A stretch of 33,101 nt of DNA, taken from assembly GCA_015487095.1 (NCBI GenBank), contig WFQM01000254.1, positions 1 through 33,101 on the forward strand. The letters are read 5' to 3'. Below the pieces are notes generated by a model. The model made no database searches and was not told where the DNA came from. It saw only the letters and a program-made list of their open reading frames with translations. The stretch is from Gammaproteobacteria bacterium. GTDB taxonomy: Bacteria > Pseudomonadota > Gammaproteobacteria > SZUA-152. Made by a program: the position numbers and the translations under genes. Below are positions 1-33,101 of this stretch, piece after piece; the first letter of the stretch is position 1, and each line of letters begins with the position of its first letter.

Positions 1-98
1 ACCTTCATCGTATTGGTTTGCTTTTACAGCGTAAAGAGTTAGCTCGTCTGCGACGGGGCGAGCGACGACGACAGCAGAACCCACGTTTAGCCGCCTGA
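1..98 (+). CDS. C-terminal end of an unidentified protein (partial)
   Basis: Frame 3 is open from the window edge to a TGA at 96-98 and gives about 31 residues ending NPRLAA. The tail is very basic, with clustered arginines (LRRGERRRQQ). That fits the end of a nucleic-acid-binding or ribosome-associated protein, but no family can be named from so little. No recognisable terminator follows. The frame could also be a chance opening at the edge; its absence of stops over about 95 bases is weak evidence. Confidence 0.35.
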   Translation, partial: LHRIGLLLQRKELARLRRGERRRQQNPRLAA

Positions 99-503
99 CT
101 GTACCCGTTAACAGTATTTTTGAACGGAATGCCATACGGCAGGGTTAATGCTGGCCGAGATTTCGTAAAACCCGCACAATGTTGTCAGGTGGTACTGAAA
201 TACCCCTTAAAACACGCAACAATACCCATTTTATTAGTGAGTGAATTAGCCTCGCCCGAAATCGTCGCTTGTTTCACGGGTTTTCGGGCTGGCACTAAAT
301 ACATACACAGCACTAGAATTGGCTGCGTTATGAAATATCTTGTTTGCGTCAGATACACAGGCTTAGCGCGAGGCATATAGATGGGACAATTTTGGGACAC
401 TTACTGCAATATGACGCAGTATCAAACGTGATCGAGGAATATGGTATGTTATTGTTTTATATTGATTTAATAGATAAACAATTGTTTTTAAAGGCGAGTT
501 TAC
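99..503. other. Gap without a convincing gene, left of the tRNA fragment
   Basis: About 400 bases. Short frames here (for example 120-380) have no ribosome-binding site and no family resemblance. The right part is AT-rich and contains a perfect 12-base palindrome (AAACAATTGTTT, 476-487) just before the tRNA-like sequence. No 5' half of a tRNA-Arg (acceptor GCCCCGG plus D-arm) is visible. The stretch may be the edge of a decayed integrated element. Confidence 0.4.
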
Positions 504-552
504 CCGCCTCCTAAGCGATAGGTCGGACGTTCGAATCGTCTCCGGGGCACCA
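504..552 (+). tRNA. 3' half of tRNA-Arg(CCU), truncated; probable attachment-site remnant
   Basis: An anticodon loop CTCCTAA (anticodon CCT) is followed by the 3' anticodon stem GCGAT. The T-arm is complete: stem GGACG at 525-529, loop TTCGAAT at 530-536, stem CGTCT at 537-541. Then come the acceptor strand CCGGGGC (542-548), discriminator A and an encoded CCA (550-552). The 5' strand of the anticodon stem matches only at its inner three bases. No 5' acceptor GCCCCGG or D-arm lies upstream, so a functional tRNA cannot form. Identity starting at the anticodon stem and running to CCA is the usual footprint of integrases that use the anticodon region as att core. Confidence 0.75.
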
Positions 553-556
553 CATT

Positions 557-871
557 TCAGCGTTGTACTTTGGTCAGTTTGCAGGAAATCACATATTGAT
601 GTTCGTCGTTGATTTCGCTACGCATCACAATGCCTGTGGCAGATAACGCAGGTACGATTTTCTGGCTACCGGGTTTAATTTGCAACGAAACTTCAGTGCC
701 AACATTCAGCTGCTCATCACAAACCATACTAATGCCCGTTGCTGAAAAATCCACCAATTTGGCCACCTGCCAACGCTTGGCAGATGGCAATAAATACAAC
801 ACAGGACAGGTAACAGCAATGCGTGGAAACGCCCGCTGGTTTTGTTTGTTGTTATCGATAACGCTGGACAT
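557..871 (-). CDS. PilZ-domain protein (c-di-GMP binding)
   Basis: A 104-residue single-domain protein. It has the PilZ signature: an RxxxR motif (R13-A-F-P-R17) followed by D41-F-S-A-T-G46, fitting the D/NxSxxG motif, then alternating beta-strands. Such proteins bind cyclic di-GMP in the cytoplasm and pass the signal to partners in motility, pili or exopolysaccharide synthesis. The start has a GGAG-type ribosome site about eight bases upstream. The stop lies just beyond the tRNA CCA. No partner gene is adjacent, but a GGDEF protein end lies at the far right of the window. The family is clear; the target is unknown. Confidence 0.88.
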   Translation of the reverse strand: MSSVIDNNKQNQRAFPRIAVTCPVLYLLPSAKRWQVAKLVDFSATGISMVCDEQLNVGTEVSLQIKPGSQKIVPALSATGIVMRSEINDEHQYVISCKLTKVQR

Positions 872-1115
872 TCCTGCTCCGATTCAATTTACGCCATAAT
901 GCCCCATGCTCCGGTGGATTTGCGACTGCATAATGACGTGTAACTCTGCTAATAAACTGAAAACCCACGAAATTTATCGGCACACGCGAGCAAAAATTAA
1001 GCCTGTTCACCAACAGAGTCCGTGATATTCACTGGCCCTTGCGACTGAAAATTGAATGTATAATCCACTACGTTGACTTAATTGACTCTCACTTATTCAC
1101 CATTGGAAACACGCC

Positions 1116-1391
1116 ATGTCGCAAATCACCATCGAACACAATGTCTCACCCGCCAAGCTGGATGCTATGCACGTAGATAGCTGGGCGACATGGCACAAGG
1201 AAATTTCCGTTTTTGATTGGACATATGATTCCGATGAAATATGTTACATCCTGGAGGGGGAAGCCGTGATCACTCCTGATGAAGGCGAATCCATAAACAT
1301 ACAGCGCGGTGACTTGGTGCAATTTCCCGCAGGCATGTCCTGCACCTGGAAGATCATCGAGGACATGAAAAAACACTACATCTTTAAATAG
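1116..1391 (+). CDS. Small cupin-fold protein (cupin_3/DUF861 type)
   Basis: A 91-residue protein that is essentially one cupin barrel. The strands read E-I-C-Y-I-L-E-G-E-A (first cupin motif region) and G-D-L-V-Q-F-P-A-G-M (second). This layout is typical of the DUF861/EutQ-like cupin_3 family, which is common as a stand-alone protein of about 90-120 residues. The usual metal-binding histidines are mostly missing: the first motif carries D-E-I-C-Y where HxH would lie, so metal binding is doubtful. It converges tail to tail with the Sel1 gene, 15 bases apart. Substrate and role are unknown. Confidence 0.8.
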   Translation: MSQITIEHNVSPAKLDAMHVDSWATWHKEISVFDWTYDSDEICYILEGEAVITPDEGESINIQRGDLVQFPAGMSCTWKIIEDMKKHYIFK

Positions 1392-1406
1392 GACGTCAGC
1401 AATTTG

Positions 1407-1994
1407 TTATTTCACCGCACGATTCTGATCAACAAAAGCGGTCTGGGTTTTCACCAAACGCTTTACCATTTGGTCAAATGCCTTGCGGGCCGGGGCATAA
1501 TTCGCCGCCTTGGCCCGCCCCAGCCACTTCAGTGCCTGCGGCTCACTACGTTTGATCACTTTACCGGAAAAAAACAAACGCCCCAATTCGTACTGAGCCG
1601 GAGCATACCCCGCAAGCGCCGCTTTTCTGATCCAGGGCAATGCCTGTTTAGGGGATGCACCGGGCGGAAGATCGTTGCTGTATAGATAAAGGTGACCGGC
1701 CTTGTAGGCAGCTTTGCGATGCCCCTGTTCTGCCGCCAGTAAAAACCAGTACAATGCCTTCACAGCGTTTTTTGCTGTGCCACGACCACGCAAGTACATA
1801 TCGCCAACGGCATATTGGTCTTTTACCTGATGACCGGACCGCGCCTTCGCAAGACTTGTCTTAAAACGCGCCTCCCAGACATAATCTCCTTCAAAGGCCA
1901 TGACCTGCTGCATATTTAATGATAAAACCAGTGGCAACACGGGCAACAACAAAACACGCAGTATCAACCGGCAATTTTTGTGTATTTCGTCCAT
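1407..1994 (-). CDS. Secreted Sel1-repeat (TPR-like) protein
   Basis: After a hydrophobic signal segment (about residues 10-33, ending VMA before FEGDY) the protein has three Sel1-like repeats. These are recognised by A-x-x-x-G-x-x-Y/L-x-G-x-G and A-L-Y-W-F/A-L-K-W-L-x-x-A-A-x-x-G patterns. Sel1 repeats form alpha-solenoid surfaces for protein contacts, and the signal peptide implies a periplasmic location. I prefer the ATG at 1994 (MDEI...) because a G-rich Shine-Dalgarno-like run lies directly before it. The frame stays open to 2030, where an ATG has no ribosome site. The partner is unknown. Confidence 0.8.
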   Translation of the reverse strand: MDEIHKNCRLILRVLLLPVLPLVLSLNMQQVMAFEGDYVWEARFKTSLAKARSGHQVKDQYAVGDMYLRGRGTAKNAVKALYWFLLAAEQGHRKAAYKAGHLYLYSNDLPPGASPKQALPWIRKAALAGYAPAQYELGRLFFSGKVIKRSEPQALKWLGRAKAANYAPARKAFDQMVKRLVKTQTAFVDQNRAVK

Positions 1995-2212
1995 TGGCCC
2001 CCCAGCCATTAGTACCTGTCGTGTCCGCATTTTTTATAATCTGATGCGCTCAACCTGATACTATCCACCCAGCACAATCGCTATACTTAACCATAGCAAA
2101 TTACCCGGTCTTTTGTAGAAACTATAGACTGAGTAATAAGCTATTCATGGTTATTTTGCAAAAAGACATATCAACAACCCGGTTTCAATCGAAAATACCC
2201 TAAAAAACCAAC

Positions 2213-2440
2213 ATGATTATCCCCCATCAGGAATTATCGCCGGATGCCTTACAAGCCCTGGTGGAAGAATTTGTCACCCGCAGTGGCACCGACTACGGCA
2301 GTAACGAAACCTCGCTGACAGAAAAAGTGCAACAGGTGCTACAGCAACTGGAAAAAGGCGAAGCAGTCATTGTTTATGATACGACGATGGAAACCTGCAA
2401 TATCACCACTACCGCCCAGGCACAGGCCCATAGCGATTGA
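2213..2440 (+). CDS. yheU: YheU/UPF0270 family protein
   Basis: A 75-residue protein matching the YheU pattern: MIIPHQELSPDAL at the N-terminus, then FVTRSGTDYG, then KVQQVLQQLEKGEAVIVYD and a closing C-N-I. UPF0270 proteins are small (70-80 residues), conserved in gammaproteobacteria and of unknown function. It is followed 25 bases later by the S24-like gene on the same strand, probably one transcript. The assignment rests on remembered family pattern and length. Confidence 0.9.
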   Translation: MIIPHQELSPDALQALVEEFVTRSGTDYGSNETSLTEKVQQVLQQLEKGEAVIVYDTTMETCNITTTAQAQAHSD

Positions 2441-2465
2441 GATTTAGGCATTAGGGGGAAAACAA

Positions 2466-2816
2466 ATGTCACACACAGGTTGTAGTTCCGAAGGTATGGA
2501 AGCCTTTGTTTTACGGGTCATTGGTGACAGTATGTCGCCTGCTTTCGAGGATGGTCACATCATCGTAGTAGACCCGGGCTACCCGCTGGTCAGCAACAGC
2601 TACGTGGTACTGGTCAACAAATCAGAAGTGCTGTTTGGTTTATACATGCGCGATGAAAACGGCGGTCGGCTGGAATATCTGAAACCCGGTAAAACACCGG
2701 TAATGCTGGAAGATGATTTTCATGTGAAGGGGGTGGTTACCCAACGTAACGGGCGTCGGCGCAAGGACACCGTGTATTTTGAATATCCACTGACATCTGC
2801 CGAAACACCACTCTAA
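2466..2816 (+). CDS. S24 (LexA/UmuD-like) fold protein, probably not a protease
   Basis: A 116-residue protein without a DNA-binding domain. The S24 signature is clear: V-I-G-D-S-M with the nucleophile Ser22, then D-G-H-I-I-V-V-D. In LexA/UmuD the general-base lysine lies in E-V/F-T-V-K. The aligned segment here is S-E-V-L-F-G, placing Gly58 at the lysine position. Self-cleavage is therefore doubtful unless another lysine substitutes. An AGGGGG ribosome site lies eight bases before the ATG. It is likely co-transcribed with yheU. It could be a structural or signalling relative of UmuD; no error-prone polymerase gene is nearby. Confidence 0.82.
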   Translation: MSHTGCSSEGMEAFVLRVIGDSMSPAFEDGHIIVVDPGYPLVSNSYVVLVNKSEVLFGLYMRDENGGRLEYLKPGKTPVMLEDDFHVKGVVTQRNGRRRKDTVYFEYPLTSAETPL

Positions 2817-2871
2817 CAAAAAAGATTAACTATTATCCCTATCTATCTGTTTTTATTTAACTAAGCTGAAC

Positions 2872-3081
2872 TCAGACACGTTCATCAACATAGCGCCCCA
2901 CGGCGGAAGACTCATCGCGTGAACCTCCTGAAGTGCCGCTGCCCCCTGTATCAGCTTGTGGGTTATTTTGCGCTGACTCGCCCTGTGCAGCCTCAGGCAC
3001 CGCTGTTTGCAGTTGAGCATCACGAGGAGGCTCAGCTTTCACTTCGGGTACCACCGGAATTGGAATATTATTAATTTCCAT
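2872..3081 (-). CDS. Small Pro/Gln/Ser/Gly-rich hypothetical protein
   Basis: A 69-residue low-complexity protein: an N-terminal MEINNIPIPVVPEV, an Ala/Gln/Ser/Gly-rich disordered middle, and a short ordered tail VGRYVDERV. There is no signal peptide or membrane helix. A good ribosome site (AGGAG nine bases before ATG) supports translation. Short proteins with disordered middles and V-G-x-x-V/I-D-x-R-V tails occur in marine and soil gammaproteobacteria, but I know of no function. It stands alone on this strand between plus-strand genes. Confidence 0.55.
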   Translation of the reverse strand: MEINNIPIPVVPEVKAEPPRDAQLQTAVPEAAQGESAQNNPQADTGGSGTSGGSRDESSAVGRYVDERV

Positions 3082-3364
3082 GCCCTGCTTCTCCTTTCAC
3101 TCACTAAGTGACACTTGAGAAATATATTTTAACTTATTGATTCAATAATAAATAACCCTATAAAAAAACACCGTATCAACCTCGTTATCGTCCATCATCC
3201 ACCTGGCTTGAATGGTTGTTGTATGTTTTTCGCACAACAGATGAATCGCTGAATTTTCCCTGATCAGCCCGTTTATTGCTCCGCATTGCGCAAGCAAGCC
3301 GGACAGGTATACTGTGTCCCGCAATGCGATACCAAACCCCACAGATCACAGACACCATTAAGCA

Positions 3365-4282
3365 ATGAATCCGGTTCCACTGTTAATTGTGATGGGCACG
3401 ATCCTGACTCTGCTGGCTGTGCAGCGCTGGCTGATCCACATAGGGTCACCGCGAAACAAAAACCTGCACAAAGAAAACATTCCTTCGAAATCGAAGAAAA
3501 CATCAGCGCAACCCCCAACAATCACGCAATCGGATCAAAAATCACCCCGTCAACATGGCCGCAAATTAACCGAGGGACTGTTCGTTACCGGACTGGATGA
3601 GCGAGGCATTGATAGCCTGAAAGTAGTGATCGACAAAAAAGAGACTGATGCTATCAGCACCTTTCTAGCCTTTAACCGCCCAGGTTTTATGGAAATTGAT
3701 ACCTATTTGGCGCAGCAGCGCCGGCAGAGAGAAAACGAAGCACCTCCTTCATCTACACAAGCGCTGCCCATAAAGCTGCTGGAGCCGCTCACCAAAACCG
3801 AGCGTAAACTGCTGATAGAATTCAATCCAAAATCGACACGACTGATTTCCCGGGATTTGATGTCCCGCTTTGGCGGCCACGAATTCGGCATTTATTTCGG
3901 CCACTACGCGGCTCGCCCGCAATCAGTAACTCTGCACATTCCACCATTTGATCCAGGTCGCAAAATTCTGGAAGATCTGGCGAAGTCCCGCATTGCCCGC
4001 AAAGGCCGACACATTCCATTAAGCGCACGACTGACGGTATTAAAAATGAGCCAGCTGCGACAAATGGCCAAAGACCTCAATCTGGATAAAAAATTCACCC
4101 GCAAACAGGCTGCGGCAGAAACCCTGGCTACCGTACCCGGTGCCGCTGTACTACTCTCAATGCAATACGTGATCGACGATTTATTCATGCTCATGCCCAT
4201 TAAGGAAGACGTTGTCCTCGTCAAACATGAATGGTCGTATCTCCAGGCCTACGCGAAAATGCTCAGCGGTCTAAAGCTGTGA
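3365..4282 (+). CDS. Unknown protein with N-terminal membrane anchor
   Basis: 305 residues. Residues about 4-22 (VPLLIVMGTILTLLAVQRWL) form one hydrophobic helix. A basic, Ser/Lys/Gln-rich linker follows to about residue 65, and the rest looks like a folded cytoplasmic or periplasmic domain. No catalytic motif stands out. The region G-R-K-L-T-E-G-L-F-V-T-G-L-D-E-R-G-I recalls bitopic division/envelope proteins of the ZipA type (anchor, linker, C-terminal domain), but the match is too loose to name. The ribosome site is weak. It lies 100 bases before the M16C protease on the same strand and may share its transcript. Confidence 0.6.
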   Translation: MNPVPLLIVMGTILTLLAVQRWLIHIGSPRNKNLHKENIPSKSKKTSAQPPTITQSDQKSPRQHGRKLTEGLFVTGLDERGIDSLKVVIDKKETDAISTFLAFNRPGFMEIDTYLAQQRRQRENEAPPSSTQALPIKLLEPLTKTERKLLIEFNPKSTRLISRDLMSRFGGHEFGIYFGHYAARPQSVTLHIPPFDPGRKILEDLAKSRIARKGRHIPLSARLTVLKMSQLRQMAKDLNLDKKFTRKQAAAETLATVPGAAVLLSMQYVIDDLFMLMPIKEDVVLVKHEWSYLQAYAKMLSGLKL

Positions 4283-4382
4283 CATAATCAAATTATCGAT
4301 TCAATATCAATCCATCATTGTTCTTTAACTATTCACGCGGCATCAACAAACTGACGCACGCCGCTAACCACGAGACCTTTTA

Positions 4383-7325
4383 ATGAGCGCACCCGCAAGC
4401 ACTACGCAGGAAACCCCAGTCCACACTGGCTTTCGCCATCTTCGTCGAGAATTCGTCGAGTCACTGAATCTGAGCATTGATGAATTTGAACACATCAATA
4501 CCGGTGCAAAACATTTTCACCTTGCGGCAGACAACAGTGAAAATGTTTTTCTGGTCGGCCTGCGCACCGTACCGACCGACTCAAGCGGCGTTGCGCATAT
4601 TCTCGAACACACGGCTCTTTGCGGCAGTCAGCGTTATCCCGTACGCGACCCGTTTTTTATGATGATCCGGCGTTCGCTCAACACCTTTATGAATGCCTTC
4701 ACCAGCAGTGACTGGACGGCTTATCCCTTTGCCAGCCAAAACCGCAAGGATTTTTTTAATCTGCTCGATGTTTATCTGGATGCCGTGTTTTTTTCCAACC
4801 TGGACGAGCTGGATTTTGCTCAGGAAGGTCACCGCATTGAATTTGCAACGCAGGACGATCCCAACAGTGAACTAACATTTAAAGGTGTGGTTTTCAATGA
4901 AATGAAAGGTGCCATGAGTTCACCCGTCAGCACTCTGTGGCAGGCGCTGACAAAATACACGTTCCCTACCAATACTTATCATTTTAACAGCGGGGGCGAA
5001 CCCGCTGACATCCCCGATTTAAGCTATGCCGAACTCAAGGCTTTTTATAAAAAACACTACCATCCCTCCAATGCCATTTTTATGACTTATGGCGACATTC
5101 CCGCAGTGGAATTGCAACAACAATTTGAAGAACGGGTACTGAATCAATTTCAACGTTCAGATGAACATATTTTTGTGCCCGATGAAAAACGTTTTGTGGC
5201 ACCCGTTAACGTGGAAGAGTTTTATGCGCTGGATGAATCCGAACAGGATGGTGAAAAAACGCATATTGTGGTGAACTGGTTATTAGGTGCTTCCACCGAT
5301 TTGCGCACAGCGCTCACCGCAGAATTATTGGAAGGAGTCCTGCTGGAAGACAGCGCATCCCCTCTGCAACATGCTTTGGAAACCACAGACCTCGGCACCG
5401 CTCCCTCTCCTCTTTGCGGCCTGGATAATTCCAATAAGGAAATGACCTTTATTTGCGGTGTAGAGGGTAGCAATACGGACAACATGCAAGCCGTTGAGGA
5501 CTTGATCATTTCAACGCTGGAAAAGGTTGTCAGTAACGGTATTCCGCAACAACGTGTTGAAGCCGTGCTACACCAGCTGGAGTTGCAACAGCGTGAAATT
5601 ACCGGTGATTCCTATCCTTACGGGCTACAACTGATTCTGGATGCCCTGCCTACTGCCATACACTATGGCGACACCCTGAAAGCCTTCAACCTGGAGCCTG
5701 CCCTCAAACAATTGCGTTCAGACATTGAAGACCCGGCATTTATCACCCGTCTGATTCAGGAACAACTGTTGGATAACCCACATCGTGTCCGTCTGACATT
5801 AAAGCCTGACGCACAATTGGATACCCGCCGCGATGCCGCAGAGACAGCCCGTTTGGCAAAAATCAAGGCAAGTCTCAGCGAAGAAGAAAAACAGGATGTT
5901 GTGCAACTCGCCGAGAAACTTGAAAAACGCCAAAACCAACAGGATGATGAAAGTATCCTGCCCAAAGTAGGATTGGAAGATGTACCGCATCAGCTCAATA
6001 TCGCCACTGGTAAAAAAACCACGATACAGGGACGGCCAACCCACAGCTTTGCACAAGGCACCAATGGCCTTGTTTATCAGCAGTTAATTGTTGACCTGCC
6101 AAAAATGGATGATGAGCTGCTGGCCATCCTGCCTTACTACACCAATTGTCTGACAGAGCTCGGTTGTGATAACCGCGACTATCTCACCATGCAGGCATTA
6201 CAAAGCAGTGTGAGTGGCGGCATTGGTGCTTACACCGCATTACGCGGTGCTATCGATAACGAGCAGAACAGCAATGGCCATTTCATTTTATCCGGCAAAG
6301 CACTTGCACGAAATCACTCCGCATTCAGTGAACTCATGCGTGATATTTTCCATCACACACGTTTTGATGAACACGAACGCATTCGTGAACTCATGGCGCA
6401 GTTACGCGCCAGTCGCGAACAAGGTATTACCGGCCGTGGTCATGTGCTGGCGATGCAGGCTGCCGGTTCAGGAATGAGTCCGGCTGCGGCACTGAAATAT
6501 CGTTTGTCCGGTTTACTGGGTATCACCAATATTAAACAACTGGACGACAGTCTTGATGACAAAGCCGCACTGTCTCAATTGACTGAAAAAATGGCGGCAT
6601 TGCATAACATATTGCAAAGCAGTCCCAGCCAGTTTTTATTAATCGGTGAAGATGAAAACCTGAATGCCTTGCAACAAGACTGCGACGCACTTTGGAACAC
6701 TGGCAAACAAGAAAAAACCGCGCCTTTTACCTTATCGAACAAACGTGAAACGGTAAAAGAGCTATGGACCACCAGTACATCGGTGAATTTTTGCGCCAAA
6801 GCCTACCCAACAGTGCCGGTTGCTCATCCCGATGCGGCCGCTCTGGCCGTACTCGGCGGATTTTTACGCAACGGGTTTCTGCACCGTGTCATTCGTGAGC
6901 AAGGAGGGGCTTATGGCGGTGGTGCCAGCCATGATTCCGACAGTGCCAGTTTCCGTTTCTATTCCTACCGTGACCCACGGCTGGTAGAAACATTGAATGA
7001 CTTTGATCATGCCATTGACTGGCTGCTGACGGAAAAACACGAATGGCGTCAGGTGGAAGAAGCCATTCTTGGCGTTATTAGCAGCCTGGACAAACCCTCT
7101 TCCCCGGCTGGCGAAGCCAAAGACGCCTTTCACAGTGCGCTTTATGGTCGCACACCGGAACAGCGTCACCAGCACCGCCAGCGTATTCTGGCCGTAACGC
7201 TGGAAGACTTGCAACGGGTGGGAGAAACTTATTTAAAACCGGAACGGGCCAGCACAGCGGTCATCAGCAATCCACAGTCGGGTGAAATAGCCGATGAACT
7301 GGGTTTGGCTTTGCATCAGGTGTGA
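4383..7325 (+). CDS. M16C metalloprotease, PreP/presequence-protease-like
   Basis: 980 residues, the usual size for the M16C (PreP/Cym1/falcilysin) group. The inverted zinc motif H72-I-L-E-H76 carries the catalytic Glu75 and two zinc histidines. The further ligand is the Glu of F-N-E-M-K-G-A about 100 residues downstream. The surrounding text (HTALCGSQRYPVRDPF, SLNTFMNAFTSSDWTAYPF) is the hallmark of the family. The C-terminal half carries the non-catalytic domains with the R-E-Q-G-G-A-Y-G-G-G motif of the substrate chamber. M16C enzymes degrade short unfolded peptides. No signal peptide is evident, so it is probably cytoplasmic. It converges with the Wzz gene. Confidence 0.93.
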   Translation: MSAPASTTQETPVHTGFRHLRREFVESLNLSIDEFEHINTGAKHFHLAADNSENVFLVGLRTVPTDSSGVAHILEHTALCGSQRYPVRDPFFMMIRRSLNTFMNAFTSSDWTAYPFASQNRKDFFNLLDVYLDAVFFSNLDELDFAQEGHRIEFATQDDPNSELTFKGVVFNEMKGAMSSPVSTLWQALTKYTFPTNTYHFNSGGEPADIPDLSYAELKAFYKKHYHPSNAIFMTYGDIPAVELQQQFEERVLNQFQRSDEHIFVPDEKRFVAPVNVEEFYALDESEQDGEKTHIVVNWLLGASTDLRTALTAELLEGVLLEDSASPLQHALETTDLGTAPSPLCGLDNSNKEMTFICGVEGSNTDNMQAVEDLIISTLEKVVSNGIPQQRVEAVLHQLELQQREITGDSYPYGLQLILDALPTAIHYGDTLKAFNLEPALKQLRSDIEDPAFITRLIQEQLLDNPHRVRLTLKPDAQLDTRRDAAETARLAKIKASLSEEEKQDVVQLAEKLEKRQNQQDDESILPKVGLEDVPHQLNIATGKKTTIQGRPTHSFAQGTNGLVYQQLIVDLPKMDDELLAILPYYTNCLTELGCDNRDYLTMQALQSSVSGGIGAYTALRGAIDNEQNSNGHFILSGKALARNHSAFSELMRDIFHHTRFDEHERIRELMAQLRASREQGITGRGHVLAMQAAGSGMSPAAALKYRLSGLLGITNIKQLDDSLDDKAALSQLTEKMAALHNILQSSPSQFLLIGEDENLNALQQDCDALWNTGKQEKTAPFTLSNKRETVKELWTTSTSVNFCAKAYPTVPVAHPDAAALAVLGGFLRNGFLHRVIREQGGAYGGGASHDSDSASFRFYSYRDPRLVETLNDFDHAIDWLLTEKHEWRQVEEAILGVISSLDKPSSPAGEAKDAFHSALYGRTPEQRHQHRQRILAVTLEDLQRVGETYLKPERASTAVISNPQSGEIADELGLALHQV

Positions 7326-7366
7326 TGAAACGTCAACAAACCCTGGAGACGCTTTCTGGCAAAGCC

Positions 7367-8362
7367 TTATGTTGCATCACTTTGTGCAAGCTGTTGCCTG
7401 AAAGTCTTCAGGCCATGCAATAAAAAAATAATGAAAACACCCGCCATGACACTGAGCACTGCTCCCAATACCAAAATCAGGCTGCGCTGTGGTCGCACCC
7501 TTTTTTCTGGTGCCAGCGCCGGGTCTATTACTTGCATCACATATTCTTTTTTCACGTTAGCCAACATGATCACCCGGGTTTGCGATTCAATGAGTCGGTA
7601 GATGGCTTGCTGCATATCCACCACGCTGGTCTTCGACAGTTGCTGGTTAAGGTAGTCGATACTCTGTTGCGCTTCTTTAATAGCGGCCTGCCGCTGATGT
7701 TCGTTGAGACGCGCCACCAGCGTATTGGCCCAATGAGCGGCCAATACCGGGTCACGCCACTCAACACCCAGAGTCATTAGCCCCGTTTTGTTATCCTTGC
7801 GGATATCCAGCACATCTTCCGAGAAGGTTTCATACACATCCAGTGTACTCGGTGTTTCACTGCTTAACCCCTGTGCAAACAATGGAACGATTTTTTCCTG
7901 CTGCAGAAATGGCACCAGAAAAACACGCGACGTTAACGTTGCCAATACCCTGTCCACGCCATTACCACCGCCACCCAGGTTGACTCCTGCTAACGAGGCC
8001 AGACCACCAAATTGTCCAGCCAGTGATGACAGTCCCCCGCTTTCTTCCTCTGCGGACGGAGCCATCACCAATTCGGCACGATAAATCGGTGTTGATAAAA
8101 AGGCGAAGCCTGCGGCCAGTAACATGCCCAACAAAAAGACGCTCAATAATACGCGCTTGTACTGGGCCAGCACTCGCCATAAAGCCAGCAAGTCAATGCT
8201 GTCATCTTCTGCATAAGGTCCGACATAGTCTGACCCATAACCGGGGACGGCAACATAACGCACCGACAGCTGGTCTCCTTCTTGCCCCTCTGGCAGTTCC
8301 GGGGTGGCCGGATGCTCCTTCCTGGAACTCAGTTTGTGAATTTTTAAGTCGGGTTTGTCCAT
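7367..8362 (-). CDS. Wzz-type polysaccharide co-polymerase (chain-length determinant)
   Basis: 331 residues with the standard PCP topology. A cytoplasmic N-terminus is followed by a membrane helix (about 70-90), a periplasmic domain opening with T-P-I-Y-R-A-E-L, then a second helix near the C-terminus (about 294-316) preceded by the Pro-rich segment APEKRVRPQR. A Gly/Leu-rich insert (SLAGQFGGLASLAGV) after the first strand is common in Wzz proteins of exopolysaccharide loci. No Walker motif or tyrosine cluster follows, so this is not a Wzc-type kinase fusion. It is last in the export operon, 40 bases after the SLBB gene. It should set polymer length together with that outer-membrane exporter. 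Confidence 0.9.
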   Translation of the reverse strand: MDKPDLKIHKLSSRKEHPATPELPEGQEGDQLSVRYVAVPGYGSDYVGPYAEDDSIDLLALWRVLAQYKRVLLSVFLLGMLLAAGFAFLSTPIYRAELVMAPSAEEESGGLSSLAGQFGGLASLAGVNLGGGGNGVDRVLATLTSRVFLVPFLQQEKIVPLFAQGLSSETPSTLDVYETFSEDVLDIRKDNKTGLMTLGVEWRDPVLAAHWANTLVARLNEHQRQAAIKEAQQSIDYLNQQLSKTSVVDMQQAIYRLIESQTRVIMLANVKKEYVMQVIDPALAPEKRVRPQRSLILVLGAVLSVMAGVFIIFLLHGLKTFRQQLAQSDAT

Positions 8363-8402
8363 TGATTAATCACTCTACGTCAATTCTTCTGGAGTGGGGC
8401 AC

Positions 8403-11285
8403 CTAAAAAATACCCACCGCGTTCCAACTCGCCGCAGCAATGCCAATTTGATAGATAATCTGGCTGACATTGGTCCACAAGGTCAGGGGCTTCATACGCT
8501 CCGCGTCCAGAGGCACCACAATGGTATCACCAGGGCGCACCTCCAGATTAGTGCCAAACCAGTTTGTGCTGTGGCTGGGCACCACTGCCCCGTTAGCTCG
8601 CACCACATAAACACGGTCTTCGTCGGCACGATACGTCATGCCTCCGCTGCGGTTAATGTACTGTTGTACACTGCGGTCTTCGCGGAACAAGTGCGAGGTG
8701 ACATGCTGCACTTCGCCGAGAATGGTGACCTCCTGAGTCAACCCGGGAACCATCAGCTTATCACCATCTTTGAGCAGAATATCCTCTCCAAACTCAATCT
8801 CTTCTTCATCCTCATCTCTGTCCCAGCTGCTGTTACGGCTGGCCAACAGCAAGGGCAAATCGATAACCAGTCGCCCCACTGCTTTGGTAGCTTTGAGCTG
8901 TTTTAACAGCGAGCTTGCCATGCCTGCCGAGCGCTGGGTTTCATCACTGGCCTGTGCCTTTTCCAGATCAATGGCCGCCAGATCCGATTCCAACCGTAAA
9001 CTCATGGCATCCAGCTGGTCTTGTTCTTTTTTGCGCAAACTCTCACGTAAAAATACCGCACCTTCAGCGAAAGCCTCATCGGTCAAACCTCCGGCCCGTT
9101 CAAGCAGTTCCAGCAATGTTTCACCCCGCTTCACCGGGTAACTGCCGGGAAAACGTACTTCTCCTATAATTTCCACCACGCGCTGAGCCGTCCAGTTGGG
9201 TAAGCGTTTGATATGCAGAGAGTCATAGGATCGCAAGCGAAGCTGGTCTTCTGTTTTGTCCCACTCGGCTGCCGACATGAAGGCAGCCAGTTGAATGGAA
9301 ACATGATGTGTCAGTCGTCCCTTTTCCTGATCAATATGATATCGGCTCAATTCTGCTTCCAATGTATAAGCTGATTCAGTGAGGCCGCCTGCAGCCCGCA
9401 ACAAATCGGCTACACCCATATTTTTTTCCAATGGGTATTCACCGGGTGACTTCACCAAACCACTGACACGCACCACTGCCGTCGGCGCGCCACTGTTTGC
9501 CTGTTCCTTGATTTGTATAATCACCGATCCCAGCAGCACAGAACGATCATCATCTTTTGAAAATACATAAACTTCATCACGCGGACTGAGTAACGGATTT
9601 CCTGCGGCAAGATTATCCTGAGCAGAATCGGGTGTGCTGATATCAAATGACTGTGCTGCCAGATAGCGGCCCTGTGTATCTTTGCGCATCAGCAATACAT
9701 AACGTGTGTCACTATTCTCCGTTATATCTCCAGCAAAGCGCAACAAATCACGCAAACGCATTTGGGCCGCCAATGGGTATTCACCTGGCCAGCGCACGTT
9801 GCCCGCAATCTGCACGATGGTTTCCGGGTGTTCAAAATTCGCTTGCTGCCGCAGCTCCTGTACCAGCGTCGCAAGCATCTCATTACGTTGCTGCTCTGCC
9901 TCAGATGACAAGCCAAATACAAAAACCCGGTCGCGGGATTGCAATTTTAAATCTGCCGCGGAGTCCGGAGCAGCAAAAATCTTATCCAAGCGCGAGACCA
10001 ACACTTCAATAATACGATCCGGTTGCCGTTCACGGCGGATCAGCACCATGCGTAAATCGGGCTCAGGCAACAATGCCTTAATTGAAGGAAGAACATCAGA
10101 CACACGCATGTTGGCATGCCATTGCAATTCACCGGGGCGCTGTACATGGCCTGTTATGAATATCGCATTTTCCATGCTGTCCAATACGGAATAAACACGC
10201 AGCACATCACCGTTTGTCACGGGCTGTGCAACAGAGAGCGCAGACGACAAATCAATGTCAATAACGGATTTTTCACCCATGGCATTGATACGCTCCAACT
10301 GACTCTTTACCTGATAAGCCGTGGGCAACATGCCACCTGCCATGGTCAGCACCTGCTGTATCGTGCGTTCTTTTTTCAGTTCATAAATAGCGGGCCGACG
10401 CACTTCTCCGTCAACACTGACAGTATCACCAATGGGCGGTACAAAAATCACGTCACCCGGTTGCATACGTGCATCGGCACTGGTATCACCACGCAGTAAT
10501 AAATCATACAGATCCAATTGCTGAATCAATTTACCACGCCGCTTGAGCTGTACATTACGCAGTGAACCGATAGACCGCACACCACCACTGACAAACAACG
10601 CGTTGGTCATAGTGGACAACGAACTCACCGTGTACGCGCCGGGTCGATTGACATCACCCAGCACAAAAATGCGCATGGAGCGCAGCTCCCCAAGAGAAAC
10701 ATGAATCTGCACACCCGGCATTTGTTTTTTGATGCGCCGTTGCAGGTCATTTTTCAATTCATCAAAACGCATACCAGTAACCGCGATGGGGCCGATACCT
10801 GGAAACCGTAACAATCCCTCACGATTAACCATCAATTCATACTGCTGGTTTTCTTTACCGTACAATTGCACCTGCACGGTGTCTCCGGGGCCAATAACAT
10901 ATTCAATGGGAATGGGAATTTCAGTGACCGGTGAAAAGGTGGTGGGTACACCCGCAAACAAATCGTAGCCAAAGGGTTTGAGTGCGTTATCCACCATGGC
11001 GGGTTCCCGAGCATTGTCTTCCCGCACGGGCACCAACATAGGTACAACCACTTCAGGCTGTTCCAGCGGTATCACCTTGTCGGTACCGGGTGTCTTTTTA
11101 AATGTCTGCAATAATTCCGCCTGCTGCTCGGGGGATAACTGATCCAGCATTTGCATCTGCTGTGCCGACGGTACCGCAGCCAACGGTGCCGCAGAAATCA
11201 ACAGGAAAAATAGTGCGCAAAGTATTACTGAACCACTACGCCCGGTAGCACGAACCAAAAAAATTTCTCGTAAATCGATAAACAC
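8403..11285 (-). CDS. Multi-SLBB polysaccharide export protein (Wza/GfcE-like, enlarged)
   Basis: 960 residues against about 380 for Wza. An N-terminal signal sequence (VILCALFFLLISAAPLAA) is followed by a Poly_export domain (E-Y-V-I-G-P-G-D-T-V-Q-V) near residues 130-210. Then come about seven SLBB repeats, each opening with V-x-G-x-V-x-x-P-G-x-Y and closing with D-x-V/I-F-V or similar. No lipobox cysteine is visible, unlike Wza, so the protein is probably not lipid-anchored. The start appears to be GTG with a purine-rich site upstream. It lies between yjbH and wzz, which fits a role as the outer-membrane/periplasmic channel for an exopolysaccharide. Confidence 0.9.
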   Translation of the reverse strand: MFIDLREIFLVRATGRSGSVILCALFFLLISAAPLAAVPSAQQMQMLDQLSPEQQAELLQTFKKTPGTDKVIPLEQPEVVVPMLVPVREDNAREPAMVDNALKPFGYDLFAGVPTTFSPVTEIPIPIEYVIGPGDTVQVQLYGKENQQYELMVNREGLLRFPGIGPIAVTGMRFDELKNDLQRRIKKQMPGVQIHVSLGELRSMRIFVLGDVNRPGAYTVSSLSTMTNALFVSGGVRSIGSLRNVQLKRRGKLIQQLDLYDLLLRGDTSADARMQPGDVIFVPPIGDTVSVDGEVRRPAIYELKKERTIQQVLTMAGGMLPTAYQVKSQLERINAMGEKSVIDIDLSSALSVAQPVTNGDVLRVYSVLDSMENAIFITGHVQRPGELQWHANMRVSDVLPSIKALLPEPDLRMVLIRRERQPDRIIEVLVSRLDKIFAAPDSAADLKLQSRDRVFVFGLSSEAEQQRNEMLATLVQELRQQANFEHPETIVQIAGNVRWPGEYPLAAQMRLRDLLRFAGDITENSDTRYVLLMRKDTQGRYLAAQSFDISTPDSAQDNLAAGNPLLSPRDEVYVFSKDDDRSVLLGSVIIQIKEQANSGAPTAVVRVSGLVKSPGEYPLEKNMGVADLLRAAGGLTESAYTLEAELSRYHIDQEKGRLTHHVSIQLAAFMSAAEWDKTEDQLRLRSYDSLHIKRLPNWTAQRVVEIIGEVRFPGSYPVKRGETLLELLERAGGLTDEAFAEGAVFLRESLRKKEQDQLDAMSLRLESDLAAIDLEKAQASDETQRSAGMASSLLKQLKATKAVGRLVIDLPLLLASRNSSWDRDEDEEEIEFGEDILLKDGDKLMVPGLTQEVTILGEVQHVTSHLFREDRSVQQYINRSGGMTYRADEDRVYVVRANGAVVPSHSTNWFGTNLEVRPGDTIVVPLDAERMKPLTLWTNVSQIIYQIGIAAASWNAVGIF

Positions 11286-11333
11286 AATGATGCTCTCACT
11301 CCGTGCAACAGTTTTATTATTTTGCCATGGATA

Positions 11334-13496
11334 CTATTTATGAAAGGCCGACAACAAATGACGACCACTCCAGTCGAATAACAGAGGATTTTCCACGATA
11401 GTGTATAAATCACCGGGCGATTTTACCATCTGCCCCACATCGCGTGTCCATGGCGAAATGGCAAAGCGTGCAACCGCCTGGGTATCCCGGGTCAGCATGC
11501 TCCCCAGAGGAATAGAAAGAAAAATGCCTTTGTCATTATACGGATCATCCGGCCTACCCGGCGAGGTGATGTCCCGCCCGTCTGTGACCGTATACCAGGC
11601 ACCAATACGCACACCGGAACGAAAACGGCGTTGTATTTCATAACGCACACCGACATCCTTAGCCAGAAAACGCCCGCCGCGCACAGTGAACGTCAAACCC
11701 TGTTGTTGCAGACGATAATGTACAGCAGCAATAGCGGTGGTGGTACGGTAATCACGAAAACCAAAATCGCCATCGGTATTGCGTTGGCGCAGTGTATCCA
11801 CACTGAAATCCATAGCCCAGGGACTGGACTTGGAAAAATACAACAACTGGCCACCCAGCCCAGCAAACATACGCTCATAATAGCCCGCCGAGGCACGGGC
11901 ATAAAAACGAGGCCGTAATTGTAAATACTGGTTCAGCATCAGCTGATCAAGAATAAACTGGCCATCACGGGTGTAATCACCCACATCAGAACGCACATGG
12001 GGCAGTACGCTATTGGAACGATCCTCTACTTTGCTGACATCCTCCAACAGACGCAAACGCAACCCGCCCTGCACAAACAAGCCACGTCCCAGTTGCCGGG
12101 TATATGTTGCCAATGCAAAGGTCTCATAACGCAGCGCACCGTTGGCATCGTTAAAATAGATACCGGCGTTAAGGGGAATAAAGCGCACCCGGTCCAATGC
12201 ACGGCTCTCACGGCGCAGACTGAGAGCATGGCCTTCCTCATTAGGTACCCACTGGAAACGTTCAAAGGATTCTGTCTTTTTAGAAATGGGGGGTTGCGCT
12301 ACTGTGGGGGGTTGCGCTACTGATTGACGCTCAGTAAGAGCAAGAGCTCCGGCCAGTTGTTTCACGGTATCAGGACTGCTGTAACTCACCGTTATACCCT
12401 TGAGCAATTCACCGTAGGTGACGTTGCCGGCAAAAAAACCTTCCAACAAAGGTAAATCATGAAAATCATAAGTCACCAGAGCCAGATCTGTGGGTGTAAA
12501 CCAGGTGATGTAAATGGCATCGAGATCACGCGGACCCAACGACAACACGGTGCGTAATGCACGGCCGACAGCACGTGCCACCAGAGAGATACGCCGGTGA
12601 GCAAAACCCATGTGCAGCTCTCGACCCACCAGTAAAATTTGCACGTTACGAAAACCCTGCTGCTCCAGAGCTGCGATCAGCTGTTCGCGTGATTCGGAAG
12701 AATCGCGCCATGTCACCAAGTCTGCTCGCTCGGTCTTTGCCACAAACGGTAAGGGCTCATCCAGCTTGGGGATAAACTCACGCTGCATCAACGGGATAGA
12801 AACATAGGCGTTAAGCCCCACATCCCCACTCTGCCAAGCCATCCGCCCACCCAACCAGCCCCAGCGATAACCGATGGAGAATGTATCTGCACCCTTGCGC
12901 CTGACTGCGCCACTGGTGGCGGCAAAGCGGTCATTGGCATAATCCGTAGCATCGTACTCATAAACCAGATCAAAACCTGGTGCCCAGGCAGGCTGGTATT
13001 GCAGGCCACCAAAACCACCATTGAGGCGTCCCCGCCCCAAACCCAAACTAAAGTCCACTGAACCAAACTGCTTGCTCATCACCACGAAATCCGCGTCAAA
13101 CACCCGGGTACCCAAAAAATCCCGGGTACCCACGCTGATTGCAGGAAGATAGCGCTGCTCTTGCAACAACAACAGCTTGGCATCGAAAGCCTTGTCTTTA
13201 AACGTGCCGAAATTGGGATTCGTCAATCCCCGGGTATGACTCACCGAAGTATATCGCGCACCCAGTTCCAGTCGTGGGAAAATACTCAGACTGCTCCAGA
13301 AGGCTCTATAGGGTTCAAATCGGCTGAAACCAAAACGCAGTGAGCCATCCTCCGCCACTCGCGCCGTTGGCATATTCACCAAACCGGTTTGTCCTGCTTG
13401 AGTAGGGGTAGTCAGCGGTGCAGCAAACAACGGCAGGCTGCCCACCCACAACACAGCACACAGTAAAATACCGTTAAATCTCTGCCTGCCAGACAT
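11334..13496 (-). CDS. yjbH: YjbH/GfcD-family outer-membrane protein
   Basis: 720 residues with a signal peptide ending near L-F-A-A-P-L-T. The mature start reads Q-A-G-Q-T-G-L-V-N-M-P-T-A-R, the conserved YjbH opening. The remainder alternates in beta-barrel style with aromatic-rich strands and a closing S-I-P-L-G-S. YjbH/GfcD proteins are outer-membrane barrels in the YjbEFGH and group-4 capsule systems; YjbF/GfcB and YjbG/GfcC homologues are not next to it here. A linker near the middle contains the duplicated peptide VAQPP, from an 18-bp DNA duplication. It is 48 bases from the SLBB gene downstream. Confidence 0.88.
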   Translation of the reverse strand: MSGRQRFNGILLCAVLWVGSLPLFAAPLTTPTQAGQTGLVNMPTARVAEDGSLRFGFSRFEPYRAFWSSLSIFPRLELGARYTSVSHTRGLTNPNFGTFKDKAFDAKLLLLQEQRYLPAISVGTRDFLGTRVFDADFVVMSKQFGSVDFSLGLGRGRLNGGFGGLQYQPAWAPGFDLVYEYDATDYANDRFAATSGAVRRKGADTFSIGYRWGWLGGRMAWQSGDVGLNAYVSIPLMQREFIPKLDEPLPFVAKTERADLVTWRDSSESREQLIAALEQQGFRNVQILLVGRELHMGFAHRRISLVARAVGRALRTVLSLGPRDLDAIYITWFTPTDLALVTYDFHDLPLLEGFFAGNVTYGELLKGITVSYSSPDTVKQLAGALALTERQSVAQPPTVAQPPISKKTESFERFQWVPNEEGHALSLRRESRALDRVRFIPLNAGIYFNDANGALRYETFALATYTRQLGRGLFVQGGLRLRLLEDVSKVEDRSNSVLPHVRSDVGDYTRDGQFILDQLMLNQYLQLRPRFYARASAGYYERMFAGLGGQLLYFSKSSPWAMDFSVDTLRQRNTDGDFGFRDYRTTTAIAAVHYRLQQQGLTFTVRGGRFLAKDVGVRYEIQRRFRSGVRIGAWYTVTDGRDITSPGRPDDPYNDKGIFLSIPLGSMLTRDTQAVARFAISPWTRDVGQMVKSPGDLYTIVENPLLFDWSGRHLLSAFHK
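12288..12322. repeat. 18-bp tandem duplication inside yjbH
   Basis: Two nearly perfect 18-base copies (unit GGGGGGTTGCGCTACTGT on the plus strand) sit back to back and stay in frame. They duplicate V-A-Q-P-P-T in a linker between two barrel-like parts. The pattern fits replication slippage. Confidence 0.8.
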
Positions 13497-13545
13497 GTGA
13501 TTATTTTTCGTCCATACTATTTACCGTTAAATTCAAAAACCAGAT

Positions 13546-13581
13546 ACAAAAACGCCTCTGGCCTGTAAGGCCAGAGGCGTT
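13546..13581 (-). terminator. Strong rho-independent terminator between gfcA-like gene and yjbH
   Basis: A perfect 13-bp stem (AACGCCTCTGGCC / GGCCAGAGGCGTT) with a five-base loop lies 27 bases after the stop of the gfcA-like gene. On the minus strand it is followed by TTTTTG. On the plus strand there is no T-run, so it acts in the minus direction. It should end or attenuate most transcripts of the small upstream gene and lower expression of the export genes that follow. Confidence 0.9.
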
Positions 13582-13608
13582 AATAAAACAAACCCTGTAG
13601 ATAAAGAA

Positions 13609-13905
13609 CTAATGATTTGAGGTGCTGGAACCGCCACCAGAGCTTGCCAAGGCAGCAATCGCACCTGCGGCCAACGCACCAATGGCCACCATAGTGCCAG
13701 TACCCATCGCCGCCGCCGAACTCGCTGCACTGCCAGCTTCCGTACCTGTACTGGTGCTCTCCGCAGCCCCCGTATCGGCAACCGGGTCCGGGACAGTCGC
13801 ACTGGCACCTGCACCAATAGCTGCCGCCAACTGAATTTCCTCACCCGCAAAAGCAAAGCTACTCAGTGCCAAACTAACAACTACAGCAATAAATAATTTT
13901 TTCAT
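13609..13905 (-). CDS. GfcA/YjbE-like small secreted Ala/Gly/Thr/Ser-rich protein
   Basis: 98 residues with a signal peptide (MKKLFIAVVVSLALSSFAFA, cut before GEEIQ). A low-complexity Ala/Thr/Ser region follows, then a hydrophobic Gly/Ala segment (TMVAIGALAAGAIAALA) and a Ser/Gly tail SSGGGSSTSNH. E. coli GfcA and YjbE share this composition and order and are encoded directly ahead of the GfcB-D/YjbF-H genes. Position immediately before yjbH supports the match. The terminator right behind suggests it is made in much larger amounts than the export proteins. Its role in polysaccharide secretion is not known in detail. Confidence 0.75.
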   Translation of the reverse strand: MKKLFIAVVVSLALSSFAFAGEEIQLAAAIGAGASATVPDPVADTGAAESTSTGTEAGSAASSAAAMGTGTMVAIGALAAGAIAALASSGGGSSTSNH

Positions 13906-13989
13906 CTTGCTTCCCTCAAAAATAACCGTCCATGCTTCGAATATAACACTACTGTGTTAATTGTGCATGAACCATATGCCCGTTTTTAT

Positions 13990-16900
13990 TCAACCTTTAT
14001 ATTCAGAGAAGGCAAAGTGAGTAATCTGTATCCCACTCTCTCTGCGTTCTATCTGGATCCACAGCGGTCCTTGATAATGGTCACGTTTATTTTGACCGTT
14101 AGCCTGTACTTCAACATTATAAATACCCTCACCTCGGGCAATATCGCCATCCCATGTCCATCGCACGTCTTTAAAGGCTATCGTTCGGAACGAAGTACCA
14201 TTAAACAGTCCTACATAATCTTCCCGAATACCCTTTACCGTAGCCCGATCATTGGTTTGGGCATCTTTTGCAAAAAGTTTCATGAAAGCTTCAATATCGC
14301 CCGCCGCATAGGCGCCAATAAGCGTGTTCAATAATGCATCCAGTTCTTTTTCTGAAATATGACTAACGGGATTCGCGCCTGCGCTTGCTTTGCCTGCATC
14401 AATTACAGATTGCGTTTCCACACGTTCAGTCACCACAACATTGGACGTGTAATAACGAATGATTTGTAACTCACCAGAATGACTTTCCACCTGTAGCGTC
14501 ACGTCCCCGCTTTCTTCATAGGCAGGTTGCCCATCCCTGCCCTGCACCGAAACCATGTATTGCCCACCGCCACGCACATAACCGGTTTTCTGCTCCCAAC
14601 TCATATTTCTAAATTGCATGCTGCGCCCGGTGCTATTTTGGAATAACGTTTGATATTCACCCCGCACACCGGCTATATCAATCGATTTATTGGTGCGCAC
14701 TTCAGGCGAATACAACGCCAATAGTGTGTTCAAATCGCCTGCCTGATAAGCTGTAGTCAATACCGTGAGCATTTTATCCAGGCTCGCAGAACTGATCAGG
14801 CCGACTGATGCCGCAGCCCGTGCAGCTGCTTGTGCTTGTACCTTTGCCTCTTCCGCTGCTTTTGCCTCCGCTGCCGCTTTTGCCCTGGCTCTGGCCTGTT
14901 CCTCTGCCCGTGCTTTGATTTCAGCCTCACGCTGGCGCTTGGCTATTGCTGCTGCTCTTAGTTTCGCTTGTGCGTCTGCCTCTGCTTTTGCTTGAGCCTC
15001 TGCTTGTGCGTCTGCCTCTGCTTTTGCTTGAGCCTCTGCTTTTGCCTGAGCCTCTGCTTTTGCCTGAGCCTCTGCTTTTGCCTGAGCCTCTGCTTTTGCC
15101 TGAGCCTCTGCTTGTGCTGCCACTTTGGCAGCCTCTTCAGCAGCACTTGATAACAAAGCTGCCTGAGCTGCCTGCACCATTTCTAATGTCGCTACGGCTT
15201 CGCTGTTGACCTCATCAACCGGTGGCTCCACCACTACAGGGGCAACAGCTGGTTTCGTTGCCGGTTGTGCTACAACCACTGATGCACTCGGCAAGTCAGC
15301 AACCACTTCCGGTTCAACATCTCCCGTCATTTTGATTTGAGTCAACCATAAAACAAATACAATGACCGCAACACCAGCGATCAACATCATGTTGCGAACA
15401 GTTGGTGCTGTGCGTGTACCCTCAGCAATCATTTCACTCGTATTCGCAGGCGAAGGCGAAGGCGGAGGCGGAGGACGCAGCCCCGAATTAACCGCACGGC
15501 CCATATTGGGTGACAAATCCAAATCCAACGCCTCTTCGACATCCTCGACATCGTTTAGAGGTTTCGCAACTTCTTCTGGGCGTGCCGTTATTTCAGAGCG
15601 ACACAAAGACTCATAGGCTGCGCCCACTCGTGATACACCACTTTCATCGTTAAGCTTTTTATCCTGGCGTAACAACTTCATCAATAGACCGTAGTGCGCT
15701 TCCACCTCAGTCAGGCTTGCATCCGATGCCAGACCTAATACACGAAAATCATCTCCACCTGGTAAAAACAACACACGACGCACAAAAAAGCGTACAGCTG
15801 CTCGCAGCATGGCGGGCGAAATACCCATTACGGCAATTTGACGTAATCCTGATAACACATGATCTTCGGCAATTGCCAATTCCAAAATAGCCTTAATGCC
15901 TTTAGGTAGAGGCTGACCGGGATCATCCAATCCTGGGAAGCTCCGCGGTGAACGATGAAAAGCTAACACCAAACGCAAAATTTTGCGCAACACCACTTCC
16001 TGAGGATCTCCCGGCGCATCTGGCAGCGGTGCCATTACACGCGGCGAAGGTTGATTGGCGGGGCGTTCTGTTGTTGCTTCGGGCGTGCTTACAGCAGTCT
16101 CTCTGCCGCCAGCAATGACTCGAAAGCGCTCCATTTCCGCAGGCGCGTTGTTATTGCTGTCATCAATTTCAATATCATCCGGTTGTGCCTGCGCCACATG
16201 CTGCATCCATCCATCATCGGGTACTACCCGATCCATCATGCCACCATCTTCTGGAAAGGAAACAGCCACAGCAGCATGGCTTTCGTCGATATCCACAGTT
16301 GCAGGTTCAGACGGCGGGCTAACATCCGGTTTATCTATGTTCACTTCTTCAACTTCGCTGACCTGTGCGGGAGCGGAGTCGGCAGCAGCTATTTTGGATA
16401 CACTGTTGTTTATTGATTGAGGTGTGCCCGCTGTCTCGACAGACACGATATCAGGTAACACATCTGTGTTTATTTTTGCGGGCCGGGCAATCGGCCTGCC
16501 GGAAATCTCACTTTGCAATTCATCAGTAACTTCATGCAGTACATCCGCGTTAATCGTGTGCAACTCTTCGAGGCTGCTAAACAGCAAAACCCGGTCACAC
16601 AACATATTGATACGTCGCGGCACGCCCTCAGTATATCGGTAGATAATCTCAAACGCTTCATCAGTAAAATGAGGATCATCATTCCAGCCCACATGTGCCA
16701 AACGACTTTCCACGTAGTTCTGACATTCATCTTCACCCAGCGCACTGAGGTGATAATTAGCAATCACGCGTTGGCGGAGTTGTTCCAGGTCCGGGTGATC
16801 CAGCATTTGACGAAATTGCACCTGACCGAGCAGAAAGGTCTGTAACAACGCCTGCTCGCCCACTTGCAGGTTAGAAAGCATGCGTAATTCTTCAAGCGAG

Positions 16901-17313
16901 CGAGCGGGCAGATTCTGAGCCTCATCCACTACCAGCAATACCCGCTTACGCTCACGGGAACGGGCCATGAAAAAAGCTTCCAGGGTTTTCAGCAAACCAG
17001 CCTTATCCTGGCCTTCATAGCGCAGCCCAAAAGAAGCCAGCACCATACGCAGCATTTCATCAGCTTCCAACTGGGTCGTGGTCAAATGAGCAACCACCAC
17101 GTCAGACTGATCCATATCCTGCAAAAGAATTTGTGCCAGGGTCGTTTTACCCGTACCCGGCGCACCGGTGATCACCACAAACCCTTCGGCCTGACTCAGC
17201 CCGTAACGCAAATAAGCCAGAGCACGTTTGTGGCCACGACTGGCGAAAAAAAAGCTCGGGTCAGGACTAAGACGGAAGGGTTTGGCTCGCAGCTGATAAA
17301 AATTCTCGTACAC
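13990..17313 (-). CDS. ExeA/exosortase-associated-type AAA ATPase fused to a periplasmic stalk and two NTF2-like domains
   Basis: 1107 residues. Residues 1-270 are an ExeA/GspA-type ATPase resembling the exosortase-associated family (opening MYENFYQLRAKPFRLSPDP; Walker A GAPGTGKTT at 50-58; Walker B LLVVDEAQ at 126-133; G-V-P-R-R-I-N at 230-236). An acidic linker follows. Residues about 522-571 look like a J-domain whose HPD is RQD. One membrane helix lies at about 641-660, then an Ala/Glu/Lys/Gln stalk (about 730-835) like TolA domain II. Two NTF2/SnoaL-like domains follow (about 843-960 and 990-1107), each opening L-x-x-x-L-x-x-L-x-x-A-Y-x-A-G-D. The start is GTG with AAGGGA upstream. No exosortase is visible. 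It probably heads the export genes and spans the inner membrane. Confidence 0.85.
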   Translation of the reverse strand: MYENFYQLRAKPFRLSPDPSFFFASRGHKRALAYLRYGLSQAEGFVVITGAPGTGKTTLAQILLQDMDQSDVVVAHLTTTQLEADEMLRMVLASFGLRYEGQDKAGLLKTLEAFFMARSRERKRVLLVVDEAQNLPARSLEELRMLSNLQVGEQALLQTFLLGQVQFRQMLDHPDLEQLRQRVIANYHLSALGEDECQNYVESRLAHVGWNDDPHFTDEAFEIIYRYTEGVPRRINMLCDRVLLFSSLEELHTINADVLHEVTDELQSEISGRPIARPAKINTDVLPDIVSVETAGTPQSINNSVSKIAAADSAPAQVSEVEEVNIDKPDVSPPSEPATVDIDESHAAVAVSFPEDGGMMDRVVPDDGWMQHVAQAQPDDIEIDDSNNNAPAEMERFRVIAGGRETAVSTPEATTERPANQPSPRVMAPLPDAPGDPQEVVLRKILRLVLAFHRSPRSFPGLDDPGQPLPKGIKAILELAIAEDHVLSGLRQIAVMGISPAMLRAAVRFFVRRVLFLPGGDDFRVLGLASDASLTEVEAHYGLLMKLLRQDKKLNDESGVSRVGAAYESLCRSEITARPEEVAKPLNDVEDVEEALDLDLSPNMGRAVNSGLRPPPPPSPSPANTSEMIAEGTRTAPTVRNMMLIAGVAVIVFVLWLTQIKMTGDVEPEVVADLPSASVVVAQPATKPAVAPVVVEPPVDEVNSEAVATLEMVQAAQAALLSSAAEEAAKVAAQAEAQAKAEAQAKAEAQAKAEAQAKAEAQAKAEADAQAEAQAKAEADAQAKLRAAAIAKRQREAEIKARAEEQARARAKAAAEAKAAEEAKVQAQAAARAAASVGLISSASLDKMLTVLTTAYQAGDLNTLLALYSPEVRTNKSIDIAGVRGEYQTLFQNSTGRSMQFRNMSWEQKTGYVRGGGQYMVSVQGRDGQPAYEESGDVTLQVESHSGELQIIRYYTSNVVVTERVETQSVIDAGKASAGANPVSHISEKELDALLNTLIGAYAAGDIEAFMKLFAKDAQTNDRATVKGIREDYVGLFNGTSFRTIAFKDVRWTWDGDIARGEGIYNVEVQANGQNKRDHYQGPLWIQIERRESGIQITHFAFSEYKG
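14966..15120. repeat. 18-bp tandem repeats coding the Ala-rich stalk
   Basis: Units near GCCTCTGCTTTTGCCTGA (plus strand) recur about eight times, some with TGTGCG variants. They encode AQAKAE-type hexapeptides. The central copies are almost identical, so the number may vary by slippage without breaking the frame. Confidence 0.9.
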
Positions 17314-17925
17314 GCTGAATTCCCTTATTATGGTTGATCTGGCTCTCTATCGGCCGGTATGAGGTCTACTTCACTTGGTTATCCGAAAACACCCGTTCAA
17401 CTCTAAAAACGATGAGATTTCGAGAGAGCCATTTTACCACTAAATTCCGGTTTTTAAAGTAAAAAATTAAGGCAAAATGACCATTCCCCCACCAATACAC
17501 ACATTATTTTCACGGAAACTTGAAAACCAAATAATCTCAGACTGATTTGATCAGGAAATGCCGTTGCAAATATAAGCTATGCTGGGGGGGATTCATCATC
17601 ATTTTAACAACTTCAAATAGTCGTGACTACTTACAGCAATAGACCTGATCAGCCCCGGACGACATGGCACTTCTCAATGAGTGATTTCACGTACCGCACC
17701 CATTCGCTGAAGCGAAAGCTCGTAACCAAAACCCAAAAACTGAGAGACATGCGGTAAACTTGCGCACCATGTTGATACAAAGTGTATCGATGCCAATCCC
17801 AACCAGTCGAATTTCGACATAACAGTAAATCTATACTGGCAAAAGCCTGTAACCTGGATTAATCAAGTCACACAAAAATTTGCAAATCAGATTTTCCCTT
17901 TAGTTTGCAAGGATGTACAAGCATC

Positions 17926-17963
17926 GCCAGCTAATAATATTCAGCTAACTACTGGTAGCTGGC
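17926..17963. repeat. 8-bp inverted repeat, 22-base loop
   Basis: GCCAGCTA at 17926-17933 pairs perfectly with TAGCTGGC at 17956-17963. No T-run follows on either side, so it is not an obvious terminator. It could be an operator or part of an untranslated RNA. Confidence 0.5.
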
Positions 17964-18481
17964 ATTCAAATATCAGGATTGTAATATCAAACATCGCTGA
18001 TGCCACTGCGTAAATTATCGAAAAATTAGCAGCCAAATATCATCGTAAAATATCTTGACAGTTTACACATCCCCCTTCCCAGAAAGGAAGAAAGATCAGC
18101 AAATACTTTAAAAACAACAAGTTGAGTTAACTGATAAATACGCAAGGTTTTTATCGAAAAGAACTGGTACTTCCGACAATTTTGTTGGCAGTAAATTTCC
18201 AGCCAATGACAACAAAAAAACAGGCTTATTAGAAAATAAAATAAATCATATCACTATAATTCAACTCAAAATGACCAGGAGCAGACTGAGTGATCTATAT
18301 ATTTAACAATCAGATGAAGAGTTTTATTTCAAGTAAAGAGGCCAATAGGCATGATATCTGTTTAAATTAATACAGAGACACGAAACAAAAAATGGCATTA
18401 GCAAGTTTTTATCATTCAAATCACCTTACCAAAGACTTTAACAGGTTGACACATTGCAAGTAATAACCGATCATCACCCGC

Positions 18482-18547
18482 GATTATTATTTAGTGGTAA
18501 TAGGATTATCACGTAGTGGCACTGGGACTATCACGCAGGCGGCGCAC
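18482..18547. repeat. Three 22-bp degenerate tandem repeats
   Basis: Copies begin at 18482, 18504 and 18526, exactly 22 bases apart. The first two share GATTAT, four variable bases, then TAGTGG. The second and third share GA(T/C)TATCACG. A spacing of about two helical turns fits repeated protein-binding sites, or a short decayed repeat array. Confidence 0.6.
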
Positions 18548-19272
18548 TTGAGACATATCTTTAGCTATTCAAGGTTAAAACGCTCAGCCATACGATCATG
18601 GACGAAACAAAAAATGAAATACAACTCTTACCTACCCCCCACACATATCCATCAATATGGTCTTTACGGCTCGAAACCAGGGAAGACGTAATTATGAATC
18701 CTATGTTGGGTATACAAATGCCGCTCAGCGATTAAATAGAAAAAATTGGGGTGTATTATTTCTCCACTTAACTTTTAATCCCGCACCCCATAATACAGAC
18801 CTCCTGTGAAAACAGGAAACGGCTTGAGACGCAGGTATTATCTCATGAATGCGAATACTGCCAGCCAGGGTGATGAAATATTTAATGAGCCAGGATTCAG
18901 AAAATACGCTGCGCACCGCATGCTGCCATGATGACAGAGCGCTGCTCGACCATGTTGAACATACTTTGCATATCAATGATGTGAAATATGTGAAATAGAT
19001 GGATACATTTTGTGATAAATAGCGTCTGATCTTTGGGGAACTAACACCAAATTATTTTGGTGGCTTAACAAGCTATTCAGGCTTAACCAAGAATAAGTAC
19101 CGAAAAACCTACACATGTTAATAACATAACTTACAGATACACATATCAAGAAACATCGAGTTCAGCGTTTAGGGCATTTTCAAGTCAGCTTAGGTTATAT
19201 CAAGTCTAATCTGGTTCTGCCTCACTCACATATGTTTTCTGTAACATAAAGGAATATGCAGGTAACCCTTCT

Positions 19273-20025
19273 TTGAATAATTGCTCAATGTATTTGGTAG
19301 AAACACACAAACAATCAGGCATCCAGCACCACAATGGTGGCAAGCCTGAAGTTATGTTTATGGTCTCAAATAAACCAGGGCTTATTCTCGATTTGGGTGA
19401 ATACAGCGATAAAGCGATTGAAGTGCTGGAGCATAATGTAACGCGTAACCCCCTATACTTACGCAGCCATGTTCAAAGAATCTACCTTTACAGAAAAATT
19501 AAAAATGGTGATGCTTTGTATGGTGCCCTATTGGATCTGTTTATAGCGCTCAACACTAAAGGTTTTGAAATAAGGCAACGCTTATTGTTTGAATCCAAAT
19601 GTTACTTGGATTCTCATCATTTCAATGTGCTATATCAGCGATTAGGTAATGGCATAAATGCATCAACTGTATTGCCGTTAAGCTACTATTCACGGCTCTC
19701 GAAAGGATTGATCGGCACAATCGACTTACTCATCAGCAATCATTCGACTACATATGAGGCGCGTGACCCTCAAATAGAAGCGCATGAATATTTGGAATAT
19801 GGGGAAGTGGATGAAGCAAGGAAAGTTTTAGAGATCGCGGTGTTAAAAGAGCCTTGGCGTAAAGAGTTACACATAGACTTACTTGAGATATATAAAGCAT
19901 CTCGCGATGCAGACAACTGTGATGCAATGTATCGCCGGCTGGCTGATAAATTTATTCCTGACCATCACGCGTGGATACAAACGGCAAAACACATTCATCT
20001 GGCCACAGGAGATATAGATGGATAA
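19273..20025 (+). CDS. FimV-like TPR protein, first gene of the GTPase operon
   Basis: 250 residues, soluble, no signal peptide. An N-terminal TPR-like pair (DLGEYSDKAIEVLEHNVTRN) is followed near residue 165 by a segment closely resembling the TPR of FimV: D-P-Q-I-E-A-H-E-Y-L-E-Y-G-E-V-D-E-A-R-K, then V-L-K-E-P-W-R-K-E-L and L-L-E-I-Y-K-A. FimV proteins organise cell poles and type IV pilus signalling, so a polarity or pilus adaptor role is plausible but inferred. The start is uncertain: TTG at 19273 has AGG ten bases upstream; ATG at 19288 has none. The last eight bases overlap the next gene, indicating translational coupling. Confidence 0.7.
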   Translation: MNNCSMYLVETHKQSGIQHHNGGKPEVMFMVSNKPGLILDLGEYSDKAIEVLEHNVTRNPLYLRSHVQRIYLYRKIKNGDALYGALLDLFIALNTKGFEIRQRLLFESKCYLDSHHFNVLYQRLGNGINASTVLPLSYYSRLSKGLIGTIDLLISNHSTTYEARDPQIEAHEYLEYGEVDEARKVLEIAVLKEPWRKELHIDLLEIYKASRDADNCDAMYRRLADKFIPDHHAWIQTAKHIHLATGDIDG

Positions 20026-21250
20026 TCATACAAGGCCTGTAAAAATTGCGGCATTAGGCATGGAACAACGCACCTACAGTACGCTGCAATTATTTTTTCA
20101 TGAACATTGCAAGGATAGCTACGTTCTGGTGGAAGAAAATTCTGCTGACATCAGCATAATAGATATGGATGGATTTCAGGCACACAGAATGCTGGAAGAA
20201 CATAAAAAACATTACCCCAATCAACCTTCAATCCTGATTTCCCTCTCCCATGACAAAGCGTATGATGCGGTATATATTCGCAAGCCGATTATGCTAGAAG
20301 CTCTTTCCTCAGCCCTGCTCAAAGCAAAAGAACGATTACAGCAACCTGTTGCGAAAGTACCCGCCCCAGAAGTGCCTACTGTGGGAATAGCGCCACAGTT
20401 ACAAATAGTTGCCAGCAATCCAGAAACAGTCACCCCGCTGTTACTGAATAACGTTGTTCATAACCCACATAAAATCGCAAGGCAGGAAAAACCAGCTTCC
20501 AAACATTTTAATCAATACCGATATTCAGCAAATTTTCTAACTGAAGACGCCGACCTGGAGCACATCAATACCAAACTGGCCGAGAACTTCAACCCCGACA
20601 ATCCTATACAAATAGCCAAGTTTCAATACCAGCCTGAGCAAACGCTACAGGGATATTTTCAGCAAGCGTATTTCACTGCACTACAAAAACAACAAAACGT
20701 ACTCTTAAAAGGGGTTTGGCGTCCAATAACCATACTTCACGAATCAAAACAATTAAGAGTTGAAAAAAACTTCCGCCATTTATATGCACTGTCTGGAATG
20801 CTTTTTGATAAATCCAACGTTTCGATCACCGTTCTGGATAATAACGTGGACTGTGAACCCGGCCTGCATGAAACAGTTTTACCGGCAGAGCCTTTTCTGT
20901 GGAAGTTAGCCATGCGCACATCACGCGGGCGTGTGCCAGCAAACACAAATTTCACCGCGCCCATCAAACTAATACGCTGGCCTAATTTTACACGGACAAT
21001 CATCACGCCCCATGCACTTAGAATTGCCGCGTTATGGGCAAGACAACCAACATCCCTGATGGATACAGCGAGTTATTTAGCGGTTCCATTACAACATGTA
21101 TTTATGTTTTATACCGCAGCCGTTTCACTGAATTTTGTAGCGCCGGTAATAACTGAAGAAAATCATTCAACCACTGCGCTACCGCCAGTCAAACGTCACC
21201 GATACCGGAAAATTTTTCAAAATTTACTTGAACGACTACGTAATAATTAA
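20018..21250 (+). CDS. Degenerate receiver-domain protein with C-terminal winged-helix-like region
   Basis: 410 residues. Residues about 7-108 follow the receiver fold: V-K-I-A-A-L-G, then D-I-S-I-I-D49-M-D51-G, S-I-L-I-S-L-S and a K89-P90 pair. The acidic pair after strand 1 is missing (G-M-E-Q-R instead of D-D), so metal-dependent phosphorylation is doubtful. A disordered linker runs to about 165. The C-terminal region ends in a helical stretch (HALRIAALWARQPTSLMDTA, then L-Q-H-V) that reads like a winged helix, comparable in position to DUF742 proteins of Streptomyces conservons. It overlaps the TPR gene by eight bases. Probably an adaptor or effector in the GTPase circuit; no family name given. 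Confidence 0.65.
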   Translation: MDNHTRPVKIAALGMEQRTYSTLQLFFHEHCKDSYVLVEENSADISIIDMDGFQAHRMLEEHKKHYPNQPSILISLSHDKAYDAVYIRKPIMLEALSSALLKAKERLQQPVAKVPAPEVPTVGIAPQLQIVASNPETVTPLLLNNVVHNPHKIARQEKPASKHFNQYRYSANFLTEDADLEHINTKLAENFNPDNPIQIAKFQYQPEQTLQGYFQQAYFTALQKQQNVLLKGVWRPITILHESKQLRVEKNFRHLYALSGMLFDKSNVSITVLDNNVDCEPGLHETVLPAEPFLWKLAMRTSRGRVPANTNFTAPIKLIRWPNFTRTIITPHALRIAALWARQPTSLMDTASYLAVPLQHVFMFYTAAVSLNFVAPVITEENHSTTALPPVKRHRYRKIFQNLLERLRNN

Positions 21251-21282
21251 TATTGCTCGTAGAATTAAAGTAATAAAACCCT

Positions 21283-21828
21283 ATGACAAATTATAAAATA
21301 ATATTTACGGGCCCTGTTGGTGCTGGAAAAACCACAGCGATATCCTCGATATGTGATCGCCCCCCTGTCTCAACTGACAAAATTGCAAGTGATATGACAC
21401 GAGCTGTCAAAAAAACAACTACCGTAGCATGCGACTATGGCACAGTTCGTTTAAATGGCGGAGATTGCCTCCATCTTTATGGCACACCAGGCCAGGAGCG
21501 CTTTGATTTCATGTGGGATATCCTGGTATCAGGTGGAATTGGTTTAGTATTACTGCTGGACAATACACGACCAAACCCTTTCCAGGATATGGATTTTTTT
21601 CTTGACCAATTTCAAGACTTTATCAATCAAACCCAAATTGCAATTGGTGTCACGCAAATGGATCGCAAGTCAGCACCCTGTATTGATGATTACCATAACC
21701 ATTTGAGCAAACAGGGATTGACTATTCCAATTTTTGACGTGGATGCCCGTAAACGACAAGATGTTTCATTACTGATTAAAGCATTACTTTTTTCACTGGA
21801 CCCTGGCCTGATAGAAAACAATGACTGA
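21283..21828 (+). CDS. Small Ras-like GTPase, COG2229/MglA-related
   Basis: 181 residues, a bare GTPase domain. G1 is GPVGAGKTT (10-18). Switch I contains K-T-T-T (44-47) with A-C-D-Y-G after it. G3 is Y-G-T-P-G-Q-E-R-F (66-74), with Gln71 at the Ras Gln61 position. G5-like D-A-R-K-R is at 154-158. The G4 motif is T-Q-M-D (124-127) instead of N-K-x-D, which may weaken guanine specificity. The context F-D-F-M-W-D-I-L is typical of COG2229 proteins, which usually neighbour roadblock genes. MglA and its relatives switch at cell poles with roadblock proteins as partners; two such partners are encoded downstream. It overlaps the next gene by eight bases. Confidence 0.9.
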   Translation: MTNYKIIFTGPVGAGKTTAISSICDRPPVSTDKIASDMTRAVKKTTTVACDYGTVRLNGGDCLHLYGTPGQERFDFMWDILVSGGIGLVLLLDNTRPNPFQDMDFFLDQFQDFINQTQIAIGVTQMDRKSAPCIDDYHNHLSKQGLTIPIFDVDARKRQDVSLLIKALLFSLDPGLIENND

Positions 21829-22462
21829 TTTCACCGTTAAAGAAAACCTTTACATTTATCCCACACCAGCTGGTGCGTATTATGCGGTATCAAGCCCTAC
21901 GGATGATCCCGCAAAAAAATTATTACGTACACTGTTTCAATTTATAGAAACCCCATCCTTGACGATTGATGAGTTACATCTATACACAGGCATAAAAGAT
22001 AAAAATGAAATTACTGCACTATTAAAACGCATGCAAAGCCTGGATTGGTTACAGGGCTGCGAAGAACCACAGGGCGCTCCTTTAGGTGACTTTGAGAAAA
22101 TATTGCCCGAATTATTATCACCACTATCCAACAGAGGAAATGTGTTACTAGCTGATAACCTGGGATTTCATATTGCCTATAATGGCTTTAATTACGAAAC
22201 AGTGGAACAATTGTCCGCATTAAGCGCCGACATATCTTCTTTGCATGAACGACATATAGGATTGTTAGAAAACAACCTTGGCCTGAACTCCAGCGCTTGG
22301 GCAATCGTAGATGCTGCCGGGAACAGTCAAGTAGGATTTTGGCCACTGTACATCGGTGAACAACGATTCGTATTGGTTATAGGTGGGCTACCCCGCATGA
22401 ACCAACCAATATTGATATCATTGATATGGGCTTTAAATATGCGCTTTGCTAAAGAGAATTAA
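21821..22462 (+). CDS. Winged-helix plus roadblock-like protein
   Basis: 213 residues. Residues about 25-80 read like a small winged helix (AKKLLRTLFQFIETPSLTID, then E-I-T-A-L-L-K-R-M-Q-S-L-D-W-L). From about 105 the pattern is that of a Roadblock/LC7 fold: N-V-L-L-A-D-N-L-G-F-H-I-A, then E-Q-L-S-A-L-S-A-D-I, then Q-R-F-V-L-V-I-G-G. Roadblock proteins act as GTPase-activating or scaffold partners. The ATG overlaps the GTPase stop, so the two are translated together and are likely partners. It resembles a fusion of the DUF742 and roadblock parts of conservons, which is my comparison and not a known annotation. Confidence 0.7.
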   Translation: MTDFTVKENLYIYPTPAGAYYAVSSPTDDPAKKLLRTLFQFIETPSLTIDELHLYTGIKDKNEITALLKRMQSLDWLQGCEEPQGAPLGDFEKILPELLSPLSNRGNVLLADNLGFHIAYNGFNYETVEQLSALSADISSLHERHIGLLENNLGLNSSAWAIVDAAGNSQVGFWPLYIGEQRFVLVIGGLPRMNQPILISLIWALNMRFAKEN

Positions 22463-22501
22463 CATAACCTCCTTTAATTTCAACAGATATAGAGAAAAAA
22501 A

Positions 22502-23092
22502 ATGATAGACAAAAAAGGAAATATTATTAAACCCGACTTTATTGAGCTTACACGTTATGCCAAACAATTTTCAGGTTTAACAATTGAGAAAGAGAATGTA
22601 TTATTAAGCGTGAAGGATGAGGTTGCTCCATTACTTGGCACCGTAACCGATAATTTTTACGATGCAATGAATGACATACCTGAGGCAGCATCTTACCTGG
22701 AGGGACGCATAACGGGACTGAAACAAACCCACTTAAACTGGATGAACAGCGTCTTCACCGGCCCTTACAATGAAGAATACACAGAGTCAATGTACGATGT
22801 TGGCGACATTCATGTTCGAGTTAATCTACCCGTGGAATTTATGAGCGGTGGTGTTACTCTTATATGCAACGAACTTTATAAAATAATTTTCGAGCTATAT
22901 GGCGAGGATTCTGTAAAAACACACAACATCATTAGCGCCATAAACTCTGCACTGGGATTTTCACTATTTGTAATGCAAAAATCCTATAATGCCTCTGTTG
23001 ATGAAGCCTTGAATAAATTTTTATTGATAACGGGCATGAGTGAAGCCTTGTTTGCAAAATTATCTTCCTCATTCAATGCAACTAAACCCTAA
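22502..23092 (+). CDS. Stand-alone protoglobin/globin-sensor domain
   Basis: 196 residues with no output domain. The region F-S-G-L-T, then L-L-G-T-V-T-D-N-F-Y, then D-V-G-D-I-H104-V-R-V-N-L-P-V-E-F-M is the protoglobin signature; His104 is the proximal haem ligand and Tyr53 a candidate distal residue. In globin-coupled sensors this domain reads oxygen, NO or CO and feeds a fused kinase, cyclase or chemotaxis domain. Here nothing is fused and the neighbours are a GTPase and two roadblock proteins, so signalling would have to pass by protein contact. It lies 39 bases after the previous gene and 42 before the next, in the same operon. Confidence 0.88.
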   Translation: MIDKKGNIIKPDFIELTRYAKQFSGLTIEKENVLLSVKDEVAPLLGTVTDNFYDAMNDIPEAASYLEGRITGLKQTHLNWMNSVFTGPYNEEYTESMYDVGDIHVRVNLPVEFMSGGVTLICNELYKIIFELYGEDSVKTHNIISAINSALGFSLFVMQKSYNASVDEALNKFLLITGMSEALFAKLSSSFNATKP

Positions 23093-23134
23093 ACTTTATT
23101 CAACCTGACACCTTACTAGTAGGAGCACATAATA

Positions 23135-23497
23135 ATGCGACAAGAAATGCTTGGTTCAATTCTCAACGAGCTGAACGGCTCATCAGTAGATATAGAAGCA
23201 TCAGCAGTAATTTCAACTGATGGATTACTGATTTCATCTGTATTACCCCATGACATGGATGAAGACCGTGTTGGCGCAATGAGCGCGGCCATGATATCGC
23301 TCGGAGATCGAACGGCGCAAGAATTATCCAGGGGTGAATTAGAACAAGTACTTGTTAAAGGCGGCACAGGCTACATTCTGATGACTTATGCTGGTCAAGA
23401 TGCGGTAATCACTGTGCTGGCCAAACCAAAAGCAAAACTTGGTTTGATTTTCCTTGATGTAAAACGGGCTGCAGAAAATATTGCCAAGGTACTTTAA
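23135..23497 (+). CDS. Roadblock/LC7-domain protein (MglB-like)
   Basis: 120 residues, one Roadblock/LC7 domain. It shows the pattern A-S-A-V-I-S-T-D-G-L-L-I-S-S, then A-M-S-A-A-M-I-S-L-G-D-R-T-A-Q-E-L, E-Q-V-L-V-K-G, and A-V-I-T-V-L-A-K-P-K-A-K-L-G-L-I-F-L-D. Such proteins dimerise and bind small GTPases, as MglB does with MglA. It has the best ribosome site of the operon (AGGAG ten bases before ATG), which suggests higher output than its neighbours. It is the last gene, followed by a GC-rich hairpin. With the roadblock-like protein upstream it could form a heterodimer. Confidence 0.93.
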   Translation: MRQEMLGSILNELNGSSVDIEASAVISTDGLLISSVLPHDMDEDRVGAMSAAMISLGDRTAQELSRGELEQVLVKGGTGYILMTYAGQDAVITVLAKPKAKLGLIFLDVKRAAENIAKVL

Positions 23498-23521
23498 ATA
23501 GATGCTATGGCGAATATAGAT

Positions 23522-23549
23522 AAGTCGCGCGCTTACTGCGCGCGCTTTA
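23522..23549 (+). terminator. Hairpin terminator after the GTPase operon
   Basis: GCGCGC (23527-23532), loop TTACT, GCGCGC (23538-23543), extended by flanking AAG/CTT. It is followed on the plus strand by a short TTTAT. It lies 30 bases after the roadblock stop. The T-run is weak, so efficiency may be moderate. Confidence 0.65.
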
Positions 23550-23625
23550 TCACCCCCCCCATTGAAACCTTAGGCAAGGCGCTGTGTGAAATTTCTTCCA
23601 CTGATTTCCAGCTGATCATATCGCA

Positions 23626-24315
23626 TTATTTTTCATCTACCGATGGCTTTAAAATAAAACAATAACCACGACCACGCAGTGTCTCGATAACATTTAGTGA
23701 GTTTTGTGGGTCCAGCTTGCGACGCAAACGCCCGACGAACACCTCAATCACATTGCTGTCACGATCGAAATCCTGAGCATAAATATGCTCGGTCAATTCC
23801 GCTTTAGAAACAACCTGACCTGCACGTACTATTAAATACTCTAAGACCCGATATTCATACGCTGTAAGCTCAATGGGCTCATCATACATGGTGACTTTTT
23901 GCGCCAGCGAGTCTAGCGTTAAGGGTCCAAATATTACTACTGATTGCGTCCAACCTACAGCCCTGCGCAACAAAGCTCTGATACGCGCAATCAATTCTTC
24001 CATATGGAAGGGTTTCACCAGATAATCATCACCACCTGCATCCAGCCCTTCCACTTTATCCTGCCAGCGGTCACGTGCGGTTAAAATCAAAATAGGGAAA
24101 TCTCGTCCCGCTGCACGCAACTGGCGAATCACTTCAATACCCGAAATTTCTGGCAAGCCGAGATCCACAACCCCTACATCGATAGGGTATTCCTGGCCAA
24201 AAAACAACCCTTCTCGCCCATCAGCTACGTCATCAACGGCGAAACCTTCCTGTCGCAATCGTGTTGCCAACTGCGTCCGCAACTGTTCTTCATCTTCAAC
24301 AATTAATACGCGCAT
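23626..24315 (-). CDS. OmpR-family response regulator, PhoP/QseB-like
   Basis: 229 residues. The receiver domain has the acidic pair E7-D8-E9, phospho-acceptor D51 in V-V-D-L-G-L-P, T79 and K101-P-F. The segment F-P-I-L-I-L-T-A-R-D-R-W-Q-D-K-V-E-G-L-D-A-G is very close to PhoP of Pseudomonas and enterics. The C-terminal winged helix (L-T-A-Y-E-Y-R-V-L-E-Y-L, then R-D-S-N-V-I-E-V-F-V-G-R-L-R-R-K-L) is the OmpR type. PhoP controls envelope and cation responses with the sensor kinase PhoQ, normally encoded just downstream. Here the downstream side is the tail of the GTPase operon, so the kinase must lie elsewhere or be missing. Confidence 0.9.
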   Translation of the reverse strand: MRVLIVEDEEQLRTQLATRLRQEGFAVDDVADGREGLFFGQEYPIDVGVVDLGLPEISGIEVIRQLRAAGRDFPILILTARDRWQDKVEGLDAGGDDYLVKPFHMEELIARIRALLRRAVGWTQSVVIFGPLTLDSLAQKVTMYDEPIELTAYEYRVLEYLIVRAGQVVSKAELTEHIYAQDFDRDSNVIEVFVGRLRRKLDPQNSLNVIETLRGRGYCFILKPSVDEK

Positions 24316-24641
24316 TTGTATGTCGCTGCTAATGTTTTAAAAGGTTTCCAGTATGGCAGGATGAAAAAACCAGCATACCCAAGACTTCCCCACCACTAAC
24401 ATGAGGAATTATCGCATGAATATCAAGCATGCATAGAAAACACGAAGGAAAGTCAGGCAAAGATGCCACGATCAACAGAAAAAGCAAAGATAGCTGGCTT
24501 GAGACAAGGATCACTCATCTCAAGCAAACCAAAGGTGGTGGTACTCACCAAAAATGCGGACTAGGCACCCAGGGGGTTGAGCGCCATTTCCTTGTCCTTT
24601 TAAAAATCGGATTTATGTCCTCAAACACAAATAACCTATTC
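24316..24641. other. Gap upstream of the PhoP-like gene
   Basis: About 325 bases without a gene. It must contain the promoter of the regulator. A 7-base inverted repeat CTTGAGA/TCTCAAG (24498-24504, 24518-24524) and a smaller GGTG/CACC pair nearby could be the end structure of the cytochrome transcript or an untranslated RNA. No T-run follows and no known riboswitch pattern fits. Confidence 0.4.
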
Positions 24642-24947
24642 TTAGAGTGCCAGTATAAAATCAACCAATTTTTCAATATTTTCATCGGAAACACGCGGTG
24701 AATACGGAGGCATAGGAGCTGCTCCCCATGTGCCTTTACCACCACCTTTCACTTTTCCGATCAGGTTTGCCTTGGCACCGGCATCACCCTTGTACTTGTC
24801 AGCCACTTCTTTCCATCCGGGCCCAACAATCTTTTTATCGATGCTATGACAGGCCAGACAACCACTCTTCTTTGCCAATTCCAGATCAGCCATTGCACTG
24901 CCTGAAGCCAACATCATCACACTTGCTGCTAAAATGATCTTTTTCAT
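24642..24947 (-). CDS. Class I cytochrome c, c-551/c8 type
   Basis: 101 residues with a signal peptide (ends A-M-A before DLELAKK). The haem motif is C30-L-A-C-H34 and the axial ligand is Met79 in A-P-M-P-P-Y. The helix S-D-E-N-I-E-K-L-V-D-F-I-L-A-L closes the fold. Size (about 81 residues mature), the V-G-P-G-W/F-K-E-V-A pattern and the Met loop match c-551-type periplasmic electron carriers of denitrifiers and aerobic gammaproteobacteria. The ribosome site GGAG is eight bases before ATG. No oxidase or nitrite reductase gene is adjacent, so the partner is unknown. Confidence 0.93.
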   Translation of the reverse strand: MKKIILAASVMMLASGSAMADLELAKKSGCLACHSIDKKIVGPGWKEVADKYKGDAGAKANLIGKVKGGGKGTWGAAPMPPYSPRVSDENIEKLVDFILAL

Positions 24948-25062
24948 TTTAAATCTCCATCGTTTTTATTTGGAACGATTTCTCAACCGATAAGTACAAG
25001 GTACAGGGAAGAAGCTGAACACAAACTGAACGTACTTGCGAAAATAATGATAAAACCGACAA

Positions 25063-26268
25063 TTACAGTAAATTATTATAATTCTGCGCATTTTTCACCA
25101 ACCGGATACGCGTCTTTTGCCAGGGGTCAGACCAGGGCAACCCCGAAGACATCAGTGCCCGACACAATTTTAGTTCACCGCCAATATCATCAAGATGCAC
25201 AAATTCCGGGGCTGGCCCCTCCGCTCGTGGGCAATCCATACCGCCTTCAAAACCTTGATTGTGATAATTACCTAGCGGCAGCGTAATCCCCACTGTGGGC
25301 AAACCCCAAGCGGTCGCCGCCGTGGCTTCACAAGCACCACCATCCATCAACCGGCGTTGATGGGCCTTAGGCAAAGTCTTTTCTGCTATCTCCGAAAGCA
25401 CCTGTAATGCGCCGCTCTCGAATGGCGTGCGCCGATCTCCGAGGCGGACCACCGGGCCTTTACCGACACGCGCCCCCGGTAATGTGCGGGATGCCTCAAG
25501 ACTGACACACACCAGTGGACGTTTTGCCGTCGCCAACCAGCCCAGCTCAAAATGCTGCACGGCACCCACAAAGCCTACCTCCTCCGCCCGTGTCAACAAA
25601 CCGATAAATGGCGCACCTGCGTTGCGCCGATGCAGGTCAATGGCTGTGGAAACAATGGCAAATACTCCTACCAAATCATCCGCAGCCCGGGTATACAAAC
25701 GCTTGCCACTGATCCAGCAATGGGAACGGAAGGCGAAACTGCCAAACAGGCTTTTTGCCTGATGCCCGGCATAACGTTCCGCCAGTAACATTCCATCCGG
25801 CGTTTGAAACTGTACTTCGGCGCGATCTATGGCCCAGCCTGCTTTTAGCAGCTTTGGCTTGAGCAGACGAGCCCGCACTGTGGAATTCGTGATTTCGCCA
25901 TCATCGTCAGCCAACCACAACCGGGCACCGGGGAGGTGTTTGAGTGGCGAACCACCATGCCATTTCACAGCCAGCCGATTGGCGGCCAGCCACTTCACGC
26001 CATGAAAGCCAGGATGATCCATGTGTGCAATAAAAATGCGTACCGGTTCGTTTTTATCCGCGCTTGTTGTACGTCGACTCAGCAAACGTTGATAGGCCGT
26101 CGCCGTCGCCACACCTACGACCAAATTACCCACCGGATCAAAAAAATGCGCTACGCCGACTCGTGCCAGATGTGCCGACACACAGCGCGCTACATGCTGT
26201 TCACGAAAAGGAGCCGCAGGTTGGCGGAGGATATCTTTGAGCAGAGAGAGACGTTTGGCTGTCAGCAT
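25063..26268 (-). CDS. M42/M28-like zinc metallopeptidase
   Basis: 401 residues, no signal peptide. Candidate ligands and catalytic residues appear in family order: H82-M-D84-H, A-A-D197-D198-L-V-G, R-A-E229-E230-V-G-F-V-G-A, S-L-E258-A-S, and G-N-Y-H336-N-Q. The paired Glu in T-R-A-E-E-V-G is the general base plus a zinc ligand in M42 (glutamyl aminopeptidase/deblocking aminopeptidase) enzymes, and N-Y-H supplies the last ligand. It is most likely a cytoplasmic aminopeptidase, but the sequence diverges from textbook M42 members and the substrate cannot be read. The next gene upstream, the bactofilin, ends 27 bases before it. Confidence 0.82.
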   Translation of the reverse strand: MLTAKRLSLLKDILRQPAAPFREQHVARCVSAHLARVGVAHFFDPVGNLVVGVATATAYQRLLSRRTTSADKNEPVRIFIAHMDHPGFHGVKWLAANRLAVKWHGGSPLKHLPGARLWLADDDGEITNSTVRARLLKPKLLKAGWAIDRAEVQFQTPDGMLLAERYAGHQAKSLFGSFAFRSHCWISGKRLYTRAADDLVGVFAIVSTAIDLHRRNAGAPFIGLLTRAEEVGFVGAVQHFELGWLATAKRPLVCVSLEASRTLPGARVGKGPVVRLGDRRTPFESGALQVLSEIAEKTLPKAHQRRLMDGGACEATAATAWGLPTVGITLPLGNYHNQGFEGGMDCPRAEGPAPEFVHLDDIGGELKLCRALMSSGLPWSDPWQKTRIRLVKNAQNYNNLL

Positions 26269-26295
26269 TTTTGCAGCAAGGTAAATTAAGCGAGT

Positions 26296-26712
26296 TCAGC
26301 CCTGGTCTCGTTGATCGGTGAAGCGTTTCACTTCACCCATATGGATTTCACCTTCATGCACTGCACCTTCAGCAATAGCAATGAACGGGCTGGTAAGACT
26401 GCCACGAATCTTCGCAGTACACACAATTTCCATTTTTTCCCGGGCGCTAATCGAGCCTTCCACCTGTCCAGCAATCACAATGTGTTTGGCGACAATATCC
26501 CCAATCCAGCAACCACCTTCACCGATGACCAAGGTACCGTCGAGCTTGCTATTACCCTTTACCTTGCCCAGCACAATAGTATGCCCGCTACCACCGATAG
26601 TGCCGGTAAAAATACTGCCCAAACCAATACTGGTAGTGAAACCCGCAACGCTATCCAGACTACGACGACCTTTGTTGTTAGTCAGGTGGATTTTTGGGTC
26701 TTCACTGGCCAT
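26296..26712 (-). CDS. Bactofilin-like (polymer-forming cytoskeletal) protein
   Basis: About 138 residues from the ATG at 26712. The core is the right-handed beta-helix of bactofilins (DUF583): repeats such as T-I-V-L-G-K-V-K-G-N, L-V-I-G-E-G-G-C-W-I-G-D-I, I-V-I-A-G-Q-V-E-G-S-I-S and I-R-G-S-L-T. Bactofilins polymerise into cytoskeletal scaffolds that place envelope enzymes. The frame can be extended to a TTG at 26754 inside fabB, but the ATG 12 bases after the fabB stop is more natural. It has no clear ribosome site of its own, so translation is probably coupled to fabB. Confidence 0.85.
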   Translation of the reverse strand: MASEDPKIHLTNNKGRRSLDSVAGFTTSIGLGSIFTGTIGGSGHTIVLGKVKGNSKLDGTLVIGEGGCWIGDIVAKHIVIAGQVEGSISAREKMEIVCTAKIRGSLTSPFIAIAEGAVHEGEIHMGEVKRFTDQRDQG

Positions 26713-26723
26713 CGTGCAAAAAA

Positions 26724-27941
26724 TCAGTGCCGAAAACGCTGAAAGATGAGACAAGCATTGGTGCCACCGAAACCGAAGCTGTTGGACATCACCCTGTTTA
26801 GCTGCGCATCATCCACACGCGTTTGCACAATAGGCATACCCTGCGCGTCTTCGTCCAGCGTTTCCACATTAGCCGAAGCGGCGACAAAGTCACCCTGCAT
26901 CATCAGCAACGAATAAATCGCTTCATTGACGCCCGCTGCACCCAGCGCATGGCCGGTAAGCGATTTGGTGGAACTGATTTTGGGAACATTGTCGCCAAAC
27001 ACTTCACGCACCGCACCCAGTTCACGGGTATCCCCCACTGGCGTGCTGGTACCATGGGCGTTGATGTAATCAATATCACCATCAACCGTAGCCATAGCCT
27101 GTTGCATACAACGTACCGCACCTTCACCGGATGGCTGCACCATATCGTAACCATCACAGGTGGCACCATAACCCACAAGCTCACCGTAAATTTTTGCACC
27201 GCGTGCCAAAGCATGCTCCAACTCTTCTAATACCAACAGGCCACCACCACCGGCGATCACAAAGCCATCACGGTCGGCATCATAAGCCCGCGAAGCCTTT
27301 TCAGGTGTCTCATTATATTTGGAGGACATAGCGCCCATGGCATCAAACAGCACCGACTGACTCCAGTGCAGTTCCTCGCCACCACCGGCAAAGACGATGT
27401 CTTGTTTGCCCATCTGGATCAATTCCGCGCCGTTGCCGATGCAGTGCGCGCTGGTGGAACAAGCCGAGCTGATGGAATAGCTCACACCTTTGATTTTAAA
27501 GGCGGTGCCCAAACAGGCGGAAGTGGTACTGCCCATAGTACGCGGCACCATGAACGGACCGACTTTGCGCACACCTTTGGAGCGTAGCAAATCGGCAGCC
27601 AACACCACGTTTTCGTTGGAGGCACCACCAGAGCCAACCACCAGACCACTGCGTGGATTGGAAATGTCATCTTCTGTAAGTCCGGCATCTTCCAAAGCTT
27701 CTTTCATCGCCAGATAATTATAGGCAGCGGCATCTCCCATAAACCGGTATAACCTACGGTCAATCAGCTCCTTGGTATCCACTGCTACATCACCATACAC
27801 ACAACTGCGAAACCCAAGATCTGCATATTCCTGGCTAAAACTGATCCCTGAACGACCTTCACGAAGGGACTCCGCCACTTCTTGTTGATTATTTCCGATG
27901 CTGGACACGATGCCCATACCAGTGACGACGACACGTTTCAA
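26724..27941 (-). CDS. fabB: 3-oxoacyl-ACP synthase I
   Basis: 405 residues, the usual size. The catalytic triad is Cys161 in S-S-A-C-S-T-S-A-H, His296 in N-A-H-G-T-S-T-P and His331 in L-T-G-H-A-L-G-A-A, with Lys326. The C-terminus [10 protein letters not shown] is standard. FabB condenses malonyl-ACP with acyl-ACP and is essential for elongating the cis-3-decenoyl intermediate from FabA. The fabA gene is directly upstream on the same strand, the classic fabAB pair. The bactofilin gene follows within 12 bases, probably in the same transcript. Confidence 0.97.
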
Positions 27942-28013
27942 AACTGTTTCCTCCTGCCGGACGCTTTACTTAATTTCTGCTGTTTACTTGAATTCTACTG
28001 ACGTACTCTTCGA

Positions 28014-28529
28014 CTAAAAATTTTCTGTCGAGGTAAATAAACCTACCCGCAAATCGTTGGCAGAATAAATTTCACGGCCGTCAACTTCCATTACCGCATT
28101 GCCTATACCCATCACCAATTTGCGCAAAATGACGCGCTTCATGTTTATACGATAAGTGATTTTTTTATTTTCCGGCGTTACCTGACCAAAAAATTTCACC
28201 TCACCCGCTCCCAGTGCCCGCCCTCGACCTGGCCCACCCATCCAACCCAGAAAAAACCCCACCAGCTGCCACATAGCATCAACACCCAGGCAGCCGGGCA
28301 TCACCGGGTCATTTTTGAAATGGCAATCAAAAAACCACAGATCGGGAGTGATATCCAGCTCGGCAATGATTTCACCCTTGCCAAATTCACCACCTTCATC
28401 GGATATATGGGTGATGCGGTCACACATCAACATCGGAGGCAGGGGTAATTGCGCATTACCCGGTCCATACATTTCACCGCGTGCGCAGGCTAACAATTCT
28501 TCTCGTGAAAACTGATTTTGCTTTGACAT
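28014..28529 (-). CDS. fabA: 3-hydroxydecanoyl-ACP dehydratase/isomerase
   Basis: 171 residues from the ATG at 28529 ([11 protein letters not shown]), which places the active-site His70 in F-F-D-C-H-F and Asp84 in G-V-D-A-M-W-Q exactly as in E. coli FabA. The frame is open further upstream to 28610, but that extension has no family resemblance. FabA introduces the cis double bond that branches unsaturated from saturated fatty acid synthesis. It lies 72 bases upstream of fabB. A palindrome 15 bases before the start may be a control element. Confidence 0.97.
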
Positions 28530-28543
28530 AGCTACTTGTTTTC

Positions 28544-28560
28544 GCCACTTAATTAGTGGC
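28544..28560. promoter_or_regulatory. Inverted repeat in the fabA leader
   Basis: GCCACT (28544-28549), spacer TAATT, AGTGGC (28555-28560), a perfect 6-base pair of arms just upstream of fabA. On the minus strand a GGGGAGGAG run directly precedes it. It could be a repressor site or an RNA hairpin near the ribosome-binding region. It does not match the FabR or DesT sites I know. Confidence 0.4.
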
Positions 28561-28849
28561 TCCTCCCCAGGATGGTTAACACCATTTTGTTGTTTGCGCA
28601 TTATGCACACTGGTTTATTTATGATCTAAATCGCCATATTCTGAACAACTGCGTACGACTAAAGACAGGCAAGAGTACCACATCAGCTGTGAATTTTGGA
28701 GCACACCCGAGCCAGTATCAACGATTCCCGGCCATTGCCCAAGTGTTAACCAAGCATGACTCATTTTTGCTGTAGCAGGCCACTTTTCCAGATCAGCCGT
28801 CTGAAATCGGTGCAAATGAAACCAGCCTGAAATCAATCTGCACATGTGT

Positions 28850-31039
28850 TCATGCCCCTTTTTTTTCAGGAAAATCACGTGCAGCCTCCATAACATTGGG
28901 TAATTGCTCCAATTTGGCCAATGCCTGACTCAACTGTTCAACATCATGGATATCCAACGTCAAGGTCATATTGGCAAGGTTGCTTTTGGGATCTGTCAAG
29001 GTATTCACCGCCGAGACATTCAATTGTGCATTACTCAACACTTCCGTAATATCGCGCAGCAAACCTTGGCGATCAAATGCCCGTACGCAGATGTCCACAG
29101 CGTAGGTTTGCTGGCTGCCACGACTCCATTCAACATCAATTAACCGCTCCGGCTCTTCCCGCTTCAGGCGCAGTAAATTTCGGCAGTCATTACTGTGTAC
29201 GGTAATTCCACGACCACGCGTGATGTAACCAACAATCTGGTCATCAGGCACTGGTTTGCAGCATCGCGCAACATGAGTAACCAGTTCGCCCACCCCCATA
29301 ATACGGACACTATCGGATTGGTCATTTTTAGCTGCGGAAGACTTTGTCCGCAGAGGCGTTTTTCCCGGCTGCCGTGTAACCGGCAAAATCAACGCAGATA
29401 AACGCCCGGCAATTTGCGCACTGGTGATATCCCCACAACCTACCGCAGCAAAAAACTCATCTATCGAGGGACGCTTAAATTGCTTTGCAAGAAAATCAAA
29501 GTTGACCTCAGAAAGGCCAAGACGCTGAAATTCCTTTTCCACCACATCACGACCATCCACAGCATTATTGGCAAAGTCCTGTTGCCGAAACCATGCGCGT
29601 ACTTTGGCACGCGCACGCGCACCGGTGAGATAACCAAGATGCGGATTCAACCAGTCCCGGCTCGGCTTACTTTGCTTTGAGGTCAGAATTTCAACCTGCT
29701 CGCCGTTTTTTAACTCATAACCAATAGACACAATCTTCCCATTGACTTTAGCCCCCCGAAAACCGTGCCCTACATCGGTGTGTATATGGTAGGCAAAATC
29801 CAGTGGTGTGGAGCCTTTGGGCAGGTCCAGCACCTTGCCTTGCGGCGTTAACACATAAACTCGATCCTGGAAAACTTCAGACTTAAAACGATCAATAAAA
29901 TCGTCCATGTCTCGTTCTTCATCTTTCCATTCCAATATTTGACGCAACCAGGATATCTTCTCCCGATAAACATCATTTTGACGACCACCCTCTTTATATC
30001 CCCAGTGTGCCGCTACACCATGCTCGGAATGCTGGTGCATTTCATGGGTACGAATCTGTATTTCCAGCGTCTTCCCATCCGGGCCAATCACTGCCGTATG
30101 CAAAGATTGGTAGCGGTTTTCTTTGGGTGATGCGATATAGTCATCGAACTCGCTGGGGATGGGCTGCCATAAGGTATGCACCAATCCCAACGCGGCATAA
30201 CACGCCGCCACATCATCGACTAAAATCCGTACTGCGCGCACGTCAAACAAGCCCTGAAAACCCACCGACTTGCCTTCCATTTTTCGCCAAATGCTGTAAA
30301 TGTGCTTCGGTCGCCCCACAACCTGCCCATCGACACCGGCCATATCAAGCTCGTGGCGCAACTGTTTTACAACGCCAGCAATGTACTTTTCACGATCCTC
30401 CCGGCGCTCATCCAGTAATCGGGCAATACGTTGATAATTTTCGGGCTCAAGAAAGCGAAAACTTAAATCTTCCAGCTCCCATTTTAGTTGCCAGATACCC
30501 AGACGATTAGCCAATGGTGCAAAAATATCCATTGTTTCACTGGCCACCCTGCGCCGGGACTCCTCCGGCATGGTCTTTAATTCACGCATGACCTGCACAC
30601 GCTCTGCAAGCTTGATCAGCACCACGCGCACATCTTCTGCCATACCCAGCAACAGCTTGCGCAAACCTTCAAGGTGGATGAACTTTTCATCGCTGCTTTG
30701 CTGTTGGAGCCTGTAATCATCAACAACGCGCAGCTTGCGAACACCTGCAACCATTTCTGCCACACCAGCACTGAACAGGGGGTCCAGTTGCTCTGGGGGC
30801 AACATTACCGGGGGAATATCACTGAATAATGCAGCAACCAGAGGGTCAGCATCCACATGCAGCATCATTAAAATCTCAACCACACCCCGGGCGTGTAGCA
30901 GCAATGGCTCAACAGAAATACCTTGTGCTTTTGCCACAGTGACGATAAGGGCATCGGCTTCCAGCAATGCATCGTGCGCGCCCTCGGGCAACTGCGTGCT
31001 AATTTCACGCAACCAGTGTGATGCTTCAGGAAGCGTCAT
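28850..31039 (-). CDS. relA: (p)ppGpp synthetase I
   Basis: 729 residues. The N-terminal hydrolase-like domain has lost the HD motif (A-A-L-F-S-D-I-P-P near 69-77). The synthetase domain has R-Y-Q-S-L-H-T (309-315) and the acidic E-F-D-D (297-300) that marks synthesis-only RelA rather than bifunctional SpoT. TGS (D-R-V-Y-V-L-T-P-Q-G), the zinc-finger segment with C-C-K-P and a C-terminal ACT domain follow in the normal order. RelA makes (p)ppGpp on stalled ribosomes during amino acid starvation. It lies 42 bases downstream of the Crp/Fnr gene on the same strand. Confidence 0.96.
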   Translation of the reverse strand: MTLPEASHWLREISTQLPEGAHDALLEADALIVTVAKAQGISVEPLLLHARGVVEILMMLHVDADPLVAALFSDIPPVMLPPEQLDPLFSAGVAEMVAGVRKLRVVDDYRLQQQSSDEKFIHLEGLRKLLLGMAEDVRVVLIKLAERVQVMRELKTMPEESRRRVASETMDIFAPLANRLGIWQLKWELEDLSFRFLEPENYQRIARLLDERREDREKYIAGVVKQLRHELDMAGVDGQVVGRPKHIYSIWRKMEGKSVGFQGLFDVRAVRILVDDVAACYAALGLVHTLWQPIPSEFDDYIASPKENRYQSLHTAVIGPDGKTLEIQIRTHEMHQHSEHGVAAHWGYKEGGRQNDVYREKISWLRQILEWKDEERDMDDFIDRFKSEVFQDRVYVLTPQGKVLDLPKGSTPLDFAYHIHTDVGHGFRGAKVNGKIVSIGYELKNGEQVEILTSKQSKPSRDWLNPHLGYLTGARARAKVRAWFRQQDFANNAVDGRDVVEKEFQRLGLSEVNFDFLAKQFKRPSIDEFFAAVGCGDITSAQIAGRLSALILPVTRQPGKTPLRTKSSAAKNDQSDSVRIMGVGELVTHVARCCKPVPDDQIVGYITRGRGITVHSNDCRNLLRLKREEPERLIDVEWSRGSQQTYAVDICVRAFDRQGLLRDITEVLSNAQLNVSAVNTLTDPKSNLANMTLTLDIHDVEQLSQALAKLEQLPNVMEAARDFPEKKGA

Positions 31040-31081
31040 GCGAGAAAACGCTCATTGAGTAATGATAATTTTGCGGCAAAA

Positions 31082-31729
31082 TCACCAGGCTGGCGGCAGA
31101 CGCTCATTAAGCGTGATAATTTTGTTCTCAATCGTAATGTAACCGCCAATGGACAGATCTCGTAAAATACGACTGACCATTTCTCGTGATGCTCCCACCA
31201 TACTGGCAATATCACGCTGCGTCAGTCGTTGTCTGATGACATTTTTCCCGTTCACTTCTTCGGACATTTCCAGTAACAGGCGGGCAACCCGGCCATACAC
31301 ATCCATTAACGCCAGACTACGTACATTTTCGGTCAGTTCACGCAAGCGGCACGCCAACCCACGCATCACAACCAAAGCAATAGTGGCATGCTGCTCCATA
31401 CATTTTTCAAAAGCCACTTTTGACAACACCGCCAATTTGGTGTCTTCCACCGTCATCACCGATGCCGAACGCGGTGCCTCATCGAGAATGGCCAACTCAC
31501 CAAAATACTCCCCGGCTCCTTGCATATTCAAGGTCACTTCCTTGCCCTCTTCGTCCGACAAAAATACCTTGACCTTGCCTGACAGCACCACATACAAGGA
31601 ATCTGATGCGTCACCCTCGCAAATCACCAAGGTATTTTTCGGAAAACTACGTGTAACTGCCAGACTGGATATAGCGGCCATTTCTGTCTCTGACAGTCCC
31701 GAAAATAGCGCAATGTTTCTGAGTGCCAC
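31082..31729 (-). CDS. Crp/Fnr-family transcription regulator
   Basis: About 215 residues from the GTG at 31729 (VALRNIALFSGLS), which has AAGGAG seven bases upstream; the longer GTG at 31756 lacks one. An N-terminal cyclic-nucleotide-type barrel (G-E-Y-F-G-E-L-A-I-L-D-E-A-P-R-S-A-S) carries the residues that contact cAMP phosphate in CRP (G-E-L and R-S). The C-terminal helix-turn-helix is L-T-Q-R-D-I-A-S-M-V-G-A-S-R-E-M-V-S-R. The N-terminal cysteine cluster of Fnr is absent, so an oxygen-labile Fe-S cluster is unlikely. Ligand and regulon are unknown. The neighbour downstream is relA. Confidence 0.92.
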   Translation of the reverse strand: MALRNIALFSGLSETEMAAISSLAVTRSFPKNTLVICEGDASDSLYVVLSGKVKVFLSDEEGKEVTLNMQGAGEYFGELAILDEAPRSASVMTVEDTKLAVLSKVAFEKCMEQHATIALVVMRGLACRLRELTENVRSLALMDVYGRVARLLLEMSEEVNGKNVIRQRLTQRDIASMVGASREMVSRILRDLSIGGYITIENKIITLNERLPPAW

Positions 31730-31763
31730 GTAAATACTCCTTACAGTAAGTCTCACTTTATAA

Positions 31764-31798
31764 TTGGACTATGTCCAAAATCATTGGCCCAAAATGGG
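31764..31798. promoter_or_regulatory. Two inverted repeats between divergent genes, candidate operators
   Basis: TTGGAC-TAT-GTCCAA (31764-31778) and CCCA-AAA-TGGG (31788-31798) lie side by side upstream of the Crp/Fnr gene. On the minus strand a TATAAA, a possible -10, is next to the first. The layout suits autoregulation, but the sites do not match the CRP/FNR consensus TGTGA/TTGAT halves. Confidence 0.4.
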
Positions 31799-32031
31799 AA
31801 TTTTCACAGCAAACAAGTGTACTACCACCTTTCCCTACAGAGCCCTCAAGCCTATTCTGGTAAGCAGAAAAGGGAGAATCGGGTTGAAAATGACAAGGGC
31901 GTCATTATAGCCCCATGATTCTGGCATCACATAATGCAGCATGGCAAGTCGCGTTGCGACTTAATTGTAAAATCGTTACACAGATATCTCGCAACAGCAA
32001 CCGTTACGATAAAATAGAAACCGGACACTCC

Positions 32032-32649
32032 ATGATGATTACGACACACGAAATCGCAAATTTCCCGTCCAGCCCACTCAAGGCACACAGCAGTGAAACA
32101 TCGATTGCACCTTCATCCCTCTCCGCCTGGAAAGCATTTCAGGCTGGCATGCAAATGCTACAGCGGTATGCTGACCGTTCACCCGTTGACATTCCTGCTG
32201 TCGCAAAATCGAATCTACAGTTATTGCACCAGTCATTATCTTACGACTCACAATACAGTGACAATATCGAATATATCCGGCATGAGGGAGCAAAAGGCCG
32301 CCAACCAATATTGCGGCGTCTATATGCCGACCAAGAACTTACGGCAGACCTGCTGGCATTCCAGGAGGGGACATCCATCAACCTGACAACACTGCCACAG
32401 CGCTACACAATGTACTTGCTTATTTCAGGCAGTGCGCAACTTGATGCAGAAAATAAAATCAGTAGTCCGGTGCGGCATTGGTGGGACCGCATAGGTTCAA
32501 ATAGCAATAAAAACTATCTGCGCAGCGGAGACGTTATCATTCGCTCATACAAACAAAAAAGCAGCCAACTCACCGCCCGCGGGAAAAACTGCCTGTTGTT
32601 GAGGGTACACACACCTACGGTGGAAGCGTCCAGAAAAACAGCTTCATAA
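32032..32649 (+). CDS. Unknown protein with a cupin-like C-terminal part
   Basis: About 205 residues from the paired ATGs at 32032/32035 (the frame is open from 31915 but the extra 39 residues look random). There is no signal peptide. The second half reads like a cupin barrel: L-L-A-F-Q-E-G-T-S-I-N-L, Y-L-L-I-S-G-S-A-Q-L-D and L-R-S-G-D-V-I-I-R-S-Y, ending L-L-L-R-V-H-T-P. The metal-binding histidines of active cupins are not seen. The N-terminal half is helical, Ser/Gln-rich and unrecognised. The stop codon lies inside the left arm of the palindromic element. Divergent from the Crp/Fnr gene, which might control it. Confidence 0.6.
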   Translation: MMITTHEIANFPSSPLKAHSSETSIAPSSLSAWKAFQAGMQMLQRYADRSPVDIPAVAKSNLQLLHQSLSYDSQYSDNIEYIRHEGAKGRQPILRRLYADQELTADLLAFQEGTSINLTTLPQRYTMYLLISGSAQLDAENKISSPVRHWWDRIGSNSNKNYLRSGDVIIRSYKQKSSQLTARGKNCLLLRVHTPTVEASRKTAS

Positions 32650-32833
32650 TCCTAAATTAATCAATTGAATCTACTGTGAACGTCTATGGCACCGAATCTA
32701 AAAGACTTTTTGGGCTATTTTGAACTCACTGTATGGATGATACGCTGTTGTCCAAAATAGTCCAAAAAGTCTTCTATCTTCAGCACCATAGTCGCTCTCG
32801 TTACGATTCAACTGATTAATTTAGGATAATGAA
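32643..32833. mobile_element. 191-bp palindromic element, MITE-like
   Basis: The two ends are long imperfect inverted repeats. The outer 29 bases (32643-32671) match the complement of 32805-32833 with two mismatches (core ATCCTAAATTAATCA). Inner matching blocks include CTATGG and GACTTTTTGGxCTATTTTG, giving arms of about 75-80 bases around a short centre that itself holds GTAT/ATAC. No reading frame is inside. Size and form fit a non-autonomous miniature transposable element or a large intergenic hairpin. It would fold into a long stem if transcribed. A target-site duplication is not certain. Confidence 0.7.
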
Positions 32834-32859
32834 AACAAGCTTTATGGAGAAAAGCTGAA

Positions 32860-33101
32860 TTAATTCCCCTTTGATATTTTATAACAATTTCTACCCAGCT
32901 CTTTTGCCAGATAAAGCGCTTCATCTGCCTGTAATATTAAATCTGAAGGAGAGACTCCCTCACATGCCACCCCACTGGTAATCCCCAAGCTCACAGTAAT
33001 ATGATTTGTCACTTCGGAAAACTCATGCAAAATCTTTAACGAACGAATTTTCTCACAAAGCTTTTTCGCAAGCTTTTCCGCACCCTTAATATCTGTATTT
33101 G
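32860..33101 (-). CDS. GGDEF-domain protein, C-terminal part (runs off the window)
   Basis: 79 residues to the TAA at 32860-32862. The segment matches the end of a diguanylate cyclase domain: G-A-E-K-L-A-K-K-L-C-E-K-I-R, then I-T-V-S-L-G-I-T, then D-L-I-L-Q-A-D-E-A-L-Y-L-A-K-E-L-G-R-N. The GG(D/E)EF loop itself lies beyond the window, so activity cannot be judged. Such enzymes make cyclic di-GMP, the ligand of the PilZ protein at the other end of the window. The gene ends 27 bases from the palindromic element. Confidence 0.88.
   Translation of the reverse strand, partial: NTDIKGAEKLAKKLCEKIRSLKILHEFSEVTNHITVSLGITSGVACEGVSPSDLILQADEALYLAKELGRNCYKISKGN

Follow-up and report, generated by a model that had tools for sequence, protein, structure and literature searches.

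The single-domain sensor-family globin encoded at 22502–23092 may serve a Group 3 MglA/roadblock system as its stand-alone haem sensor, a reading to which we assign a probability of about 0.55 on the basis of its ligand residues, predicted fold and gene neighbourhood. In such a system haem would be bound through His104 and His77, a conserved C-terminal extension would dock on roadblock protein, and the effect would fall on a small GTPase and/or on a protein with REC-like and winged-helix (wHTH) parts. An oxygen or gas signal would probably reach the switch in this way, with sensor and switch kept as separate proteins. Positions are those of the window, by which we mean the whole stretch of 33,101 nucleotides that was analysed, and the features are collected in Table 1.

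Table 1. Operon genes and globin features, in window coordinates
Feature	Position	Strand	Evidence
TPR-containing protein, 250 aa, first operon gene	19273..20025	+	TPR_14 E 1e-4, just below cut-off
REC-like and winged-HTH-like protein, 410 aa, conserved "unknown" of Group 3 MglA systems	20018..21250	+	position, size, receiver-like residues
MglA-family small Ras-like GTPase, Group 3, 181 aa	21283..21828	+	ATP_bind_1 E 3e-10, Ras E 7e-7
N-terminal winged-helix-like part and C-terminal roadblock domain, 213 aa	21821..22462	+	AlphaFold pLDDT 90.4; Foldseek
Single-domain sensor-family globin	22502..23092	+	196 aa; Pfam PF11563 E 2e-20; PDB and fold matches
Tyr53 codon, B10 position by alignment	22658..22660	+	kept in 46 of 47 aligned globins
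His77 codon, counterpart of the distal HisE11 (His66) in GsGCS	22730..22732	+	alignment with 2w31
His104 codon, proximal HisF8	22811..22813	+	invariant; aligned with His93 of GsGCS
C-terminal extension (residues 163-193) with FLLITGMSEALFAKL motif, possible docking element	22988..23080	+	model helices, column entropy
Roadblock/LC7 (MglB-like) protein, 120 aa	23135..23497	+	Robl_LC7 E 4e-15

The globin and its predicted haem pocket

The preliminary description, made from the sequence alone, had read the ATG-initiated frame at 22502–23092 as a protoglobin. A search with the Pfam Protoglobin model PF11563 upheld this, matching residues 18–152 with 73.7 bits (gathering cut-off 25 bits; E = 2.1e-20), and the AlphaFold model built from 12 sequences was found to have a globin fold (pLDDT 90.8, pTM 0.83). 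NCBIfam gave no match for the globin, and a protein search of the plasmid collection returned no match. Solved sensor globins that matched by sequence were AfGcHK (5ohe, E = 2e-13) and GsGCS, the GCS globin of Geobacter sulfurreducens (2w31, E = 1e-12), and when solved structures were ranked by the family profile, GsGCS came first (3e-25), followed by AfGcHK and the single-domain cyanobacterial Tlr1989. Foldseek placed AfGcHK (5ohf) and GsGCS (2w31) at the top for the globin model; MaPgb ranked below AfGcHK, GsGCS, Tlr1989, BpeGReg and HemAT, so the protein is not an archaeal-type protoglobin, which would stand closest to MaPgb.

The product comprises the globin domain and a 30-residue extension only, and is not a two-domain globin-coupled sensor (GCS); nor is it a fusion of the HGbRL type, the globin and roadblock domains being encoded in separate frames. 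It belongs to the sensor single-domain globins, that is, S-globins without an output domain, which are a recognised and named class (PMC4648194), so the earlier description erred in treating the absence of an output domain as an anomaly. The globin domains of GsGCS and AfGcHK are the closest in sequence and fold, and HisE11 and HisF8 are common to GsGCS and the window globin, but each forms part of a longer chain, with a histidine kinase fused to it in AfGcHK, and identity is about 26%. Tlr1989 shares the lack of an output domain, a similar length and a similar C-terminal TG..LF..L motif, but has Phe at the E11 column where the window globin has His. A globin fused to a GGDEF-like domain is also encoded in the same genome (G000:C76:9055-9507, L069).

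Within the motif GDIHVRVNLP, His104 was conserved in 12 of 12 relatives, and its alignment with HisF8 of GsGCS agrees with the original view that the proximal ligand is intact. Haem binding, which had been called likely, is well supported by this homology, and we infer it on that ground. A second histidine, His77, had been overlooked. It aligns with His66 of 2w31, the residue numbers being counted on sequence and profile alignments, and HisE11 of GsGCS is described as part of a bis-histidyl pair in a title cited in PMC4476040. The His77 column holds His in 18 of 20 globins that belong to the single-domain clade or are linked to roadblock genes, versus 1 of 25 fused globins.

Contrary to the earlier view, the chain goes on beyond the globin fold. 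Residues 163–193 add a prolongation of the H helix, which spans 137–177 in the model, and an additional helix at 181–193, and they are conserved like the haem-pocket helices: mean column entropy is 1.03–1.06 bits over residues 163–190 of the extension and 0.95–1.05 in helices E and F, against 1.24–1.44 in the other helices. Profile alignment shows that Tlr1989 carries the extension as well. We considered the TGMS..LF tail as a remnant of a GGDEF domain and dropped the idea, a GGDEF match being absent at E up to 1.

A Group 3 MglA operon

The globin gene is the fifth of six closely spaced genes on the plus strand, in the order TPR (19273), REC-like/wHTH (20018), GTPase (21283), 21821, globin (22502) and roadblock (23135). 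Judged by motifs and gene content, this operon belongs to the "Group 3 MglA" systems, which a survey described in 2014. As set out there (Wuichet and Sogaard-Andersen 2014, PMC4316618), a Group 3 system is made up of MglA, one or two MglB and an unknown protein with REC-like and wHTH parts; such systems are found in beta- and gammaproteobacteria, with Neisseria, Stenotrophomonas and Xanthomonas named. The window operon resembles them in its putative REC-like/wHTH protein, in an MglA with a non-canonical G4 and a DAR G5, and in two MglB homologues. The 21283 GTPase carries GPVGAGKTT as its G1 motif and GTPGQ as G3, where Asp is missing; its G4 reads TQMD and lacks Lys, and its G5 is DAR, features that agree with those described for Group 3. 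A Pfam search returned nothing for the 20018 product. It is probably the Group 3 partner of PMC4316618, which it fits in position and size, and across 12 sequences D51 and K89-P90 are invariant, in the manner of receiver domains. The TPR gene keeps its position in nearly all sister operons.

One of the two MglB homologues, 23135, is clear by Pfam, and the other, 21821, is predicted by structure: it scored E = 0.23 against the roadblock Pfam model, under the cut-off, and the top Foldseek matches of its model were MglB, Ragulator and archaeal roadblock proteins. NCBIfam gave no useful match for either roadblock protein. The operon differs from Group 3 as described in that it has a globin, whereas the Group 3 description in the survey leaves globin, PAS, CZB and FIST accessory genes unmentioned; the word "globin" is absent from PMC4316618. 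It is also not a conservon (AGPS), a CvnA-type histidine kinase being absent among the six genes.

The same genome holds a second Group 3-like GTPase with a REC-like gene (G000:C320:11523-12044; L065 8506-10256), in that case without a 21821-type roadblock gene. On the minus strand of the window, 13990–17313 encodes a 1107-aa protein that combines an ExeA-like AAA domain with a long Ala/Lys/Glu-rich repeat and, at its C-terminal end, SnoaL-like domains.

Recurrence beside roadblock genes

Related single-domain globins were found to adjoin roadblock genes in eight families, two classes and several gene orders. The six-gene order including the globin is kept at five further loci of the genus and in families f157 and f84, and f101 has it without the GTPase; the operon position of the globin is the same in f1, f101, f157 and f84. 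In f37 the globin follows the second roadblock gene, and the order is REC–roadblock–globin–TPR–roadblock in f10 and MglA–roadblock–globin in f13. The alphaproteobacterial family f200, whose roadblock–globin cases all come from one genus, has roadblock–globin and even roadblock–globin–roadblock–globin–roadblock, with an MglA GTPase near by. The recurrent link of single-domain S-globins to roadblock genes is, on these neighbourhoods, new, and our literature search found no paper with both "protoglobin" and "roadblock".

Alphaproteobacterial clusters at L160–L163 combine several roadblock-like genes with ODP, globin, MglA GTPase and a calcineurin-like phosphoesterase, and G413 has tandem roadblock–globin pairs whose roadblock copies look identical. 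In G179, genes for pilB, pilC and a pilD-like protein lie directly downstream of a roadblock–globin pair (L061 10741-14654); a link to type IV pili was set aside, as pilBCD stands 3' of the globin in this genome only and at no other operon locus examined.

At class level, a close orthologue of the globin (E below 1e-40) was present in 8 of 369 genomes, all 8 being among the 40 with a 21821-type gene (hypergeometric p = 1e-8, relatedness ignored), and at order level 6 of 6 globin genomes were among the 7 of 24 with such a gene (p = 5e-5, relatedness ignored). As exceptions to the adjacency, G305 and G306 carry close orthologues outside the operon, and G488 has a globin relative without a roadblock gene within 5 kb.

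A census with PF11563 across 299 genomes of the phylum yielded about 100 places. Twelve were short frames, one of which, cut at a contig end, continues into GGDEF-like sequence, leaving 11 complete single-domain genes. A roadblock gene lay within about 5 kb of 7 of these 11 versus none of 20 fused globin genes (Fisher p = 1e-4, inflated by relatedness), five of the seven coming from one alphaproteobacterial genus and one being the window gene. The census depends in part on the searches that raised the idea, and the PF11563 family model is independent of them. In the tree, a group of 18 rows (support 80/82) unites the single-domain globins linked to roadblock genes with four that are not. The tree does not show that every roadblock-linked globin goes back to one origin: it calls for at least 5 changes, and the long branches of G163 and G656, two divergent linked globins, fall outside the main clade.

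This record bears on two other readings. The association could be chance, or hitch-hiking in a mobile or ancestral cluster, with no functional link; most sister operons lack the globin and the p values are uncorrected for phylogeny. Against this stand the several gene orders in eight families and two classes, the strict co-occurrence with roadblock genes and the purifying selection on the globin (dN/dS about 0.10–0.12 within the genus), and we think such an accident very unlikely. The globin might also be a gas-handling enzyme, that is, an NO dioxygenase or an O2/NO scavenger or store, co-transcribed by chance. Protoglobins bind O2, CO and NO in vitro (PMC3680402), and two close orthologues sit outside the operon. 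We nevertheless consider this role quite improbable, since the operon has no reductase partner, the closest solved structures are sensor domains, HisE11 is held in common with a sensor globin, and the gene recurs independently beside roadblock genes.

Operons without a GTPase gene

The preliminary description had set the globin between two roadblock genes, as is indeed found, and had proposed that its output is a protein contact that changes GTPase state. The first half of that proposal, contact with an operon partner, gains from the recurrent adjacency to roadblock genes and from the 8 of 8 co-occurrence. The second half is weakened, at least as a general rule, by operons that lack the GTPase. 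Family f101 has a contiguous TPR–REC–roadblock–globin–roadblock operon with no GTPase gene, and in G318 only 28 bp separate the end of the REC-like gene from the roadblock gene. Genome searches of G318 and of G101 (99% complete) found no homologue of the GTPase at E 1e-3, and the GTPase was found in 6 of the 8 class-level genomes with a close globin orthologue. Judged by gene content, the constant partners of the globin are the roadblock pair and the REC-like protein, not the GTPase, which suggests that the roadblock pair or the REC/wHTH protein is the more general target.

It is conceivable that the REC/wHTH transcription factor is what the globin acts on, either by itself or by way of the roadblock pair, with the GTPase outside its path. 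The GTPase-less f101 operon and the two genomes without a homologue speak for this, as does the presence of a REC-like protein in nearly every operon. We judge it unlikely all the same, because a GTPase gene lies in or near the globin cluster in f1, f157, f84, f37, f13 and the alphaproteobacterial clusters. Moreover, G389 retains a GTPase homologue, which sits on a different contig with no roadblock gene near it in the stretch examined, and a different GTPase could act in trans.

Other candidate inputs around the roadblock core

Among 33 gammaproteobacterial operons with both roadblock genes, 13 have a gene for a stand-alone PAS protein of about 160 aa that begins 6–112 bp after the second roadblock gene, and a tested member came out closest to the aerotaxis receptor Aer (E = 3.5e-36). 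Neither globin nor PAS is present in 13 of the 33, so the globin is optional. The two occur together in 1 of 33 operons; we do not claim mutual exclusion, which was non-significant (p = 0.11). Aer-type PAS genes were seen at L137 8038-7565, L058 after 7817, L053 10115-10612 and ten more loci, sometimes followed by a gene for a phosphonate-binding-like protein. Stand-alone CZB or FIST proteins take the PAS position at L139 10404-10763 and, after the second roadblock gene, in L092 and L103. This pattern of PAS, CZB and FIST accessories around a Group 3 roadblock core was found in the present analysis; "PAS" as a whole word has zero occurrences in the 2014 Group 3 survey (PMC4316618).

In the alphaproteobacterial clusters, the gene before the roadblock gene encodes ODP (match E = 1.6e-71). 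ODP is a diiron protein of the beta-lactamase fold, from a family known to bind O2. Its presence and that of Aer-type PAS proteins as neighbours give two independent hints at an O2 or redox signal. The globin thus looks like one of several exchangeable inputs. We hypothesize, at slightly less than even odds, that small-GTPase/roadblock switches of bacteria offer a modular input slot, which a separate, non-covalent sensor occupies; this may be a globin, an Aer-type PAS, CZB or FIST protein, or ODP together with a globin. In the window system, O2 or NO would then alter the roadblock state by way of a diffusible haem globin, making a haem-gated G-protein pathway with neither a kinase nor a fused output.

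Precedents and a proposed mechanism

Two known systems count as precedents. In actinobacterial conservons, the stand-alone CvnF (GAF) works at the input side of an MglA/roadblock system, where it binds to the kinase and stimulates it; another accessory, CvnE, is a P450 (PMC13343842). As in the window operon, a stand-alone sensor-like accessory is encoded with an MglA-type GTPase and a roadblock protein, but it acts on the histidine kinase CvnA, whereas the window operon lacks CvnA and its accessory is a globin. The second is HGbRL, a globin–roadblock/LC7 fusion proposed to relay ligand binding and reported only in Methylacidiphilum (PMC4476040). It too couples a globin to a roadblock/LC7 domain, but covalently and with a flavohaemoglobin-type (M) globin, whereas the window globin is of the sensor family and separate. 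We rejected NmpRSTU of Myxococcus as a precedent, since there the globin is part of a kinase fusion and MglA is unmentioned.

The analysis bears out the anatomy of the protein and its genomic association. For a stand-alone haem sensor, we infer the following course from ligand to contact and on to GTPase or transcription. Haem would sit between His104 (F8) and, in the ligand-free or ferric state, probably His77 (E11). A gas, most likely O2 and possibly NO or CO, or a redox change would displace His77, and this displacement may shift the H helix and the C-terminal extension. The shifted extension could dock on one or both roadblock proteins (21821, 23135), and the roadblock pair so altered would change the nucleotide state of an MglA-type GTPase, if there is one, and/or act on the REC/wHTH protein, the likely transcriptional output.

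The presence of a globin, an Aer-type PAS protein and ODP around the same roadblock core provides a testable hypothesis of O2 or redox input for Group 3 MglA systems. If true, it would assign a partner to the poorly understood single-domain sensor globins, and gas sensing would be wired to a Ras-like switch via a separate protein.
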